Assembly: GCA_016865505.2 (NCBI GenBank)
Contig: AP025252.1
Location: 5,540,137 to 5,604,136 of the forward strand
Direction: 5' to 3'
Length of the DNA stretch: 64,000 bases
Source: Bryobacterales bacterium F-183
GTDB taxonomy: Bacteria > Acidobacteriota > Terriglobia > Bryobacterales > Bryobacteraceae
How positions within the stretch are numbered: the stretch's first letter is position 1; each line of letters opens with the position of its first letter. The notes under the pieces were generated by a model. The model saw only the letters and a list, made by a program, of their open reading frames with translations, searched no databases and was not told the origin of the DNA. A program made the translations under genes and the position numbers. Shown here in pieces: positions 1 through 64,000 of this stretch.

Positions 1-902
1 GTCTCCGGCTCATCCAGTCCGTACAACTTCTGAATCGCCGCGGACTCCTGCTCGAGCGCGACAGCCTTCACCGCATGCGTCTGCATACGGTACGCCAACT
101 CGTGCGCCGCAATCCGCGCGCTGAACTCCGAATCTTCCGGATTCTTCGCCAGATGCTCTTCGTTGAGCTTGTTCAGCAGGTCCAGCCACTTCCGCTGCCG
201 GTCGCCCGACATCTCGGCCGGAGGCCGCAGATCCACAATCGGATCTCCATTCGTACGGAACGGTGTACCCTGATACGCCGCCGGCATAAACCCATTGCTC
301 CAGTTCGGAGCCCCGCCAATCGGACCTCCGCGCCAATCCTGGAACACCACAAACGACGGCAGATTCTGATTCTCGCTACCCAGCCCGTACGTGATCCACG
401 ACCCCATCGACGGATAGCCCGTCAGAATAAAGCCCGTGTTCATCTGGAACAGCGCCGGAGCATGATCATTCGACGTGCAGTACATCGAGCGGATCAGCGC
501 GATGTCGTCCGCCATCCCGCCCACATGCGGGAACAAGTCGGACACATCCATGCCGCACTGGCCGTACTTCTTGAACTTCCAGGGCGAAGGCAACAAGCCA
601 CCGGGCAAGCCTTGCGACACCACAACTTCGCCCTTGCCCACCATGGTCTCGCCCGCGCGCCGCGCCAACTCCGGCTTCGGATCGAACGTATCCACCTGGC
701 TCACGCCGCCATAGCAGAAGATCGAAATCACAGCCTTCGCCTTGGCGGCAAAATGTGGAGCCTTGGGTGCCAGCGGATTCACGGCAGCACCTGCCGCATC
801 GCCCGTCGCCGCCAATCCCAGATCCGCCAATGCCAGACCCGCTACGCCGCCCCCACACCGGGCCAGCAATTCACGTCGTGACCAAAATCTCTTGTTCGTC
901 AT
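1..902 (-). CDS. DUF1501 family Tat-exported protein (3' end outside window)
   Basis: The frame opens at an ATG at 902-900 and stays open to the window edge, so the C-terminus is missing. The N-terminus has a twin-arginine stretch (WSRRELL) followed by a glycine/alanine/leucine-rich segment, which fits Tat export. Downstream are the blocks typical of DUF1501 proteins, which are sulfatase/alkaline-phosphatase-like: an ISIFCYGGVSQVDTFDPKP block and the later phrases CTSNDHAP, MNTGFILTGYPSMGSW and FVVFQDWRGGP. DUF1501 genes usually sit beside genes for DUF1549/DUF1553 cytochromes, as here: the stop of the upstream gene is only 9 nt away, so the two are an operon. The substrate is unknown; a role in degrading complex polymers is often suspected but not shown. 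Confidence 0.9.
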   Translation of the reverse strand, partial: MTNKRFWSRRELLARCGGGVAGLALADLGLAATGDAAGAAVNPLAPKAPHFAAKAKAVISIFCYGGVSQVDTFDPKPELARRAGETMVGKGEVVVSQGLPGGLLPSPWKFKKYGQCGMDVSDLFPHVGGMADDIALIRSMYCTSNDHAPALFQMNTGFILTGYPSMGSWITYGLGSENQNLPSFVVFQDWRGGPIGGAPNWSNGFMPAAYQGTPFRTNGDPIVDLRPPAEMSGDRQRKWLDLLNKLNEEHLAKNPEDSEFSARIAAHELAYRMQTHAVKAVALEQESAAIQKLYGLDEPE

Positions 903-911
903 TGCCGTCCC

Positions 912-3380
912 CTATTGGATGTACGCGAATTCGTTCAGGTTAAACATCGTCTGGCAGAAATCCACCAAACCCGTTGGATTGTTCTTGATAAAGCCCAGTG
1001 CCAATTCGGTCTCACGAGCCGAAGGCTTGCGCGACAGCGCAATCTCGTACGCCCGTTCCACCTGCGCCTGCACGTCGTTGCCAACGTCCAACCGCAATCG
1101 TTCGGCAAACATCTTCGCCTGATGCATCGCAAACCCGGAATTCATCAGAATCAAAGACTGCGTCGCGATCGTAGACCGGTTACGCCGCGCACAAGCCGAA
1201 TTCGTATCCGGCTTATCGAACAGATCAAACATCGGCAGCGGAATCGTGCGCTTCGAAAACACATAAATGCTGCGCCGGAACGTCGACGCATCCGTCTCCG
1301 CCTTACCCGGCCAATCGCGCTTGGTGCTCGCCGCAAACAATGCCGGATCGATGAACGGGAACACGCCAGGACCACCGATCGTCTTGTCCAGCGTACCCGC
1401 AACAGCCAACACGGAATCGCGCAGGACTTCGGCCTCAACACGAGTACGAGCCTGCCGCCACAGCATGCGATTCGTCGGGTCGATCTTGCGGTTCGCCTCA
1501 ATGTCGTCGCTCGCCATCTGGTACGCGTCCGACATCAGCATCAGCCGGTGCATGGCCTTCATGCTCCAGCCCTTGTCGATGAATTCGCTCGCCAGCCAAT
1601 CCAGCAGTTCCGGATGCGTCGGAGCCTCGCCCGTCTTGCCAAAATTGCTCGGCGTACGAACGATGCCTTCCCCAAAGTGATGCTGCCAGATCCGGTTCAC
1701 CATCACCCGCGCAAACAGCGGATGCGTGGGCGATGTCAGCCAATCGGCAAATGCCTTACGCCGCAAGCTGCTCGACGCATTCGGATCGGGCGTCGGAAAC
1801 TTCGGCAAAGCATTCGGCGCAGACGCTACCGTCAGCACCCCAGGCTGCATCACCGATCCCTTGTTGCCGATGCTGCCGTGATGCAGAAAGTGCGATTCCT
1901 TGGGCTTTCCGCCGTCTTTCTCCACCGTGGACCACGCCGTATCGATCACCGGCTTCTGCAACTCGGTGAGCGTGATCTGCTCATTCAGATGGCAGCTCTT
2001 TTCCTGATCCTCCGGCGGCATGATGCTTTCGATCTCACCGCGCGACGCACCAAGCTGACGTTCCACCTGGATCGCATTCAGCTTCTGCCCTTCCGTACGC
2101 TTCTCCGGCGGAGTCTTCAATGCCAGTTGATAGAAGTCCGGCAACTGCAGGATCTTCTGCTGCCGGATCTTGTCGCGATACGGGGCATACAGCGCCTTCA
2201 GTTCCTTCTCGAGCGGTTCCAGCTTCGCACGCCAAGCCTTTGTAGCCTCGTCAAAAGCCTTCTTCTCGGCCTCGCCCACAATCGGAACCTCGCCGCGCGA
2301 CGACGGAAAGAACACCGCCTGAATCTGGTAGTAATCCTTCTGCGGAATCGGGTCGAACTTGTGATTGTGGCAGCGCGCGCAACCCAGCGTCATGCCCATC
2401 ATCGTCGTACCCGTGGTCGCGACAATATCGTCCAGCTCATCCATGCGCGTCTGTTCATTGCGCATGTTCGCTTCAGGACCCAAATAGATAAACCCGGTCG
2501 CGACCTTCGCATCCACCGTACCCGGCGCGTACTCATCGCCGGCGATCTGCAGTTGCACAAACCGGTCGTACGGCATGTCCTTGTTCAGCGCGCTGACAAC
2601 CCAATCGCGATACCGCCACACATTGGGACGATCCGTATCTGTCTCGTACCCGCCCGAATCGGCATACCGCACCAGGTCCAGCCAATGCCGTCCCCAACGC
2701 TCGCCGTACGCAGGCGACGCCAACAGACGATCCACCACCTTGGCAAACGCATCCGGACTCGAATCCGCCTCAAACGCGCGAACCTCTTCCACAGTCGGCG
2801 GCAACCCCGTGACATCCAGATACGCACGCCGGATCAAGGTCCGCTTGTTCGCCCGCGGCGACCCGGTCAAGCCCTTCGCCTTCCATCCAGCAGCCAAAAA
2901 CGCATCAATCGGATTGGCCGCAGCGCTAGGAGGCGCAGGCTTCGCAATCGGCCGGAACGACCAGAACTGCCGCTCCTGCTCCGTAATCGGGCGCTCTTCC
3001 AGCTTCGCCAGCGCCGCTTTCGGATCTTCCGCCGGCACAACCGCAGGAGCGCTTAAGTTCCCACCCCGCTCAATCCACGCCTTCAACACCGCCAAATCGG
3101 CCTCCGGCAACTTCTTGCCAGGAGGCATCGACGGCTGGTCGATCCCCGCCGCGAACCGGTAAATCAGGCTTTTCGAAGGATCTCCAGGCACCAGTGCCGC
3201 GCCGCGTTCTCCGCCCTTCAGCATCTTGTCGCGATCCCGCAGATCGAGCCCCGAAGACTGCATCGCAGCCCCATGGCACAGCAAACAATTCTTCTTCAGG
3301 ACGTTTACAGCGGCATCATCTTCTGGAGACGCATACAGCCCAAATGCGCAAACCATCGCAACCAGAATGAAACGCAGCAT
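912..3380 (-). CDS. Planctomycete-type cytochrome c / DUF1549 / DUF1553 protein
   Basis: An 822-residue exported protein with a hydrophobic N-terminal signal. Residues 22-100 form a PSCyt1-type cytochrome c domain: heme motif CLLCH at 32-36 and a QPSMPPGKKLP segment that may supply the axial methionine. DUF1549 follows (about 150-360, phrases RRAYLDVTGLPPT and YGERWGRHWLDL). It contains a second CxxCH (CARCHNHKFDPIP) that may bind another heme. DUF1553 fills the C-terminal third (LFARVMVNRIWQHHFG, GEAPTHPELLDWLA). Architecture and length are standard for the family, which is abundant in Planctomycetes and Solibacter-like Acidobacteria. It is followed 9 nt later by the DUF1501 gene. The reaction is unknown; a periplasmic redox step coupled to polymer breakdown is inference. 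Confidence 0.93.
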   Translation of the reverse strand: MLRFILVAMVCAFGLYASPEDDAAVNVLKKNCLLCHGAAMQSSGLDLRDRDKMLKGGERGAALVPGDPSKSLIYRFAAGIDQPSMPPGKKLPEADLAVLKAWIERGGNLSAPAVVPAEDPKAALAKLEERPITEQERQFWSFRPIAKPAPPSAAANPIDAFLAAGWKAKGLTGSPRANKRTLIRRAYLDVTGLPPTVEEVRAFEADSSPDAFAKVVDRLLASPAYGERWGRHWLDLVRYADSGGYETDTDRPNVWRYRDWVVSALNKDMPYDRFVQLQIAGDEYAPGTVDAKVATGFIYLGPEANMRNEQTRMDELDDIVATTGTTMMGMTLGCARCHNHKFDPIPQKDYYQIQAVFFPSSRGEVPIVGEAEKKAFDEATKAWRAKLEPLEKELKALYAPYRDKIRQQKILQLPDFYQLALKTPPEKRTEGQKLNAIQVERQLGASRGEIESIMPPEDQEKSCHLNEQITLTELQKPVIDTAWSTVEKDGGKPKESHFLHHGSIGNKGSVMQPGVLTVASAPNALPKFPTPDPNASSSLRRKAFADWLTSPTHPLFARVMVNRIWQHHFGEGIVRTPSNFGKTGEAPTHPELLDWLASEFIDKGWSMKAMHRLMLMSDAYQMASDDIEANRKIDPTNRMLWRQARTRVEAEVLRDSVLAVAGTLDKTIGGPGVFPFIDPALFAASTKRDWPGKAETDASTFRRSIYVFSKRTIPLPMFDLFDKPDTNSACARRNRSTIATQSLILMNSGFAMHQAKMFAERLRLDVGNDVQAQVERAYEIALSRKPSARETELALGFIKNNPTGLVDFCQTMFNLNEFAYIQ

Positions 3381-3417
3381 AGTGTGTCTACGATTTTATG
3401 CCAATTGAGCCGATGAA

Positions 3418-4524
3418 ATGGATAGCCGCGACATGCAAGCCGTCCAGGAACCACCGTCGATCTCCGTCTCAGCGCCCGTCGCGCCAACCCGGCTTTTCTC
3501 CATCGACGTACTCCGCGGCATGGCGATCCTGCTTGTCATGGGCGTCCACATCCCGGCGTACCCCATCTGGTCCACAGCCGGCTGGATCGGCGTCGACCTC
3601 TTCTTCGTCCTCAGCGGCTTCCTGATCTCCAACCTGCTGTTCGCCGAATACCTCCGCTCACAGGACATCCGGCTTTCCCGCTTCTTCATTCGCCGGGCCC
3701 TCAAGCTTTACCCGTCGTTCTACCTGATGCTCGCCGTCACCTTCGCCTACTGCTGGTGGGTCCAGCGCCCGCTCACCGCCAACCAAATCCTCGGCGAACT
3801 CACCCTCACGCAAAACTACGTCGGCGAAATCTGGGGCCACACCTGGTCGCTCGCCGTGGAAGAACACTTCTACCTCTTCCTACCGCTCCTACTCACCGTA
3901 CTCATACGCTTCCGCGCTTTCCACGCGATCCCGTGGATCTTCGCCGCCATTGCCATCACCTGCCTGGGACTCCGCATCTATGCCGCCCAAGCACACGCGT
4001 TTGACCATCACTTGCACTTCCAACCCTCGCACCTTCGGTTCGATGCGTTGTTCACTGGCGTATTCCTGTCCTACCTGCACAACTTCCGCAGCGACACTCT
4101 CCAGCGCCTGATGCAAAGCCATTGGCGTATGCCGCTCTCCATGCTCGGCGTCGGCGCCTGGACCGTACCCGCGCTCTTCCTCGAATACTCAGACCCTCGC
4201 GTGTACACCATCGGCTTCAGCGCCGTCAGCCTCGGCTGCGCCATGCTCTTGCTCTGCAGCGTCTACCCAGAAAAAGGCCGCAAAGCACAAGCCCCCGGCA
4301 CCATCGCCAAAGCCGTCGCACGCATGGGCAAATACTCTTACACCATCTACCTCTGGCACGTCCCTTTGGCGATGCTCTTTATCTGGCTCGCATCGGTATT
4401 TCCAGGCGTCAACCCGTTCCTGCTCCATGCCATCTACTTCGTCCTCTGCATCCTCACGGGCGTACTCACCGCGCGCATCGTCGAACTCCCCGTACTTCGC
4501 CTCCGCGACCGCTACTATCCTTAA
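3418..4524 (+). CDS. Acyltransferase 3 (OafA/YrhL-type) membrane protein
   Basis: A 368-residue polytopic membrane protein of the acyltransferase-3 family, which O-acylates cell-surface sugars using cytoplasmic acyl donors. The N-terminal block RGMAILLVMGVHIP carries the family's conserved histidine in the first transmembrane helix. It is followed by GWIGVDLFFVLSGFLI, a hallmark phrase, then RRALKLYPSFYLML and TWSLAVEEHFYLFLPL, all in the order expected. Some ten hydrophobic segments follow, and the final block YSYTIYLWHVP is also typical. It is transcribed divergently from the cytochrome gene, with only 37 nt between the starts. No strong ribosome site precedes ATG 3418, so an ATG at 3433 is possible. 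The acceptor sugar cannot be told. Confidence 0.93.
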   Translation: MDSRDMQAVQEPPSISVSAPVAPTRLFSIDVLRGMAILLVMGVHIPAYPIWSTAGWIGVDLFFVLSGFLISNLLFAEYLRSQDIRLSRFFIRRALKLYPSFYLMLAVTFAYCWWVQRPLTANQILGELTLTQNYVGEIWGHTWSLAVEEHFYLFLPLLLTVLIRFRAFHAIPWIFAAIAITCLGLRIYAAQAHAFDHHLHFQPSHLRFDALFTGVFLSYLHNFRSDTLQRLMQSHWRMPLSMLGVGAWTVPALFLEYSDPRVYTIGFSAVSLGCAMLLLCSVYPEKGRKAQAPGTIAKAVARMGKYSYTIYLWHVPLAMLFIWLASVFPGVNPFLLHAIYFVLCILTGVLTARIVELPVLRLRDRYYP

Positions 4525-4533
4525 AGAAGCAGC

Positions 4534-4875
4534 GTGAGCATCGTAGCCATCATCGACGACCTGTTCTTCCTCGTCCAAGTGCAGGACATGGCCAAGCGAG
4601 CAGGCATTCCAATTCGCTCCGCAAACACCGTGGAATCCGCCCTCGCGCAACCGACCACCCTCGCCATCGTCGACCTCAACGCCCGCCAGTCCCCCGTGCA
4701 GGACATCATCGCTGCCCTCCGCGACGCCAGTATTCCCACCGTCGCCTTCGTCGCCCACGTCCAAACGGACCTCAAGCAGCAAGCCCTCGACGCCGGTGTC
4801 GACCGTGTCATCGCACGCTCCGCATTCTCCCGCGTGATGCCCGAACTCATCGCGCAGCAAACAAGCAAGCCATAA
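4534..4875 (+). CDS. Degenerate stand-alone receiver-like protein
   Basis: A 113-residue protein with a GTG start, 9 nt after the acyltransferase stop and 9 nt before the NtrY-like kinase. The fold pattern is that of a response-regulator receiver: acidic pair D8-D9 after strand 1 (AIIDD), a candidate phospho-acceptor D47 (LAIVDLNA), and a C-terminal DAGVDRVIARSAF segment where receivers have the conserved lysine-proline. Here that lysine is replaced (ARSA), and the strand-4 Thr/Ser position is unclear, so phosphorylation may be impaired. It has no output domain. Placement just ahead of ntrY-ntrX suggests a role in the same signalling pathway, for example as a phosphate sink or atypical receiver; that is inference. 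Confidence 0.7.
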   Translation: MSIVAIIDDLFFLVQVQDMAKRAGIPIRSANTVESALAQPTTLAIVDLNARQSPVQDIIAALRDASIPTVAFVAHVQTDLKQQALDAGVDRVIARSAFSRVMPELIAQQTSKP

Positions 4876-4884
4876 TAAAGACGG

Positions 4885-6971
4885 ATGCGAAACCGGTACT
4901 GGATCGCCACCGGACTCCTGATCCTCGCCTGCCTAATCGCCTTCTTGGTCTGGATCGGGTCGTTCAGTTTTGGGCCGCTGGCCCCCGCCACGGCAGGCCA
5001 AACCGTGCTCTATTGGGCCGTTTCCACCCTCATTTACATCCTTACCGTCACGCTCGGCTTTATGCTGCTGCGTACGGCGGTCAAGCTCTATTGGGAACGC
5101 CGCGCCAATCGCGAAGGCTCGCGCATCCGCACCAAGCTCGTCGTCGGCGCGCTCGCCCTTAGCCTCGTACCCGGCGTCTTCCTCGTTCTGTTCAGCTACA
5201 GCCTGATGAACCTGAACCTTCGCCGCTGGTTCTCGCGCCCTGCAGAAAACGTCGCGTTCACCCTCATCGATGCCAGCCGCGACATCGACCGGCAGCACCG
5301 CGCCAAGCTCACCGCCCAGGTCAACTGGATTGCCAACCTCCCACGCACCCGCGAGACCGTCGATGCCAACTGGCCCCAAGGCAGCAACGTCCCCCGTACC
5401 CTCTTCAGCAGCATCTGCAAAGACAACTACATCGCCCAGTTGACCCTCGAAGTCGAAGGCCGCCCCCCGCTTGGCCTCTGCGGCTCTCAGAACTACTCCG
5501 TCGATGAACGCCGCTACGAGGTCAGCACGGCCGTCCCCGCAGCCACGGCCAAAGCTACCCTGCGCCTCGCTGCCGAACTCCCACCGATGCTCGAAGAAAA
5601 GCAAACCGAGATGGAGCATCACATCCGCGAGTACGACAAGATCCGCGCCGAACGCGATCGGTTGAACAGCCTGTACATCCAGTACATGGCACTCATCACC
5701 TTGTTCATTCTGTTCATCGCCACCTGGGTCGCGCTTGTCCTCGAACGCCAGTTCAGCATCCCCATCTCCGCGCTCCTCACCGCGATCTCAGAAGTTCGCA
5801 AAGGCAATCTCGGCCACCGCATTCACACACGTGCCGCGGACGAACTCGCCACCCTCGTACGAGGCTTCAACGAAATGATGAGCGAGCTCGAAGCCAACTC
5901 GCGCGAACTCGAGCGCCGCCGTCGCATCACGGAGGCGATTCTCGAAAGCATCCCCAGCGCGGTATTGCTCGTCGATTCCGACGGCCGCCTCCAGCGCGTC
6001 AACCATGCTGTAGCAACGCTGTTCCCGGATTCCCCGCGCGCGAACCGCCTCGAAGACCTTCTCAGCCGCGACGACACCGCCGAACTGAAGTACCTCATGA
6101 AGCGCGCCCGCCGCGTCGGCTCCGCCTCCAGCCAACTCGAATACAAGGCCCGCAATCAGGTACAGCACCTTGCCGTGACGGTCGCCGCCCTGGAAGAAAA
6201 GCTCAACTCCGGCTTCGTCATCGTGCTCGAAGACACCAGCGAACTCCTCCGCGCTCAGAAGGCCGCGGCTTGGCACGAGGTCGCCCGTCGCATCGCGCAC
6301 GAACTCAAGAATCCGCTCACTCCGATCTCGCTATGCGCCGATCGCATCCAGCGCCAAATCGACAAAGGCGCCATGACGCCCGATGCCCTGCGCATTCTTC
6401 GGGAATGCTCGGTCATCATCGCGCGCGAGGTCCAATCCGTAAAGAGCCTCGCCGACGAGTTCGCTCAATTCGCCCGCTTCCCCGCTGCGCAGATGACTCC
6501 CTGCGACCTCAACGACATCGTCCGCAACGGCCTCGCCGTATTTGAAGGCCGCCTCTCGGACATCGACAAACGCATCGAACTCGACGATTCACTCCCGCAA
6601 GTCAACGTCGACCCCGAACAGATCAAGCGCGTGGTCGTGAATTTAGTCGACAACGCCGCCGAAGCCATGCAGGACTCGCTCGTCAAAGAGCTCTGGGTCT
6701 CCACCCGCCTCACCCCGCAGGACACCATCGAATTCATGGTGGCCGACACCGGACACGGCGTCTCTCCAGAAGATCGCGAACGTCTCTTTTTACCCAATTT
6801 CTCCACCAAAAACCGAGGCACAGGACTCGGCCTCGCCATCGTGAACCACATCCTCTCCGAACACCACACGACCATCCGTATCGAAGACAACCGCCCGCTT
6901 GGAACCCGCTTCATCGCCGAGTTCCCCGTGCACGTCACGCCCGAAAAGCAGGAACCTGTGGTGGCTGCCGT

Positions 6972-6975
<4 letters not shown>
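4885..6975 (+). CDS. ntrY: NtrY-like sensor histidine kinase
   Basis: A 696-residue membrane histidine kinase. Hydrophobic helices occur near residues 7-27, 43-63 and 87-110, and again near 270-295, flanking an extracytoplasmic region. A HAMP domain (about 295-350, ending GFNEMMSELE) and a PAS domain (about 360-460, SIPSAVLLVDSDGRLQRVN) come next. The H-box WHEVARRIAHELKNP has the phospho-accepting histidine at about residue 472. The ATPase boxes are all present: N-box VVVNLVDNAAEAM, G1 VADTGHGVS and G2 GTGLGLAI. The gene overlaps the response-regulator gene by four bases (ATGA), so the two are a translationally coupled pair. In proteobacteria NtrY/NtrX respond to nitrogen or redox state; the signal here is unknown. 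Confidence 0.93.
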
Positions 6976-8327
<1,352 letters not shown>

Positions 8328-8349
8328 TCCCTATCCCCCTGCTGCCTCC

Positions 8350-8383
8350 CCCTTTTGTGTCAGACCGATCTGACACAAAAGGG
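8350..8383. repeat. Perfect 15-bp inverted repeat, REP/terminator-like
   Basis: Two perfectly complementary 15-nt arms (8350-8364 and 8369-8383) flank a CCGA tetraloop. The core reads TGTCAGA/TCTGACA and the outer arm is CCCTTTT/AAAAGGG. Because the outer arm ends in AAAAGGG/CCCTTTT it could terminate transcripts from either side, and it lies 22 nt after the ntrX stop. The GTCAGAC core also resembles a dispersed GTCAGAC/GGGGACAG family seen near 48509 and 63976, so a REP-like repeat is equally possible. Confidence 0.75.
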
Positions 8384-8422
8384 AGACGAGATTTGCCGGG
8401 ATCTAACGGTGTAAGAATACAG

Positions 8423-8457
8423 AAAAAGCCGGAGACACCTCGCAAGGCATCCCCGGC
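8423..8457 (-). terminator. Intrinsic terminator of the NHL-repeat gene
   Basis: On the minus strand an 8-bp stem, GCCGGGGA paired with TCTCCGGC (one G-T pair), encloses a 14-nt loop and is followed by five T residues. It sits 24 nt past the stop codon of the gene at 8482-11544. Confidence 0.8.
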
Positions 8458-8481
8458 TCTCGTACCCCAAAACGAAGCGTT

Positions 8482-11400
8482 CTATCGTACCCAGACCGTG
8501 ACATTCACGCCCGGCGCGAACGGATCACGACTCAGCAAGTCGCGCCACTCGATCCCCACCGGATTCGCAAAGTTCACAGCAGCCGTAGGCGGCACCACGA
8601 CATCCAGCCGGAACATCCCGACAAAGCCCGGAGCCAAACCCCAGTACTTAATGTCGTTCGCCGACAGCACGCGCGAGTTGAACACCACCGTAGGCTTGCT
8701 CGGCGCCGGCGTCTCCGTCGTCACCGCTTCACCATCTGGAGGCATGTTCGGCAGTTTGCCAATGCCCGTACCAAACAACCGCACCGTGGAACCACGCGTC
8801 GCGCCATTCGCCTGGTCGTTGTTCGTACCGTCGTCATTGATCGCCAGTACCTGACCCACGCCGCTCTCATCCTTCGAGAAGAACCCCGGCGACGCGACCT
8901 CAGTCGGAATCACAATCGCACCCAGGATCTGCCCGCTGGACTTCCGACGTACCACCAACTCAATCTCTTTCGGAGCATCGAAATTGGTCGGGATCTGGAA
9001 CTCAATCTTGTCGTACGCCACACTCCGCAGCGCCGACGGAGTCTCATCCACCAGCACCTCGATGTCGCCCAAGTCCTTCGGCCACTTCTTGTCGTCAGGT
9101 GTCGTCCCACTCACGTCGCCAAACGTACCCGCCACGCGGGACACCAAAGCGATCATGCCGGGCGCGATCAAACGGCGATTCTTGTTCGCCGAATTGCGCA
9201 GATCCACACGCGGGTAGTAGAACGCCACTCGATTGATGCCTTCCGCGACAATCGGATTGTCCTGCGGATCGAGCGTCAAATTCAGCGGCGCGAACGACGG
9301 AATCACATCCCCAGCCGGTTGCGGACTCGGATCAAACACCAGGGACTGGTACTCAGGGAAGCGAACCAACTGATTCACGCTCGGGAACGTCACCCAGATG
9401 TTGCCAGTCTCGCGGCTCACGTTCACAGCAGTCGGCGGCGCCGAAGTACCTAACAGGTACGAAGCCTGCGGACCCGAACGCTCCAGCCCAACCAATGCGC
9501 GAACAAAGATGCGGTTGTTGCCCGTATCCGCGATGTACAAACGATCGCTCGAGTCGATTGTGATGTTCCGCGGCGTATTCAAACGATCCGGATCGGCACT
9601 CACCGCGGACAGCGAAAAGTCGCGCTGCCCAACCACCAGGAACGCAGCCTGTCCATCCGTAAAGTCACCATTCGGCCCCTTGCGGAACTGCAGCACACGA
9701 TTCAGCACGGCGTCCGACACCAGCACGTTGCCGTTCACCATGAACGCGATGCCCAACGGTGCAGCCATCGTCCGCGACGTCGCTTCCTTTTGCGGCGTAG
9801 CAAAGCAGTTCGCCTGCCCCAGGCACAGATTCGCGCGCTGGTTCGACAGTTCTTCCTGCGCAAACGGCTTCGGGAACCGCATGACGCGGCCATTCCCCGT
9901 ATCGGCAACCCACAGATTGCCATCCGGATCCACCGCAACGCCACCCGGAGCATTAAATCCGCGCTCCAGCACCGCATTCGGATCACCGGTCGAATAGTTC
10001 AGTGTGGACCGTTCAAAGTCCATCTGGCCGATCACCAGATCCGGCAGATCGCCCACACGCACATTTCGCGCATCCCGGAACCCAAGTACGCGATTGTTGC
10101 CGCTATCGGCGATGTACAGTGGGGGCGGATCGGACGTGAAGTCCACCGCGATCCCCGCCAGCGAACCCAGGGACGACACAAAGTTCAAGCCCTGGCGCTT
10201 CACCCGGTTCGGACCACGATACTGGAAGTCCTGCTGACCCAGCACCCGCGTCGCCGTACCCAGCGAATTCACGGGCATGCCGATCACACGATGGTTGCCC
10301 GAATCGGCGATCCACAAGAAGTTGTCCGCAACCACGCCCCCCAACGGATTCGCCAAGGCGTCCGCGCGGGTATCGCCACGAATGCCGCGATTCGGCTGAT
10401 TCTGAGTGAAGTCCGGCTGGCCGTACACCAAAGTAGCCGCCGGCGACGGATTCCGCTCGTCCTCGCCCGCCCAGCTTTCCGGCGGACCGTACCGCAGAAT
10501 GCGGTTGTTCGAAGAATCCGAAACCAGTACGTCGCTGCCGATAAAGTAAATCGCTTCGGGTGGTCCGCCTGTGCTTCCGAGGCGCTGCGCGCTCAAGCCC
10601 GGATCCGAAGAGGTACCCAGTACGCGGCTCGCACTCATACCCGTGCTGAACGGCGGCTGCCACATCGTGACACGCTGACGCGCATCGGCAATGTACAAGC
10701 GGTTCGACGAATCAAACGCGAGGCCGGAGGGCTGGAACAACACAGCCTTGTTCAACTGCAGGTTCACCGTACCCGGAGGATCGACCACAGTGGTCTTGCT
10801 AAAGTCAGTCTGACCCAACACCAAATCGGCAGTCGGCTCCAACGTATTCGGCGCCAACTGCGCCACCGGGAATCGCAACACGCGATTGTTACCCGGATCG
10901 GATACCCACAAGTTGCCTGCCGGATCCACGGCGAGTCCAACGCGGTAGACGGAGCCGGGCGCAAACGAAAGCGTACGATTCGTAGGTCCAATGCCCTGAT
11001 TCGCGGTGCTGCCGGAGCTAATCGACCTCTGGCCGATCACCAGGTCTGCCAGCTTGATCTCGTTCTCTTGCGCAGCAGGACGCGGAAAGCGTAGGACACG
11101 GTTATTGCCCGCATCAGCAACATACAAGTTGCCCGCCCGGTCCACTGTAATCCCAGTCGGCGTGCTGAACCCCGCATTAATGCGCAATTCCGTATTAGGC
11201 GACGCAGGACCCTGTCCCAGCGTTGTAAAGAAGTCGCGCTGCCCAATGACAAAGTCGGCTGGTGCGCCTTTCGCGGCATTGGCGGGGTCACGCCATGCCA
11301 GCACCCGGTTATTCCCCGTGTCCGCGACATACAGTGTCGGTGGGTTCGTGCTGGTGTCTGCGGCTACCGATTGCGGTGCCAGCAGTTCCCTGCCCTCCGG

Positions 11401-11544
11401 GTAGTTCGGGTTAACAGAAGTGACCGGCGTCTGCCGTGCCTGACCCACCGTTCGGGTCGGCGCGGAGTTGTACGGATTCACCGACTGCGCAAACGTCAGC
11501 GCCGCGGAGAAGGCCAGTCCTCCCATTAAAGTTCTTTTTTTCAC
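8482..11544 (-). CDS. Secreted NHL-repeat protein with Solibacter-type C-terminal domain
   Basis: A 1020-residue exported protein with a cleavable signal (about 1-20, LAFSAALTFAQ). Residues 55-760 hold many NHL-like beta-propeller repeats, recognisable by recurring phrases such as LYVADTGNNRVL, NLWVSDPGNNRVLRFP and LYIADSGNNRVLGF, each followed by a VIGQxDF element. The last 230 residues carry the domain known from Solibacter proteins (TIGR03437-like: TVRLFGTGIGKLP, YWGLAPGFVGMFRLDVVVP, VTVWV at the end). NHL propellers usually bind other proteins or ligands, so a surface or secreted binding role is likely. The C-terminal domain's function is unknown. The gene has its own terminator and a 65-nt gap to the MFS gene upstream. 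It is the strongest lineage marker in the window. Confidence 0.9.
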   Translation of the reverse strand: MKKRTLMGGLAFSAALTFAQSVNPYNSAPTRTVGQARQTPVTSVNPNYPEGRELLAPQSVAADTSTNPPTLYVADTGNNRVLAWRDPANAAKGAPADFVIGQRDFFTTLGQGPASPNTELRINAGFSTPTGITVDRAGNLYVADAGNNRVLRFPRPAAQENEIKLADLVIGQRSISSGSTANQGIGPTNRTLSFAPGSVYRVGLAVDPAGNLWVSDPGNNRVLRFPVAQLAPNTLEPTADLVLGQTDFSKTTVVDPPGTVNLQLNKAVLFQPSGLAFDSSNRLYIADARQRVTMWQPPFSTGMSASRVLGTSSDPGLSAQRLGSTGGPPEAIYFIGSDVLVSDSSNNRILRYGPPESWAGEDERNPSPAATLVYGQPDFTQNQPNRGIRGDTRADALANPLGGVVADNFLWIADSGNHRVIGMPVNSLGTATRVLGQQDFQYRGPNRVKRQGLNFVSSLGSLAGIAVDFTSDPPPLYIADSGNNRVLGFRDARNVRVGDLPDLVIGQMDFERSTLNYSTGDPNAVLERGFNAPGGVAVDPDGNLWVADTGNGRVMRFPKPFAQEELSNQRANLCLGQANCFATPQKEATSRTMAAPLGIAFMVNGNVLVSDAVLNRVLQFRKGPNGDFTDGQAAFLVVGQRDFSLSAVSADPDRLNTPRNITIDSSDRLYIADTGNNRIFVRALVGLERSGPQASYLLGTSAPPTAVNVSRETGNIWVTFPSVNQLVRFPEYQSLVFDPSPQPAGDVIPSFAPLNLTLDPQDNPIVAEGINRVAFYYPRVDLRNSANKNRRLIAPGMIALVSRVAGTFGDVSGTTPDDKKWPKDLGDIEVLVDETPSALRSVAYDKIEFQIPTNFDAPKEIELVVRRKSSGQILGAIVIPTEVASPGFFSKDESGVGQVLAINDDGTNNDQANGATRGSTVRLFGTGIGKLPNMPPDGEAVTTETPAPSKPTVVFNSRVLSANDIKYWGLAPGFVGMFRLDVVVPPTAAVNFANPVGIEWRDLLSRDPFAPGVNVTVWVR

Positions 11545-11609
11545 GGATTTATCCCTCGAAGGACGCGCGCGGGATGCGTCTCTTCAGAACATAACATACT
11601 TCCGCTGCT

Positions 11610-12830
11610 CTAGTCCCCGGACGAACGTTCCGGGACTTTCGCCACATCCTTCATCCAAAACACCAAACCGATGGCCGAAAGCCCTGCCGCCGCCAGACCC
11701 CACATATGCAGCATATTCGCGCCAATCAGCACCCCAGCCAGCGCAGGACCCACAATTTGCGACACCGAAGTAATGGACTGTGTGAGCCCGATTACCACTC
11801 CCTGCTCCGACGGACGCGCCCTACGGCTCAGCCCGGACGAGATAATCGGACGCAGCACACCGCTCAAGGCAAGTGTTGTCGTCGCCAGCCCCAGCATCGG
11901 GATATTGGTAGTAAACGCGAGAATCGCCAGTCCCAAAACCTCCGCCAGGAACCCCAGCAGAATCAGACGGCTTTCCGCCACCGTACGCATCACCCGACCG
12001 AGTCCACCCTGGACAAATATGCCGAGAAACCCGGCGTACGCCAGCACGAACCCCACCTCGCGAGTGCCAAACGGTTTCCCTTCGTACGTCAGCCGACGTT
12101 CCGCAAAGAGCCCGAAGCCACCGCTAAACAGAGCGAACCCCAGCGAGTACGCCGCAAACTGCCAGAACAAGGGAGCCAGTGCCGGACGCCGGAAGTACTG
12201 CGCGTACGATCCCCAGTCGAGCACCGAAAGCTTCTTCGCTGCCGGAGGAGCAACAACAGCATCGGCGTCCGGCTCAGGCCGCGGTGGGTTCGCCGGCAAC
12301 AGAAAAACCGTCGCCAGAATACTCGTAAAGGACAGCCCAGCAGCCGTAAACACCGCAGCATGTTCCCCAAAGTTCTGCGCGATCAATCCCGTCGCCGCCG
12401 GCCCGATCAGGAACCCGATGCCAAACGCGATCCCCAGCAGCGCAAACGACTTCGTACGCTCCGATGGCTTCGTTACGTCAGAGATGTAAGCTTGTGCGAC
12501 GGTGATGTTGCCGGCAGTCACTCCGTCCAACACCCGGCTCGCATACGCCATCCAGATATTCTGCGCGAACCCCAGCAACAGGAATCCGGCGAACGTCCCA
12601 ATCTGGCTCGCCAGCAACACCGGCTTACGCCCAATGCGATCCGACAAGCTCCCCAGCGGAGGGCCGGAAAGCAGTTGAAAGAAGGCGTAGATCGAGATCA
12701 TCAGGCCCACCTCAACCGGTGTTGCCCCCAGATGCTGCGCGTAAAAAGGCAGCAGGGGCATCATCATAGTGAGCCCTAAAACATCGACCAGAACGATAAG
12801 GAAGATAGGGATCAGCGGAGAGCGAGACAA
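11610..12830 (-). CDS. MFS transporter, TetA/multidrug-type
   Basis: A 406-residue transporter of the major facilitator superfamily with twelve predicted membrane helices. The signature in the first inter-helix loop, GPPLGSLSDRIGRKPVLL (residues 56-73), is the motif of the tetracycline/H+ antiporter-like group, and the N-terminus IPIFLIVLVDVLGLTMMMPLLP fits it. A second motif-like segment is present in helix 5 (GIGFLIGPAATG). It presumably exports a small hydrophobic compound by proton antiport; the substrate cannot be read from sequence. It is transcribed divergently from the SGNH hydrolase gene, with only 21 nt between starts, so promoters must overlap the coding ends or be shared. Confidence 0.9.
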   Translation of the reverse strand: MSRSPLIPIFLIVLVDVLGLTMMMPLLPFYAQHLGATPVEVGLMISIYAFFQLLSGPPLGSLSDRIGRKPVLLASQIGTFAGFLLLGFAQNIWMAYASRVLDGVTAGNITVAQAYISDVTKPSERTKSFALLGIAFGIGFLIGPAATGLIAQNFGEHAAVFTAAGLSFTSILATVFLLPANPPRPEPDADAVVAPPAAKKLSVLDWGSYAQYFRRPALAPLFWQFAAYSLGFALFSGGFGLFAERRLTYEGKPFGTREVGFVLAYAGFLGIFVQGGLGRVMRTVAESRLILLGFLAEVLGLAILAFTTNIPMLGLATTTLALSGVLRPIISSGLSRRARPSEQGVVIGLTQSITSVSQIVGPALAGVLIGANMLHMWGLAAAGLSAIGLVFWMKDVAKVPERSSGD

Positions 12831-12851
12831 ATCCTATGTTATCTCCGATAT

Positions 12852-13961
12852 ATGCGCCGGGCACTACCTTACATTGCAAGTTTGTTCGTCGGACTCCTAC
12901 TCGGCGAAGCGGCACTGCGTCTCCTCGGCGCCCGGTTCTCCACCTCTTTCTACGTCATTGACCCGGACCTCGGCTGGGCTCTCCGTCCGGGCGTCACTGG
13001 TACGTACACCGGCGAAAGTGTCACCAACATCCAGATCAACTCCGCCGCCATGCGCGACGATCGTGAGTACCCGCAATCGAAGCCCGCAGGCCGGACCCGC
13101 GTCGCCATCCTCGGCGATTCGTTTGCCGAAGCCATGCAGGTCCGCATCGAACAGACCGTCGCCCGCCAGTTGGAAGCCAAACTCGCCTGCCGCCCAAACC
13201 CGGAAGTCCTGAACTTCGGCGTACAGGGTTACGGCACTGCCCAGCAACTTCTGGTCTGGCGCAACAAAGCCAAAGCGTACAAGCCCGACACCGTAGTGCT
13301 GCTCTTCTACACCGGGAACGACCTGTACAACAACGTTCGAGCCCTCAACCCAACCAACGCAAACGCCGCACCGTACTTCACCTACGACACGGCCACCCAA
13401 AAACTCAACTTCGAACCCGCCCTGGCAGAACCCAGCGCCGCCCGTGAAGCCTGGGCCTCTCTGGTGCGAGTCTCAAAACTCGCGCAGTTCGTCACAGACG
13501 CCTTCTACAAACTCGCCCGCCCGGCCACCGATCAAAATCGCGACTACATGGACAAGCTCATCTACCGCGCCCCAGCCACCGGACCCATGCTTCAAGCCTG
13601 GGCCAACACAGAAGCGCTCATCCAACAGTTACGCAGGGAAGTCGAAGCAGAAGGCTCGAAGTTTCTACTGGTCCTCGCCTCCAGCGGCATGCAAGTCCAC
13701 CCGGACCCCGAAATGCGCCGCAAGTTCCTGGAATTCACCGGCGGCGACGATCTCTTCTACACCGAAAAGCGCCTCGACGCCTTCGCAAAGTCCAAAGGGA
13801 TGCAGGTAATCTTCCTCGGCGAATCAATGCAACAAACTGCCGAAAAATCCAGCACCTTCTACTACGGCTTCCCCGGAAACCTCGGCAACGGCCACTGGAA
13901 CGCCGAAGGTCACCGATTCGCCGCCCAAGCAATTAGTGAGTCTATCTGTAAGTCCAACTAA
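12852..13961 (+). CDS. SGNH/GDSL-type hydrolase-like exported protein
   Basis: A 369-residue protein with an N-terminal signal or anchor helix (about 4-25). Block I of the SGNH fold is clear: VAILGDSFAEAMQV, with the nucleophile serine in GDSF. NFGVQGYGTAQ (block II glycine) and YTGNDLYNN (block III asparagine) follow, and the C-terminal block has HWNAEGH. Family members usually have DGHWN here; this protein has NGHWN, so the aspartate of the usual Asp-His pair may be missing. The fold is used by esterases and by cell-surface O-acetyl transferases or esterases such as AlgX-like proteins. The reaction is uncertain, and reduced activity is possible. Confidence 0.85.
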   Translation: MRRALPYIASLFVGLLLGEAALRLLGARFSTSFYVIDPDLGWALRPGVTGTYTGESVTNIQINSAAMRDDREYPQSKPAGRTRVAILGDSFAEAMQVRIEQTVARQLEAKLACRPNPEVLNFGVQGYGTAQQLLVWRNKAKAYKPDTVVLLFYTGNDLYNNVRALNPTNANAAPYFTYDTATQKLNFEPALAEPSAAREAWASLVRVSKLAQFVTDAFYKLARPATDQNRDYMDKLIYRAPATGPMLQAWANTEALIQQLRREVEAEGSKFLLVLASSGMQVHPDPEMRRKFLEFTGGDDLFYTEKRLDAFAKSKGMQVIFLGESMQQTAEKSSTFYYGFPGNLGNGHWNAEGHRFAAQAISESICKSN

Positions 13962-13964
13962 ACC

Positions 13965-14246
13965 TCAAATCAGCTCGAGGCGAATTTCACGCCCGACAAC
14001 TGCAGCCGCTTTCTGGAGCGTCGCCAGCGTAACCGCATCGTTCGAAGGGTCAAGCAGGCGGTCCAGCGATGCTCGGCTGGTTTGCATCTGCTTCGCCATC
14101 TCCGTCTTCGATAAGTGCCGATCCTTCATGGCCTGCGCAATCTGTCTCGCCAGTACTCGCTTGATGGCGTTGGACGAGACCTCTTCATAAATCCCCTCCT
14201 CGCGGAGCCAGTCGTCAAACGATAAACCGATGTTACGCTTTTTCAG
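13965..14246 (-). CDS. HigA-like HTH antitoxin, CTG start
   Basis: A 93-residue protein in the layout of Gp49/HigB-partner antitoxins: an N-terminal KKRNIGLSFDDWLREEGIYEE segment, then an Xre-type helix-turn-helix (about 46-70, SKTEMAKQMQTSRASLDRLL) and NDAVTLATLQKAAA. Upstream the frame is closed by a TGA. The only plausible initiation codon at the family's normal N-terminus is CTG at 14246-14244, overlapping the toxin stop as CTGA. Relatives typically have ATGA at this point, so the start looks like an ATG-to-CTG mutation. A much later ATG (codon 40) would destroy the protein. Antitoxins of this type bind the operon promoter and the toxin; this one is likely poorly translated. The homology is firm, the start less so. 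Confidence 0.75.
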   Translation of the reverse strand: MKKRNIGLSFDDWLREEGIYEEVSSNAIKRVLARQIAQAMKDRHLSKTEMAKQMQTSRASLDRLLDPSNDAVTLATLQKAAAVVGREIRLELI

Positions 14247-14534
14247 TCGTCACTCCCCTTCATCCGCTTCAAGGCCAGTTCGATCTCCGCTCGTGGCGTT
14301 TTCTGGGTTTTCTTTAGAAACCCATGCAAAAGAACCATATGGTCGCCTTCGACGCAAAACAGGATGCGCGCGATTCGTCCATTCGAGAGATCACTTCGAA
14401 CCTCCCAAAGCCCGCGCACCATCGATCGAACCAGTGGCATCCCGATGGGCCATGCGAATTCCACGTGGCAGCCACTCTCGCACCGGCTCACGCCCGCGGT
14501 CAGAACGATAGAAACGTGCGGGCAATCGCTTCAT
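14243..14534 (-). pseudogene. HigB/Gp49-type toxin gene broken by an internal frameshifting deletion
   Basis: From ATG 14534-14532 the frame encodes a textbook HigB/Gp49 N-terminus (MKRLPARFYRSDRGREPVRE, then WL), ending at about 14469. The C-terminal part of the same family continues in another frame from 14464 to the stop at 14243: VEFAWPIGMPLV, GLWEVRSDLSNGRIAR, LFCVEGDHMVLLHGF and KKTQKTPRAEIELALKR. Between the two parts only four bases (CCAC) stand where relatives have about 17 residues. A deletion of roughly 50 nt with a frame change has therefore inactivated the mRNA-cleaving toxin. The antitoxin gene overlaps its 3' end. Confidence 0.8.
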
Positions 14535-14584
14535 GCCGTCTTACGACGATCATAGCGTATCTTTTTTGGTACTCATCCAAGCAC

Positions 14585-14626
14585 AAAAAAGAGGGGCAAG
14601 TCCCGGTCAAGGACCCGCCCCTCTTC
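14585..14626 (-). terminator. Intrinsic terminator after the first Oar-like receptor gene
   Basis: On the minus strand a long stem (AAGAGGGGC with GCCCCTCTT, extended inward by GGGTCC with imperfect pairing) is followed by a run of T. It lies 25 nt beyond the stop at 14651 and separates the receptor gene from the toxin-antitoxin remnant. Confidence 0.85.
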
Positions 14627-14650
14627 TCTAACCCTGAAGCAACTCGCGAG

Positions 14651-17600
14651 TTAGAATTCGTACCGCGCACCAAACTGGAACAGACGAGGTGATCCCAGTT
14701 GCTGCGTGTAAGTACCAAAGTTCGCACGATTCGAAATGCCCCAGTTGATGCTGTTGGGGTCAAACCGTACCGAGTTCGTCACGTTAAAGCCTTCCGCACG
14801 AATCTGCAGCGTGTGCGGATTGTCCTTCACCGTAAACAGCTTGAAGCGCTTCGCAATCGACATGTCGATCGTGAAGATACCGTCGCCGCGAATACCATTG
14901 CGCTGACCCACGTCGCCCGGAAGAGCATCCGAGTAAGCCGCAAAAGCCTGCGCCGGATTCGAGAAGATGTTCGGGTTCGTACCCTGGCCATTCGCGTTCG
15001 TGGCGTTCTTGAACGAGCCGGTGGTCGGAACCGGACCGGTCTGGTTCGCAAACGACAGGATGTTCCAGTTGGTGGGCCAGCCGTTGTCGGACAGGATGCT
15101 ATTCGCAAAGCCCGAAGTCTGACGCCACACACCCGACAACTGCCACCCACCGATCAGAATGTCGCCAAAGTTCGTGACGCCATTCAACCAGCGCTTGCCC
15201 TTGCCCAGCGGCAGTTCCCACACGCCCTGACCGGACACGATGTGCGTCGTGTCATAGTCGGAAACGCCCTTGTTCAAACCGGGGAACCACGCATTGCGGA
15301 TCTGGCCGAACGTACCGCTCTCACCTTCGCGGCCCGACGACAAGTCCGTCGACTTCGACCACGTGTAGTTCAAGTCGAACGAGTAACCGGCTTCAAACCG
15401 CTTACGCACGCTCCACTGCATCGCGTGATAGTTGCCATGGCCGCGCGAACGGGCCGCGGCAAGCGACGAGTACTGCGAATTGAACAGCGCATTCGGACCC
15501 AGGCGGCTGCACGACGGATCGCAATCGAGGTCCGCCGCAACCAGCGCCGTCGTGTAATCCGGTGCATTGTCGCGGAACAGGTTGTACATGTTCTGCGTCG
15601 CGGTCAAACCATTGCCAGCAGCACCCGGCCACATGTTTTCCCAGAACGGAATCCGCTGCACGGCCGAAGTTGGCGTATTCGCAAGGCCCAACTGCGCCAG
15701 GATGCGAGCCGCTTCAAAGTAGGTCTGGCCCGACGTCGGATCCTTCAGGTTGGTCGGCATCGCCAGATCGTCGCGGATCAGCGAACGGCGCGACAGGCGG
15801 CCCACATACGACCCCTGCACGAACCAGCCGCCGCGGTACTCACGGCCCAGCGAGAAGTTCATGTTCATCGTGTACGGTGCCTTGATCGTATCGTCCACAC
15901 CGGTCGTGATCTGGAAGATGTCCGGCTGGCGAACCGGGAAGCCTCCGGGAGGCGCCGCCGGGAAGCCCGAACCAGGCAACTGGAACCAATCGGTAAAGCG
16001 GGGCGAGGTCAGAGCGCTCTGGTTGGCGGGATTCTGCAGCGCGGTCGAAAAGCCCAGCGCCGTCGCGTCCTGCAACCGGGTCAGCGGCTGGCCGATCAGG
16101 TCGTAGTACATGCCAAAGCCGGCGCGGATCGAGGTCTTGCCGGGGCCGCCAAACAGCCACTTGGCAAAGCCGTCGTTGGCCTGCGGCGAGTACGCCAAAG
16201 CCACGCGAGGCTGCCAGTTCTTGAAGTAGTCGTACAGCGGACGTCCACCCTGCTTGTTCGCCAGGTCGTACACGATCACGCCTGCGCCCTGCTGGCTCAA
16301 GCCGCGTTCGGCCAAACCGCCGCGGGCGTCAAACCAGTCGCCCAGCGGGATGCTCGCCGACGTCTGATAGCCGTTGGCTTCGTACACCGGAGGATTCAGC
16401 GAGTAGCGCAGACCAACCGTCACGGTCAGAGCGCGAGTCGCCTTCCAGGTGTCCTGCAGGTACATCTCGTACTCTTCCATGTTGAACTGGCGCGGAATCG
16501 GAGCGCCCTCAGCGAACTTGCCGCCGTTCAGGTCATAGTTGGCGCGAGTGGTCAGCTGCGACATCACACCCAGCAGGTTATTGAACTGCCGGCGGTATGC
16601 CGTGCTGGTGGCCGAGTCCGCAACCTGATAGTTGCCGCCCGTGCCGCTCAACCAGGATGCATTCGATAGCGCGTTGCTGAACGAGTTGGTGGTGTTGCTG
16701 CGGATGTTGCGGATCGTACGGATCACGCCGCCAAACTGCAGCGTATGCGCGCCCTTGGTCCAGTTCAGGTCTTCCGACATCTGGTACACCGGGGTCACGC
16801 GGCGCGTCGCACGGCTCTGCGAATAGCGATCGGAGATGTCGCGCAGGGTCGAGTACGGCGTCGTCTGGAAGCCGGTGTTCTCCACACCCTGGCGGGTCAA
16901 ACCGAAGCGGAAATTGCTGACAATCGTATTCGTCAGCAGCGAGGTCAAACCCAGCGTGTAGCCCTTGGAATTTTCCAGGAACACGTTGGTCGGAGCTTCA
17001 CCCGGCAGGATCGGCAGGCCATTGGCGTACCGGTCGTTCTGCAGGTTGCCGCGGGCAAACACGGAATGCTTGCCGTTCTGGTCCACCTTCCAGTCAAACT
17101 TCAGGATGTAGGTGTTCCAGTCGAGCGGCGTAGCGCCCGTAAAGCGGAAGCCCGTGGTATTCAGGCTGTCACCGGCCAACTGATCGTTCGGCGTGGCCCA
17201 GGTGTTGTACAAACGGATCACGTTCGCGTTCACACCGATGCCAGCCGGGTCAGCGGCGCGAACCTGCGCCGGGCTCAGCTTGCTCACGCCACCGGCGCGA
17301 TTGTTATAGGTAAAGATGCCCTGGCGGACATCCATCGTCGGAACCGTACGCAGCGCTTCGGCAAAGCTACGGTCCTTGCGGGCTTCGTAGTTGCCAAAGA
17401 AGAACAGGCGATTCTTGACGATCGGACCACCCAGCGATGCGCCATAGTTGTTGCGCAGCAGTACTTCGCGCGGCGCGCCGATGCGGTTGCGGAACCAGCT
17501 GTTGGCGCTGGTAATCGTGTTGCGATGGAATTCGTATGCGGAACCGTGCAGCAGGTTGGTGCCGCTCTTGGTCACCAGCGCGACCTGCGCGCCGGACGTA

Positions 17601-18292
17601 CGGCCTTCCTGCGCACCAGCGTTGGTCGTCGTCGTGCGGAACTCCTGCACCGAGTCGGGGGTAACGCGCAGCACAGACGTAAAGGCCGACCGGTTTTCCT
17701 GGTCGTTCACGTCCATACCGTCCAGCGTGACGTTGGCTTGGTCGGACTTGCCGCCGTTCACCGCGCCCGAACGATAGTCGTTCAAGGTACCCGGCTGAGG
17801 CTCAGAGATAAAGGTGACGCCCGGCTGAATCGCCAACAGACCCACCACGTTGCGCGCATTCAACGGCAACTGGATGATCGGGCGGTCGCCAATGGCGTTG
17901 CCGAGCGAAGCGTCGCTGGTGTTCACCTGCGTACCTTCGGCGCTAACAGAAATCGTGGTTTGCGTCTGGCCTACCTTCTCGAACACTACGTTCAGAGTGG
18001 AGGGCGTCGCGACGAGAAGGCGAACTTCGTTGACGGTAACGTCGGAGAAGCCGGAAGCTTTCGCGGTCAGCTTGTACATGCCCGGCGCTACCTGCACAAA
18101 GGAGTAGCGGCCCTGGCTGTCAGACTTGGTTTCGCGATGAAGCCCCGTAGCAGCGTTGTCGAGTTCTAAGGTGGCGTCCGGGATAACTGCGCCGGAGGGG
18201 TCGGTAACTGTACCGGAGACGGATGAGGTTTGGGCTAGGAGTGTAAGTGTGCACAGGCTGCTCAGAACCAGTGCGGACAGGAATCTATTCAT
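14651..18292 (-). CDS. Oar-like TonB-dependent receptor with carboxypeptidase-regulatory domain
   Basis: A 1213-residue outer-membrane protein. After a signal peptide (about 1-20, LALSSLCTLTLLAQ-like) comes a CarboxypepD_reg Ig-like domain (about 22-100: SGTVTDPSGAVIPDATLEL, GRYSFVQVAPGMYKLTA). A plug-like region follows (about 110-240: RPIIQLPLNARNVVGLL, VTLDGMDVNDQENRS). The rest is a large beta-barrel ending in the aromatic signature FGARYEF. The family is expanded in Solibacter-like Acidobacteria and resembles myxobacterial Oar. Such proteins are thought to move large substrates across the outer membrane or act in adhesion. No TonB box is obvious. It has its own terminator and a 249-nt upstream gap, so it is probably a single-gene unit. 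The substrate is unknown. Confidence 0.92.
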   Translation of the reverse strand: MNRFLSALVLSSLCTLTLLAQTSSVSGTVTDPSGAVIPDATLELDNAATGLHRETKSDSQGRYSFVQVAPGMYKLTAKASGFSDVTVNEVRLLVATPSTLNVVFEKVGQTQTTISVSAEGTQVNTSDASLGNAIGDRPIIQLPLNARNVVGLLAIQPGVTFISEPQPGTLNDYRSGAVNGGKSDQANVTLDGMDVNDQENRSAFTSVLRVTPDSVQEFRTTTTNAGAQEGRTSGAQVALVTKSGTNLLHGSAYEFHRNTITSANSWFRNRIGAPREVLLRNNYGASLGGPIVKNRLFFFGNYEARKDRSFAEALRTVPTMDVRQGIFTYNNRAGGVSKLSPAQVRAADPAGIGVNANVIRLYNTWATPNDQLAGDSLNTTGFRFTGATPLDWNTYILKFDWKVDQNGKHSVFARGNLQNDRYANGLPILPGEAPTNVFLENSKGYTLGLTSLLTNTIVSNFRFGLTRQGVENTGFQTTPYSTLRDISDRYSQSRATRRVTPVYQMSEDLNWTKGAHTLQFGGVIRTIRNIRSNTTNSFSNALSNASWLSGTGGNYQVADSATSTAYRRQFNNLLGVMSQLTTRANYDLNGGKFAEGAPIPRQFNMEEYEMYLQDTWKATRALTVTVGLRYSLNPPVYEANGYQTSASIPLGDWFDARGGLAERGLSQQGAGVIVYDLANKQGGRPLYDYFKNWQPRVALAYSPQANDGFAKWLFGGPGKTSIRAGFGMYYDLIGQPLTRLQDATALGFSTALQNPANQSALTSPRFTDWFQLPGSGFPAAPPGGFPVRQPDIFQITTGVDDTIKAPYTMNMNFSLGREYRGGWFVQGSYVGRLSRRSLIRDDLAMPTNLKDPTSGQTYFEAARILAQLGLANTPTSAVQRIPFWENMWPGAAGNGLTATQNMYNLFRDNAPDYTTALVAADLDCDPSCSRLGPNALFNSQYSSLAAARSRGHGNYHAMQWSVRKRFEAGYSFDLNYTWSKSTDLSSGREGESGTFGQIRNAWFPGLNKGVSDYDTTHIVSGQGVWELPLGKGKRWLNGVTNFGDILIGGWQLSGVWRQTSGFANSILSDNGWPTNWNILSFANQTGPVPTTGSFKNATNANGQGTNPNIFSNPAQAFAAYSDALPGDVGQRNGIRGDGIFTIDMSIAKRFKLFTVKDNPHTLQIRAEGFNVTNSVRFDPNSINWGISNRANFGTYTQQLGSPRLFQFGARYEF

Positions 18293-18480
18293 GTTTCCCC
18301 AATCGAGATACTGGCCTCAAGCGCTGACGCGGCGCCGGGTGTTGCTAGCGTTAAGGATACATAAAATTCTCTACACGAGCGTGTAAATTAACGAGCTTTA
18401 ACTGAAACGTAAGCACTTGATTCGCTGTGACTTTTGGGATTTTCACACTTCCAGAAAATGTAAACGATTGGAAAAAAAGC

Positions 18481-18517
18481 AAAACGGCAGATACACCTGT
18501 TTGAGGTGTATCTGCCG
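18481..18517 (-). terminator. Intrinsic terminator of the second Oar-like receptor gene
   Basis: A perfect 14-bp stem (18485-18498 with 18504-18517) with a 5-nt loop, followed on the minus strand by TTTT. It begins 24 nt past the stop at 18542. The remaining part of the gap (18293-18480) is AT-rich and must hold the promoter of the receptor gene starting at 18292; no consensus promoter stands out there. Confidence 0.9.
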
Positions 18518-18541
18518 CTTGCGACAGAGTGAAGATCAGCC

Positions 18542-21500
18542 TTAGAAGATAATGCGCAGGCCCAGGCGAACTTCGCGAGGGGTCTGGTAGCTGATCGGCA
18601 GCTTGTAGATGGGCGAGTACGGAGCCGCCGTACCCAGGGGGTTCGACGGATTCACGAAATCGTTCACGTTGTAGCCGGCAAAGAAACGCGACAGCGGCAG
18701 AGCCGTATCGGTCACTGCACCAGCGCGGTTGATCGTCTGCTGCGTGTTCAGAACAGCATTCTGGTTGAAGATGTTCGTGAAGTACGCTTCCGGAGCGATC
18801 GTTACACGTTCGCTCACCTTAATGGTGTGCTTCAGCGTGACGTCGGTCTGGGTGTAGAACGGAGTCCGGCCCAGATCGCCGCGGCCATTCGGGAAGGTCG
18901 GAGCAGAGATGTAGATCATCTGCGTCGAAAGCGGGGTGCCGGAGAAGGCCACCTGGCTCAGACCGATGTTCGTCACGCCACCCATCCACTTCACATCCTG
19001 GCTACCGAAGAACGTGATCGCATGCGGACGATCCGTCGCCAGGCGGCCCTCGGCGTTCTGACCCTTGCTATTGAAGTAATAGTAGGGGAGGTCGAACGCG
19101 CGGGAAACACCCGGATCGGAGCGGCCGTTTTCGTCAGAGTTGGCGAGACCGGAGTAGTTGCCAAACAAGCGGCTATAGGTGTAGCTGGCCAACATGTAGG
19201 TCGTACGGGTCAACTGGCCCTGCACGCGGAACTCGATGCCGTCGTAATCGCGCTTGGCTTTCGGAACGAGGAACTCGCCCGAAGGAGCCTTGCCGTTGTA
19301 AACGCCGGTCGGATCCACGCGGGTCAAACCAAAGCCCGGGTTGCCGATGACGTACTGTTCGCTGCCTTCGCTATCGAGAACGCCGATGTCCTCAATCACG
19401 CGCAGCAACTGCTTGCGGCTGTAACGCAGGGTAGCGGTCAGGCGGCTCGAAAGAGCATGGTCCAAACGGACCGTGAATTCGCGCTGCGTGTACGGCTTCA
19501 TGTCGGGGTCGACACCTTCCCACGCGCCGGTCGCCTGATTGATCGGCAACGAGCGGTTGTTGTACCGGGTGATTTCCGCACCCAGCGCGCCCGGCGTAGC
19601 CTTGCCCAGGTTCAACACATTGGCGTTGTCGAGCTTGTACACATAGGTCCACCAGTAGTCGCCGCCGAAGCTGCCGCGGGCGAGTTCGTACTTCATGGTG
19701 TCGTAGTACAGGCCGAACGAACCGGACAGCTTCCACTTGCCATCGCCCAGGACGTCCCAGGCAGCGCCAAGGCGGGGAGCGATCTTGCTGCCCCAGCCAA
19801 AGCTGATCGGGTTGCCCACGTCGCGGCCATTGAACTGACGGGTGAACGGCGGCAGGAATTCGTTTTCGAAACGAACGCCCAGGTTCAAGGTCAGGCGCTT
19901 GCCCGCACGCCAGTTGTCGTTCACATAGAAGCCCTGGTTGCGGCTGTTGGCGCCGTTGTTCTGGCGGACGCCATCCTGCCACACGTAGTAACCCAGAGCA
20001 CCCTGCTGGTTGTTGATCTGACCACGGCTAAACGCCTGGCCCCAGAAGATCTGGAAGCGGCCATTGGTGTAGTCCGTGTTCACTTCGTTCGACAGGCGGT
20101 TCAACGCATAGCCGAACTTCAACGTGTGCGCGCCCGACAGGTAAGAACCGTCGAGGTACACATTGTGGCGGGTCGTCTTGTCGTACTGGATAGCCAGCGT
20201 GCTCGACACGTTCGAGAAGCCCGCGCCGCCCGGAAGCGGAACGTCGGACGGCGAAGCCGTCGAGTAGGAGATGAACGGCGCACCCGACAAACCGTAGTTG
20301 CCGAGCTTGTCGTTCTGGTAGCGGTAGCCGTAGCGGGCGCTGGCCAGCAGGCGGGAGCTAAACGTGTAGGTAGCGGCCGCGCTGTACTGCTGCGACGGCT
20401 GGTAGCCACCCTGGATCGACAGATCGTTCGAAGGCGGCGACGCGGCGCGGCCTTCCTGGCTCGCCAGAGCGCCAACCTGCTTCACCGGCGACCAGATCCA
20501 CGACGTGTTGATCTGCAACTTGGCGAGCGGATTGTAATCGACGCGCATCAGGCTGAAGTGCTGCTTCAGATCCTGGCGGAACGTACGGAAACCGTTTGGG
20601 GCTTGCTGCAATGTCGTGTAAGAGACGTTGCGAACGCGATGCTCCAGCACCGGCATGTAGCCAGCGTTGAAGAACAGGCGGTTCTTGATCAGCGGTCCTC
20701 CGAGCATAAAGCCCGGGTACTGCGTGGTGTATTCGTCTTCCTTGGGAGCAAAGAAGTCGGCGCGATCCGCGCTGAACGGCGACAGCTTCCAGAAGCCGCG
20801 GGGACGGGGATTGAATACGTCGCTCGTCACCTGGTACAGCAACTGGCCGTGGAAGTCGTTCGTGCCCGAGCGGGTCGCAATGTTGACCACGCCGCCGGTG
20901 GCGCCACCGGAGTCAGCTTCCATACCGGCGCTCTTCACCTGAACGTCAGAGATGAACTCAAAGGGAATCGCGCTGTTGGTGCGCAGCGTGCCGCGGCGAA
21001 CGTCGCTGACGTCCACGCCGTCGATCACGAACTGGTTTTCGGAGCCCGAGGCGCCGTCAACCTGAATACCGGTGGTGCGGCCCGCGTTGCCAGTGGTGCC
21101 GCTCGACGCCTTGGGTTCGAGACGAACGCCAGGGGCCATCGTCAGGATCGATTCGAAGCTGCGCGAACGCGGCAGGTTATCGAAGACCTGGCTGCTAATG
21201 TTGACTTGTGTACGGCTCGAGGTCGGGTCGATCGAAACCGCGCTTTCGGTCACTTCAACGGTCTCAGCAACATTGCTGACCCGGAGCGTCGGGTTTAAGG
21301 TGATCGACGATCCCAGCTTTACATCGACGTTGGTCTGCTTGACCGTCGTAAAGCCGGACTTGGTAACCGTAATGGTATAAATACCGACGGGCATACGACC
21401 CATGTTGTAGCGGCCGCTGCTATCGGACTCAACTTCAATGGGTTGCGGAAGCGTCGGGCTGGCGGCGGACAATTTCGCTCCGGGCACGCCGGCGCCGGAT

Positions 21501-21616
21501 TGATCGAGTACGCTGCCAAGAATCGTTCCGTAGTTCTCCTGGCCAAATGCGCCCACGGTTGCAAGCGCGCCTGCCAGGAGAGCCAGATGAACTCTGGATA
21601 GACGAGTGATTCTCAT
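18542..21616 (-). CDS. Oar-like TonB-dependent receptor with carboxypeptidase-regulatory domain
   Basis: A 1024-residue protein. The start is taken at ATG 21616 because GGAGG stands a few bases upstream and the signal peptide begins there (MRITRLSRVHLALLAG); an in-frame ATG 36 codons earlier would place non-signal sequence first. Domain order: signal (1-27), CarboxypepD_reg (about 30-110: GTILGSVLDQSGAGVPGAKL, GRYNMGRMPVGIYTITV), and a plug (about 120-250: NLPRSRSFESILTMAPGV, FVIDGVDVSDVRRG, GGATGGVVNIATRSGTN). A barrel follows, ending in LGLRIIF with the terminal phenylalanine typical of outer-membrane proteins. It is related to the preceding receptor but not a recent duplicate. The ligand is unknown. 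Confidence 0.92.
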   Translation of the reverse strand: MRITRLSRVHLALLAGALATVGAFGQENYGTILGSVLDQSGAGVPGAKLSAASPTLPQPIEVESDSSGRYNMGRMPVGIYTITVTKSGFTTVKQTNVDVKLGSSITLNPTLRVSNVAETVEVTESAVSIDPTSSRTQVNISSQVFDNLPRSRSFESILTMAPGVRLEPKASSGTTGNAGRTTGIQVDGASGSENQFVIDGVDVSDVRRGTLRTNSAIPFEFISDVQVKSAGMEADSGGATGGVVNIATRSGTNDFHGQLLYQVTSDVFNPRPRGFWKLSPFSADRADFFAPKEDEYTTQYPGFMLGGPLIKNRLFFNAGYMPVLEHRVRNVSYTTLQQAPNGFRTFRQDLKQHFSLMRVDYNPLAKLQINTSWIWSPVKQVGALASQEGRAASPPSNDLSIQGGYQPSQQYSAAATYTFSSRLLASARYGYRYQNDKLGNYGLSGAPFISYSTASPSDVPLPGGAGFSNVSSTLAIQYDKTTRHNVYLDGSYLSGAHTLKFGYALNRLSNEVNTDYTNGRFQIFWGQAFSRGQINNQQGALGYYVWQDGVRQNNGANSRNQGFYVNDNWRAGKRLTLNLGVRFENEFLPPFTRQFNGRDVGNPISFGWGSKIAPRLGAAWDVLGDGKWKLSGSFGLYYDTMKYELARGSFGGDYWWTYVYKLDNANVLNLGKATPGALGAEITRYNNRSLPINQATGAWEGVDPDMKPYTQREFTVRLDHALSSRLTATLRYSRKQLLRVIEDIGVLDSEGSEQYVIGNPGFGLTRVDPTGVYNGKAPSGEFLVPKAKRDYDGIEFRVQGQLTRTTYMLASYTYSRLFGNYSGLANSDENGRSDPGVSRAFDLPYYYFNSKGQNAEGRLATDRPHAITFFGSQDVKWMGGVTNIGLSQVAFSGTPLSTQMIYISAPTFPNGRGDLGRTPFYTQTDVTLKHTIKVSERVTIAPEAYFTNIFNQNAVLNTQQTINRAGAVTDTALPLSRFFAGYNVNDFVNPSNPLGTAAPYSPIYKLPISYQTPREVRLGLRIIF

Positions 21617-21748
21617 CTTCCCTCCTTGATAAAAATCGGAATCGGATGAGAAAAAAGCGAGCGCAATTCGACCCTTACGGCCATGTGTTAGCCGGGCCAA
21701 GCCGAAGCTGAGCCTTTCCCCCAATGGGGTCAGGATATCACGAATGGA

Positions 21749-22444
21749 TTACAAGACTGAATCGAAAGATAGCTCGGAGAGTATCCGTCGGACCTCTCCC
21801 GCCGGATCGTGCGCTCTGGTAACCTGCCGTCCGATCACCAGAAAACTTGCGCCATCGCGCATCGCGGCAGCCGGCGTCGCCACCCGTTTTTGGTCCCCTG
21901 CAGCCGCCCCGGCAGACCGTACACCCGGCGTAACCAATTGAAAATCCGGGCCTGTCGCGCGACGCACCTCCGCAACCTCCTGCGGCGAACACACGACGCC
22001 CTGCACGCCGCAGGCAAGCGCCTGCCCCACCCGTAGCGACACCAACTCGGCAACCGTCGAGTGATGCCCCATCGCTTCCAGGTCCGCCTGATCAAAACTC
22101 GTGAGTACCGTCACGCCTAGTATCTTCAGACTAGTGCCGGATGCACCTTCGACAGCCGCCCGCATCACCTGCGGTACTGCGTGGACGGTCAGAAAATCCA
22201 CGCCAAGCTTGCCCACCTGCCGCACCGCCCGCTTCACGGTCTCGCCGATGTCGTACATCTTAAGATCCAGAAAAATCCGATTCCCGCCTTCCAAAAGCTC
22301 ACGGACCAACTCAGGTCCAGAAGCCGAAAACAGCTCCAGCCCGACCTTGTAGAACCGGCAGGAATCGCCAATCTGGTGGACCAAGGCACGAGCCTCAGCC
22401 GCGGTCTCGACATCAAGCGCAATGATGATGGGATTTTGGGACAT
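21749..22444 (-). CDS. pyrF: Orotidine 5'-phosphate decarboxylase
   Basis: A 231-residue enzyme that converts OMP to UMP, the last step of pyrimidine nucleotide synthesis. The catalytic Asp-Lys-Asp set is present in FLDLKMYDIGETV (D60, K62, D65), along with substrate-binding D11 (IALDV) and K33 (FYKVGLE). The phosphate loop phrase VTPGVRSAGA and a final VIGRQVT motif complete the barrel. The length is normal for the bacterial short form. It follows selD by 6 nt on the same strand, so the two are co-transcribed, an arrangement without an obvious biochemical reason. Confidence 0.97.
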   Translation of the reverse strand: MSQNPIIIALDVETAAEARALVHQIGDSCRFYKVGLELFSASGPELVRELLEGGNRIFLDLKMYDIGETVKRAVRQVGKLGVDFLTVHAVPQVMRAAVEGASGTSLKILGVTVLTSFDQADLEAMGHHSTVAELVSLRVGQALACGVQGVVCSPQEVAEVRRATGPDFQLVTPGVRSAGAAAGDQKRVATPAAAMRDGASFLVIGRQVTRAHDPAGEVRRILSELSFDSVL

Positions 22445-22450
22445 GTTGTT

Positions 22451-23464
22451 TCAAACAATCTGGATCGGCCGCTCACCGCGCGCCAGCACACTACCAATGC
22501 GATAGGCGTCGGGAAACGCCCCAATAAAGGACTCAGCATCGCGTTCCGGCATCGTAATGCACAGCCCGCCCGAGGTCTGCGGGTCATAGAAAATCGCCGG
22601 AGCGTCACCCGCCACGCAACCCGACGCAAACTCACGATTATTGTTCAATCCGCCGGGAATCGCCCCCGCCTCGACATACTCGCTCGCCCCCGGCAGCAGC
22701 CGTACACGATCTCGTTCCACGGCAATGGTCACGCCGCTCCCGCGAGCCAGTTCGCGCACATGCCCCATCAGGCCGAATCCGGTGACGTCGGTACACCCAT
22801 GGACCTCAAACTGCAGCATCGCCTCACAGGCCGCACGATTCAGCTTCAGCATCGACGCCGTCGCCTCCGCCACATGTTCCGCCTTGGCGATCTCCCGCTT
22901 CAGCGCCGTACCAATCACGCCCGTACCAATCCGCTTCGTCAGTAGCACAGCATCGCCCACCTGCGCCCCCGTATTGGCCTTCACGCGATCCGGATGAATC
23001 AGCCCCGTCACCGCATACCCGAACTTGATCTCCGGGTCATTCACGCTATGCCCGCCCACCACCGGACACCCCGCCTCGCGCATCTTCTCCGCCCCGCCCT
23101 TCAGGATCTCAGCCAGAACGTCGAGATCCCCGCCGCCGGGGTAGCACAGCACGGAAAGCGCACTAATCGGACGCCCGCCCATCGCATACACATCGCTCAG
23201 CGCATTCGCCGCTGCGATCGCACCAAAGGTGAACGGATCATCGACAACAGGCGTAAAGAAATCGACGGTTTGCACCAGCGCCAAATCGTCCGAAATGCGG
23301 TACACCGCCGCATCGTCGCTGGTATCGAAGCCCACAATCACATTGGGGTCTTCAAACCGCGGAATTTGCCCCAAAACACGGTCCAAAATGCTCGGACTCA
23401 GCTTCGCGGCGCAGCCGCCCGCCTTCACATGCGCGGTCAGCCGGGTAGTCGGAGCGGTAGCCAT
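22451..23464 (-). CDS. selD: Selenide, water dikinase (selenophosphate synthetase)
   Basis: A 337-residue SelD that makes selenophosphate from selenide and ATP, the selenium donor for selenocysteine tRNA and selenouridine. The catalytic loop is KAGGCAAK, with Cys18 at the position of the essential Cys/Sec and Lys21 conserved. The second cysteine found in E. coli (GCGCK) is alanine here. Further ATP and metal motifs are present: VGFDTSDDAAVY, VQTVDFFTPVVDDP, NALSDVYAMGG and GGHSVNDPEIKFG. C-terminal blocks include HGCTDVTGFGLMGH and DPQTSGGL. It proves the organism uses selenium in some form and supports the selenoprotein proposed at 48546-48893. selA and selB are not in the window. Confidence 0.97.
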   Translation of the reverse strand: MATAPTTRLTAHVKAGGCAAKLSPSILDRVLGQIPRFEDPNVIVGFDTSDDAAVYRISDDLALVQTVDFFTPVVDDPFTFGAIAAANALSDVYAMGGRPISALSVLCYPGGGDLDVLAEILKGGAEKMREAGCPVVGGHSVNDPEIKFGYAVTGLIHPDRVKANTGAQVGDAVLLTKRIGTGVIGTALKREIAKAEHVAEATASMLKLNRAACEAMLQFEVHGCTDVTGFGLMGHVRELARGSGVTIAVERDRVRLLPGASEYVEAGAIPGGLNNNREFASGCVAGDAPAIFYDPQTSGGLCITMPERDAESFIGAFPDAYRIGSVLARGERPIQIV

Positions 23465-23514
23465 GTTCGCTCTATTTTACCGGACAGGCTATAGTGGGGG
23501 AGCGCGACTCCGCT

Positions 23515-24468
23515 ATGGCCTATCTGGCAGCCTTACTGTACCGTTTGCACGTCGTAACCGGCCTCGTGGCAGGCCTCTTTTTCAGCATCCTCGGCGTCAC
23601 CGGAGCGGCTCTCGCCTTCCGCCCCGCCCTCGAGCAATCCTGGTACATTCCCAAGTCCGCCGCGACGGCCAATTCCTTCTCCTGGGACCAGGTCGCCCTA
23701 CACGTCTCCCAAGGCCCGCCCGGACGTCGAATCCGCGAGGCCCGTCTACGCCCCGGCCACGCCACCGAGTTCGTGGTCCACAATCGCGACGGCTCCGCCG
23801 CTACCAGCCATTATGTAGATCCCGCCTCCGGCCGCGTACTCGCCGAGCGCAACCACGACAGCAGCCCTTTTGAAGCCCTACGTTCCTGGCACACCCACCT
23901 CAGCGCCGGACCCTACGGCCGCATCCTCGTCAGCCGCCTCGGCCTCCTCCTGATGCTCCAAGCCATCATCGGAGCCGTCATTTGGATCCTGCGCGGCAAG
24001 CCCGGCAACTGGCACACCTACCTCGGCCTAGCCGCCCTCATGCCATTGCTTTTGCTCGCCTATTCGGGCTTCCATGTGATGACCACGCGCTTCACTGTGG
24101 TAACGCCTGTCGTGACCCTGCGCGGCGTCGAAAACAAAGCCCCGCTCGACACCATCGTCGCCACCGCCACTAAGCGGCGCCAGGGCTTCGAGCTCACCCG
24201 CATCGACTTCCCGCAGGCCCCCTCACAACCCTTTGCCTTCTGGTTCGGCGACCAAAACCCCGAGCGCGTCGTCTACATGGACCCCTACGGCGCAGTCCTG
24301 CCCATGATGATCCCAACGCAGTTGAATCAGGTCCAGCTCTGGCACTCAGGACCCGCAGGCGGCGCGCCCGCAGCCTTCTTCCGCTTGCTGACAGGCCTGG
24401 CCATCCCTTTGCTATGGACGATTGCACTGTGGCGCCACTGGCAGTCCCGCCGCAGCCGCAACGCCTGA
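23515..24468 (+). CDS. PepSY-associated TM (PiuB/sulfite reductase-like) membrane protein
   Basis: About 317 residues with the PepSY-TM layout: an N-terminal helix containing RLHVVTGLVAGLFFSILGVTGAAL, a PepSY-like extracytoplasmic region (SGRVLAERNHDSS), WHTHLSAGPYGRILV followed by a second helix, a third helix with LLLAYSGFHVMTTR, and a last helix near 290-310. Conserved histidines in these helices could bind heme. Homologues occur with TonB receptors and iron uptake genes and may reduce metals, though the function is not settled. The start is uncertain: ATG 23515 is chosen, but a GTG at 23494 in the same frame is possible, as GGGGGAG lies between. It is divergent from selD and its 3' end nearly meets the HAD gene. 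Confidence 0.8.
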   Translation: MAYLAALLYRLHVVTGLVAGLFFSILGVTGAALAFRPALEQSWYIPKSAATANSFSWDQVALHVSQGPPGRRIREARLRPGHATEFVVHNRDGSAATSHYVDPASGRVLAERNHDSSPFEALRSWHTHLSAGPYGRILVSRLGLLLMLQAIIGAVIWILRGKPGNWHTYLGLAALMPLLLLAYSGFHVMTTRFTVVTPVVTLRGVENKAPLDTIVATATKRRQGFELTRIDFPQAPSQPFAFWFGDQNPERVVYMDPYGAVLPMMIPTQLNQVQLWHSGPAGGAPAAFFRLLTGLAIPLLWTIALWRHWQSRRSRNA

Positions 24469-24471
24469 GGC

Positions 24472-25107
24472 TTACCCGTGAAGTGGCACCGCAGGTAGAC
24501 CGTAAGCCGTCTCCTGCCCGTTTAGCTCCGCCCGTGATTTATAGGTAATCGCGTGGATCCCCAAAGCCTGCGCCGCCCGGATGTTCGTCAGCTTGTCATC
24601 GAAAAACAAGGTCTGCTCCCCGCGCAACCCAAGGTCCGCAAGACAGCTCTTGTAGATCTCCGGCTCCGGTTTCGCCGACCGGACCTCATACGACAACGTC
24701 ACCACATCGAACTGATCGAACAAATCGGTGTGCTTCCGGATATGCATCCCCAGCGAGGCCGGCATATTGGACAAAATCGCCGTCTTGAACCCGGCCGCCC
24801 GCAGCGTACGGTTCCATTCGAGCATCGGCTCATCCAGCGTCAGCCAAAACCGCACATCGCACTCATCAAACCGCGCGATCTGCTCGTCGCTGTAGCTCTT
24901 CCCGGCCGAGGACGCAATACTATGCCAATACGAGCGGTCATCCAAGTCGGCGCGATCGTACGCCAACCGGTACTGCCAAAAATAAGTCAAAAAGTCTTCC
25001 GTAGAGAGACCACACAACTCGGCCAACTGCCGCGTTTGTTCCGCTTCCGGGAGCTTACAAATCACGCCCCCATAATCGAGAATCACCGCTTGAACGGGTT
25101 CAGACAT
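24472..25107 (-). CDS. HAD-family phosphatase-like hydrolase
   Basis: A 211-residue HAD superfamily protein. Motif I is degenerate: AVILDYGGVI has only the first aspartate (D11), and the second aspartate of the usual DxD is glycine, as seen in several YihX-like subfamily members. Motif II is AILSNMP, with Asn/Ser; motif III lysine is in RSAKPEPEIY; motif IV is LFFDDKLTNI. A cap of helices lies between residues 20 and 95. It probably hydrolyses a phosphorylated metabolite, in the manner of YihX or of epoxide hydrolase N-terminal-like phosphatases. It converges with the PepSY gene (3 nt apart) and is followed by the glycosyltransferase upstream. Confidence 0.85.
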   Translation of the reverse strand: MSEPVQAVILDYGGVICKLPEAEQTRQLAELCGLSTEDFLTYFWQYRLAYDRADLDDRSYWHSIASSAGKSYSDEQIARFDECDVRFWLTLDEPMLEWNRTLRAAGFKTAILSNMPASLGMHIRKHTDLFDQFDVVTLSYEVRSAKPEPEIYKSCLADLGLRGEQTLFFDDKLTNIRAAQALGIHAITYKSRAELNGQETAYGLPAVPLHG

Positions 25108-25134
25108 GGTTCGTTTTTCAGTTCTGAATTGGAT

Positions 25135-26130
25135 TTAAGGTTTGGTGTTGTTCGGAGCGCTGCCACTGCCATCTGCCAACTGCGCCTCACGCCGCGTGCG
25201 AATCTCGCGCACCGCGTAAATGCGACGGCCCTGGCTCTCAAAATACGTGCGCATCAGCAACTCGCCGAGCAGGCCGGAGGTAAACATCATCAGCCCCGCC
25301 AGCAGCAGCAGACCACCGGCAAACATCAGCGGACCATGTTCGAGAATGATGTCCATCCCGCGGATCTTCTGCACCAGCAGATAGGTCAGAATCAGGCCAC
25401 CAAGTGCGATACCGCCCAAGCCCAACGCACCGAAAAAGTGCATCGGCCGGGTCATGTACTTCAGCAGGAACCGAATCGTCAGAATGTCGAAAAACACGCG
25501 AAACGTCCGGCTGAGCCCGTAGTGCGACCCACCGGCGATTCTCGGCGTATTCCGAATCGGCACTTCGGCCACGCGCGCACCGTACTGGCTCGCCAGCGCC
25601 GGAATAAACCTGTGCAATTCGCCGTACAGGTTGACGTCCTTCAAAATCTCGGACCGGTACGCCTTGAACGTGGTCCCAAAGTCTCGCAGTTCGATCCCGG
25701 AAGCCTTGGCCATCAGCCAATTCGCGATCCGCGACGGGATCTTGCGCGTCACAGCATTGTCCAGCCGATTCTTGCGCCACCCACTCGCGATGTCATACCC
25801 CTCATTGATTTTTTCGAGGAGTGCCGGAATATCCTCCGGGTCATGCTGCAGGTCGCCATCGAGCGAAATCACCACGTTGCCTTGCGCCTCGTCGAATCCC
25901 GCCGACAAAGCGGCCGTTTGCCCAAAATTCCGCCGCAGCCGAATGATTTTCAGCCGTCCATCGGTCTCGCAAAGATTCGAAAGCAACTCAAAGCTTCGAT
26001 CGGTCGAGGCGTCGTCCACAAAGATGATTTCGTAAGGTTTTTTCAGCTTTTCCAGAACCGACGTCAGCTTGTCGTAAAGCTTCAAAATCGCTGGTTCTTC
26101 GTTGTGAATAGGGATAACGACCGAGAGCAT
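25135..26130 (-). CDS. Family 2 glycosyltransferase, dolichol/undecaprenyl-phosphate type
   Basis: A 331-residue GT2 enzyme with two C-terminal membrane helices (about 225-300), the layout of polyprenyl-phosphate sugar transferases such as DPM1/ArnC/GtrB. The GT-A core starts at once: LSVVIPIHNEEPAI, FVDDASTDRSFELL, and ISLDGDLQHDPEDIP with the metal-binding DxD-like DGD and the QHDP block. The start is set at ATG 26130 because the core motif begins there; the 11 extra upstream codons do not match the family. It probably moves a sugar from a nucleotide sugar to a lipid carrier at the membrane, for later surface polymer modification. Confidence 0.9.
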   Translation of the reverse strand: MLSVVIPIHNEEPAILKLYDKLTSVLEKLKKPYEIIFVDDASTDRSFELLSNLCETDGRLKIIRLRRNFGQTAALSAGFDEAQGNVVISLDGDLQHDPEDIPALLEKINEGYDIASGWRKNRLDNAVTRKIPSRIANWLMAKASGIELRDFGTTFKAYRSEILKDVNLYGELHRFIPALASQYGARVAEVPIRNTPRIAGGSHYGLSRTFRVFFDILTIRFLLKYMTRPMHFFGALGLGGIALGGLILTYLLVQKIRGMDIILEHGPLMFAGGLLLLAGLMMFTSGLLGELLMRTYFESQGRRIYAVREIRTRREAQLADGSGSAPNNTKP

Positions 26131-26206
26131 GGCAAGTACTACCCCAAGTGTACCGTGTAACAAACCGCAAACCGCGCCTCTCTACAGGCCAAGGAGTAAA
26201 GAACAC

Positions 26207-26440
26207 ATGGCGTCCTGCGAAGTCTGCGGAAACGAGTACGACAAGAGTTTTGAGGTGGTACGAGGAGGCGAATCCCACACCTTCGACAGTTTTGAATGTG
26301 CAATCCACGCCCTGGCCCCACAATGCAGCCACTGCGGCTGCCGCATCGTCGGCCACGGAGTGGAAGTGGAAGGATCCTTCTTCTGCTGCGCCAATTGCGC
26401 CCGCCACATGGGAGCCCGAGGAGTCAAAGACCGCGCGTAG
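26207..26440 (+). CDS. Small cysteine-rich zinc-binding protein
   Basis: A 77-residue protein with nine cysteines. CEVCGNEYDKSFEV opens it, HTFDSFECAIHALAPQCSHC forms the middle, and FFCCANCARHMG ends it, giving CxxC pairs at about 4-7, 41-44 and 59-62. These can form one or two zinc knuckles, as in small metallothionein-like or TRASH-like bacterial proteins. The start is ATG 26207, with AAGGAG 10 nt upstream at 26191-26196; an earlier in-frame ATG lacks such a site. Homologues of this type are widespread and uncharacterised. It may store or sense a metal. It diverges from the glycosyltransferase gene. Confidence 0.8.
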   Translation: MASCEVCGNEYDKSFEVVRGGESHTFDSFECAIHALAPQCSHCGCRIVGHGVEVEGSFFCCANCARHMGARGVKDRA

Positions 26441-27010
26441 ACAAGTCGCCGGTGACGCCGCACCAGCACGAAACACGCCCAGTTACGAATCCGAAAGGTC
26501 GATGGCAAACGAACGTCAGCACAGCCCCACTCACCGCCAACACCGCCTAATCGCGGCGTCACCACACTCAAACCCGTGGAGGCAGCATGCACCTATCAGA
26601 CGCGGCAATCAAAGGATTGGTTGGGGACTGTTCTACGAGGAGCTAGGGTTCATCCAAAGACGCTACCCATCCGCGCCAGCGAGAAGCGCTGCCAACGCCA
26701 TCGCGCACCGGCCTGCGCTAGACTCGCGCAGCCTAGCAAGCCCAACGCGACCCTTCATTTCGAGCATTCCACAAGCAAGCGAGTGCATGGACGGCCTACC
26801 GCCTCAACACGGGAGGTTGGGGGATCCGTTGTCGGCACGAAGCCTCACATCAACCCCAAAAAGCTGCATTCTTTCCGGCGCCCCCCTAACTGGCAGTTCA
26901 CCAACCAGGTTGAAACCCGCACCTCCTACCCCTCATCAGGCAGAACCAAACAAACGAGTTCTAAACCCTGCTCCGCGCGGCCCGCCTTCGACCATCGCCC
27001 CAGACGACCT
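26441..27010. other. 570-nt stretch with no recognisable gene
   Basis: Open frames cross this region on the plus strand (one runs from before 26207 to 27110), but none resembles a known protein, has a good start, or shows the third-position pattern of neighbouring genes. The sequence is unusually rich in AACC/CACC words and more mixed in composition than the flanks. No terminator-like hairpin with a T-run, tRNA or repeat pair was found. It could be decayed coding DNA or the downstream leader of the flagellar operon. Confidence 0.5.
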
Positions 27011-27484
27011 TCACCTACCGCTCCGCTGTTCCGTCCGACGCTGGTCGCGCGACCTCATCAGCAACCTTGCGCTATACGCTTCGTCCGCCAACATCTGCAG
27101 GTCGCGCTGAAACTCGACATTCCATTCCGCCAGCGCCTTCTCCCGCAACTTGTCCAGCAGTTGCACGCCCTGTCGCTCCTTCAGCACCACGCGAAACTGC
27201 TCCGCAATCTGATTCGCCAGTTGTAGACGCTCGCGCTCAATTCGCGTAGCCTCCCGCCCAGCGAACATCTGAAAGTCATGCAAGTACGCTAACTGCGCCC
27301 CGGAGATTCGCCTATTCTCGGACACTGCGCGACGCTCACTGGCCGCGGCCTCTTCAATCTCCGCCAACTCACGCTGCAGCCTCGCGTCCTCCTGGACCAG
27401 CGCCCGATACCGGTTCTCCTCGCTCTCCAACTTCGCTGCACGCCAGCGCGCCACCGCCTCCAAGCGAAACTGAAACTTTTTCAC
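27011..27484 (-). CDS. fliJ: Flagellar export chaperone FliJ
   Basis: A 157-residue, almost wholly alpha-helical coiled-coil protein with the FliJ opening FQFRLEAVARWRAAKLESEE and heavy Glu/Arg/Gln content to the end. FliJ links the export ATPase FliI to the FlhA gate and escorts rod and hook substrates. It starts with GTG, overlapping the fliI stop (GTGA), and is the last gene of the flagellar operon seen here. The C-terminal residues are Arg-rich (RDQRRTEQRSGR), which is usual. Confidence 0.9.
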   Translation of the reverse strand: MKKFQFRLEAVARWRAAKLESEENRYRALVQEDARLQRELAEIEEAAASERRAVSENRRISGAQLAYLHDFQMFAGREATRIERERLQLANQIAEQFRVVLKERQGVQLLDKLREKALAEWNVEFQRDLQMLADEAYSARLLMRSRDQRRTEQRSGR

Positions 27485-28797
27485 AGCACCGCTGCCAGTT
27501 GTTCCATCCGGGCCGCCGTCTCACCGTAGCTGGAAACCTCATGCGACCCCTGCCGCAGAAAGTCGTTCATCTGCTGCCGCGCCCGCAAAGCCGAATCGAG
27601 CTTGGGATTCGAACCACCAACATACGCACCCAGATTGATGAGATCTTCCGACTGCCGGAACACCATCAGCGCCTCTCTGATCTTCCGCGCAGCGGCCTGC
27701 TCCTCGGCCGTCATCAGCCGCGACGCAAGCCGGCTCACAGAGTGCAGGATGTCGATGGCGGGGTAGTGCCCAGCCGCCCCTAAATCACGGGAAAGAATCA
27801 AGTGACCGTCAAGGATGCCGCGAACCGCGTCGCAAATCGGCTCGTTAAAGTCATCGCCCTCCACCAGCACCGTAAACAATCCGGTAATCGACCCCTTCCG
27901 AAACCGCCCAGCCCGCTCGCAGATCTTGGGCAACATCGCAAACACCGACGGAGTATAGCCCTTCTGGCTGGGGGGCTCGCCCGCCGTCAACCCAATCTCG
28001 CGCTGCGCCATGGCAAGGCGGGTCACCGAGTCCATAATGAACAGCACGTCTTTGCCTTGATCACGAAAATACTCGGAAATCGACAGGGCCACTTGCGCAG
28101 CCCGAATTCGGAGGGGCGCTGGCTGATCAGAGGTCGCCACCACCACCACAGACTTGGCAAGCCCCTCAGGACTCAGTTCCTTCTCCAGAAAATCGCGGAC
28201 CTCTCGATTTCGTTCTCCAATCATGGCGATAACGGTCACATCCGCGTCGTTCTGACGGGCAAGCGCCGCAAGCAGCGTACTCTTTCCCACGCCGCTACCA
28301 CCAAATATCCCCATGCGCTGCCCACGACCCAACGGCAGCAGACTATCGATCGCGCGTACGCCAACGGTTAGCCGCTCATCGATCGGTTCGCGTTCCAGCG
28401 GCCCGGGCGTAGGCCGCTCCAACGAGTACTTCTGCGTCGTCGCGATCGGTGGACCACCATCCATCGGGTTGCCAAACCCGTCGAGAATGCGCCCCATCAG
28501 CCCATCCCCGACGCGGATCTGGGACTCATCTGAGCTCGCCACCACCGTATCCCCAAGCCGAATCCCCGACGGCTCTTCGAGCGGCATCGACAGTACGTTC
28601 CCGTCGCGAAATCCGATCACCTGCGCGCGTATCTTCTTCGCATCAGCCGTCTGAATATGGCACATCCCGCCAACCGCACTACCTGGCCCAAGGGACTCGA
28701 TCAGAAGACCCGTGACATGCGACACACGGCCTGTCACCACCACCGGATCTAACTGGTCGAGCACAGTGAAGTAGCGGTCCAGACTGATCTCACGCAT
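27481..28797 (-). CDS. fliI: Flagellum-specific ATPase FliI
   Basis: A 438-residue F1-beta-like ATPase that powers type III flagellar export. Walker A is GGSGVGKST within MGIFGGSGVGKSTLL, and the phrase VIAMIGERNREVRDF is the family signature. VLFIMDSVTRLAMAQREIGLTAGEPP (given here in parts: FIMDSVTRLA and QREIGLTAGEPP) carries Walker B and the substrate-export segment. The start is ATG 28797, within the fliH stop region (ATGCGTGA overlap). An upstream in-frame start would add 32 residues that mirror fliH in another frame. N-terminal residues ISLDRYFTVL match FliI relatives. Confidence 0.96.
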   Translation of the reverse strand: MREISLDRYFTVLDQLDPVVVTGRVSHVTGLLIESLGPGSAVGGMCHIQTADAKKIRAQVIGFRDGNVLSMPLEEPSGIRLGDTVVASSDESQIRVGDGLMGRILDGFGNPMDGGPPIATTQKYSLERPTPGPLEREPIDERLTVGVRAIDSLLPLGRGQRMGIFGGSGVGKSTLLAALARQNDADVTVIAMIGERNREVRDFLEKELSPEGLAKSVVVVATSDQPAPLRIRAAQVALSISEYFRDQGKDVLFIMDSVTRLAMAQREIGLTAGEPPSQKGYTPSVFAMLPKICERAGRFRKGSITGLFTVLVEGDDFNEPICDAVRGILDGHLILSRDLGAAGHYPAIDILHSVSRLASRLMTAEEQAAARKIREALMVFRQSEDLINLGAYVGGSNPKLDSALRARQQMNDFLRQGSHEVSSYGETAARMEQLAAVL

Positions 28798-29494
28798 GGC
28801 TACCACCAGCATGGCGATCAATGGCATCCACCAAGCCACGCTCAATCTCCTTGAGTTGCGTATCGACCGAAACATCCAAAACACCCTGCGCACTGTCGAC
28901 GAGCAGCGAGCCTCTCGGTAGCCCCGCCTCTGGTCGTACGGTGATCTCCTGTGGCAATCCCATTGCTCGCAACTGCTGACTCAAAACGGCGGCATCCGAG
29001 GACGACACCCGAAACGCCAGGACATCCCTCGCATTGATCCGCTCCAACGCGACCCTCACTAAGCCATGCAGCGCCTCGGTATCCACAGCCAGCTCCCTCC
29101 GGATCACCTTGCGTGCGATCGCCAGAGACAGTCGAATCGCATCCTCTTCTACCTCACGTCGAAACCTGGGACGCATTTGTGCGAGATCCGCAATGCAGTT
29201 CGACATTCTTTGCTGAGCCTCAGCCCACTGCGCGAGGTCTGCATTCGCAGCCTGCTGCCGCCCTTCGGCAACCCCGGCGATCCGCTCATCGCGCAACCGT
29301 TGCGACATCCGGCGCAGTTCCTGCTCTAGTTCTTCGACGCGCTGTCTATACATCGCCGCTTCAGCGCCGCTCGGTGAGGGCGTTGAAGTCTGTACGCGGG
29401 TTATGTCGTCCGGCTCCAACTCCTGTGGTACCGCAGCCGTATCCCAGGGCAAAGGCTCCACCGGTGTGTTTCGGGGCAGCACCTTACTCGACAT
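28790..29494 (-). CDS. fliH: Flagellar assembly protein FliH
   Basis: A 234-residue FliH, the regulator that holds FliI and docks it on the C-ring. A low-complexity N-terminus (PVEPLPWDTAAVPQ) is followed by a long coiled coil (about 50-120: YRQRVEELEQELRRMSQRL) and the conserved C-terminal domain (about 125-234: LSLAIARKVIRREL, LVRVALERI, DVSVDTQLKEIERGLVDA). The start is ATG 29494, overlapping the end of fliG by 11 nt, preferred over a GTG six codons earlier. The 3' end overlaps fliI by 8 nt. Confidence 0.92.
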   Translation of the reverse strand: MSSKVLPRNTPVEPLPWDTAAVPQELEPDDITRVQTSTPSPSGAEAAMYRQRVEELEQELRRMSQRLRDERIAGVAEGRQQAANADLAQWAEAQQRMSNCIADLAQMRPRFRREVEEDAIRLSLAIARKVIRRELAVDTEALHGLVRVALERINARDVLAFRVSSSDAAVLSQQLRAMGLPQEITVRPEAGLPRGSLLVDSAQGVLDVSVDTQLKEIERGLVDAIDRHAGGSHA

Positions 29495-30512
29495 ACTGGT
29501 CGCCGCCTCCACCCTTCAGACTAATCACGCCCTCGGCCTCCAACTGGCGGACGATTGCGATAATCTGCTGCTGCGCCGTCTCGACCTCACGAATCTTGAT
29601 CGGCCCAAGCGAATCCATGTCTTCCCGCAGCATTTCAGAACCGCGTTGCGACATCGAAGACAGAATATGGTTTCGGAGCTGCTCACTTGTGCCCTTCAGC
29701 GCGATGGTGAGCACCTTACGATCGACGCGCTGCAGAAGTTCCTTCACTGCGTTCTGATCCATCAGCAGCAGGTCTTCGAACACAAACATCAACTGACGAA
29801 TCGTCTCAACAAGTCTCGGATCCGACTGTTCGATCGTGTCCAGAATCTCGCGGCTCGTGTTGGAATCCAGGCAGTTACACATCTCCGCAACGGCATTGAC
29901 ACCACCATAGTTTTCGCGGCTGACGTCACCCAGGTTCTTCAGTTTGTTCGCGATCACACCAGCGATCTTCGTGATGATTTCCGGAGAAATCTGATCCAGA
30001 CTTGCCATTCGGAGGGCGACTTCACCACGCATCTCGGGCGGCAATGAAAACAACAGATCTGCGGCCTGCGCTGAACTCAAGTGCGACAGTACCAGCGCGA
30101 TCGTCTGCGGATGTTCGGAATGTATGAACTTTGCCAGCTGTTGCGGATCCACCTTGCGAAGGGCGTCAAAGCTAGCGGATTCGGCGCCCAACGTCTTGAT
30201 GAGGCGATCCAACATCTTCTTCGCCGAGTCTGGACCAAATGCGCCGACCAGTACCCGTTTCGCGAAATCAATACCACCCTTGCGGACGTAGTCGCCCGCA
30301 ACACTCATCTGATAAAACTCTTCGAGAATCGACTCCGCCTGCCGTGTACTGATCGCCGACAGCTTGGCGATCTCACGGCTAATCGACTGGACCTCTTCCT
30401 CATCGAGATTGCGCAAGATGCCCGCACTACCCTCTTCGCCGAGCAGCACCATCAGGATGGCTGCCTTACGAAGACCGGACATTTTCTCTTCGGCTTTTTC
30501 GAGATCTGGCAT
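29484..30512 (-). CDS. fliG: Flagellar motor switch protein FliG
   Basis: A 342-residue C-ring protein. The N-terminal domain (LRKAAILMVLLGEEGSAGIL) binds FliF. The middle domain has the EHPQ motif (SEHPQTIALVLSHL). The C-terminal torque domain contains MFVFEDLLLMDQNAVKELLQ, with the charged residues contacting the stator, and RGSEMLREDMDSLGPIK. The length is standard (about 330-345). Spacing is 2 nt after fliF and the 3' end overlaps fliH, so it is inside the operon and translationally coupled. Confidence 0.97.
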   Translation of the reverse strand: MPDLEKAEEKMSGLRKAAILMVLLGEEGSAGILRNLDEEEVQSISREIAKLSAISTRQAESILEEFYQMSVAGDYVRKGGIDFAKRVLVGAFGPDSAKKMLDRLIKTLGAESASFDALRKVDPQQLAKFIHSEHPQTIALVLSHLSSAQAADLLFSLPPEMRGEVALRMASLDQISPEIITKIAGVIANKLKNLGDVSRENYGGVNAVAEMCNCLDSNTSREILDTIEQSDPRLVETIRQLMFVFEDLLLMDQNAVKELLQRVDRKVLTIALKGTSEQLRNHILSSMSQRGSEMLREDMDSLGPIKIREVETAQQQIIAIVRQLEAEGVISLKGGGGDQYVE

Positions 30513-30514
30513 GC

Positions 30515-32239
30515 CTAGCGGGTCTCCTCGTTCAGCCAGGTGCGGACAATCTGCGCCATAGATTCAGCGTTGCTCTGCGTTTCCTTTGTGATGTGCTTCG
30601 TCAGCACTTGAGCCTTTTTGCTGGTGTGTACTGGTAGGCGGAGCGAATTTAGGATCTCCTTGGATTGGCGAGCCTCCAGGAGCGCTTCCTCATCTTCTTC
30701 CGCCTGCGTGAGGGCAGTTTCCCCTTCCGCGCCAGGTTCGCGTTCAGCAGCCGCAAGTTGCTTCGACTGTTGCTCACCCTCCGCAAGAGCCGGCACCGCT
30801 TCAGCTGCAACTTTCTTCTTCCGCCGCTTGTAGAACCAGAAACCACCACCGGCAAGCAGGATCAACAATCCAGCCGCAGCGCCGCCAATTGCGATCATCT
30901 TGTCCTTGGTCAGCCCCATCCAAAGGACTTCCTTCGCTGCAGGAGCTTGTGGTGCGGCAGGGGGCGGTGTCAGCCCCGGAGGAGGCTCAGCGGCCAAGGT
31001 CAGATCGAACGGCAGAGTCTGCACGACCACCGAATCACCGCGCTTCGCGTCAATCCCAGCGATCCCCGACACGAGGTCCCGGATCGAATTCATCTGCTCG
31101 GCACTAACCGGCGTCAGCACCTTCCGCGGCTTCCCTTTGTCGACTTCCCACCGCAGCTGGTGATCGAGCACCACAGCAATCGAAATCTTCTGAATCGAGC
31201 CCTGCGGCAGCTTCGTCTTTCTTACAACGCGGCTGTTCTGGTAAGTCGTGTTCTCCGTCTTGCGCGACAAAGGACCTGCAGCCGAGGCGCTCCGTACCGC
31301 TGGTCGAGGCAAGTTTGATGCAGTACCTGGCTGTCCTCCAGTGCTCGCGACACTGGCGATTTCTTCTGTCTTCTGAGCATTCGAGACCACAGACTTCTCG
31401 GGATCAAATGTCTCCTCGCTCTGTTCTCCCGAAGTGAAGTCGCACTCAACCGAAACGCCCGTTCGATACTTTTGCGACCCCACGAGCGGCTCTAGCGTAG
31501 CGTTGATCTTATCGAGGAGATCTTTCTCGATTTTTTGCCGGTATGCCAACGACCGGTCTGCGACCTCAGCCTCTTCCGGGACACCGGCCTGTTCCGTACC
31601 ACGTAGCAACTTGCCCGATCCGTCGACGACTGAAACGCCGCTTGGCTCGAGCCCTTGTACCGCGGCGGACAGCAAGTGCGCGATGGCGTCGACATTCGGT
31701 GGTAGCAACTTGGCGCCCGGCTTCAGCTTCAGTACGACGCTGGCCTTTGCCGGTTGCTTTGCATCCGTGAACACCGAGTCCTTTGCGGGCGTAATGTGAA
31801 CGCGAGCCGACTCTACACCATTGATCGTAAGGATCGATCGCTCAGTCTCCCCTTCAATCGCGCGCCGATAGTTAACCTGCTCAGCAAAATCGGTGATGCC
31901 GAAGTTCGTCTTATCGAACAACTCAAAGCCGATCCGCCCGCTCTTCGGTATGCCAGATGTCGCCATCTGCAGACGTAGTTCGGGTATGCGGGCCGTCGGC
32001 ACCATGATTTCCGTCCCGTTTCCGGAAAGACGATACTCGACGCCACCTTCCTTCAGCTTGTTGACCACCACGCCCGCGTCTTCCGACGAAAGTCCGGTGA
32101 ATAAAGGCTGAAAGCCTCGCTCATGGTTCCATCGATTGAGTGCGACGATACCAACGATGACGAGGACAGCGGCGACGGCAATCGCGACGCGTTGCCGGAC
32201 CGTAAGTGAGCGAAATACGGCTGTGATCTGCGCGAGCAT
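30515..32239 (-). CDS. fliF: Flagellar MS-ring protein FliF
   Basis: A 574-residue MS-ring subunit. A first membrane helix lies at about 20-40 (VAIAVAAVLVIVGIVAL), followed by the ring-building motifs (YRLSGNGTEIMVPTARIPEL, RRAIEGETERSILTINGVES, ASVVLKLKPGAKLLPPNV, GLEPSGVSVVDGSGKLL). A disordered middle region comes next, then the second membrane helix (about 455-475, MIAIGGAAAGLLILLAGGGF). The cytoplasmic tail ends MAQIVRTWLNEE, which is the FliG-binding peptide. Length and order are normal. It starts 35 nt after fliE. Confidence 0.97.
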   Translation of the reverse strand: MLAQITAVFRSLTVRQRVAIAVAAVLVIVGIVALNRWNHERGFQPLFTGLSSEDAGVVVNKLKEGGVEYRLSGNGTEIMVPTARIPELRLQMATSGIPKSGRIGFELFDKTNFGITDFAEQVNYRRAIEGETERSILTINGVESARVHITPAKDSVFTDAKQPAKASVVLKLKPGAKLLPPNVDAIAHLLSAAVQGLEPSGVSVVDGSGKLLRGTEQAGVPEEAEVADRSLAYRQKIEKDLLDKINATLEPLVGSQKYRTGVSVECDFTSGEQSEETFDPEKSVVSNAQKTEEIASVASTGGQPGTASNLPRPAVRSASAAGPLSRKTENTTYQNSRVVRKTKLPQGSIQKISIAVVLDHQLRWEVDKGKPRKVLTPVSAEQMNSIRDLVSGIAGIDAKRGDSVVVQTLPFDLTLAAEPPPGLTPPPAAPQAPAAKEVLWMGLTKDKMIAIGGAAAGLLILLAGGGFWFYKRRKKKVAAEAVPALAEGEQQSKQLAAAEREPGAEGETALTQAEEDEEALLEARQSKEILNSLRLPVHTSKKAQVLTKHITKETQSNAESMAQIVRTWLNEETR

Positions 32240-32274
32240 TTTGGAGGGGAATTAGAGAGGCAAGTAGACCAGGT

Positions 32275-32589
32275 CTACATCTGCATTCTCATGATCTCCT
32301 GATAGGCCTGCACGACCTTGTTCCGAACCTGGAGAAACATCTCCATGGACAGTTCAGCCTTCTGTGCTTTCAGCGCGACCTGGTGCAGATCGACGCCGTC
32401 TCCGGCGAGCAAACTGGCAGTAGCCTCGTGTGCTTCGTTGCCGGCCTTCTGAACCTCTTGAATCGTATTCGCGAGGATCGTTCCGAACGACGTAGACTGC
32501 CTATCCGGCGCTACATTCGGTTTCCAAAACAGATCACCGGTAGCCGACGTCGCCAGCCCGGCAGGAGGAACAATGGGTTGAAATGACAT
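32275..32589 (-). CDS. fliE: Flagellar hook-basal body protein FliE
   Basis: A 104-residue protein joining the MS ring to the rod. The conserved C-terminal half is clear: SFGTILANTIQEVQKAG, GDGVDLHQVALKAQKAELS, and MEMFLQVRNKVVQAYQEIMR, which ends the protein. The N-terminal 30 residues are variable, as usual. It lies between flgC and fliF in the standard order. Confidence 0.95.
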   Translation of the reverse strand: MSFQPIVPPAGLATSATGDLFWKPNVAPDRQSTSFGTILANTIQEVQKAGNEAHEATASLLAGDGVDLHQVALKAQKAELSMEMFLQVRNKVVQAYQEIMRMQM

Positions 32590-32622
32590 AGATGTTTGTG
32601 CCTGCTTTACTTAGGGTTCGCT

Positions 32623-33054
32623 TTATCCACGCATCAAGTCGATTGACCTGTTGATCATGTCTTTCACTGCCGACATTGCGGCGATGTTGGCGTGGTAGCC
32701 GCGGGAGGCAGACATCAGATCCACCATGTCCTCAGCTGGATTCATTTTCGGAAAGGCGACGTATCCGTCTTTGTCGGCATCCGGATGCCCGGGCATATAC
32801 CGCTTGTCCGGGTCCCTCTGATCGACGACTACCTCGTCGACGCGGACCCCCGATGAAGTCGCTTCTTGGAAGTATGAGGAAAACGGTGATACCTGCGGGT
32901 CGGACACAAAAACAGCGTCTTTCCGCCGGTACGGTCCACCCTCTTCTGTACGTGTGGTTTCGGAGTTGGCAAGGTTCTCCACCAGCAACTCCGCGCGAGT
33001 GCGCTGAGCAGACATGCCAGAAGCCGCAACAGAGATGGCATTAAAGAGGCTCAT
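32623..33054 (-). CDS. flgC: Flagellar basal-body rod protein FlgC
   Basis: A 143-residue proximal-rod protein. The N-terminal rod motif is SLFNAISVAASGMSAQRTRA. The central insertion includes the typical DPDKRYMPGHPDADKDGYVA phrase, and the C-terminal helix is MSASRGYHANIAAMSAVKDM. The start codon overlaps the flgB stop (ATGA), showing translational coupling of the two rod genes. Confidence 0.96.
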   Translation of the reverse strand: MSLFNAISVAASGMSAQRTRAELLVENLANSETTRTEEGGPYRRKDAVFVSDPQVSPFSSYFQEATSSGVRVDEVVVDQRDPDKRYMPGHPDADKDGYVAFPKMNPAEDMVDLMSASRGYHANIAAMSAVKDMINRSIDLMRG

Positions 33055-33422
33055 GCGCCACCTCTGCCTTCCTGAATGGCGGAGCGGATCGACTTCACCT
33101 GATTGCGCATCAGTGTGGAAGCGAGGTTGAATCGGATGCCATTCTCAGCGAGCATCCGCGCTTCGCGATCCAAGCTAACGTCGTTGCCGTCGTTCTTCAC
33201 CGGCAGGCCCGGAACAACCACGACGTTTGGCGCGAGCTTCGCCGTCTCGGGCGAACCAGCAGCGGCCAGATATTCGAACTGAAAATCAATGTCCTGGGTG
33301 CGGTACCCAGGTGTATCCACGTTGGCGATGTTGGACGCAACCAGACGCTGGCGCGCAGCCAGCAAATCCATGTACGTTTCCAACCTGTCGGCTAAAGGTC
33401 CGAGTTGCACGCTGGAAGACAA
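33051..33422 (-). CDS. flgB: Flagellar basal-body rod protein FlgB
   Basis: A 123-residue rod protein, the first gene of the flagellar operon. The motif RQRLVASNIANVDTPGYRTQ near residues 24-43 is the rod/hook family signature, and the helix ENGIRFNLASTLMRNQVKSI is at the C-terminus. It is exported without a cleaved signal through the flagellar system. An 81-nt gap separates it from the D-aminoacylase gene upstream on the same strand; no clear promoter for flagellar genes was recognised in that gap. Confidence 0.95.
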   Translation of the reverse strand: MSSSVQLGPLADRLETYMDLLAARQRLVASNIANVDTPGYRTQDIDFQFEYLAAAGSPETAKLAPNVVVVPGLPVKNDGNDVSLDREARMLAENGIRFNLASTLMRNQVKSIRSAIQEGRGGA

Positions 33423-33503
33423 TGCAACTTCGTCGCCATCCCATCAAACACCCAAACTATTCAAAACAAACAACGGACGACAACGCCCCGCGACAAAAAA
33501 TCG

Positions 33504-35024
33504 TCACTTCCGATTCCCCGACAAGAGTTTGTCACTGGTGATGACCAAACCTGGCCGCGACGACGTCGCCTTGCCGTCCTGCCACACAGGCATACCATTG
33601 ACGAACACCCACTGCACACCCTTCGACAACTTGGCAGGTTCCGCGAATGTCGATTGGTCCACAACTTGCTTTGGATCAAAAACGACGAGATCCGCAATGG
33701 CGCCCTCCCGAATCACACCCCGATCCTTCAATCCAAGACGCGCAGCGGGTGCAGAGGTCATCTTTCGGACCGCCTCTTCTAAGGGCAACCAATGAGATTC
33801 GCGAACGTAACGTCCAAGTACTTTGGGAAAGCTCCCGGCCGCTCTCGGATGCCGCATACCGATCCCGCCATCGCTAGCAATCAGTATCCAAGGCTGCTCA
33901 TAGAAATGGCGTATGTCACGCTCCTGCATCGCCTTCCCCACAACGCTTGCCCCGCCCGACCGCACGATCTCGATAAAGACGTCTACCGCCGATTTACTGG
34001 TCATTTCGGCAATCTGCTGAAGGTTCTTGAACTCGTAATCGCGATGCTGCCGGCAACTGGTCACCAAAACACTCTCAGGACCTCCGACATCCGCCAACGC
34101 CTTACGCACACTAGCCGGATCCTCGTACTGCTTGTTTGGAACAAGAACCGTAATCGTCGACGACCAGGCGTCGTACGGATAGCAATCTGCGGTGATATCG
34201 AGCCCTGTCGCACGAGCCTTTGCGAGTACCCCAACAGCTTCCGGTGCCTTACCCCAAACTCCAGCAGTACCCAACTTGATATGCGAAATATGAGCCGGAA
34301 TGCGGGCATCACGGGCGATCGTGATCACTTCCTGAATCGCGTCAAACGCGAGGTCGGCTTCGTCCCGAATGTGCGACATGTACAGTCCACCGCGCGACGC
34401 TGCCGCTTTTGCCAGCGATACCACCTCGGCAGTCGCGCTATACGACCCCACCTCGTACTCCAAGCCAGAGGACAATCCGATGGCCCCTTCGCGCATCGCC
34501 TGGTCCACCATCGACGCCATGCGATCCACTTCCGTACCCGTCGCCACCCGCTTATAGTCACCCCCAGCCATCACTTTGGACCGTACAGTCGCATGTCCCA
34601 CCAGAGTCAACAAGTTAATGGCTACGGGATTCGCGCGCCGTTTCGTTACCCAGTCCGCAATTGGCCAGGCCGAACTCCCGTCCACCCCGATCACCGCAGT
34701 GGTAATCCCTTGCGACACCTGGGACGTAGCCTGAGGATCATCGCCCAGGCCCCGATCGGAATGATTGTGGAGGTCAATAAAGCCGGGCGACACCACCATC
34801 CCGGCAGCATCAACAACCACATCCCCCTTACTTGGCGTGATGTTCCCAGCAACCCGTACGATGCGATCCCCTACTACCCGGACATCGGCCTGCCGGGAAG
34901 GCGCTCCAGTTCCGTCTACCAACTGCGCACCACGGATAACCAGACCTTGGGCTATAGCACTGAACGAGACTAAGAAGGATAGAAAAAGACAGGGAAGGAG
35001 ACGTAACGGGCACTGGAAGCGCAT
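33504..35024 (-). CDS. Exported D-aminoacylase / N-acyl-D-amino-acid amidohydrolase
   Basis: A 506-residue amidohydrolase with a signal peptide (1-25, LPCLFLSFLVSFSAIAQ). The metal-binding HxH is in GFIDLHNHSD. Other active-site blocks include EYEVGSYSATAEV, GGLYMSHIRDEAD with a histidine ligand, RIPAHISHIKLG, ILIASDGGIGMRHPRAAGSF with the catalytic Asp, and the C-terminal beta-sandwich residue pattern GVIREGAIADLVVFDP. This matches D-aminoacylases that release D-amino acids from N-acylated forms, or related exported dipeptidase-like enzymes. It lies upstream of flgB on the same strand but has no evident functional link to flagella. Confidence 0.92.
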   Translation of the reverse strand: MRFQCPLRLLPCLFLSFLVSFSAIAQGLVIRGAQLVDGTGAPSRQADVRVVGDRIVRVAGNITPSKGDVVVDAAGMVVSPGFIDLHNHSDRGLGDDPQATSQVSQGITTAVIGVDGSSAWPIADWVTKRRANPVAINLLTLVGHATVRSKVMAGGDYKRVATGTEVDRMASMVDQAMREGAIGLSSGLEYEVGSYSATAEVVSLAKAAASRGGLYMSHIRDEADLAFDAIQEVITIARDARIPAHISHIKLGTAGVWGKAPEAVGVLAKARATGLDITADCYPYDAWSSTITVLVPNKQYEDPASVRKALADVGGPESVLVTSCRQHRDYEFKNLQQIAEMTSKSAVDVFIEIVRSGGASVVGKAMQERDIRHFYEQPWILIASDGGIGMRHPRAAGSFPKVLGRYVRESHWLPLEEAVRKMTSAPAARLGLKDRGVIREGAIADLVVFDPKQVVDQSTFAEPAKLSKGVQWVFVNGMPVWQDGKATSSRPGLVITSDKLLSGNRK

Positions 35025-35077
35025 CTTCCATATGATAAGCCGCTATGCCGCGGATGGACTTCTGAACCTACAAACAA

Positions 35078-35117
35078 CAAAAAGCGGCCCGGCGACACAA
35101 AGAGCCACGGGCCGCTT
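35078..35117 (-). terminator. Intrinsic terminator after the helix-hairpin-helix gene
   Basis: A perfect 10-bp GC-rich stem (35082-35091 with 35108-35117), a 16-nt loop, and TTT-G-TT on the minus strand. It begins 9 nt after the stop codon at 35126. Confidence 0.9.
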
Positions 35118-35125
35118 CTCGAACC

Positions 35126-35434
35126 TTACTTCTGCTTCGCGATCACCAGATCCTTGACCTTGGCGTATTCCGCCGCACTCAGGATCTTCTTGCTCACCAA
35201 CTCGTCCTTGCTCTTAAACGGGCGGCCAGCAATGATCGCAGCCGAGCGAGCCTTGCCGATGGCCGGCAGTGCTTCCAACTCGTCTTTCGTCGCGGAATTC
35301 AGATCCAGCAGCTTCGATGCTGCGGCAGCCGCGGGAGCCTTAGCGGCAGGCGCAGCAGCCTTCTTGGCGGCAGCCTTATCGTCCGCTTGCAGGGTGAAGG
35401 CCGCCAACAGCGCGGCAATAGCAATCAGTCTCAT
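35126..35434 (-). CDS. Small exported helix-hairpin-helix protein
   Basis: A 102-residue protein. The start at ATG 35434 is set by GAGGAAA just upstream and by the signal peptide MRLIAIAALLAAFTLQA. A 35-residue alanine/lysine-rich linker follows, then a ComEA-type helix-hairpin-helix domain (LLDLNSATKDELEALPAIGK, a second repeat-like KSKDELVSKKILSAAEY). ComEA-like proteins bind DNA outside the cytoplasm during uptake; here the membrane anchor is replaced by a cleavable signal, so a secreted or periplasmic DNA-binding role is likely but unproven. The next gene on the strand is a GlsB-like protein 20 nt upstream. Confidence 0.85.
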   Translation of the reverse strand: MRLIAIAALLAAFTLQADDKAAAKKAAAPAAKAPAAAAASKLLDLNSATKDELEALPAIGKARSAAIIAGRPFKSKDELVSKKILSAAEYAKVKDLVIAKQK

Positions 35435-35454
35435 GACTTTTCCTCTCAGATTTC

Positions 35455-35706
35455 TCAGCTCTTCTTCTTGGTAAGGAACCCGTAGATGGCAAGTACGATC
35501 AACGCGCCCAGTGTCGACCCGATAAATCTTGCACCTTCCGTCGGACCGTACCACCCAGCGGCCTGGCCGAGGTAGGTGAATACGATCGATCCGGCGATGC
35601 CCAAGCAAATCGTCAGAAGACATCCCATCTTCTGATTGCCCGGCATAATAGCCCTGGCTAGTGCCCCTGCGACGAAGCCGATTACCGCTGTCCAGATCCA
35701 CTCCAT
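35455..35706 (-). CDS. GlsB/YeaQ/YmgE-type transglycosylase-associated membrane protein
   Basis: An 83-residue protein with three hydrophobic segments and the family phrases VIGFVAGALARAIMPG, GCLLTICLGIAGSIVF and GSTLGALIVLAIYGF. These small inner-membrane proteins are induced by stress in many bacteria; their activity is unknown despite the historic transglycosylase-associated name. The C-terminal KKKS favours inside topology at the end. It is followed by the helix-hairpin-helix gene, 20 nt away, and may be co-transcribed with it. Confidence 0.92.
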   Translation of the reverse strand: MEWIWTAVIGFVAGALARAIMPGNQKMGCLLTICLGIAGSIVFTYLGQAAGWYGPTEGARFIGSTLGALIVLAIYGFLTKKKS

Positions 35707-35750
35707 AAGGACTCCTATACCCCTGCGACCCTATGGGATACGCAGGCGCC

Positions 35751-36953
35751 TCAGTGTAGCAAACCCAACATGGAGATTGAAGCAGTCACCACCAAGCTAT
35801 TCACAAAGTCGTTGAGATACCCGCCGACGATCGGAACCGTCAAAAACGCCTGCGGTGCCGGGCCGTACCTCCGCGTCAGCTCTTCCATCGAAGCCATTGC
35901 ATTCGGCGTGATCCCCAGCATGAACCCCGCGAACCCCGTTGCCATAATCGCGCCCTCATACGGCGGCGCGACCCGGCAGAATAACCTCGACGCCAGCGCC
36001 GCGAACCCCAACGTCACCACCGTCTGCAGCATCAGGATACCCACCAACGGCAATGCCAGCGCGCTCAATTCCCAAAGGCGCAACGTCGCCACCGCAACCC
36101 CGATAAACAAGGGCAATACTGCCTGGAACACCCCCTGCAACCGCACCTCCGACAACAACTGCCATCCGGTCACATCCAGGACATTCCGCCACACCGCCGC
36201 CACCGTCATAGGACCAATAAACCCCGGCACCGTCAGCCCAAAACTGCGGAACCCTAGATCCAGCAAGCTCCCGAGCCCGATGCACATCGCTACCGTCAGG
36301 CAATCCGAAAGCAGTGACCCGCCGGCATCTCCCGCAGCCGCAACGCCTCCCCCAACAAGCTCGTCAGGACCCACGGGCACCTCGCGACGCCCCACGAGCC
36401 ACTGCCCGAGGCGACCCGCCAGCAGACCTCCCACCGCGATTCCAAACGTCGCCGAAGCCACCGCGATGCTCGCCGCCCCTGGCACGCCCTTCGCTTCAAA
36501 CGCCGCGCCAAACGCCACCGAAGTCGCAGGACCTCCGCACAACGCGACCGACCCCGCCAGCGGACCCACCATCGGATTCAGCCCAAACGCCCAAGCCGCC
36601 GCACTACCAACAAGGTTCTGCAGCACCGCCCCGACGCCTGCCACCGCCAGCATTACCGGAATCGCGGCCCCGCCGCGCACAAGTACCCGCAAGCTCGCAT
36701 TCAGCCCGATAATCGTAAAGCAAATCAGCGACAGCAAGTCTCGCAGCGACGCATCGGCCGTGATGTTCACCCAGCGTCCGCGCAGCCCCGCAACCGCCAG
36801 AGCGATGCACAACCCGCCAGCCACGGCCGCCGGTATACTCCAACGCACCAGCAGCGGAATCCGGGACCTCAGCCCCAGCCCAATCAGCACAGCCAGAGCC
36901 CCCAACGCCAAGGACTCTGGCCCGCCAATCTTCCACTCCGCTACCGGCGCCAC
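35751..36953 (-). CDS. gltS: Sodium/glutamate symporter GltS-like
   Basis: A 400-residue membrane protein of the ESS family with about ten hydrophobic helices, arranged as two repeats. Recognisable GltS blocks are LSLICFTIIGLNASLRVLVRGG, split here as FTIIGLNASL, then VGPLAGSVALCGGPATSVAFG and FIGPMTVAAVWRNVLD, and the reentrant-loop-like ATGFAGFMLGITPNAMASME near the C-terminus, which matches the second pore repeat. It should import glutamate with sodium. The GTG start at 36953 is 4 nt after the ubiD stop, so the two are probably one operon. Substrate assignment is by family only. Confidence 0.9.
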   Translation of the reverse strand: MAPVAEWKIGGPESLALGALAVLIGLGLRSRIPLLVRWSIPAAVAGGLCIALAVAGLRGRWVNITADASLRDLLSLICFTIIGLNASLRVLVRGGAAIPVMLAVAGVGAVLQNLVGSAAAWAFGLNPMVGPLAGSVALCGGPATSVAFGAAFEAKGVPGAASIAVASATFGIAVGGLLAGRLGQWLVGRREVPVGPDELVGGGVAAAGDAGGSLLSDCLTVAMCIGLGSLLDLGFRSFGLTVPGFIGPMTVAAVWRNVLDVTGWQLLSEVRLQGVFQAVLPLFIGVAVATLRLWELSALALPLVGILMLQTVVTLGFAALASRLFCRVAPPYEGAIMATGFAGFMLGITPNAMASMEELTRRYGPAPQAFLTVPIVGGYLNDFVNSLVVTASISMLGLLH

Positions 36954-36957
36954 GTAC

Positions 36958-38409
36958 CTACAGCCCGGCCTTCTTCCACAACTCGTCCACGCGCCTTTGT
37001 ACGTCCTTCGGCATCGTGATCACATCCGGCCAGCGCCGCGTAAAGCCCTCGCCGGGCCACTTCCGCGTCGCGTCGACACCCATCTTCGTACCCCAGTTCG
37101 CCATGCGGCTTGCATGATCCAGCGAGTCAATCGGCCCTGTCACGAACTCGATATCCCGCTGCGGGTCGATGTTGTTCAGCGCCTTCCACGCCACCTCGCT
37201 GTAGTTGTGGACGTCCACATCCTCGTCTACCACCACGATGACCTTGGTGAACATCGCCTGACCCAGACCCCACACCGCATGCATCACCTTGCGAGCCTGC
37301 ATCGGGTACGTCTTCTTGATCGACACGAGCATCAGGTTGTGAAACACGCCCTCGGCCGGCATACACATGTCGCGTACCTCAGGGATCTGCATGCGCAGCA
37401 GCGGCAGGAACATCTTCTCAATCGCCGCGCCCATGTAGTAGTCTTCCATCGGCGGCGGACCCACAATCGTCGACGGATAGATCGCGTCCTTGCGATGCGT
37501 CACGCACTCCACATGGAACACCGGGTACTCATCGTCCAGCGAGTAAAACCCAGTGTGATCCCCAAACGGACCCTCTGTGCGAAGCTCACCCAGCGTCACG
37601 TATCCTTCCAGCACAATCTCCGCCTGTGCCGGAACTTCAATGTCGTTGGTCTCGCACTTCACCATCTCCACCGGCTTTGACCGCAGGAACCCCGCGATCA
37701 TCATCTCGTCCAGGTCCGGAGGCAGCGGCAAAATCGCCGAATACATCGCAGCAGGATCTCCGCCCAGCGCGACCGACACGGGCATCCGCGTCACTTTGCC
37801 CTGCTCCATCAGCCGCCGGTAATGCTCCGCGCCCTGCTTATGCGTCTGCCAGTGCATGCCGGTCGTATTCTCGTCGTACACCTGCATGCGGTACATCCCG
37901 CAGTTCCGCTTGCCCGTTTCCGGATTCTTCGAAAACACCATCGGCAGCGTAATAAAAGGACCACCATCCTGCGGCCAGCAATGCAGCACCGGGATGTCCT
38001 TCAGGTTGAACTCGCCGCGCTTTTTGATCACTTCCTTGCACGGCCCGCTGCTCACAATCTTCGGAAAGAACTGTCCCATCTCGGCAAGCTTCGGCAGCAT
38101 CTTCAGCTTGCCCAGCAGCCCTTCGGGTACCTTCATCTGCAAGTAATCCGAAATGCGCCCCGCGATGTCCTCCAACGAATCCACGCCCAGCGCCATCAGC
38201 ATGCGCTTCTCGCTGGCAAAGATATTGGTCACCACCGGCATCTTCGAACCTTTGACGTTCTCAAACAGCAGTGCTGGACCACCGTTCTTCACACTCCGGT
38301 CCGCAAATTCGGTGATCTCAAGGTACCGGTCCACCTCCAGCGGCACCCGCTTCAGTTCACCCGCCTTTTCGAGCGCGCGAATGAACTCGCGCAAATCCTG
38401 ATAAGCCAT
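36958..38409 (-). CDS. UbiD-family prenylated-FMN decarboxylase
   Basis: A 483-residue UbiD homologue. The N-terminal LREFIRALEKAGELKRVPLEVD, the cofactor/substrate region (GTKMG, RVPASVALGGDP as MPVSVALGGDP), the ETNDIEVPAQAEIVLEGYV stretch and GPFGDHTGFYSL are all typical. The last includes the glutamate/arginine-bearing catalytic core. UbiD enzymes remove a carboxyl group using prenylated FMN made by UbiX. In organisms that use the futalosine menaquinone route, as this one does (mqnA-mqnC at 49400-51261), a UbiD homologue is thought to carry out a late decarboxylation, so a quinone role is likely. UbiX is not in the window. Confidence 0.9.
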   Translation of the reverse strand: MAYQDLREFIRALEKAGELKRVPLEVDRYLEITEFADRSVKNGGPALLFENVKGSKMPVVTNIFASEKRMLMALGVDSLEDIAGRISDYLQMKVPEGLLGKLKMLPKLAEMGQFFPKIVSSGPCKEVIKKRGEFNLKDIPVLHCWPQDGGPFITLPMVFSKNPETGKRNCGMYRMQVYDENTTGMHWQTHKQGAEHYRRLMEQGKVTRMPVSVALGGDPAAMYSAILPLPPDLDEMMIAGFLRSKPVEMVKCETNDIEVPAQAEIVLEGYVTLGELRTEGPFGDHTGFYSLDDEYPVFHVECVTHRKDAIYPSTIVGPPPMEDYYMGAAIEKMFLPLLRMQIPEVRDMCMPAEGVFHNLMLVSIKKTYPMQARKVMHAVWGLGQAMFTKVIVVVDEDVDVHNYSEVAWKALNNIDPQRDIEFVTGPIDSLDHASRMANWGTKMGVDATRKWPGEGFTRRWPDVITMPKDVQRRVDELWKKAGL

Positions 38410-38506
38410 CTTGTATAAGAGATTCCTGCCAGCAGTGGCAAGTTCTATTATGCGGCCTCCTCAATCCGTCAGAATCTCCACCCCGTTCGCTAAACTGAAG
38501 AATTCC

Positions 38507-39241
38507 ATGACGAAGCGTACTGCATTCATTACCGGCGCAAGCCGCGGCATTGGTCGTGCCTGTGCCCTCGCATTGGCCGCTGCCGGACACCGTGTCATCC
38601 TCGCCGCCCGTGCTGTCGACAAGTTAGAAGAAGTCGCCGCCCAAGTCCGCGCCGCCGGTGGAGAAGCCCACGTCGTATCCCTGGACCTCGCCTCGGCAGA
38701 TTCCATAAAGGCAGCCTTTTCCTCAGCTTCCAAAGACTTCGGCCGCATCGACATTCTGGTCAACAACGCCGGCGTCACCAAAGACGGCCTCGCCGTACGC
38801 ATGAAGCTGGACGACTTCGAATCCGTCCTCAAAACCAACCTTACCGGCGCCTTTCTTTGTTGCCAGCAAGTCCTCGCGCCCATGATGAAAGAACGCTGGG
38901 GCCGTATCATCAACATCTCATCGGTGGTCGGAGAAACCGGCAACGCCGGCCAGGCCAACTACGTTTCGTCCAAAGCCGGACTCATCGGCCTCACCAAATC
39001 CCTCGCCCAGGAAATGGCCTCCCGCAACATCACCGTCAATGCCGTAGCTCCGGGCTTCATCGAAACCGACATGACCTCCGTCCTCTCGCAGGACGTCAAG
39101 GACAACATGCTGAACCGCATCCCGCTCAAGCGTCTCGGCACTGCCGACGATGTCGCCGCCGCTGTCGTATTCCTCGCCAGCGAACAGTCGGGCTACATCA
39201 CCGGCACGGTGATCGACGTCAACGGCGGCATGTATATGTAA
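38507..39241 (+). CDS. fabG: 3-oxoacyl-ACP reductase FabG
   Basis: A 244-residue short-chain dehydrogenase. The NADP-binding motif is ITGASRGIGRA, followed by NNAGVT, catalytic serine in INISSVVGETGNAGQ, and YVSSKAG with the Tyr-x3-Lys pair. VAPGFIETDM and the C-terminal YITGTVIDVNGGMYM complete a very typical FabG of the fatty-acid elongation cycle. The start is ATG 38507; an upstream in-frame ATG at 38411 would add 32 unrelated residues. It is divergent from ubiD, so its promoter lies in 38410-38506. Confidence 0.95.
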   Translation: MTKRTAFITGASRGIGRACALALAAAGHRVILAARAVDKLEEVAAQVRAAGGEAHVVSLDLASADSIKAAFSSASKDFGRIDILVNNAGVTKDGLAVRMKLDDFESVLKTNLTGAFLCCQQVLAPMMKERWGRIINISSVVGETGNAGQANYVSSKAGLIGLTKSLAQEMASRNITVNAVAPGFIETDMTSVLSQDVKDNMLNRIPLKRLGTADDVAAAVVFLASEQSGYITGTVIDVNGGMYM

Positions 39242-39245
39242 GGAC

Positions 39246-40160
39246 TTACTTCCCGGCAGAAGTGCCGGGCTTCATCAACGTCGCGATCCGCGCATTCAGC
39301 GTTTGCACCTGCCGCAAGTCGTCCTCGGCCTGTGTAATCGCATTCTGGATGCGCGACAAATCGCCCGCCTGCATCGTCGGCGGATTCGCGCTGTTGGTCC
39401 CACCCGCGACATTCGCCCCGCGGCTCTGTTGGTCCAGCGCAAACCCGCGATACAGGTCCGTCACCTCACGGAACCGCCGCTGCAGGCTGGTCATATAGTT
39501 CTCGCGACGCCGGCTCAAATCGTCAATCTCCCGGCTATTCGCAGTAATCTGCCGGGTCGACGACGCAGCCTCGGCGGCCATCTTCGCCACGCGCTCATTC
39601 GCCTGTTTGTACGCGGCCTCTGCCTTCGTCAATGCATCGGTACGGCTGCGCAACTCCTGCTCCGTCGATGCGGCATTGCGCCGTGCAACCTCCAACTCCT
39701 CGCGCAAATCCCGAACCTCAGCCATCGCCTTCGCGACATTCGCGCCTTCGCTCTGTATCCGGGCATCAGCCTGCGCCGCTTCCTGCTTGGCCGCCGTCAA
39801 CTCGCGACGCGCCTCCCCCAATCGGGACTCCAAATAGGCGATCGTCTTCTGCGCCTGCTGCAACTTCTCGGCTTCTGTGCCCTTCAAGGCCGCCCCGGAT
39901 GACGCTCCGCGCTTTGTTTCCCCGGCTTCCGGCTCTTCCGCTTTTGGTACACCCGCCGTCGTACCCTCAGCCTTCGTCTCGCCTCGGGAAGCCGCCAGCC
40001 GCTGCTCCAACTCCGTCACGCGGGCCGCCGAAGCCGCCGCTCGCGACTCTGCCATGCGCCACAACACACCCATCCCCACCGCCGCCAAGACGCACAGCAC
40101 AGCAAAGATCATGGGTGCGCCAAACCCGGCCGCTCGCGTTGATGACTCGGAAGAACTCAT
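39246..40160 (-). CDS. Membrane-anchored coiled-coil protein of unknown function
   Basis: A 304-residue protein with one N-terminal membrane helix (about 16-35, MIFAVLCVLAAVGMGVL). A long alpha-helical coiled coil follows, rich in Ala, Glu, Arg and Gln (VTELEQRLAASRGE; QKTIAYLESRLGEARRE; LREELEVARRNAAST; RENYMTSLQRRFREV). A proline/glycine gap near residues 65-90 separates two coil segments. No known domain is recognised. It is the last gene of a tight operon behind a VWA protein and a TonB receptor-like barrel (6-nt gap), so a periplasm-spanning scaffold is a reasonable guess. It converges with fabG (4 nt). Confidence 0.8.
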   Translation of the reverse strand: MSSSESSTRAAGFGAPMIFAVLCVLAAVGMGVLWRMAESRAAASAARVTELEQRLAASRGETKAEGTTAGVPKAEEPEAGETKRGASSGAALKGTEAEKLQQAQKTIAYLESRLGEARRELTAAKQEAAQADARIQSEGANVAKAMAEVRDLREELEVARRNAASTEQELRSRTDALTKAEAAYKQANERVAKMAAEAASSTRQITANSREIDDLSRRRENYMTSLQRRFREVTDLYRGFALDQQSRGANVAGGTNSANPPTMQAGDLSRIQNAITQAEDDLRQVQTLNARIATLMKPGTSAGK

Positions 40161-40166
40161 CCGATC

Positions 40167-41096
40167 CTATTTTCGCAGCACAAATCGCGTATGTCCTGGC
40201 GTCGATCGCTCCTGGTTGCTCACCAGTACACTCACCGTACGCGCCTTCAACTCCGCCGGCAACTGGACACTCACGCTCCAGTGCGACGCGACAGCCGCCA
40301 AAACGCGCTCCACCGCAGGCGGTATCTCCCCAGGACTCCGGCAGAACACGCCACTCCCGCCGGACTCGGTCGCCAACTGCAGCAACCCGCGCTGATACGC
40401 CTCGTTATAAGGATCGGAAAAGTAACTCAGGTGGACAAAAAAGAACGGAGCCTGGTACGCAGCAATCGACCCCGTCAGCTTCTCGATCTTTTCGCGAATC
40501 AGCGCCCCCGGAAACTTGCGGCTCAAGTCTCCGGCATCCGTCGCATTGATCACCGGGTTCGTAAAATCTTCGCGATAGTTCGTGATGTTGCTATCCGTCA
40601 CGTACAGCACCGCCACCCGAGCCGCGCTTTTGCGCAGCATCCCGTCAGCGAGCCGCATCGAAGGCTCAATCGTATCGAGCAGCGCCGCTTTACCCGTAGC
40701 GCCGTAGTTCTGAATCGCCGCGACAACCTTCTCGCGATCCGCCGTCGGATCCACAAGCACTTCCAACGCATCCTGCGACTTCAGCACCGCGTACCAGACG
40801 TTCGGCTGGCTCTCCGGCAGCACCTGCGCCAGCACCCCGCGAGCCGTATCAATCAGGTTGATCTCGCCCGTCAGGTCCAGCACCACCAGCACAATCAACT
40901 CGCTCGCCGGACCCTTCGCCCCCAGTACCTTCGCTTGCGCACCGTTCACCGTCGCCGAAAACGCATTCGCCTCAAGCGGCGGATCCAACTGCAACACCGG
41001 GACCCGCAGTACCACCCCAGCCTTCGCCGGACCCTGCGCGAACACACTCCAACAACCAATCAACCCCAGCCAGACAATCCAGGCAAACCGGCTCAA
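40167..41096 (-). CDS. Exported VWA-domain protein of the acidobacterial type
   Basis: A 309-residue protein with a signal peptide (1-20) and a von Willebrand factor A-like domain. The strand carrying the metal site reads VVLDLTGEINLID, where the MIDAS DxSxS is replaced by D-L-T-G-E, so metal binding may be weak. Later blocks GKAALLDTIEPSMRLAD and VAVLYVTDSNITNY follow the fold. Families of such VWFA-related proteins are common in Solibacter-like Acidobacteria. It starts with TTG inside the stop of the barrel gene (TTGA overlap) and is followed 6 nt later by the coiled-coil gene, so the three are translated together. The partner is unknown. Confidence 0.82.
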   Translation of the reverse strand: MSRFAWIVWLGLIGCWSVFAQGPAKAGVVLRVPVLQLDPPLEANAFSATVNGAQAKVLGAKGPASELIVLVVLDLTGEINLIDTARGVLAQVLPESQPNVWYAVLKSQDALEVLVDPTADREKVVAAIQNYGATGKAALLDTIEPSMRLADGMLRKSAARVAVLYVTDSNITNYREDFTNPVINATDAGDLSRKFPGALIREKIEKLTGSIAAYQAPFFFVHLSYFSDPYNEAYQRGLLQLATESGGSGVFCRSPGEIPPAVERVLAAVASHWSVSVQLPAELKARTVSVLVSNQERSTPGHTRFVLRK

Positions 41097-43918
41097 AAGC
41101 TGAACCTCAACCCCAGTTGCACCACACGGCCACCAATCGAACTAATAATCCGCCCCGCATTCACATTCGGCGCCGATGCCGGACCAATCATCTTGTCCGG
41201 GTCCGCCCAGTTGCCGCGATTGATAAAGTTGAACCCCGTCGCATTCAGCTCCAGAGCCCGCTCGGCCGACAACGCCACCCGCTTCGTCACAGACAAATCG
41301 TGCATCTGATTCCCCGGCGTCAGCAACCGCGGATGCGTCCGCGGCCCATTCCCCGGCGTAAAGTCCGCAGGCTGCGCAAACGCCGCGGGATTAAACCACT
41401 GATCCGGAGACTGCTGCGCCGGCATCGGATCCACCCCCGGCACGATGTCCACCCGCAGCGAATTGATCAGCCCGCCCGTATTGTTGAACTGCGGATACAG
41501 CGCCAGCGGCTCCCCGCTCAACACAGAAGAGATGCTGCTCACAGACCATCCATCGGCCAGGTACCGCCGCCAGTCGTCGTACGAAAACAGCGCCTTCCGC
41601 TGCCCAATCGGCAAATCGTACGCGATGCTCAACGACAACCGCCGAGGATTATTGCTCGACGTCAGCGACCATTCGTTCTTCTTGTTGTAGTAGTCCTGCA
41701 CGCCATAAGGACCCGAATAATCGTCCAACTGCTTCGACCATTCAAACGACGAATTCACCGTCAGCCCCGACGACGACCGCTTCTCAAAATGCAGCACCAT
41801 CGCATGCCGCTTGTAATTCCCCGCCGGCCAAGACGAGTACACATCAAACGGCTGATACCGCGAATACGGCCGCAGCGTACGCCGAAACGCCTCTTGATTC
41901 AACTCATCGCGGAACTGCAGGTTCGATAGCGGAATCGCATTCGGGCTCGCCGCGCTATTGCTCACAAACAGATGCTGCCCGCGCGCATGCCCCAACGACA
42001 GCGACACCAGGGACTGTCCAGGCAACTGCCTCTCGAACGACAACCCCGCACTCTGGTACATCGGCACCGTACCTGTCCGGTCCACCAAGTGCGCGTTGGT
42101 AAAGTCCGCCGCATTCGGGCGCAGATCCGGCAGCGGATGATCGAGCGCCGGAACTCCATTCCGCAACACCAACGCCGGCTGCAACTGTACATTCGACGAA
42201 ATGAACTGCGGCGTCGCCATAAACCCCTGCGTACTCCACTGCGTCGTGTACATCGGAATCTCTCCGAACGTCAGTGAGTACGACGCACGCACCACATGCC
42301 GCGTCTCCCCACCCGGATTCCAAGCCAACCCCAAACTCGTCTGCGGCCGCACGATCATCGGCTGAAACGCCCGTCCCTGACCGTTGCGCCCCGCAAAGAT
42401 CAAATCGCTAGACGTCAAATCGACAGTCGAATACCGGTCGTACTTCTCCGTCCTCGGCGTCGAAGCCTCAAGAGTAAAGCTACCCGTCAGGTTCAGGCCC
42501 TTTGAGTACTCATACGCATCCCGCACCGTGAACTGGTAGAAATTGTTCCGCCAGTACGACGGGTTCTCCACCACCGTCGCACTTCCGGCCTCGCTCAGCC
42601 CCAGCAAAAAGCTCGCAAACGAATGCCCCGTGTTCACGATCCCCGGCAACGACGTCAGCGAAGGACCAAACGTAAACGCGCCCGCCGGATATGCCGGCTG
42701 ATACGCATTCACCATGTTCTTCCGCGCATGCACCACAAACCGCAGCCGGTGCCGCCCATACGGGACCGACAATCCGTTCGTCAACATCATGTACTGGTGC
42801 GTACGCACAGCATTCGGCGTCGCGCGCCCCATCCCCAGGTAATCGCCAAAGTTGTACACGGGGAATCCATCGCGCAGCGGACCCTGCAGTCCGCTCTCCG
42901 CCACCGCATTTTCCTGCCCGGGACGCGCGTTGACAGACCGGTCCGTCTGGACGTCCATCGTCAACTGATTCACCGTACCCGCGCCCTTGGTGAACGTCCA
43001 ATCCGCCAGCAATCGCCGCGCATTAAACTGCCGGTCGTTCGCCCCCGAATCTGCAACGGTGTCGAAGAACCTGGACGCCAACGCCAGCCCATTGGTGAAC
43101 GACAACGTACCGGTCACCCGGTGCCTGTCCGACACCGCATGGTCGACCTTCAAAATCATCCCATCGGCCTTGTTCGTCTCCGGTGAAAACACGAAGTAGT
43201 TATTGCGGAAGAACGGACCGGCGCTGGCATTCGGCGTCGGATACAGCGACACCGCTCGCAGTGCCACCGGATCCAGGCGCGAAAGCGGAATCCGGTTGCC
43301 CGCAAACGGCTGCCGCGTGTACTCGAGATTCGCCGCGCTCACTGGCAACGCCGGATTGTAGTTCGGGTTCAGAGCCGTACTCGCCGGATCAAAAACCGGC
43401 AGCGGATTCCCCGAGCTATCCACCGTCTGCGAAAAGTCTCCCGTACGCTCCGGCCCAATCGCCACCGTACGCAGGAAGGACCGTCCGACCCGCTCCCGCA
43501 CACCCTCGTACGAAACGTTCACAAACGTCCGGCGTGAGCCTTCATACAGTTTGGGAATGTACACTGGTCCCCCGGCATTGAACCCAAACTGGTTCCGCCG
43601 CAGGATGTTGCGTTCCCCGCCCCGCTGCACCACCTCATGCGGCACAGCATCCAAAAAATCGTTGCGGAAGTTCTCGAACACCCGGCCATGCCAGGCGATC
43701 TTTGGACGCGCCACCTGCGCATTCGCCCTCTGGGACGCTGCGGACCCCGGCCTGAGGCCAAGACTGTCGGAGAGGGTCTGGAACTCGGCAGCGGCCTTCT
43801 CTAGTTCACTGAGAGGCCTTCTGGCGGCTGACGCGGCTGGCCGGACACCACTCGGCTGTCCCGTGGTCATCACCGCGCAAACCAGTAACGAACCCCACAA
43901 TCGGTACGATTGCGGCAT
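41093..43918 (-). CDS. Oar/TonB-receptor-like barrel lacking the usual plug and regulatory domain
   Basis: A 941-residue outer-membrane protein. A signal peptide (1-20) leads into only about 50 residues before FENFRNDFLDAVPHEV and RNQFGFNAGGPVYIPKLY, sequences that in relatives lie deep in the protein after the CarboxypepD_reg and plug domains. The barrel then runs normally and ends in LGLRFSF, a proper terminal signature. So the N-terminal 200 or so residues, including the plug, are missing and not present in another frame upstream, because a terminator-like element stands at 43989. It could be an open channel or a scaffold for the co-expressed VWA protein, encoded with a TTGA overlap. Confidence 0.85.
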   Translation of the reverse strand: MPQSYRLWGSLLVCAVMTTGQPSGVRPAASAARRPLSELEKAAAEFQTLSDSLGLRPGSAASQRANAQVARPKIAWHGRVFENFRNDFLDAVPHEVVQRGGERNILRRNQFGFNAGGPVYIPKLYEGSRRTFVNVSYEGVRERVGRSFLRTVAIGPERTGDFSQTVDSSGNPLPVFDPASTALNPNYNPALPVSAANLEYTRQPFAGNRIPLSRLDPVALRAVSLYPTPNASAGPFFRNNYFVFSPETNKADGMILKVDHAVSDRHRVTGTLSFTNGLALASRFFDTVADSGANDRQFNARRLLADWTFTKGAGTVNQLTMDVQTDRSVNARPGQENAVAESGLQGPLRDGFPVYNFGDYLGMGRATPNAVRTHQYMMLTNGLSVPYGRHRLRFVVHARKNMVNAYQPAYPAGAFTFGPSLTSLPGIVNTGHSFASFLLGLSEAGSATVVENPSYWRNNFYQFTVRDAYEYSKGLNLTGSFTLEASTPRTEKYDRYSTVDLTSSDLIFAGRNGQGRAFQPMIVRPQTSLGLAWNPGGETRHVVRASYSLTFGEIPMYTTQWSTQGFMATPQFISSNVQLQPALVLRNGVPALDHPLPDLRPNAADFTNAHLVDRTGTVPMYQSAGLSFERQLPGQSLVSLSLGHARGQHLFVSNSAASPNAIPLSNLQFRDELNQEAFRRTLRPYSRYQPFDVYSSWPAGNYKRHAMVLHFEKRSSSGLTVNSSFEWSKQLDDYSGPYGVQDYYNKKNEWSLTSSNNPRRLSLSIAYDLPIGQRKALFSYDDWRRYLADGWSVSSISSVLSGEPLALYPQFNNTGGLINSLRVDIVPGVDPMPAQQSPDQWFNPAAFAQPADFTPGNGPRTHPRLLTPGNQMHDLSVTKRVALSAERALELNATGFNFINRGNWADPDKMIGPASAPNVNAGRIISSIGGRVVQLGLRFSF

Positions 43919-43988
43919 GCCTTCATTTTAGGGTCGGATTGGCCCACTTACCGGAACATGGGCAAGGCTTTGCAAAAACATTGCAAAG

Positions 43989-44095
43989 AGAAAAAGCCCA
44001 CCCTGTTTCGGCAGGGTGAGCTTGCACCGTCAGTCATGACGGCGTGTGTATGGGAGAATCAGCTTCAACGGAACACAACCGTTAAAACCGTTGTT
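43989..44095 (-). ncRNA. Candidate small RNA or 5' leader with attenuator-like terminator
   Basis: On the minus strand, a promoter-like pair (44102-44130) would start a transcript near 44095. The region contains a hairpin around AACGG/CCGTT, a perfect 6-bp hairpin CCGTCA/TGACGG, and a strong terminator whose stem is 43994-44005 with 44012-44023 (one mismatch, 6-nt loop) followed by TTT. The terminator ends about 70 nt before the start of the barrel gene at 43918. Either a free small RNA of about 105 nt or a leader that controls the barrel by attenuation would fit. No known riboswitch motif was recognised. A plus-strand terminator-like hairpin (44236-44260) lies nearby, and nothing else is seen up to 44285. 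Confidence 0.4.
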
Positions 44096-44101
44096 GTTTG
44101 G

Positions 44102-44130
44102 ATGGTAGGGCGAAAGCCCAAGTGAGTCAA
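44102..44130 (-). promoter_or_regulatory. Sigma-70-like promoter of the candidate small RNA/leader
   Basis: TTGACT (44130-44125) and TACCAT (44107-44102) are separated by exactly 17 nt on the minus strand, five and four matches to the TTGACA/TATAAT consensus. It points towards the candidate RNA and the barrel gene. Confidence 0.4.
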
Positions 44131-44285
44131 GAGGCCCCACTAGGTGTGGTCATTCACCACCCCCAAACCTCTGATTTTGCTTTACTTGTGGAAAATTTGC
44201 TACGAAAGCGCGATTTGCCCCACTACCCGCGCAACAGGCCCTGCACTCTCCGGCCTTTTCTTCCATTCCGAACAAAATAGAAGAC

Positions 44286-45275
44286 TTACGAGTTGTCCAA
44301 ACCCAACCGTATCATCGGTGCTTCTTCCTCACCCTTCACCGACTTCGGACGAGTCACCCGAATCAGCCCAAAAGCGATACCCGCACCGGCGCACATGAGG
44401 ATTACGATACCGGCCAGCGTGAACGCTCCAAGCAGGAAGTTCGCGCTCTTCCGTACCTCCACATCCGGTGTCCCCTCATTCCACGTAAGTGTCGCCTTGT
44501 ACTCGACTTTTGCCAGCAGCCGTTCTGCGGCACTGGCGTCCGGTGCTCCCAGCGCCACAATCGCCAGCGGACCGCTTCTTTTCACAACCGCGCCGCCCGC
44601 TTTCCGGAACTCTTCCACACGCTCCCGGGCAATCTGCGGGGTCGGATAATTAAAAATCGTTAATGTTGTCCCGTCGCCGTACGTCACCGCCGCGCCCTCA
44701 GCCCCCATGCTGAAAGCTGCCATTCCAGGTGTAATCCGGCTTTCAAACCGATCCAGCGATGCAGGACCCAGTATCAGTCGCTCCGAGTTCGCCTTGCGGC
44801 CCTCCACCGGAAAGTACGCCAGCAGATTCGGCAGCGATGCCTGGTCCAGCTTCGGCAGCACATGGAAAAGCCCGTCCAAATCGGCAGGCTTCGGCGCCCA
44901 TCCCGTAAACCGCAGGCAGTAATTGCCCCGCGTCAGGAACCGTACACCGTTTGGCTCGTCTACAACAGTTTTCTTAAATTCAGGATTGGGAATCGCCTTC
45001 GGATCGCGCGATGCTTCGAAAAAAGCGAAGGCAGCCGTCGGGTCCTTCAGCCGCCAGACCGACACCTTGAACTTCCGCTCCGGACCTGCGTATTCGGCCG
45101 ATTCTGCGCCCTCCAGGCCCCATTCCTCGGCCAAAGCCTTGTCGGGGTACACCAGGGGCGTAGGAGCGCCCGTCTGCTTCGCCCCGGCGAACTCCGGAGG
45201 CAGGGTGGCCGGCCCATTCGCCGCCCATCCCGTTGCCGCCGCTACCAGCAATGCGAGAACTACTGCCCGTGGCAT
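44286..45275 (-). CDS. Exported, C-terminally anchored protein of unknown function coupled to SecA
   Basis: A 329-residue protein with an N-terminal signal peptide ([18 protein letters not shown]) and one membrane helix near the C-terminus (about 283-306, [20 protein letters not shown]) followed by a short cytoplasmic tail. The body shares the feel of the acidobacterial DUF6599 family ([10 protein letters not shown] start, later LILGPASL and [14 protein letters not shown]), but I am not certain. The start ATG 45275 lies inside the last codons of secA, a 16-nt overlap, so translation is coupled. A role in export or envelope assembly is only suggested by this arrangement. Confidence 0.75.
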
Positions 45276-48160
45276 TTTTTGTACTTCTTGCCGCTTCCGC
45301 AAGGACATGGATCGTTGCGGCCCACCTTTGGACCCGTCACAACCTGCTGCGATGGCTCCACTGTCGCCGACGCAAATTGCAACTGCTCCAGCTCCCGATC
45401 CTTCTTCCGCTGCAGATTCCGCGTAAAGTCCTGCAGCGATTCTTGCGCTTCGCTCCGCTGCCGTTCGGTCACCGTAGCCACCGCGGCCGGCGCAGCTTCA
45501 ATCGCCATACGGCCGCCTTCAGGACCCGTCTCCGTCACGTCGTACTCCTCGTACGGCAAGTCCGAGACGCTACCGCTCTCCTCGCGCTGCAGGAAGTACA
45601 GATACCGGATCGTCTCATCTTCGATCCGCTCCATCATGTCCTTAAACAGCAGAAAGCTTTCCTTCTTGTACTCAACCAGAGGATCCTTCTGCCCGTACCC
45701 GCGAAGACCAATGCCTTCCTTCAGGTGATCCATCGACAACAAGTGGTCCTTCCACTGGTTATCAATGACATTGAGCATGATCATGCGCTCGGTTTCGCGC
45801 ATCAGCTCCGGACCCACCATCTCTTCTTTCTCTTGATACCGGCTCTCCAGCTTCTGCGCGACGGACTCTTCGATCTCATCGCGAGTCATCGTAGCCAGAA
45901 CGCCCGTATCCACCTTCACGCCGAACTGCGTCAACACATCGGATTGCAAACCCGTCAGATCCCACTGCGACGGATCGACATTCTTCGCCAACCGCAGATC
46001 GATGTACGAACCCAGAATGTCGCGCGTCATCTCGAGGATCCGCTCGCGCTTATCCTCGCCCAGCAGCAGTTGCCGGCGCATGCCGTACACAGCCTGCCGC
46101 TGCTTGTTCATGACGTCGTCGTACTCAAGCACATGCTTGCGCGACGAGAAGTTCTGCGTTTCAACAGCCTTCTGCGCAGCGGCAATACGCTTGGTGATCA
46201 TGCCGCTCTCAATCGGCACGTCCTCTTCCATGCCCAGCCGCAGCATCAGGTTCTGCATGCGCTCGCCACCGAAGATGCGCATCAGGTCATCTTGCAGCGA
46301 TAGATAGAAACGCGCCGAACCCGGATCGCCCTGACGGCCAGAACGTCCACGCAACTGATTATCGATACGCCGGCTCTCATGCCGTTCCGTACCCACAATG
46401 TGCAAGCCGCCCAGCGCGATCACTTCATCGTGCTCGGCGTCGCACACCACCTTATGCTTCTTAAAGTGCTGCTGCCAGGTCGCCATCGGCACGCGATAGT
46501 TCATATCGCCGCGCTGGAAGTAATAAAACTCTTTGTCCGCCACCAGCGGCGCCGCCCCCGAAGGCAGACTCTCCACCTGGTTCAGCTTCAGCGCATCTTC
46601 CTGCGCCAAAAACTCCGGATTGCCACCCAACAAAATGTCCGTACCGCGGCCCGCCATGTTGGTGGACACAGTCACAACACCCTTGCGGCCCGCCTGCGCC
46701 ACGAGGAATGCTTCGCGCTCGTGGTTCTTCGCGTTCAGCACCTCGTGCCGTACGCCCATCCGCTTCAGAATCCCCGACAACCGTTCGGACTTCTCAACAG
46801 AAACCGTACCCACCAGCACCGGTTGCCCGGTCTCATGCCGCTCTTTGATTTCCTTCGCCGCATTCCGGAACTTCTCTTCTTCCGTCCGGTACACGATGTC
46901 CTGGAACTCTTTGCGCTGCATCGGCCGGTTGGTAGGAATCAGCGTCACGTCCAGCTTATAAATCTTCCCGAATTCCGCCGCTTCCGTATCCGCCGTACCG
47001 GTCATACCGGCCAGCTTCTTGTACATACGGAAATAGTTCTGGAAGGTGATCGTCGCCAGCGTCTGGTTCTCGCGCTGGATCTTGACGCCTTCCTTTGCTT
47101 CCACCGCTTGGTGCAACCCATCGGACCAGCGCCGTCCCGGCATCAAGCGGCCCGTGAACTCATCGACGATCACAACCTCGCCGTCCTGGACGACGTAGTC
47201 GCGATCCCGCTTGAACATCACATGCGCCTTCAGCGCCTGCTGTACGTGATGGTTCAGCTCGATGTTGGCAGCTTCATACAGATTGCCCGAACCCAGCAGC
47301 CGCTCGACCTTCAGCACACCTTCTTCGGTCAGCGCGACGGACTTCGTCTTCTCGTCCATCGTGTAATCGCCGGTAGTGTACTTCTCGCCAGGATCCTTAC
47401 CCGGAATCACCTCGCCGCGAATCAGCTTCGGGATGATGCCGTTCACGCGATAGTACTTGTCGGTGGATTCTTCGCTCGGTCCTGAAATGATGAGCGGCGT
47501 ACGCGCTTCGTCAATCAGGATCGAGTCCACTTCGTCGACAATGGCGAAGTTATGCTCGCGCTGCACGCAATCCTGCAGCCGGAACTTCATGTTGTCGCGC
47601 AGGTAATCGAACCCGAACTCGTTATTGGTGCCGTAGGTGATATCGGCGTTGTAGGCAGCCTGCCGTTCGCGATCGTCCAAATCGTGCACGATCACACCAA
47701 CGGAAAGGCCCAAAAACTTGTACAAACGGCCCATCCACTCGGAGTCGCGGCGGGCCAGATAGTCGTTGACGGTAACGACGTGTACGCCCTTACCTTCAAG
47801 AGCGTTCAAATAGCACGGCAGGGTCGCAACCAGCGTTTTACCTTCGCCAGTCTTCATTTCCGCGATCTTGCCGCGGTGCAAAGTCACGCCACCAATTAAC
47901 TGAACGTCGTAGTGGCGCATGCCCAGCACACGCCGCCCCGCCTCGCGGCAAACGGCAAAAGCTTCGGCCAGGATGTCGTCCAGCGTCGCGCCATTCGCCA
48001 GGCGCTCCTTAAATTCAGTCGTTTTGGCCGCGAGTTCTTCGTCGGTAAGCTGTTGCAGTTGCGATTCGAGGCTGTTGATCTCGGCGATAAGCGGTCGCAT
48101 CGCCTTGATTTCGCGCTCGTGCTTCGTGCCGAATACTTTGGCAAGTAGAGCGTCGATCAT
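45260..48160 (-). CDS. secA: Preprotein translocase ATPase SecA
   Basis: A 966-residue SecA motor that drives unfolded proteins through SecYEG. Walker A is [12 protein letters not shown], the DEAD-like box is [13 protein letters not shown], and [14 protein letters not shown]-like helicase motif VI appears as [18 protein letters not shown]. The preprotein crosslinking and scaffold domains are in place. The C-terminus ends with the zinc-binding SEC-C motif [18 protein letters not shown], which contacts SecB or ribosomes. The length is slightly above E. coli SecA (901). It stands alone upstream, and the exported DUF-type gene overlaps its 3' end. Confidence 0.98.
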
Positions 48161-48274
48161 ACTGTTTCAGATACCAGTGTACCGCCTCTGGTTTCCCTGC
48201 CCATGCCTATAGTCGGCCAGTGCCGCCTGACAACCGGCGAACCGTCGTCATTTGCGGCAGAATACTAGTCAGGC

Positions 48275-48505
48275 ATGAAATACACAGTGGTCCTCGAACG
48301 CGAATCAGACGGCGGCTTTGTCGTCTCCGTTCCAGTCCTCCCCGGCTGCGTCTCGCAAGGCGACACTCGAGAAGAGGCCTTGGCCAACATCAAGGACGCC
48401 ATCGACCTCTACATAGAAGACTGCCGCGCCTCAGGCGACCCAATCCCGATCGAGGATTCCTGCAAGCACATGAGATCCTCGACCTCCTCCGCTAGCGCCT
48501 TCTAG
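48275..48505 (+). CDS. Orphan HicB-like (UPF0150) antitoxin-type protein
   Basis: A 76-residue protein whose first 60 residues match the HicB N-terminal fold (MKYTVVLERESDGGFVVSVP, LPGCVSQGDTREEALANIK, AIDLYIEDCRASGDPIP). The last 15 residues (MRSSTSSASAF) are unlike the family; the adjacent frame also ends nearby, so the 3' end may be shifted by an indel. No hicA toxin gene stands beside it: the next feature is an inverted repeat 4 nt after the stop. It is an orphan antitoxin or a decayed module. Confidence 0.75.
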   Translation: MKYTVVLERESDGGFVVSVPVLPGCVSQGDTREEALANIKDAIDLYIEDCRASGDPIPIEDSCKHMRSSTSSASAF

Positions 48506-48508
48506 TCT

Positions 48509-48539
48509 GGGGACAGTCTGGCACGACCCCACTGTCCCC
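48509..48539. repeat. 9-bp inverted repeat, GGGGACAGT type
   Basis: GGGGACAGT (48509-48517) and ACTGTCCCC (48531-48539) flank a 13-nt spacer containing CTGGCACGACCCC. It starts 4 nt after the HicB-like stop and ends 7 nt from the selenoprotein candidate's stop. Its words (GGGGACAG, GTCTG, GACCCC) recur in pieces at 63976-64000 and resemble the core of the element at 8350-8383. Confidence 0.65.
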
Positions 48540-48545
48540 ACCGCC

Positions 48546-48893
48546 TCAACCCAAAAACTCCTCGTACATCCTCACCTCAAACCCAACCACCAACTTCCCG
48601 CCGACCCGCAATGCCGGAGCCCGCAAGTTCCCGCTAGGCCCAATCACCAGCGCCGCGATCTCCTCATCCGTAACCTTCGCACCCTTTACGCGCAGCCGCT
48701 TCACTGCCTTACCCTTCGCCGCCACGATCTCATCCGCCTTCCGAGCCAGCGCGATCGCAGCCTCACGCCCGATCACCTGCTTCTTCGCATCCACTCTCTC
48801 CGCAACCGCGACCTCATTTGACGCAAGAAACTCCTGCGTTCGTCCGCAGCTCGTTCAACCCTGCCGGTGGTACTGCCAATCGATTCGCTTCAT
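48546..48893 (-). CDS. Selenoprotein candidate: ArsC/Spx-like thioredoxin-fold protein with UxxC
   Basis: The open frame as normally called begins at GTG 48794 and would lack the front of the thioredoxin fold. Extending it to ATG 48893 crosses a single TGA at 48857-48855 (codon 13). Read as selenocysteine (U), the product is 115 residues: MKRIDWQYHRQG-U-TSCGRTQEFL and onwards. U-T-S-C occupies the place of the redox CxxC of Spx-like proteins (Spx has C-T-S-C). The body keeps the ArsC/Spx layout, with NLRAPALRVGGKLVVGF near the C-terminus. A hairpin suited to be a SECIS follows the TGA, and selD is encoded in this genome. The alternative is a nonsense mutation in a Cys-containing gene. No strong ribosome site precedes the ATG. 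A terminator at 48922-48954 belongs to the gene upstream. Confidence 0.72.
48822..48838 (-). promoter_or_regulatory. SECIS-like hairpin downstream of the in-frame UGA
   Basis: On the minus strand, nucleotides +17 to +33 after the UGA form a 7-bp stem, CGCAGGA with TCTTGCG (one G-U pair), and an apical loop of three bases, GUU. The loop begins 24 nt after the UGA with G then U. The E. coli fdhF SECIS has its SelB-contacting GU at about 20-21 nt, and the known bacterial range is roughly 16-37 nt. The hairpin is inside the coding region, as in all bacterial SECIS elements. Two competing short stems also exist, so the fold needs testing. Confidence 0.6.
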
Positions 48894-48921
48894 AATCTAA
48901 GGCCAGAATACCGCGCCCCCC

Positions 48922-48954
48922 AAAAACAAAAACGGCTCCCCACTCAGGGGAGCC
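48922..48954 (-). terminator. Intrinsic terminator after the small exported cysteine protein gene
   Basis: A perfect 8-bp stem, GGCTCCCC with GGGGAGCC (48934-48954), with a 5-nt loop, followed on the minus strand by GTTTTTG. It ends 28 nt before the ATG of the selenoprotein candidate, so that gene must have its own promoter overlapping this site or rely on read-through. Confidence 0.9.
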
Positions 48955-48977
48955 GCCTTGTCTGAAACCAGAAAAAC

Positions 48978-49295
48978 TTACGCCTTCGGCATCTTCACCG
49001 ACTTGACCGTGACGACGTCACCCTCAAGCTTGCCGTCGATCTCTACCTTGTGACCCAGGTGGTCCATGACCTTCGCCTTCGAGTCGTCGGAGATCTTGAG
49101 AACCTTACCGTCGACGACGAACACCGGAGCCTGGCCACCCTTCACGCAGCCCTGCACGCACTTCATCGACTTTTCCGATGCATCAGCATGCGCCATGCCG
49201 CACTTCGCGTCAGAGATCGTTCCGCTCCACTTCTCGGCCATCGCGCTCATCGCAAACAGCGAGGCGGTCATTGCAATCATCCCGATTTTCTTCAA
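48978..49295 (-). CDS. Small exported protein with paired cysteines
   Basis: A 105-residue protein that begins with TTG 49295, set by AAGGAG seven bases upstream; an ATG five codons later is possible. The signal peptide (LKKIGMIAMTASLFAMSAMA) is cleaved after AMA. The mature part starts EKWSGTISDAKCG and has a C-x15-C-x3-C pattern (AKCGM, MKCVQGCVKGG), then a small beta-rich domain (VDGKVLKISDDSK, KVEIDGKLEGDVVTVKSV). It resembles periplasmic proteins of unknown function in Acidobacteria, possibly metal-binding. It has its own terminator. Confidence 0.82.
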   Translation of the reverse strand: MKKIGMIAMTASLFAMSAMAEKWSGTISDAKCGMAHADASEKSMKCVQGCVKGGQAPVFVVDGKVLKISDDSKAKVMDHLGHKVEIDGKLEGDVVTVKSVKMPKA

Positions 49296-49399
49296 GTTGT
49301 TACTCCTTCTTGGAACTCGTCCTAAAAACTTGGGCGCCTTCAGGGTACCAAAAAGCATCCTTGGTTATAGAGCCATAACGCGCCCCGAAAGTTACACCA

Positions 49400-50230
49400 A
49401 TGCGCCCGACAGAAGTAAACTGGAATTTGAACTCCCCGGCAGAATCCGGCCGTCCCAAAGTGTGCGCCGTCAGCTACCTCAACACCGTACCCCTGGTGTG
49501 GGGCTTGATGCACGGCCCGCAACGCGGCGTCTTCGATCTTGAGTTCGCCCTCCCCTCCGAATGCGCCCGCCAGCTGTCATCCGGCGAAGCGGACATCGGC
49601 ATCGTACCCGTCGCTGCACTGCTCGACGGCAACTACGGCATCTTCCGCGGCACCGGCATCGCCTGCCACGGCGCCGTACGCAGCATTCTCTTAACGTCCA
49701 AGGTCCCGTTCCACCAAATCCGTACCCTTGCCACGGACTCCGGCTCCCGCTCCTCGGTGATGCTCTGCCGCATCCTGCTGAAACACCGCTACAACGTCGA
49801 ACCCCGCCGCATCTCGATGCCCGCGGACCTCGATGCCATGCTCGATGCCGCCGACGCCAGCCTCATCATTGGCGACCCTGCTCTTCGCATGGACCCGGAA
49901 GCCCTCCGCAATCAGGGCTACTATGTCGCCGACCTCGGCCAGGAGTGGTTCGACCTTACCGGCCTCCCCATGGTCTTCGCCGTCTGGGCCGGCAAACCGA
50001 GCCTCGTGACGCCGGAACGCGAACAGGCCTTCCTCGGCTCGTATCTCTACGGCCGTAACCACATCGAAGACATCGTAAAGACCGAACATGAAGTACGTGG
50101 CGTCACCCCCGATGCCGTCCGCGAATACTTCACGCGCTATATTTTGTTTGAACTCGGCGAGCAGGAATACAAGGGCATGGAACGCTACCTTGCCTACGCC
50201 CGCCAGATGGAATCCTTACCAGTACTATGA
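49400..50230 (+). CDS. mqnA: Chorismate dehydratase MqnA (futalosine pathway)
   Basis: A 276-residue MqnA that dehydrates chorismate to 3-enolpyruvylbenzoate, the first step of the futalosine menaquinone route. Family phrases are VSYLNTVPLVWGL, SGEADIGIVPVAALLDGN, SVMLCRILLKHRYNVEP and ASLIIGDPALRM. The substrate-binding Ser/Thr loops are present as TDSGSRSS. It overlaps the next gene by four bases (ATGA), giving a coupled mqnA-mqnC pair. Other menaquinone genes (mqnB, mqnD, mqnE) are not in this window. Confidence 0.95.
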   Translation: MRPTEVNWNLNSPAESGRPKVCAVSYLNTVPLVWGLMHGPQRGVFDLEFALPSECARQLSSGEADIGIVPVAALLDGNYGIFRGTGIACHGAVRSILLTSKVPFHQIRTLATDSGSRSSVMLCRILLKHRYNVEPRRISMPADLDAMLDAADASLIIGDPALRMDPEALRNQGYYVADLGQEWFDLTGLPMVFAVWAGKPSLVTPEREQAFLGSYLYGRNHIEDIVKTEHEVRGVTPDAVREYFTRYILFELGEQEYKGMERYLAYARQMESLPVL

Positions 50231-51261
50231 TGATGACCCGCGAACAGGCGATTGACGCCTTCAACAGCACGGACCTGATCGGACTCGGCATGGAGGCGGA
50301 CCGTATCCGCCGCAAACACCATCCGGAAAACGTGGTCAGCTACATCATCGACCGCAACATCAACTACACCAACTTCTGCACCGAGTACTGCTCGTTCTGC
50401 GCCTTCTACCGCGCCCCCGGCCACAAAGAAGGCTACATCTTGTCGAAGGAAACCATCTTTGCCAAGATCCAGGAAACCATCGACATGGGCGGCACCGGCA
50501 TCCTCATGCAGGGCGGCCTCCACCCGGACCTCAAAATCGACTGGTACGAGGACCTCCTCAGTTCCATCAAGGCCAAGTTCAATATCTGGTGCCACTGCTT
50601 TTCGTCACCGGAAATCCTGAACATCGCCGATGTCAGCGGCATCACCATTGAAGAGACCCTCCGCCGTCTCCAGGGCGCGGGTCTCGACTCCCTGCCCGGC
50701 GGCGGCGCCGAAATCCTCGATAAAGACGTACGCCACCGCATCGCACGCCTGAAGTGCGGCGTCGACGAATGGCTCGAAGTACACCGCATCGCCCACAAGA
50801 TCGGTATGCGCTCCACCGCCACGATGATGTTCGGCACCGGCGAAACCATCGAACAGCGCATGAACCACTTCGATGCCATCCGCAACCTCCAGGAGGAAAC
50901 CGGCGGCTTCACGGCCTTCATCCCCTGGTTCTTCCAGCGCGAACTCACCTCGCTAGGCCGCTTCGTCAAAGAGGAGGCCACCGCCGTCGAGTACTTGAAG
51001 ATGCTCGCCCTCTCCCGCGTGTATCTCGAAAACATCGTCAACATCCAGACCTCGTGGGTTACCCCGGGCCTCAAGACCTGCCAGATCGGCCTCCGCTTCG
51101 GCGGCAACGATGTCGGCAGCATCATGCTCGAAGAAAACGTAGTCTCCGCCGCCGGTACCCATCACTCGGCCACCGAAGAGGAACTCCGCCGCCTCATCCG
51201 CGACGCTGGCTTTGTACCCAAGCAGCGCGACACCCTCTATCGCACCTACTTCCTCAATTAA
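50227..51261 (+). CDS. mqnC: Cyclic dehypoxanthine futalosine synthase MqnC (radical SAM)
   Basis: A 344-residue radical SAM enzyme that cyclises dehypoxanthine futalosine. The cluster motif is CTEYCSFCAFYR (CxxxCxxC), preceded by RNINYTNFC. Later family blocks are MGGTGILMQGGLHPDL, DSLPGGGAEILDKDVR, TATMMFGTGETIEQR and TAFIPWFFQRE. The start is one of three consecutive ATGs at 50227, 50230 and 50233, the first overlapping the mqnA stop. The SAM-binding GGLHP and GGGAE phrases show MqnC rather than MqnE. A hairpin follows 27 nt after its stop. Confidence 0.96.
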   Translation: MMMTREQAIDAFNSTDLIGLGMEADRIRRKHHPENVVSYIIDRNINYTNFCTEYCSFCAFYRAPGHKEGYILSKETIFAKIQETIDMGGTGILMQGGLHPDLKIDWYEDLLSSIKAKFNIWCHCFSSPEILNIADVSGITIEETLRRLQGAGLDSLPGGGAEILDKDVRHRIARLKCGVDEWLEVHRIAHKIGMRSTATMMFGTGETIEQRMNHFDAIRNLQEETGGFTAFIPWFFQRELTSLGRFVKEEATAVEYLKMLALSRVYLENIVNIQTSWVTPGLKTCQIGLRFGGNDVGSIMLEENVVSAAGTHHSATEEELRRLIRDAGFVPKQRDTLYRTYFLN

Positions 51262-51287
51262 TTAAGCCGCATTAATCACGGCTCCAA

Positions 51288-51349
51288 GCACAAAAAGTCC
51301 GTGTTAAGATCTGAGAATCCCCACAGCTTAACGAAAGGACTTTTTGTGC
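51288..51349. terminator. Long two-part hairpin after mqnC
   Basis: A perfect 13-bp outer helix, GCACAAAAAGTCC (51288-51300) with GGACTTTTTGTGC (51337-51349), then an internal loop (GT / GAAA), an inner 6-bp helix GTTAAG/CTTAAC (51303-51308, 51327-51332) and an 18-nt apical loop. The outer helix with its T-run can end mqnC transcription, but the extra inner helix and large loop are uncommon for a simple terminator. A Y-RNA-like or other structural role beside the Ro60 gene is an alternative. Confidence 0.6.
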
Positions 51350-51353
51350 GCCG

Positions 51354-51431
51354 ATGATTTCTACTATTGTGTCTTCCACCACCCGTCGCATGATCCCGGT
51401 CCTCTCGGTATGCATGTTCGACCTCGTCTAA
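51354..51431 (+). CDS. Possible 25-residue leader peptide
   Basis: ATG 51354 opens a 25-codon frame (ISTIVSSTTRRMIPVLSVCM, then FDLV) ending in TAA at 51431. It begins 5 nt past the long hairpin and is followed by a GC-rich hairpin (CGGCC/GGCCG, about 51439-51463) and a pyrimidine-rich tract. Nothing is known of such a peptide; AAAGGA is about 14 nt upstream, rather far. It may be a chance frame or a leader. Confidence 0.2.
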   Translation: MISTIVSSTTRRMIPVLSVCMFDLV

Positions 51432-51651
51432 CTTAGCGCGGCCTCCCGCTTTCCAGGCGGCCGGTTCCGTTTCTTCGTTTCTCAACTCCGTTTTCTATCT
51501 CTGCACCTCTCGTCTGATTGCGTCTGCAACGGGCCTTAGGCATGGCGTCTTTTCTATTGGAGCCTCCCTGGTAATCCGGACCTCCATCGCCATCCCAAAA
51601 ACATTTGCCTGTTGAATTGTTTCCGCCGTCAGACCAAACGAACAAACGCCC
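51432..51651. other. Non-coding, pyrimidine-rich leader upstream of the TROVE gene
   Basis: About 220 nt without a convincing gene on either strand. The plus strand is strikingly pyrimidine-rich in 51465-51530 (repeated TTC/CTC words), beginning with a CGGCC/GGCCG hairpin. Pieces reminiscent of tRNA-like modules occur (GTTCGACC near 51417, GGTTCC near 51460), but no complete tRNA-like fold could be drawn. Bacterial Ro60 genes often lie next to Y RNA genes, so this region and the hairpin before it are the place to look. Confidence 0.45.
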
Positions 51652-51667
51652 AAAAGGAGGCGTACAC

Positions 51668-53194
51668 ATGTATTCACAGAGATCCTCTGACCGCGGCATG
51701 ACCATCATGACCACCGGCGAAAACGCTGTCCTCCGCCGGTTCCTGCTCACAGGCAGTGAAACCGGCGTCTACAAAGCGGGCTCCGGGGGCGACCTCCACA
51801 TCGACGCCGCGCCAAACTTCCTGCGCGAACTCACCGCTGCCGGACCCGCCGTGGTCGACGACATCCTGCAGCCAGGCAACAATACGGACGCGGCCTTGTT
51901 CGCGCTCGCAGCCGCTGCTTCCCCACGCTTTGCGGGTAAGGAAACCAACGCCAAAGCACTCGCGGCCTTGCCGCTGGTAGCCGCCAAAGCGCGCGACCTT
52001 GTCGTATTCGCCAACTACGCCGGAGCCATGCGTGGTTGGGGACGCGGCATGCGGACCGCCGTGTCCAATTGGTATGAACAGCAGCCTCCGTCGCACTTGG
52101 CCGCGCAGATCCTCCGCCGTCCCGGCAAGCTTCTGCGCGATCATCGGGCGATCCTGCGCCGTGCGCATCCCAAGGCCGGAACCCTGGCCCAGAATGCCAT
52201 GTACCAATGGATCTCCGACGGTCAACTCGGCCACCTTGCGACTTCTGAGATCCGCCAAACGGGCCTCCGCCAGGCGTACGGGTTCGAACTCGCCAAGCGT
52301 GCCGAAAGCACCGCCGACATCCTGCGGCTCATCGAGGACTACAAGCTCAAGCCGGCCTTGGTTCCGGCCCGCTGGAAGTCCTCGGCAGCCGTATGGGAAG
52401 CGCTGTTCGACCATCTGAGCTACCGTCAGATCCTTCGCTATCTCGGCGCCTTGACCCAAACCGGCCTGCTCGCCCGCGGCGCGTCCGAATACTCGGCCCT
52501 CGCCGTTGCCCGTCTCGCCGACCGTCGCCGCATCGCCGCCGCCGGCATTCATCCGCTACGCATCGCCTCGGCCATGCGTCGCTACCGTCTGGCCGGACAC
52601 GCCATCGAAAGCATCTTTGACGCGCTCGAAGAGGCGCTGCACTTGGCCGCCGAGTACGCCACGCCGCGCATCTACGGCAAGCGTCTCCTGGTCGCTCTTG
52701 ATGCCACTGGCTCGATGCAGGGCGCTACCGTCTCGGGGATGCCAGAAACTCCGGCCGCCCTTGCGGCAGTCACTCTGGCCTTGAGCCTCGTCCGCGCCTC
52801 AGACCGCGCTGAGGTTGTCGCCTTCGATCAGGAGGTCCGCAACCTCGACTTCAGCCGTGGCGTACGCCTCGCCGAAGCGCTCAATCAGGTCGGCGCCAAG
52901 CCCAGCCGTAGCGACGTCACAGCGCCGCTGCGCGAAGCCGCTTGGAACCGTACCCGCTTCGACGCGATCGTCATCATCACCGACAAACTCCCTCGCCGCT
53001 CCGGCCTCGTGGACTCCTGGAAGATGTACCAGGACGCCGCCGGGCACCCGGCCAAGCTCCTTCTACTGCAGCTTTCCTCCCGCGATCTCAGCGGTTGGGA
53101 AGCCACCGCCGCAACCGATCCCGATGCGATAGCGTTCGCCGGTTTGGACCATCACCAATCCACCCAGACGCTACACCATTTCCTATCTCGTTAG
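51668..53194 (+). CDS. rsr: TROVE-domain (Ro60/Rsr-like) RNA-binding protein with VWA domain
   Basis: A 508-residue bacterial Ro60 orthologue. The TROVE module (about 20-320) is seen as LRRFLLTGSETGVYKAG, ALFALAAAASPRFAGKETNA, and KLLRDHRAILRRAHPKAG, a HEAT-like ring that binds misfolded RNA and Y RNA. The VWA domain (about 335-500) has LVALDATGSMQG (D345, S349), where the MIDAS second residue is Thr rather than Ser, and IVIITDKLPRRSG. The start at ATG 51668 is fixed by AGGAGG at 51655-51660. In bacteria, Ro60 with a Y RNA guides exonucleases such as PNPase for RNA decay and repair. No rtcB or PNPase gene is adjacent here. A hairpin terminator follows. Confidence 0.9.
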   Translation: MYSQRSSDRGMTIMTTGENAVLRRFLLTGSETGVYKAGSGGDLHIDAAPNFLRELTAAGPAVVDDILQPGNNTDAALFALAAAASPRFAGKETNAKALAALPLVAAKARDLVVFANYAGAMRGWGRGMRTAVSNWYEQQPPSHLAAQILRRPGKLLRDHRAILRRAHPKAGTLAQNAMYQWISDGQLGHLATSEIRQTGLRQAYGFELAKRAESTADILRLIEDYKLKPALVPARWKSSAAVWEALFDHLSYRQILRYLGALTQTGLLARGASEYSALAVARLADRRRIAAAGIHPLRIASAMRRYRLAGHAIESIFDALEEALHLAAEYATPRIYGKRLLVALDATGSMQGATVSGMPETPAALAAVTLALSLVRASDRAEVVAFDQEVRNLDFSRGVRLAEALNQVGAKPSRSDVTAPLREAAWNRTRFDAIVIITDKLPRRSGLVDSWKMYQDAAGHPAKLLLLQLSSRDLSGWEATAATDPDAIAFAGLDHHQSTQTLHHFLSR

Positions 53195-53207
53195 TACCAG
53201 CGCAATT

Positions 53208-53242
53208 GGCCAAACCGCGCAGAAATTTAGCGTGGTTTGGCC
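53208..53242 (+). terminator. Strong hairpin after the TROVE gene
   Basis: A 13-bp stem, GGCCAAACCGCGC with GCGTGGTTTGGCC (one G-T pair), with a 9-nt AT-rich loop, starting 14 nt after the stop. Only a weak T-run (CATTT) follows, so it may be a terminator or a 3'-end stabiliser. Confidence 0.65.
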
Positions 53243-53344
53243 CATTTCACCCACCCATCCCAACGCAGACCTCCGTTTTTTCGGGGTTTTTCGCAAAAAT
53301 CAGTTTGGAAGCACCCGTGCACACCGTTCTCGCAGGAGGACGTG

Positions 53345-54442
53345 ATGATACCTGTTGCGGGTAAGATGCAAGCCGCGGTTGTCCGGGAATTCGGACGTCC
53401 CTTGCAGATTGAAAGCATCCCCGTGCCCATCCCCGGGCGCCATGAGATTCTTCTCGAAACAGAAGCGTGTGGTGTATGCCACACAGACTTACATGCAGCC
53501 GATGGCGACTGGCCCATCAAGCCCAACCTTCCCTTCGTGCCCGGTCACGAAGGTGTTGGTCGCGTCATTGGTATCGGAGAAGACGTCGGCAACTTCGCCA
53601 TCGGCGACCGTGCCGGCCTCCCCTGGCTCTACAACGCCTGCGGTACCTGCGAATACTGCACAACAGGTTGGGAAACCCTTTGCCCCACCGCGCAATACGG
53701 TGGTTATACCGTCAACGGCGGCTTCGCCCAGTACATGGTCGTCGATGCCCGCTATGCCCCCCATATCCCAGACGCGCTCAGCTCTGTTCAGGCCGCGCCA
53801 CTTCTCTGCGCGGGTGTCACCACCTACAAAGGCCTCAAAGAAACGGAAGCCAGGCCCGGACAGTGGGTTGTTATCTCTGGCATAGGCGGCCTCGGCCACT
53901 TGGCTATTCAATACGCCAAGGCCATGGGGCTTGAAGTCGCCGCCGTTGACGTTCGCGAAGAAAAGCTCACACTCGCTCGTGAAGTCGGTGCGTCCATCAC
54001 CATAAACGCCGCCATTCACGACCCCGTCAAGGTCATCCAGCACGAAATCGGCGGCGCCCATGGTGTACTCATCACCGCGCCGTCCACTCCAGCCTTCCAG
54101 CAGGCCGTCGGCATGACGCGCCGCAAAGGCACCTGCGTGCTGGTCGGCCTGCCCCCCGGCGATTTCCCGCTTCCCATCTTCGACGTGGTGTTGAAGCGGC
54201 TCACGATTCGAGGTTCCTTGGTGGGAACACGGAATGACATGGAAGAAGCGCTGGCTCTCGCCGCCAAACATGGCATTTCCGCACACTTTGAGACAGCAGC
54301 TCTCGACGACATCAATCGAGTCTTCGAACAGTTGCGTTACGGCAAGGTCCAGGGCCGCGTGGTCCTCGACATGAACCGCAACGAATTGGAGTTAGCAGGA
54401 TGTACGGCTATAGCGGATGCTACGTTGCTACGCCGTTTCTGA
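53345..54442 (+). CDS. Zinc-dependent alcohol dehydrogenase (AdhP-like)
   Basis: A 365-residue medium-chain dehydrogenase. Catalytic zinc ligands are in ACGVCHTDLHAADG and the GHE motif of VPGHEGVGRV. The structural zinc site is CGTCEYCTTGWETLC, with four cysteines. The NAD-binding glycine motif is ISGIGGLGHLAIQYA. This matches bacterial AdhA/AdhP ethanol dehydrogenases. The start is ATG 53345, with GGAGGA about 10 nt upstream. After the normal C-terminus (YGKVQGRVVLDM) there are about 20 extra residues ending ATLLRRF, unlike relatives, which suggests a lost original stop. The gene stands alone. Confidence 0.95.
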   Translation: MIPVAGKMQAAVVREFGRPLQIESIPVPIPGRHEILLETEACGVCHTDLHAADGDWPIKPNLPFVPGHEGVGRVIGIGEDVGNFAIGDRAGLPWLYNACGTCEYCTTGWETLCPTAQYGGYTVNGGFAQYMVVDARYAPHIPDALSSVQAAPLLCAGVTTYKGLKETEARPGQWVVISGIGGLGHLAIQYAKAMGLEVAAVDVREEKLTLAREVGASITINAAIHDPVKVIQHEIGGAHGVLITAPSTPAFQQAVGMTRRKGTCVLVGLPPGDFPLPIFDVVLKRLTIRGSLVGTRNDMEEALALAAKHGISAHFETAALDDINRVFEQLRYGKVQGRVVLDMNRNELELAGCTAIADATLLRRF

Positions 54443-54493
54443 ATAACGGTTACCTCTGGCCCGGAAACGGCGCAGCAACTAGCATGGCCGGAC

Positions 54494-57454
54494 TCACTCC
54501 TGCTGACTTTCTTCCTCGCCCGCGGCGGTGTTGGCAACCCCACCCGCCGCGGCGGCCGGAACTCTACGGCCCGCGTTGAGGTTGTCGTAGTTCAACATCG
54601 CGTTGAATAGCAAAAAGAAGCTGCCTTGCGTCTCATAACGCCACATCGGGTTGTTGGCAAACAGCACGATGTGGCCTTTTCCTTTGGGTACATCCACCAC
54701 CGCCGGCTTGCCCGCCAGTTCCCTGCCCCCGGCCAACATGCCGGAAATCAGCAGCTCATTCTCCGGCCCAAACCGTAGCACCGTACGCGGCAAAGTTTCA
54801 GGTGCCGGCAACCGACCCCGCATCGTCTCCGCGATCTCCGCAGGCACCGCAGATTCTTCACCCACCCGAGGCGCAGGCGGCGCAGGCTCACGGTACGGCC
54901 GCCCCTGAATGATGTCCGGGTCATTCAACCCGCCGCGCCCCGTAGGACGGCTCGCCGCCGCAGCATTCGCGCCACCGCCACCACCGCCGGCAGTCAGACG
55001 CCCCATGCGATTGATGTTCAACACCGGAGCCTGGTTGAAGTACACACCCAGCTTCTCGCCGTACCCGTAAGCAATCGGGCTCTTGCGATCCGTAAACGTC
55101 GACGAAAGCACGCTCCCGCGAGCGCGCAACTCCCGCGGCTCCTGAATCGAAACCGTGTCGATAAAGCCGAAATCAATCGGGATGCTCGCATTGCTGCCAA
55201 TCGTGATGAACAGCCCGCCGTTCTCCACAAACTTCTGCAGATGGATCAACCCCTGCAACCCAAACCCGCCGCGTATGTCCGCAGCCTGATCCGGTGAATC
55301 CCCAATCGACGGCGTCAGCGGCGACTTCTGCCACGGAATCGCCTCCGTCGCCTGCACACCGTTCAAAAGCGCCTGCGCAGACTGCCGAATCGGACCATAC
55401 AGAATCACATCAAACTTGCTCCGCAGATCCGGCGTATCCCGCAACACATGATCCGAAACGTACGTGTACGGGATCTTCAGCTTATCGAGCGCAATGCGGT
55501 ACCAGCCCTCATCCTGCGTGCTCAGCCACGAATGCACCAAAGCCACCCGAGGCGCAGCCAGCGCATGCGTCGGAACCTTATCCGGCATCGCCGCCAGCCC
55601 ATACGCGTTAAAGCCATACTCGGCAGCCGCCGCTTCCAACTTCGCCCGCAACCCCGGCGCATCCGGAATCAAAAACGTACCAGCGTTGAACACCCGCCCG
55701 TCCACCTTGAACGCTTCTTCCGCCGCCAGCATCTTCACGTCTTTCATCGCAAAACGGAAGCTCGCCAGCGTGTTATCCGCGTTGTGGTTGATTGCATACA
55801 CCGCGCCCGTACCTTCCACGCGCCCCTTCACCTGGAAAGGACCCTTCACCTCAGTCATCGGCGCCTGCAGAATCGAAGCATCGGCCACGCGAATCGTCTT
55901 TACGTTGCGCAGCGCCCCAAACGTCCAGCCCGTGTCATCGTACGGATTCGTATCGTTGACGTTGTAGTACTGCGTATCAAGCAGCATGTCCGCCAACCGG
56001 CTATACGGCTGATCCATCCGGATCACATACGACCCCGCCGGAGCCTTCATCGCCACGCCCTTCAGCTTCACCTCGGTCTCGCGATCGAGCTTGTGCACTT
56101 CAATACCCTGCAGCCGGAACAGATTCAGCATCTCCGCCACTTCCACAGGCCGCGGATCGTCGGCCGGCAGAATCCACGCCCCAGGACCTTCCGTCGTGCC
56201 CTTCGCGATAGACCGCTTACTCTTCAGATAGAAGTTCCGTAGAAAATCCTGCTTGTGATTCGCCGCATAACTCAACGCCAGCAGTACGCCGCTCTGTTGA
56301 TAGTTGACGTTGTTCCGGTGCGACCATTTCACCTGCGGCAGTGGCGGATTCGGACGGAACCACGCGCGAGTAGTCTGCGCCGCAGGCACCGTACGATCCC
56401 GCGTATCGGCCCCACCATTGCCAAAAGTCTCGTAAAAACGCCCAATTGAGTTATGCGTCTGCGCCGACATGAACATATAGTTCACCGCCCAGCCGTCATA
56501 AAAGCCTTGCGTCCAAACCCCAGCCAACCCACGCTTGGTCAGCTCTTCTACTTCGTAGTAAGCCAGCCGCTGCCACTCGCTAATCGACACCGGATCGAGC
56601 CACGCATTGTAAGGACCCAACCCCGTCGAGATGTACAAGAACGGCACGGACTCATGCAGGTCGAGCAACACCTGCGGATGGAACTCAAAGTACATCCGCA
56701 TCACAATCTTCGACAGCTCCAGCGACAGCACCATCGAGTCGCGATTGTTGTCATGCGCGACATACTTGCCCCAGTACACCAAAGGCATCGCCGGACGATT
56801 GGGAAACTCCTTGCGGTACTTGTAGACATCCACCATCCGGTCATGCCCATCCACCTCAAGCACCGGCGTGATGATCACCACCGTGTTCTTGCGGATGTTC
56901 TGCACAAACGGAGACTCTTCCACCGCCAGCCGGTACGCCAACTCCATCAGCATCTCCGGCGACCCCGTCTCGGTCGAATGAATCGACCCGTTGATCCAAT
57001 AAATCGGAAGCCCTTCGGCAATCAGCTTCTCCGCATCAGCATCGGTAATCTTCCGAGGATCCGAAAGCTTGGCCGTAATCTCCTTGAGCCGCGCAAGCTT
57101 GGCATGATTGGCCTCATCGGTGATGACAATCATCGCCGTATCGCGGCCTTCCTCGCTCTTGCCAACCTGCGAAAACTTCACCCGGGGCGAAGTCCGCGCC
57201 AGTTCCGCCACATACCCATTGATCTCTTTAACAGGAGTGAGCCGGTTCGGAGCCCCGGCAATGTAGCCCAAAAACTTCTCCGGAGTCGGAACCTTATCGG
57301 AGGCCGGAAGATGATCCACAAGCTCGGTCAAAAAGCTAGGATCCGTAGTCGCCTCGCGAACCTTCTTGGCGTACCCCTCGTCCATCTTCTGGACCGCAGA
57401 GGTCTGTCCCAACAGAGAAAGGCCAACAAAAAGGAGAAACAGCGCAGACTTCAT
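54494..57454 (-). CDS. Exported M14 zinc carboxypeptidase-like protein
   Basis: A 986-residue protein with a signal peptide (LFLLFVGLSLLGQTSA). The M14 peptidase domain (about 55-400) has the zinc pair in GSIHSTETGSPEM (H159, E162) and the third ligand histidine in LLDLHESVPF. The long C-terminal part resembles the class-I glutamine-amidotransferase-like extension found in large M14 proteins of Acidobacteria and Bacteroidetes, with a glycine/alanine-rich stretch (LTAGGGGGGANAAAA) near 835. It should trim peptides outside the cytoplasm. It stands alone; it converges with the alcohol dehydrogenase gene (51 nt), and the CHAT gene lies upstream on the same strand. Confidence 0.9.
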   Translation of the reverse strand: MKSALFLLFVGLSLLGQTSAVQKMDEGYAKKVREATTDPSFLTELVDHLPASDKVPTPEKFLGYIAGAPNRLTPVKEINGYVAELARTSPRVKFSQVGKSEEGRDTAMIVITDEANHAKLARLKEITAKLSDPRKITDADAEKLIAEGLPIYWINGSIHSTETGSPEMLMELAYRLAVEESPFVQNIRKNTVVIITPVLEVDGHDRMVDVYKYRKEFPNRPAMPLVYWGKYVAHDNNRDSMVLSLELSKIVMRMYFEFHPQVLLDLHESVPFLYISTGLGPYNAWLDPVSISEWQRLAYYEVEELTKRGLAGVWTQGFYDGWAVNYMFMSAQTHNSIGRFYETFGNGGADTRDRTVPAAQTTRAWFRPNPPLPQVKWSHRNNVNYQQSGVLLALSYAANHKQDFLRNFYLKSKRSIAKGTTEGPGAWILPADDPRPVEVAEMLNLFRLQGIEVHKLDRETEVKLKGVAMKAPAGSYVIRMDQPYSRLADMLLDTQYYNVNDTNPYDDTGWTFGALRNVKTIRVADASILQAPMTEVKGPFQVKGRVEGTGAVYAINHNADNTLASFRFAMKDVKMLAAEEAFKVDGRVFNAGTFLIPDAPGLRAKLEAAAAEYGFNAYGLAAMPDKVPTHALAAPRVALVHSWLSTQDEGWYRIALDKLKIPYTYVSDHVLRDTPDLRSKFDVILYGPIRQSAQALLNGVQATEAIPWQKSPLTPSIGDSPDQAADIRGGFGLQGLIHLQKFVENGGLFITIGSNASIPIDFGFIDTVSIQEPRELRARGSVLSSTFTDRKSPIAYGYGEKLGVYFNQAPVLNINRMGRLTAGGGGGGANAAAASRPTGRGGLNDPDIIQGRPYREPAPPAPRVGEESAVPAEIAETMRGRLPAPETLPRTVLRFGPENELLISGMLAGGRELAGKPAVVDVPKGKGHIVLFANNPMWRYETQGSFFLLFNAMLNYDNLNAGRRVPAAAAGGVANTAAGEEESQQE

Positions 57455-57479
57455 AACTTCAAAGCTTAGCGCAGCCTGT

Positions 57480-59933
57480 CTACTCCACCGCCGTAGCGAA
57501 CACCTGAAAAGGCGCCCAATAGTACGGCTTCGAGTACGCCCCGCCCGCCGCCATCATCCGGATCTTCGCCTCCCGCAACGCCGCCGCCGGATGCACCTTC
57601 TTCGTCCGCATCACTTCATAAAAATCCCGCATCAGCTTCGACGTGGACTCATCATCGACGCGCCACAACCCCGCCACCACATTCCGAGCCCCAGCCCGCA
57701 AGAACGCCCACGAGAACCCCACCAATCCCTCACCAGCAAACGCCGTCGACCCCGCCGACTGGCAAGCCGACAACGTCACCAGACCTCCACGCAGCGGCTG
57801 CGACAACACCTGCCGCGCCGTCAATCGGTTCCCCTTCTCCCCCGGCGTCAACACGACAGCCGAATCCAAAGGACTCCGCGAGTTCGCCTCCGCGTGTGCT
57901 GCAAAGTGGATCACATCAAACCCCGCAGGCTTCGCCGCAAAGTACGCCTCAGGCCGCGCGGCTGCCTGCTCCAATCGCTTATTATTCTTCCCGTACAACC
58001 CCGCGATGGATTCCAGTTCCGCATGCGCATTGGCGAGCTTCGGATATCCCGCCTCCCCCGTCACCGGATCTCCAATCAACAGCGCAGTCGCCCCCGCCTT
58101 GGCCGGAACCGCAGGCGCTGCCGTCAGCACACTCAACGACGGCGCCACCGCCACCTCTGTCTGCAGGATCAACTGCTCCCCCGCCGGCGCCGCCAAAGTC
58201 TCAAAGTTGATCCAATGCAGCGCCCCATCCGGAACCACAATCAACCGCTTCGGCAACGGCGTTTTCGCACGGTCAATCAACTGCTCGCGTAACTCATACG
58301 CCGGCTGATAGCTGAACGGACCCACCGCGCCGCCCCGCTCGATAAAGTCCCGGTACGCGTCTACCAAATCCGCGAACGCCTTCGACGACCCCATCTCCGT
58401 ACCCAGCCGCGCACCCTTCCCATCGATGATCCAAAGGAAGGACCGCTTCGGCCCCAGCCAGTAGTAGTACACCGCAGCCTTCGCCTTGGCCAGCCGCGCC
58501 GACAACCGCGCCAGGTCGAACCGTACTCCTAACGGCTGCGGCGCCGCTTCCGAAAACACCTGCAACCGGCTCGAATCGGCTACTCGCAGCGCATCCATCG
58601 GCAACTTCGCCGACACCAGAAAATCCACATAATCCTGATACACGCGCGTGACCGTGGAGAGAAACGCCATCTTCGATTCGTCCTGCCGCAACGCCCGCCG
58701 CAACCGCGCGACCGTCGCCACCGCGTCCTCGTACGCCGAAATCGCCGGACGCGCCGGGCCATGCGACCCCAGCCAATTCGCGATCCGAAGCCGAGCCTCC
58801 ACAATCGCCGTCTGATCCCGTCCGGACTCCAGCTTCGCCGCCGCCTGATACGCCTCCAGCGGACTCTTCCCCTGCTTCTCCAAAATCCGCCCGCGGGTCA
58901 GCAATATCCACGGATACTCAAACGTCGCCTCGTACCCCGGCACAGCCTCAGCACGCTTCAACGCCGCTTCCGCCTCTGCCGTACGATTCAGTTCCACATC
59001 GCTCGCCGCCAGATCGCTCAGCACCCCCACCACCTGCGTACCCGGGGACTCCGGCTTCAACAACCCTTGCGCCTGCTCAAACAGCCGCCGCGCCGCATTG
59101 AAATCACCCCGAAAGTACGCAATACTCCCCAAATTTCGCAGCGCCAACCGCTGCTCCGCCGTAGATCCCAACCGCTCAAACGTCTTCCCCGCCCGCGTGA
59201 AGTACTCCTCGGCGCGCTCTTCCTGCCCCATCAGCTGCCGGACCCACCCCAGGTTCGCTTCCGTACTCGCAGCCGTCAGCAAATCCGACGTCCGAGTCGC
59301 CGCCTGCAGCAGTTCCTCAAACAGCGCCGCAGCTTCATCCAGCCGGAACTGCCCCGCATAGTGGAACCCTAGGTTACCCGTCGCAAATGCGTACGTCTTC
59401 TGATCTCCAGCCTGCAGCGCCTCTGCCCGGATCCGCCGTAAATCCTGTTCCGCCGCAGCCCCCGGCAACTTGCCCAATGCCGCAGCCGCCTGTTCCCGCC
59501 GGATCAGGTCTTGCAAGCCCAGTTTTCGGATCGAAGCCCGCACTGCGGGCAATTCTTTGGCATCCCGCCGAGCCAGAAGAAAGCGTACACCGCCCTCGGT
59601 CTGCCGTGCCGGCTCAGGCACCGGCAAAGCCAGGATCTGCTCGCGTTTCTTGAACTCTTCGAGCTCCGTCAGCGCTTCCACCTGGACAGTACGCAGGCGC
59701 CAGTGCTCCGGCTTGGTGGGATCTTTGTAGGTTGTTTCTAAGCCGGCCTCCGCCGCACGCAACGCTTCCGAGGCGTGCGACGTACGCAGCAGCCTCTCAG
59801 CAATCTCCGGCGGAGGACCAGCTTTGGAATCAGAGGACTGGCGGGCGCAACTCAGCGACGCAACAAGCGCCACCAAAACCAGCACCAGTAGCGGAATCTT
59901 ACGGATACGGTGGGTACCGGACGCCGTTTCCAC
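57480..59933 (-). CDS. TPR repeats plus CHAT caspase-like peptidase domain, exported/lipoprotein
   Basis: An 817-residue protein starting at GTG 59933, which overlaps the preceding gene by 35 nt; upstream in-frame codons would place that gene's sequence in front. The N-terminus has a hydrophobic signal (PLLVLVLVALVASLSC) with a possible lipobox cysteine. Residues 60-440 are helical TPR repeats (NLGFHYAGQFRLDEAAALFE, LGWVRQLMGQEERAEEYF, LGSIAYFRGDFNAARRLF). The C-terminal CHAT domain (about 540-815) keeps the caspase-like dyad: histidine in VIHFAAHAEA and cysteine in TLSACQSAG. It ends with YWAPFQVF, typical of CHAT. It is the last gene of a sigma/anti-sigma operon, so a signal-dependent protease is a fair inference. 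The target is unknown. Confidence 0.9.
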   Translation of the reverse strand: METASGTHRIRKIPLLVLVLVALVASLSCARQSSDSKAGPPPEIAERLLRTSHASEALRAAEAGLETTYKDPTKPEHWRLRTVQVEALTELEEFKKREQILALPVPEPARQTEGGVRFLLARRDAKELPAVRASIRKLGLQDLIRREQAAAALGKLPGAAAEQDLRRIRAEALQAGDQKTYAFATGNLGFHYAGQFRLDEAAALFEELLQAATRTSDLLTAASTEANLGWVRQLMGQEERAEEYFTRAGKTFERLGSTAEQRLALRNLGSIAYFRGDFNAARRLFEQAQGLLKPESPGTQVVGVLSDLAASDVELNRTAEAEAALKRAEAVPGYEATFEYPWILLTRGRILEKQGKSPLEAYQAAAKLESGRDQTAIVEARLRIANWLGSHGPARPAISAYEDAVATVARLRRALRQDESKMAFLSTVTRVYQDYVDFLVSAKLPMDALRVADSSRLQVFSEAAPQPLGVRFDLARLSARLAKAKAAVYYYWLGPKRSFLWIIDGKGARLGTEMGSSKAFADLVDAYRDFIERGGAVGPFSYQPAYELREQLIDRAKTPLPKRLIVVPDGALHWINFETLAAPAGEQLILQTEVAVAPSLSVLTAAPAVPAKAGATALLIGDPVTGEAGYPKLANAHAELESIAGLYGKNNKRLEQAAARPEAYFAAKPAGFDVIHFAAHAEANSRSPLDSAVVLTPGEKGNRLTARQVLSQPLRGGLVTLSACQSAGSTAFAGEGLVGFSWAFLRAGARNVVAGLWRVDDESTSKLMRDFYEVMRTKKVHPAAALREAKIRMMAAGGAYSKPYYWAPFQVFATAVE

Positions 59934-60627
59934 CGACGTTCGGACCTTCAAACATCCCTTCGAACCCACACCCCATTTCAGCACGGAACATGGTGAGTGA
60001 CCGTGCGTACGGTGTGATCCAGTACTCGCCCAGCACCACTCGGCCAAACTGCGGCACATCCACAATGTGCGGAGCCTCGGCCACCCGCGAACACTTCGCG
60101 CTGGCCACCGCGCTCGTCACCAGGCAGAACCCCGGTGATGCCGTATGCAGGTTGAACTTCGGATCCCGGCGCACCGCGTCCTCGGCCCAACGCTCAACTT
60201 GTGGATGGAACTCTACGTCCACACGCTCGCCCGCAATCCGCAAGTTTTCAAACCGCGAACCCGCGATGCTAAACACCGGGTCGCCCTTGAAGGGCCGCTT
60301 CACGCTCAGCACAGCTGTAATACGGTCCGCCGTGATCTGCCCCAGTATGTCCAGGTCTTCAATCGTCGAAATACACACCGTATTCCAGGCGTACTCGTCT
60401 TCGTGTTTCGACCCGGTCACCTGCGAGGTAACGCGCCCAATGCGAATGATTTCCCGCAGCCGGTACCCTTCGTCCTTGCTCCGTGCCGACGCATATCCAC
60501 CCGAAGGCGGCAGCGCGCATGACGCAAGCGCATCCACCGGTACGTCAAACGGACGCGTCAGACGCCCGGAAAAGCCCACGGCATGACCGTGAAACTGAAA
60601 TTGAGGTTCGTCAGTTTTTTTGTGCAC
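59899..60627 (-). CDS. Protein of unknown function from a CHAT-associated operon
   Basis: A 242-residue protein without signal or membrane helix. Conserved-looking phrases are GFSGRLTRPFDVPVDALAS, LPPSGGYASARS, VCISTIEDLDILGQITADRI, GSRFENLRIAGERVDVEFHP and FGRVVLGEYWITPYARSLTM. I recall similar unannotated proteins in other phyla but know no function for them. It starts with GTG within the end of the anti-sigma gene (17-nt overlap) and overlaps the CHAT gene by 35 nt. Such nested overlaps mean these proteins are made together, so it could be a substrate, activator or inhibitor of the CHAT protein. Confidence 0.8.
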   Translation of the reverse strand: MHKKTDEPQFQFHGHAVGFSGRLTRPFDVPVDALASCALPPSGGYASARSKDEGYRLREIIRIGRVTSQVTGSKHEDEYAWNTVCISTIEDLDILGQITADRITAVLSVKRPFKGDPVFSIAGSRFENLRIAGERVDVEFHPQVERWAEDAVRRDPKFNLHTASPGFCLVTSAVASAKCSRVAEAPHIVDVPQFGRVVLGEYWITPYARSLTMFRAEMGCGFEGMFEGPNVGGNGVRYPPYP

Positions 60628-61336
60628 GAGTTAGTTCGAAGTAGTATAGCCGGTCTGGCAGCGGCATGCCGCCCGGGTCTTTCCGCGCCAATGCCACCGT
60701 GTAAACGCCAGGCTCCAGCGTACCCGCACCAATAATAATCACCAACGCGCCGCGTACGGACTTCGCCTCGCCCGTCAGCCGCGTCTTGCCTTCGTTGGGA
60801 TAGAGGTTCCAGTGGTACAGCCCGTCGGTGGGAACATCGATGGTGAGCGAGATTGCTGTGTCCGCGGAGGCCGATGCCGAAACCGCAGCGCCTCTGGCAT
60901 CCGCCCGCAAAATCAAAGGCGCCGCAGATTCAATTCTCGGAGCAGCCAGTTCTCGGTACTGCTGGAAGGAAACGACAGCGAAGAAGAGCGCTACGGCCCA
61001 GGGAACCCACACGCGCACGCCCGGCCGGGGCATCCACCCCGATCTGCGATCCGCAGCGGCACGAACCTGCGCATCCTGAGTTCCCTGGGCAGCCGCGTCA
61101 GAAGACGGGACAATGCCAGCCCTCCTGCGGCTTTCCGCAACATTCAGGCTTGGATCCGCCTGGAGCAATGCCCTGGCGGCCTCCTCTAGAACCGCACCCG
61201 TCCGCAGTGCCTCAGCACACGTTGGACAGCCGAAAAAGTGCTCCTCAAAGCGAGCCCGCAAAGCGGGTTCCAGATCGCCGAGCAAATAGCGCTCGACGGC
61301 TTGAGAAGCAACGGCATGCTGGTGATCGGATTCCAT
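60611..61336 (-). CDS. zf-HC2 anti-sigma-like membrane protein
   Basis: A 241-residue protein. The N-terminal zinc-finger region has EEHFFGCPTC (H-x3-C-x2-C), the hallmark of zf-HC2 anti-sigma factors, preceded by AVERYLLGDLEPALRARF. A single membrane helix lies at about 107-126 (VWVPWAVALFFAVVSF). The outer domain is beta-rich (TIDVPTDGLYHWNLYP, LEPGVYTVALARKD). It starts 9 nt after the sigma-like gene and overlaps the next gene, so it should hold that sigma factor at the membrane until a signal comes. The signal is not known. Confidence 0.88.
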   Translation of the reverse strand: MESDHQHAVASQAVERYLLGDLEPALRARFEEHFFGCPTCAEALRTGAVLEEAARALLQADPSLNVAESRRRAGIVPSSDAAAQGTQDAQVRAAADRRSGWMPRPGVRVWVPWAVALFFAVVSFQQYRELAAPRIESAAPLILRADARGAAVSASASADTAISLTIDVPTDGLYHWNLYPNEGKTRLTGEAKSVRGALVIIIGAGTLEPGVYTVALARKDPGGMPLPDRLYYFELTRAQKN

Positions 61337-61345
61337 GCCTGAACC

Positions 61346-61990
61346 TTATGAGGGAGAAGGAGAAGTACCAGCAGCCGTCGAAGAAGAGGCTGCCGCCGCC
61401 ATCAAATCGCGAAATCGCAGGCGTGCGCGGAACAGGAGGCGCCGCAAATAGGCGGCATCGGCCTGCTCATCTGCCTGCGTGGACTTCGTCCCTCGCCCAA
61501 AACGTTCAATAAAAAGATCACGGTCGCGCTCCGGAAGCTCATCGAGCAGCCGGCGTACAGCTTCTTGACACCCCCCGCTGCACCACTCCGGCCAGATCCT
61601 GGCTGGGGCTGACTCTAACGGCGCCTCCAACTCAGTACCATTCGCCGAACCGCTACAACTGCGGCATAACTCAAGGAGCGCAACCCCGAGCACTTGGGGA
61701 TTGGTCCACCGCTCAGGCGAATCTATCATCGCCTGGCACGATATACGTACCACCCGCTCCACAAGTTCCTGCGAGGTCGCGAGTTCCGGCCGGTTCTGTT
61801 TCAACCAGACCCGCACTACAACTCTTACATGGGCCGCAAATTGTTCTACCGCAACAGCTTCCTGTCGCGAAACGCGATCCAGAAACGATGCCTCAAACAA
61901 TCCGCCAGATTCGGACGGCGACGGCGGATTCAGGCGGGAAAAGGTCTCCTCCACACTGAGTATGCGCGTTTTGATGGAATCTGAGGACAT
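61346..61990 (-). CDS. Divergent ECF-like sigma factor
   Basis: A 214-residue protein with a weak sigma-2-like helical region (about 40-90, FAAHVRVVVRVWLKQNRPEL, VERVVRISCQAMID) and a sigma-4-like C-terminus (LLDELPERDRDLFIERFG, YLRRLLFRARLRFRDLM). The -10 recognition region is poorly conserved, as in acidobacterial ECF variants that accompany zf-HC2 proteins. The start is ATG 61990; an earlier ATG at 62026 is less likely. It is the first gene of the four-gene operon that ends with the CHAT protein, and presumably activates it. Confidence 0.75.
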   Translation of the reverse strand: MSSDSIKTRILSVEETFSRLNPPSPSESGGLFEASFLDRVSRQEAVAVEQFAAHVRVVVRVWLKQNRPELATSQELVERVVRISCQAMIDSPERWTNPQVLGVALLELCRSCSGSANGTELEAPLESAPARIWPEWCSGGCQEAVRRLLDELPERDRDLFIERFGRGTKSTQADEQADAAYLRRLLFRARLRFRDLMAAAASSSTAAGTSPSPS

Positions 61991-62088
61991 ACGGTAGCAA
62001 AAATTTTTGGCCTTTCTTTTAGTCACACCAAATACACAGTCAAAAAGCTGTAACCAAACGATTTCAGAAACATCTTGTAAACAGGGAC

Positions 62089-62117
62089 TTAACTTTGGCC
62101 CACCAGTCTGTTATACT
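62089..62117 (+). promoter_or_regulatory. Sigma-70-type promoter of rpoD
   Basis: TTAACT (62089-62094) and TATACT (62112-62117) are separated by exactly 17 nt on the plus strand, five of six matches to TATAAT and four of six to TTGACA. It lies about 242 nt before the rpoD start, giving a long leader. Confidence 0.6.
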
Positions 62118-62358
62118 GAAGGCCGAACCTTTAGGTCGGGAAGCCAGCGCGCTTTCGCGCATAAGCACCTCTGCCACCAGCACCCGCCGGGATCGAGTTC
62201 CAGTTCCTGAAGTATCACCGCCATCCAGCATGGGCAGGCCAGTTGCGGCCTTCTTTCGATCGTTTGGATCGAATCAGGGCGTTTCTGCGTCTAACAAGTC
62301 GAAGCCCCGGTGGAATAACGCAGCATAAGCAAAAAAATTATGCGCGGGTGGAGAGGGA
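62118..62358 (+). other. Untranslated leader of rpoD
   Basis: About 240 nt between promoter and start codon. It contains a short GC hairpin, GCGCGCTTTCGCGC (about 62147-62160), and a CGATCGTTTGGATCG hairpin (about 62257-62271). A frame from 62095 to 62328 is open but does not resemble a known protein. No riboswitch was recognised. Confidence 0.4.
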
Positions 62359-63888
62359 GTGCAATTAAAAGTGGAATACGAAGATCAAAACGAACCACAT
62401 GAGGCGATAGCGCTGAACTTCGACGAGGATGCGAATTTTTTCCATCCCGAAGAACTTCCCGAAGGCGAAGAGCAGGCCCCTCAAGAAGAATCGATTTACA
62501 CCGACGACCCCGTTCGCGTCTATCTGCGCGAAATGGGTGCGGTACCTTTGCTCACCCGTGAGGGTGAAGTTAACCTCGCACGCCGCATGGAACGCGGCAA
62601 GTTGCGTATGCATCGCGCCATCAGCCGGTCGCCGCTGGTGCAGCACCTCGTGCTCGAATGGGCCGATCAGCTGAAGCGCGGCGAAGAAGAGCTCGACGAA
62701 CTCGTCGACATCGGCGGTGACATTGAAGACGGCACCGCGCAGGACACCCGCCGCCGCAACGAACTCTCCAAGCAGTTTGTGGAAATCACCACGCTGCAAA
62801 AGAAGCTGACCCAGACCGAAGACAAAGCCGCTCAAGTCCCCGCTTCCAACAAGAAGCTGCGCAAAAAGTGGCACGTCAAGATTCTGCGTGCCCGCGTCGA
62901 TCTTTCCAAGGGCATTCGCGCCATCCCGTTCCAGAACCTCCGTTGGCGCCAGTTCGTCAAGGAACTCGAAAAGTCGGTGGAAGAAATCAACCACCTGCAC
63001 ATCGAGCTGCGCCGCGTCGAAGAACGTAAGACCCAGGCCAACGAAGCCCGCGCCAAGGAAATCAAGCGTGAAATCCGCAAGCGCGAACACATCGCCGGCG
63101 CTTCGCTTTCCGAGCTGAAGCACTCGCTCTCGGTCATCCGCCAGGGCGAAATCGAAGCCGAGCGCGCCAAAAAGGACCTCGTCGAAGCCAACCTTCGCCT
63201 TGTCGTTTCGGTCGCCAAGAAGTACGTCAACCGCGGTCTGCACCTTCTGGATCTCATCCAGGAAGGCAACATCGGTTTGATGCGCGCCGCCGACAAGTTC
63301 GAATACCGCCGCGGTTACAAGTTCTCGACCTACGCCACCTGGTGGATCCGCCAAGCGATCACCCGCGCCATCGCGGACCAGTCGCGTACGATCCGCATCC
63401 CGGTGCACATGAACGAGAGCATGAACAAGTTCCTGCGAGCCACCCGTGAGCTCGAAAAGGAACTGGGTCGCGCTCCAACGAACGAAGAAATCTCCCGCCG
63501 TATGGACATTCCGGTAGAGAAGGTCCAGAAGCTGAAGACCATTTCTCGCGACCCCGTGTCGCTCGAAACCCCAGTCGGACGCGACGGCGAATCCGCTCTC
63601 GGCGACCTCATCGAGGACCGTTGGGTCGGCTCCCCCGTGGACACGGTCATCGACTCGAACGTCCGCGACGAGACCGCCAACATCCTGAAGACGCTGTCGC
63701 CCAAGGAAGAAAAGGTGATCCGTCTCCGCTTCGGCATCGGCTGCGAGCGCGAACATACTCTCGAAGAGATCGGCCAGGAGTTCGACGTCACCCGCGAACG
63801 CATCCGCCAGATCGAAGCCAAGGCGCTACGCCAGTTGCGCAGCCCGGAACGCGCCCGTCACCTGCGAGCGCTCCTCGCCGCCCGCTAA
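62359..63888 (+). CDS. rpoD: Primary RNA polymerase sigma factor RpoD
   Basis: A 509-residue group 1 sigma factor. Region 1.2 is [21 protein letters not shown] non-conserved charged insert runs from about 100 to 260. Region 2 is [20 protein letters not shown], then [19 protein letters not shown] and [20 protein letters not shown] (2.3-2.4). Region 3 is [18 protein letters not shown]. Region 4 is [20 protein letters not shown]. It lacks an acidic 1.1 domain of E. coli size. The start is GTG 62359, directly behind GGAGAGGGA; ATG is not available at this point. It is transcribed alone with its own promoter and terminator, divergent from the sigma/CHAT operon. Confidence 0.96.
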
Positions 63889-63908
63889 TAAGAAGCCATC
63901 AAGAAACG

Positions 63909-63941
63909 AAAAGGGCATGCCTTAAACGGCGTGCCCTTTTT
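63909..63941 (+). terminator. Intrinsic terminator of rpoD
   Basis: An AAGGGCATGCC/GGCGTGCCCTT stem (one G-T pair) with a 6-nt loop, followed by TTTTT. It starts about 20 nt after the stop codon. Confidence 0.93.
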
Positions 63942-64000
63942 GCATAGAATGCGGCGTCCAAAACCCACCCAAAACCGGGTCAGACTGCTATGTCCCCTTT

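Follow-up and report, generated by a model that had tools for sequence, protein, structure and literature searches.

The window analysed here is a stretch of 64,000 nucleotides from the genome of Bryobacterales bacterium F-183 (6.28 Mb, 98.6% complete). The features below are given with their position in the window, their strand and the basis of assignment.

48546..48893, minus strand: selenoprotein gene, 115 aa, ArsC family (seleno)protein NF041106 (NCBIfam NF041106 and Pfam ArsC PF03960)
48855..48857, minus strand: in-frame TGA, read as Sec, residue 13, opening the motif U-T-S-C (TGA in 80/80 named-genome and 37/37 phylum relatives)
48821..48839, minus strand: SECIS hairpin, 8-bp stem, loop GUU (fold and covariation)
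48929..48959, minus strand: terminator-like hairpin of the upstream gene (pattern scan, consensus match only)
22451..23464, minus strand: selD, selenophosphate synthetase, Cys form (TIGR00476, 373.8 bits, cut-off 125)

The selenoprotein gene starts with the ATG at 48893 and ends with its own stop TGA at 48548-48546, resulting in 115 residues given readthrough of the TGA at 48857-48855. This codon is preceded by 12 codons and followed by 102, and the product around Sec reads MKRIDWQYHRQG-U-TSCGRTQEFLASNEV..., with T-S-C after U; the coordinates, the counts and the U-T-S-C motif of the first-pass annotation were reproduced. An in-frame TAG is located six bases ahead of the ATG, and no other start precedes the TGA. 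The earliest alternative start past the TGA is GTG 48794, where standard calling begins, as had been remarked before, and the UxxC motif is lost. The selenoprotein gene seems to be its own unit because the upstream gene (48978-49358) stops ahead of the terminator-like hairpin, the putative terminator being a consensus match only. A sigma-70-like promoter for the selenoprotein gene was not found in the pattern scan, and no Shine-Dalgarno sequence was obvious by eye. Across most relatives, no conserved neighbour gene pointing to a function and no widely shared partner was found; the larger neighbour clusters in relatives, the selenoprotein gene aside, mostly resembled antisense frames.

The product was compared to curated family models. 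NCBIfam NF041106 was matched with 129.4 bits (cut-off 85), residues 4-110 aligning to profile positions 1-107 of 107, and the family position for Sec or Cys in UxxC is occupied by the TGA at codon 13, followed by T-S-C. With Sec read through, Pfam ArsC (PF03960) was matched with 26.6 bits at a gathering cut-off of 24. The curated Spx/MgsR model TIGR01617 gave 31.9 bits versus a cut-off of 75.05, and the protein should therefore not be called Spx; of the earlier description as Spx-like, the ArsC/Spx-type fold was retained. Structure prediction from 36 aligned members yielded a model with a pLDDT of 93.7. The nearest solved structures to the model were ArsC-family and Spx chains (best Z 8-9), the best Foldseek matches were Spx structures, and the sequence-profile match to Spx was 2.8e-07. 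Invariant among the 36 members were C13 (the position of U), C16, G61, R91, A92 and P93, with R91 preceding P93 in the stretch G-x-x-G-x-L-R-A-P.

Two functional alternatives were weighed on this basis. A true ArsC-type arsenate reductase with Sec as nucleophile is unlikely: it is favoured by the Pfam ArsC match, barely above its cut-off, and by the similarity of the model to arsenate reductase structures from Vibrio and Yersinia (Z 7.4), but these chains were outranked, within 1-2 Z units, by Spx-type and other ArsC-like chains, and no ars gene neighbourhood was recognised. Somewhat less probable still is an Spx-like regulator that would bind RNA polymerase and sense oxidation by a U-x-x-C switch. 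Spx itself uses CxxC as its redox switch, and Spx structures were the best sequence and Foldseek matches; against this stand the missed TIGR01617 cut-off and the fact that Sec proteins are mostly enzymes.

Relatives were collected from 60 related genomes, from 396 genomes of the phylum (match threshold 1e-12) and as 80 sequences from named genomes, these sets overlapping in part. The 80 named-genome relatives were fetched by patterns without the Sec codon, so that the fetch was neutral between Sec and Cys, and TGA was found at the Sec codon in every one of them. The phylum search resulted in 38 matches, 37 of which (including the window's own) had one internal TGA; the 38th was a Cys protein (C-S-T-C) of a sister Spx-like family. 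Strong or partial in-family matches occurred in four of the 60 related genomes besides the window's own, each with one TGA. Cys at position 13, for which an alignment had been proposed in the first-pass annotation, was thus found in none of the 80 and 37 in-family relatives, nor were there close strains with a Cys codon and no hairpin, the pattern named there as the mark of a nonsense mutation; TGA and hairpin were kept. The records of the 80 relatives are labelled Acidobacteria, Planctomycetota, Verrucomicrobiales, Rokubacteria, Nitrospinae, Gemmatimonadetes, Zixibacteria and others, the labels of some metagenome bins being plainly unreliable, and the labels outside that phylum show that the family is not specific to Acidobacteria.

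A same-genus genome differed over 42 codons by 10 synonymous versus 4 nonsynonymous base differences, with the TGA unchanged and two amino-acid changes, both conservative (R/K, K/R). The sequence IDWxYHRxG ahead of the TGA is conserved in relatives. One member (L052:1501-1821) reads U-T-S-S, with Ser replacing the resolving Cys, and keeps TGA and hairpin. A divergent NF041106 branch (L069-L077) scored 53-84 bits, below the cut-off, and is characterized by R-[EA]-V and the SECIS stem GCACC/GGTGC. Judging by this branch, the curated 85-bit cut-off of NF041106 is suggested to miss true Sec members.

The SECIS hairpin lies 16-34 nt past the TGA, with the loop G 24 nt after it, and thus shows the arrangement of bacterial selenoproteins, a hairpin just past the UGA with G in the loop. 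The hairpin had initially been described with a 7-bp stem; its GUU loop and the position of the G stand, and the stem is 8 bp in the window gene, with 7 bp conserved across relatives. With the T of TGA as position 1, the conserved stem consists of the seven pairs 20-36 to 26-30. Across 18 distinct close members, 99.2% of cells were paired, and at 4/7 pairs both partners had changed; none of 500 shuffles was as good, and shifted registers paired in 33-69%. Stems at nearly the same place were GCGTCCA/TGGACGC in a second subgroup and GCACC/GGTGC in a third, so that at least three SECIS hairpin types by sequence are present in NF041106.

Folding of the region after the TGA, as had been advised, gave z -4.3 for the 23-nt core of the window gene and unexceptional values (z -0.3 to -1.75) for longer stretches of 46-58 nt. 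In synonymous-codon shuffles, a moderate excess was obtained for Sec forms (mean z -1.24) over Cys-labelled rows (-0.17; one-sided p 0.017), a contrast blurred by the inclusion of L033, really a Sec form, among the latter. The window gene alone gave p about 0.2, which is conservative, the codon pool having been taken from the Sec genes themselves. An Rfam search of the region resulted in no SECIS family match. Since the single-sequence fold was only moderately better than shuffles, the comparative evidence decides on the SECIS.

The genome was searched for the Sec machinery. Genes for selA (455.9 bits over cut-off) and selB (387.1 bits over cut-off) and a tRNA-Sec with TCA anticodon were all found, and the selD already noted in the window was confirmed; the set selA, selB, selC and selD expected of a bacterial selenoprotein is therefore present in the genome, and the lack of selA, selB or tRNA-Sec that would have spoken against the selenoprotein does not occur. 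Across genomes, selA was found in 40/40 tested genomes having the TGA-type gene and was missing from 18/38 other genomes, the comparison set being non-random. A second selenoprotein of this genome is an Fdh-alpha-like gene with in-frame TGA and the canonical L-U-H-G-P (L102:1300-2500; G000:C1:4398322 onward), and the Sec machinery thus has another client.

Taken together, the conserved TGA, the covarying hairpin and the Sec machinery show that the gene codes for a genuine selenoprotein and has not suffered a nonsense mutation. The first-pass reading of a selenoprotein with ArsC/Spx-type fold, UxxC and bacterial SECIS is supported by the machinery, by TGA in 80/80 and 37/37 relatives and by covariation. 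Accounts without Sec have a negligible probability. Taken alone, an in-frame stop near the N-terminus suggests that an ordinary ArsC/Spx-like gene of the Cys type has become a pseudogene, acquired a nonsense mutation or been misread in sequencing, but the TGA is fixed in many independent assemblies and conserved over many genera, by which this explanation was refuted; moreover, the protein is conserved past the TGA, the same-genus differences are mostly synonymous and the hairpin covaries. A start at GTG 48794 with a non-coding upstream part is given by mechanical ORF rules and is just as improbable: the conserved IDWxYHRxG before the TGA lies inside the NF041106 model, conserved residues ahead of the TGA being the observation that refutes such a start, and a protein begun at the GTG would have neither the UxxC centre nor the fold's first strand. 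Reading of the TGA as Trp or by near-cognate readthrough, in favour of which nothing was found in this genome, is opposed with equal force by the UCA tRNA-Sec together with SelA, SelB and SelD, by the alternation of TGA with Cys codons in the sister Spx-like family and by the use of TGA as the gene's own stop.

The protein is thus almost certainly a small oxidoreductase with a single thioredoxin-fold domain that belongs to NF041106 and the ArsC/Spx superfamily, with UGA13 decoded as Sec via the SECIS and with a U-x-x-C redox centre. Sequence comparison supports the Sec position, the SECIS, the machinery and the predicted fold; from fold and motif, a thiol/selenol redox activity is inferred. 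SelB with Sec-tRNA would decode the UGA of codon 13 as Sec at the SECIS hairpin, and helix 1 would begin with the U-x-x-C redox centre made up of Sec13 and Cys16. Most likely, the Sec13 selenolate would attack a substrate that is a disulfide, an oxyanion or derived from a peroxide, and Cys16 would resolve the intermediate via a selenenylsulfide that is then reduced by cellular thiols.

The same genome searches brought in the sister Spx-like family, which has the motif YxKPx[U/C]xxCRKAxxxL and Sec and Cys alternating at the first position of UxxC/CxxC. Its Sec forms are L026, L027, L030, L033-L037 and L040, its Cys forms L025, L028, L029, L031, L032, L038 and L039, and these members are classic Sec/Cys pairs. 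In most Sec forms a hairpin is located around AGGAGUUUCCU, one base earlier than that of NF041106, and its pairs are not kept in the Cys forms. Two genomes with Cys forms (G031, G053) are without selA; other genomes with Cys forms keep it. It is conceivable, if rather doubtful, that the NF041106 subfamily depends strictly on Sec and, unlike the sister family, cannot have it replaced by Cys; if true, this would imply a selenium-requiring reaction or substrate.

The designation as undescribed was withdrawn. In addition to the NF041106 score of 129.4 bits, a 2026 review (PMC13188914) includes NF041106, under the name 'Arsenate reductase-like protein, UxxC', among its 119 families or subfamilies of prokaryotic selenoproteins and refers for it to the 2008 Global Ocean Sampling study (PMC2398784), in which a table row reads 'Arsenate reductase 2, cd03032, UxxC' with 238 Cys homologs. 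ArsC-like selenoproteins were already included in a 2006 survey (PMC1794560). The finding is thus correct but ordinary, and the protein is an ordinary further member of the catalogued selenoprotein family NF041106 and no discovery. The one observation without a counterpart in the literature searched is the lack of any Cys member of the NF041106 subfamily in the genomes checked. What was gained is that a selenoprotein truncated by simple ORF calling was recognised from raw sequence and that one more member was added to a catalogued family. NF041106 is apparently Sec-only in the genomes checked and has several SECIS types, which makes the reason why Sec is kept a reasonable subject of study.

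Compared with known systems, the protein shows no substantial difference from the NF041106 family, having a full-length match (1-107 of 107), the same UxxC and one Sec. 'Arsenate reductase 2' (cd03032) of the Global Ocean Sampling likewise has UxxC with Sec in an ArsC/Spx-like domain; it is from a marine metagenome and has its 238 Cys homologs, whereas the subfamily treated here yielded no Cys form. Spx (TIGR01617, PDB 1z3e, 6ghb) has in common the fold, the position of CxxC and the R-x-P and G-[FY] motifs; it is a known RNA-polymerase regulator with Cys where the NF041106 protein has Sec, and its cut-off is missed by the latter. With ArsC arsenate reductase (PF03960, PDB 3f0i, 1sd8), the fold and the position of the active-site Cys are shared, and the NF041106 protein differs by Sec in its UxxC motif.

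What the first reader, a model, noticed from the sequence alone, without database searches (positions are those of the whole stretch)
57480..61990. Nested operon: ECF-like sigma, zf-HC2 anti-sigma, unknown protein, TPR-CHAT peptidase
Four minus-strand genes are joined by a 9-nt gap, a 17-nt overlap and a 35-nt overlap. The final product has an intact caspase-like His/Cys dyad and a signal sequence; the third has no known function. The design suggests that an envelope signal frees a sigma factor that raises production of a protease and its partner. It resembles a conflict or stress system, with the unknown protein as candidate target or inhibitor.
Basis: partly seen in the sequence, partly recalled or inferred. 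Interest (0 to 1): 0.7.

Follow-up and report, generated by a model that had tools for sequence, protein, structure and literature searches.

The report
Sigma-controlled CHAT protease operon
In soil Acidobacteria a caspase-like protease anchored outside the inner membrane is almost always encoded together with a dedicated partner protein and appears to be switched on by its own sigma factor/anti-sigma pair; in the bacterium read here the sigma switch has largely decayed while the protease and its partner remain under strong selection.

Summary
In detail: four minus-strand genes with exactly the stated 9-nt gap, 17-nt and 35-nt overlaps. It is a conserved module, not chance: 59 of 66 loci found with the unknown protein alone show sigma - zf-HC2 anti-sigma - unknown (CAP) - CHAT, and 29 of 30 loci found with CHAT alone have CAP next to it. 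The unknown belongs to NCBIfam choice_anch_P but lacks signal peptide and anchor. The CHAT His/Cys dyad is intact in 81 of 81 proteins; 81 of 86 have an N-terminal export or anchor segment.

New here: a promoter motif, TGAAACG-N16-CACTAT, lies directly before anti-sigma-CAP-CHAT and before sigma. It occurs 160 times versus 1 in control, tracks the module across 396 genomes (p = 2e-12), and also precedes genes for peptidases, phosphoesterases and exoproteins. So in relatives the sigma factor very probably drives the operon and a small regulon.

In the window's genus the sigma factor has lost key region 2 and 4 residues, the motif is gone and the anti-sigma stalk is shortened, while CAP and CHAT stay constrained (dN/dS 0.07). 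The conflict-system reading is unsupported. CHAT cleaving its own anti-sigma is plausible but untested.

The parts
61346..61990 (-). Degenerate ECF-type sigma factor (SIG), 214 aa; region-2 DVxQETF and the first part of the region-4 HTH are lost
   Evidence: (phmmer E 2.5e-7 to a relative)
60611..61336 (-). Zinc anti-sigma factor (ANTI), 241 aa: cytoplasmic zf-HC2, one TM helix, extracytoplasmic Ig-like domain
61214..61300 (-). zf-HC2 (ZAS) zinc-binding part of ANTI; HxxxCxxC invariant or nearly so in 87 non-redundant relatives
60944..61000 (-). Predicted TM helix of ANTI (residues 113-131)
   Evidence: (81 of 82 relatives have one)
59899..60627 (-). CAP: all-beta choice_anch_P-related partner protein, 242 aa, no signal peptide or anchor; near-obligate neighbour of this CHAT clade
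57480..59933 (-). TPR-CHAT peptidase with N-terminal export/lipoprotein-like segment
59847..59897 (-). Hydrophobic N-terminal segment of CHAT ending in Cys (IPLLVLVLVALVASLSC)
57894..57896 (-). Catalytic His codon of CHAT (HFAAH)
57762..57764 (-). Catalytic Cys codon of CHAT (LSACQ)

Best explanation
This is a conserved envelope-signalling module of Acidobacteriota. A cytoplasmic ECF sigma factor is held by a single-pass zinc anti-sigma factor with a periplasmic Ig-like domain. When the anti-sigma is inactivated, the sigma reads TGAAACG-N16-CACTAT promoters before its own gene, before anti-sigma-CAP-CHAT, and before a handful of genes for hydrolases and exoproteins. The main output is a membrane-anchored, extracytoplasmic TPR-CHAT cysteine peptidase plus CAP, a near-obligatory all-beta partner that I take to be its dedicated regulator, chaperone or client. 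In the window's genus the sigma arm has eroded, but CAP-CHAT is kept under strong purifying selection, so CAP-CHAT is the functional core and sigma control is an upstream layer that this lineage has replaced or lost. Shown by sequence: gene order, reciprocal CAP-CHAT link, dyad conservation, predicted topology, promoter motif, sigma erosion, selection. Inferred: sigma release, peptidase activity, the role of CAP, the signal.
For: Order sigma-anti-CAP-CHAT in 59 of 66 loci retrieved by CAP only, 65 of 66 from Acidobacteriota and one from Luteimonas. Reciprocal: 29 of 30 loci retrieved by CHAT only, window included, have adjacent CAP. Dyad in 81 of 81. Export or anchor segment in 81 of 86 CHATs, TM in 81 of 82 anti-sigmas, no signal peptide or consistent TM in CAP. 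Motif: 160 sites versus 1 in reversed sequence; 35 loci have it right before the anti-sigma domain; 14 of 20 loci of the window's own family have a related motif there. Exact motif in 13 of 26 CAP+ versus 8 of 370 CAP- genomes, Fisher p 2e-12. Where sigma lies elsewhere in the genome (L207, L208) the motif precedes it there too. dN/dS: CAP 0.067, CHAT 0.069, ANTI 0.29, SIG 0.32.
Against: The window's genome has no exact motif and fewer near-matches than the backward control, so the circuit cannot be shown to operate there. Genomes and loci are phylogenetically related, so counts are not independent. Half of the CAP+ genomes lack an exact motif copy. Promoter function, protease activity and CAP-CHAT contact are all unmeasured. 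dS values are near saturation, so the dN/dS figures are rough.
Confidence: 0.72

Rival explanations
1. CHAT is not only an output but the site-1 protease of the switch: the anchored CHAT peptidase cleaves the juxtamembrane stalk of its own anti-sigma, releasing sigma and closing a positive feedback loop, with CAP tuning CHAT. It would work like Csx29-Csx30-CASP-sigma of type III-E CRISPR, or DegS-RseA. (Compatible with the main explanation; it adds a step.)
For: CHAT and the anti-sigma's Ig domain are predicted in the same compartment. A juxtamembrane segment YQN...P.L is among the more conserved parts outside the zinc finger, and about ten of its residues are missing in the window and its congener, the lineage whose sigma eroded. 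A TPR-CHAT protease cutting a sigma factor's inhibitor is experimentally supported for Csx29/Csx30 (PMC10028731).
Against: No cleavage site can be derived from sequence. The stalk may be conserved for a site-2 protease or for sensing. CHAT lies downstream of sigma in the same regulon, so it may be output only.
Confidence: 0.33
2. A conflict or abortive-infection system in which the protease, with its regulon of hydrolases, kills or lyses the infected or attacked cell.
For: The CHAT/caspase superfamily is common in such systems. Presence is patchy among close relatives and there is one probable transfer to Luteimonas. Several regulon hydrolases lack an obvious signal peptide.
Against: No PADLOC system hit, none in viral contigs. 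The window neighbours are a primary-type sigma factor, an alcohol dehydrogenase-like gene and an M14 peptidase. The CHAT domain is predicted extracytoplasmic, and many regulon proteins carry signal peptides.
Confidence: 0.12
3. One reading: CAP is the substrate or direct inhibitor of CHAT.
For: Reciprocal near-obligate adjacency and equally strong purifying selection on both.
Against: CAP has no signal peptide or TM while CHAT has an export segment. The CAP fold has no confident match to any inhibitor. Adjacency alone does not tell substrate from adaptor.
Confidence: 0.3
4. In the window's genus the sigma has not decayed but changed function, for example to an adaptor or to a sigma with a new promoter.
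For: The ORF stays open in both congeners and SIG dN/dS is 0.32, below 1; the anti-sigma keeps its zinc ligands.
Against: Region-2 DVxQETF and HTH residues that the rest of the family keeps are gone in both; only 51% identity between congeners, against 85% for CAP and CHAT.
Confidence: 0.35

Closest known systems
Type III-E CRISPR Craspase arm (Csx29 TPR-CHAT, Csx30, Csx31, CASP-sigma)
   Same: TPR-CHAT protease encoded with a sigma factor, its inhibitor and a further protein (PMC10028731)
   Different: Inhibitor here is a transmembrane zf-HC2 anti-sigma, not Csx30; CHAT carries an export segment; no Cas7-11 recognised beside it; the Csx29 model scores 31.6 against a cutoff of 300
ECF54 sigma factors
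   Same: CHAT, subtilase and carboxypeptidase genes reported in their genetic context (PMC8999054)
   Different: ECF54 was proposed to act without an anti-sigma factor; here a zf-HC2 anti-sigma is conserved. Group assignment could not be tested
RseA/DegS-RpoE type ECF sigma circuit
   Same: Membrane anti-sigma with an extracytoplasmic domain; autoregulated ECF sigma; PDB hits include RpoE (1or7)
   Different: The protease in the operon is of the CHAT family; the promoter and regulon are different
choice_anch_P proteins (NF040603)
   Same: 13 of 18 CAP proteins match the model
   Different: No signal peptide, no C-terminal anchor, dedicated linkage to CHAT

Membership tests
ECF sigma factor | Sigma-70 regions 2 and 4 present (family level) | tested here: met
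   9 of 11 and 10 of 11 members match regions 2 and 4; ECF sigma structures at E 4e-7
ECF sigma factor | Recognisable region 2 and region 4 HTH in the window copy itself | tested here: not met
   no region 2; region 4 E 0.062; conserved DVxQETF and HTH residues absent
Zinc anti-sigma (ZAS) | HxxxCxxC zinc motif plus transmembrane segment | tested here: met
   (17 of 17 zf-HC2)
CHAT peptidase | PF12770 domain with His/Cys dyad | tested here: met
CHAT peptidase | Proteolytic activity | not testable with these tools
   needs biochemistry
choice_anch_P (NF040603) | Model score above curated cutoff | tested here: met
   37.5 bits, cutoff 27
choice_anch_P (NF040603) | Exported and surface-anchored (as the family name implies) | tested here: not met
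   no signal peptide or TM pattern across 83 CAPs; window sequence
Type III-E CRISPR Csx29 | Csx29 model above cutoff | tested here: not met
   31.6 bits, cutoff 300
Type III-E CRISPR Csx29 | Cas7-11/gRAMP, Csx30, Csx31 and CRISPR array nearby | not tested
   no dedicated search; none recognised among the adjacent ORFs
Anti-phage defence system | Match to a described defence system (PADLOC) | tested here: not met
   only a generic TPR hit and one weak hit (E 0.018)
ECF54 | Group-specific ECF HMM | not testable with these tools
   no ECF-group library at hand

The most novel reading that the evidence does not exclude
A CRISPR-free, envelope-facing counterpart of the Craspase signalling arm: a self-amplifying switch in which an anchored caspase-like CHAT protease, gated by its CAP partner, cuts its own anti-sigma factor to fire a hydrolase regulon, with lineages such as the window's keeping the protease pair after losing the sigma.
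Probability: 0.25. Interest if true: 0.85.

Novelty: new variant of a known kind. Interest (0 to 1): 0.62.

Why it matters
CHAT proteases are widespread, but few outside CRISPR and gasdermin systems have a known regulatory circuit or partner (own knowledge). Here a whole circuit (sigma, anti-sigma, promoter sequence, regulon candidates, near-obligate partner) can be read from comparative genomics in culturable soil bacteria, so CHAT activation and substrate can be tested directly. It also bears on whether the Craspase protease-sigma logic grew out of such chromosomal modules.

Tried and rejected
CAP fold search gave no confident PDB match (best Foldseek E 0.015, prob 0.12; VIA-align best Z 4.7) nor a viral one; weak gasdermin, perforin and porin rows are treated as noise. 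A regex for 'SAC' in CHAT first suggested loss of the catalytic Cys in many relatives; alignment showed it is conserved. The motif was first read in the wrong direction (ATAGTG-N16-CGTTTCA); its position before anti-sigma and sigma fixed the orientation. The M14 peptidase 25 nt downstream was considered as a fifth member; it is absent from the other loci examined. Rfam on 57000-64000 gave nothing above gathering. Literature searches found no paper describing this operon in the library held; subscription journals are largely missing. The Ig-like anti-sigma domain matches many generic Ig folds; no function was read from that.

Full report
Observation. The four ORFs exist at the stated coordinates with the stated spacing. 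Pairwise searches, independent of any profile trained on the window, link each product to its counterpart in a distant relative: SIG E 2.5e-7, ANTI 6e-16, CAP 1e-28, CHAT 1e-93 (locus L041).

Conservation of the module. The unknown protein (CAP) was searched alone. In 396 Acidobacteriota genomes it was found in 21 by protein and 26 by profile, and in the window's own order in 56 of 257. The 17 neighbourhoods first fetched all have a CHAT gene beside CAP. In the reverse direction, the 30 best CHAT loci retrieved by CHAT only (window included) have CAP directly upstream in 29 cases; the exception (L259) has sigma-anti-CHAT without CAP. CAP is therefore the partner of one CHAT clade, not a passenger. 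The scan depended on one peptide pattern, so it undersamples divergent CAPs; one search does not have that bias.

Proteins. CHAT: His and Cys of the dyad are present in 81 of 81 alignable proteins; a basic N-terminus followed by a hydrophobic stretch occurs in 81 of 86, about half with a lipobox-like Cys. Anti-sigma: zf-HC2 in 17 of 17, the HxxxCxxC ligands invariant or nearly so in 87 non-redundant sequences, one TM, and an Ig-like C-terminal domain in the model (pLDDT 76; Foldseek rows are generic Ig or Fn3 folds). CAP: all-beta, model pLDDT 88, no confident fold match, choice_anch_P in 13 of 18 members, no signal peptide. SIG: ECF type at the family level.

Promoter and regulon. Motif discovery upstream of SIG led to TGAAACG-N16-CACTAT, -35 TGAAAC being typical of several ECF sigma promoters (own knowledge). 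With up to one mismatch there are 160 sites in 1.14 Mb of CAP loci, against 1 in the reversed sequence (some loci overlap, so the unique number is lower). 35 loci have it directly before the anti-sigma, 12 before SIG. In 396 genomes exact copies occur in 13 of 26 CAP+ genomes and 8 of 370 CAP- genomes, the latter like the backward control. In two Edaphobacter genomes where SIG sits elsewhere, the motif lies about 224 nt before it. In the window's family the variant TGAAACG-N15-TCACT precedes the anti-sigma in 14 of 20 loci. Genes after other sites include a PF04185 phosphoesterase, two papain-like peptidases, a sedolisin-type peptidase, an A4 peptidase, a calcineurin-like phosphoesterase, PETase-like and DUF900 hydrolases and several secreted or repeat proteins, plus a recurrent family ('PNYFGN', ten loci; the member scanned has no Pfam match) and a small membrane protein upstream of SIG. 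Assignment of sites to genes is by position only.

The window's lineage. Its congener (L220) shares the locus. Both lack DVxQETF and part of the region-4 HTH in SIG, lack the motif and lack about ten conserved juxtamembrane residues of the anti-sigma. Identity between the two is 51% for SIG, 68% for ANTI and 85% for CAP and CHAT; dN/dS 0.32, 0.29, 0.067 and 0.069 (dS near saturation). The simplest reading is that sigma control has been lost or rewired while CAP-CHAT still does its job.

Mechanism. I take the module to be an envelope-signal ECF circuit with a CHAT peptidase and CAP as main output. A feedback role, CHAT cutting the anti-sigma stalk, fits topology and the joint loss of stalk and sigma, and has a precedent in Csx29-Csx30-CASP-sigma (PMC10028731), but no direct evidence. 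A conflict role is not supported by neighbours, PADLOC or viral contigs.

Novelty. ECF54 sigma factors were already noted to have CHAT genes nearby (PMC8999054), and other CHAT loci of the window's genome also sit beside sigma or anti-sigma-like genes (L038, L040). The near-obligate CAP partner, the promoter and regulon, and the decayed-sigma lineage appear undescribed in the papers held. I class it as a new variant of a known kind.

Noticed in passing
window 62060-62330: Intergenic stretch between the operon and the primary-type sigma gene is 89% identical in the congener G486/L220 although synonymous sites of CAP and CHAT are near saturation; no Rfam match, fold z-score only -1.45; found in no other relative searched beyond a 33-nt piece.
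   Followed up: partly
window 62359-63888: Divergent neighbour is a primary-type sigma-70 (regions 1.2, 2, 3, 4), 99% identical in the congener and adjacent there too.
   Followed up: partly
window 54494-57454: Large secreted-looking M14 carboxypeptidase starts 25 nt after CHAT; not found beside the other CHAT loci examined.
   Followed up: partly
L098, L101-L104, L110, L112, L113, L117, L127: Recurrent protein family ('PNYFGN...SGYSGG', 315 to 735 aa in three full sequences) after TGAAACG-N16-CACTAT sites; the one member scanned has no Pfam match.
   Followed up: no
L109, L126, L129, L137, L139 and others: Small single-TM protein gene between the motif and SIG in one group of acidobacterial loci.
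   Followed up: no
L038, L040 (own genome C1:3543000-3557000 and 1758000-1773000): Other CHAT genes of the same genome also sit beside sigma or anti-sigma-like genes without CAP.
   Followed up: no
L146 (Luteimonas panaciterrae): Complete sigma-anti-CAP-CHAT operon in a gammaproteobacterium, suggesting horizontal transfer.
   Followed up: no
L115: Sigma-anti-CAP operon with no CHAT following; the region after CAP holds unrelated ORFs.
   Followed up: partly
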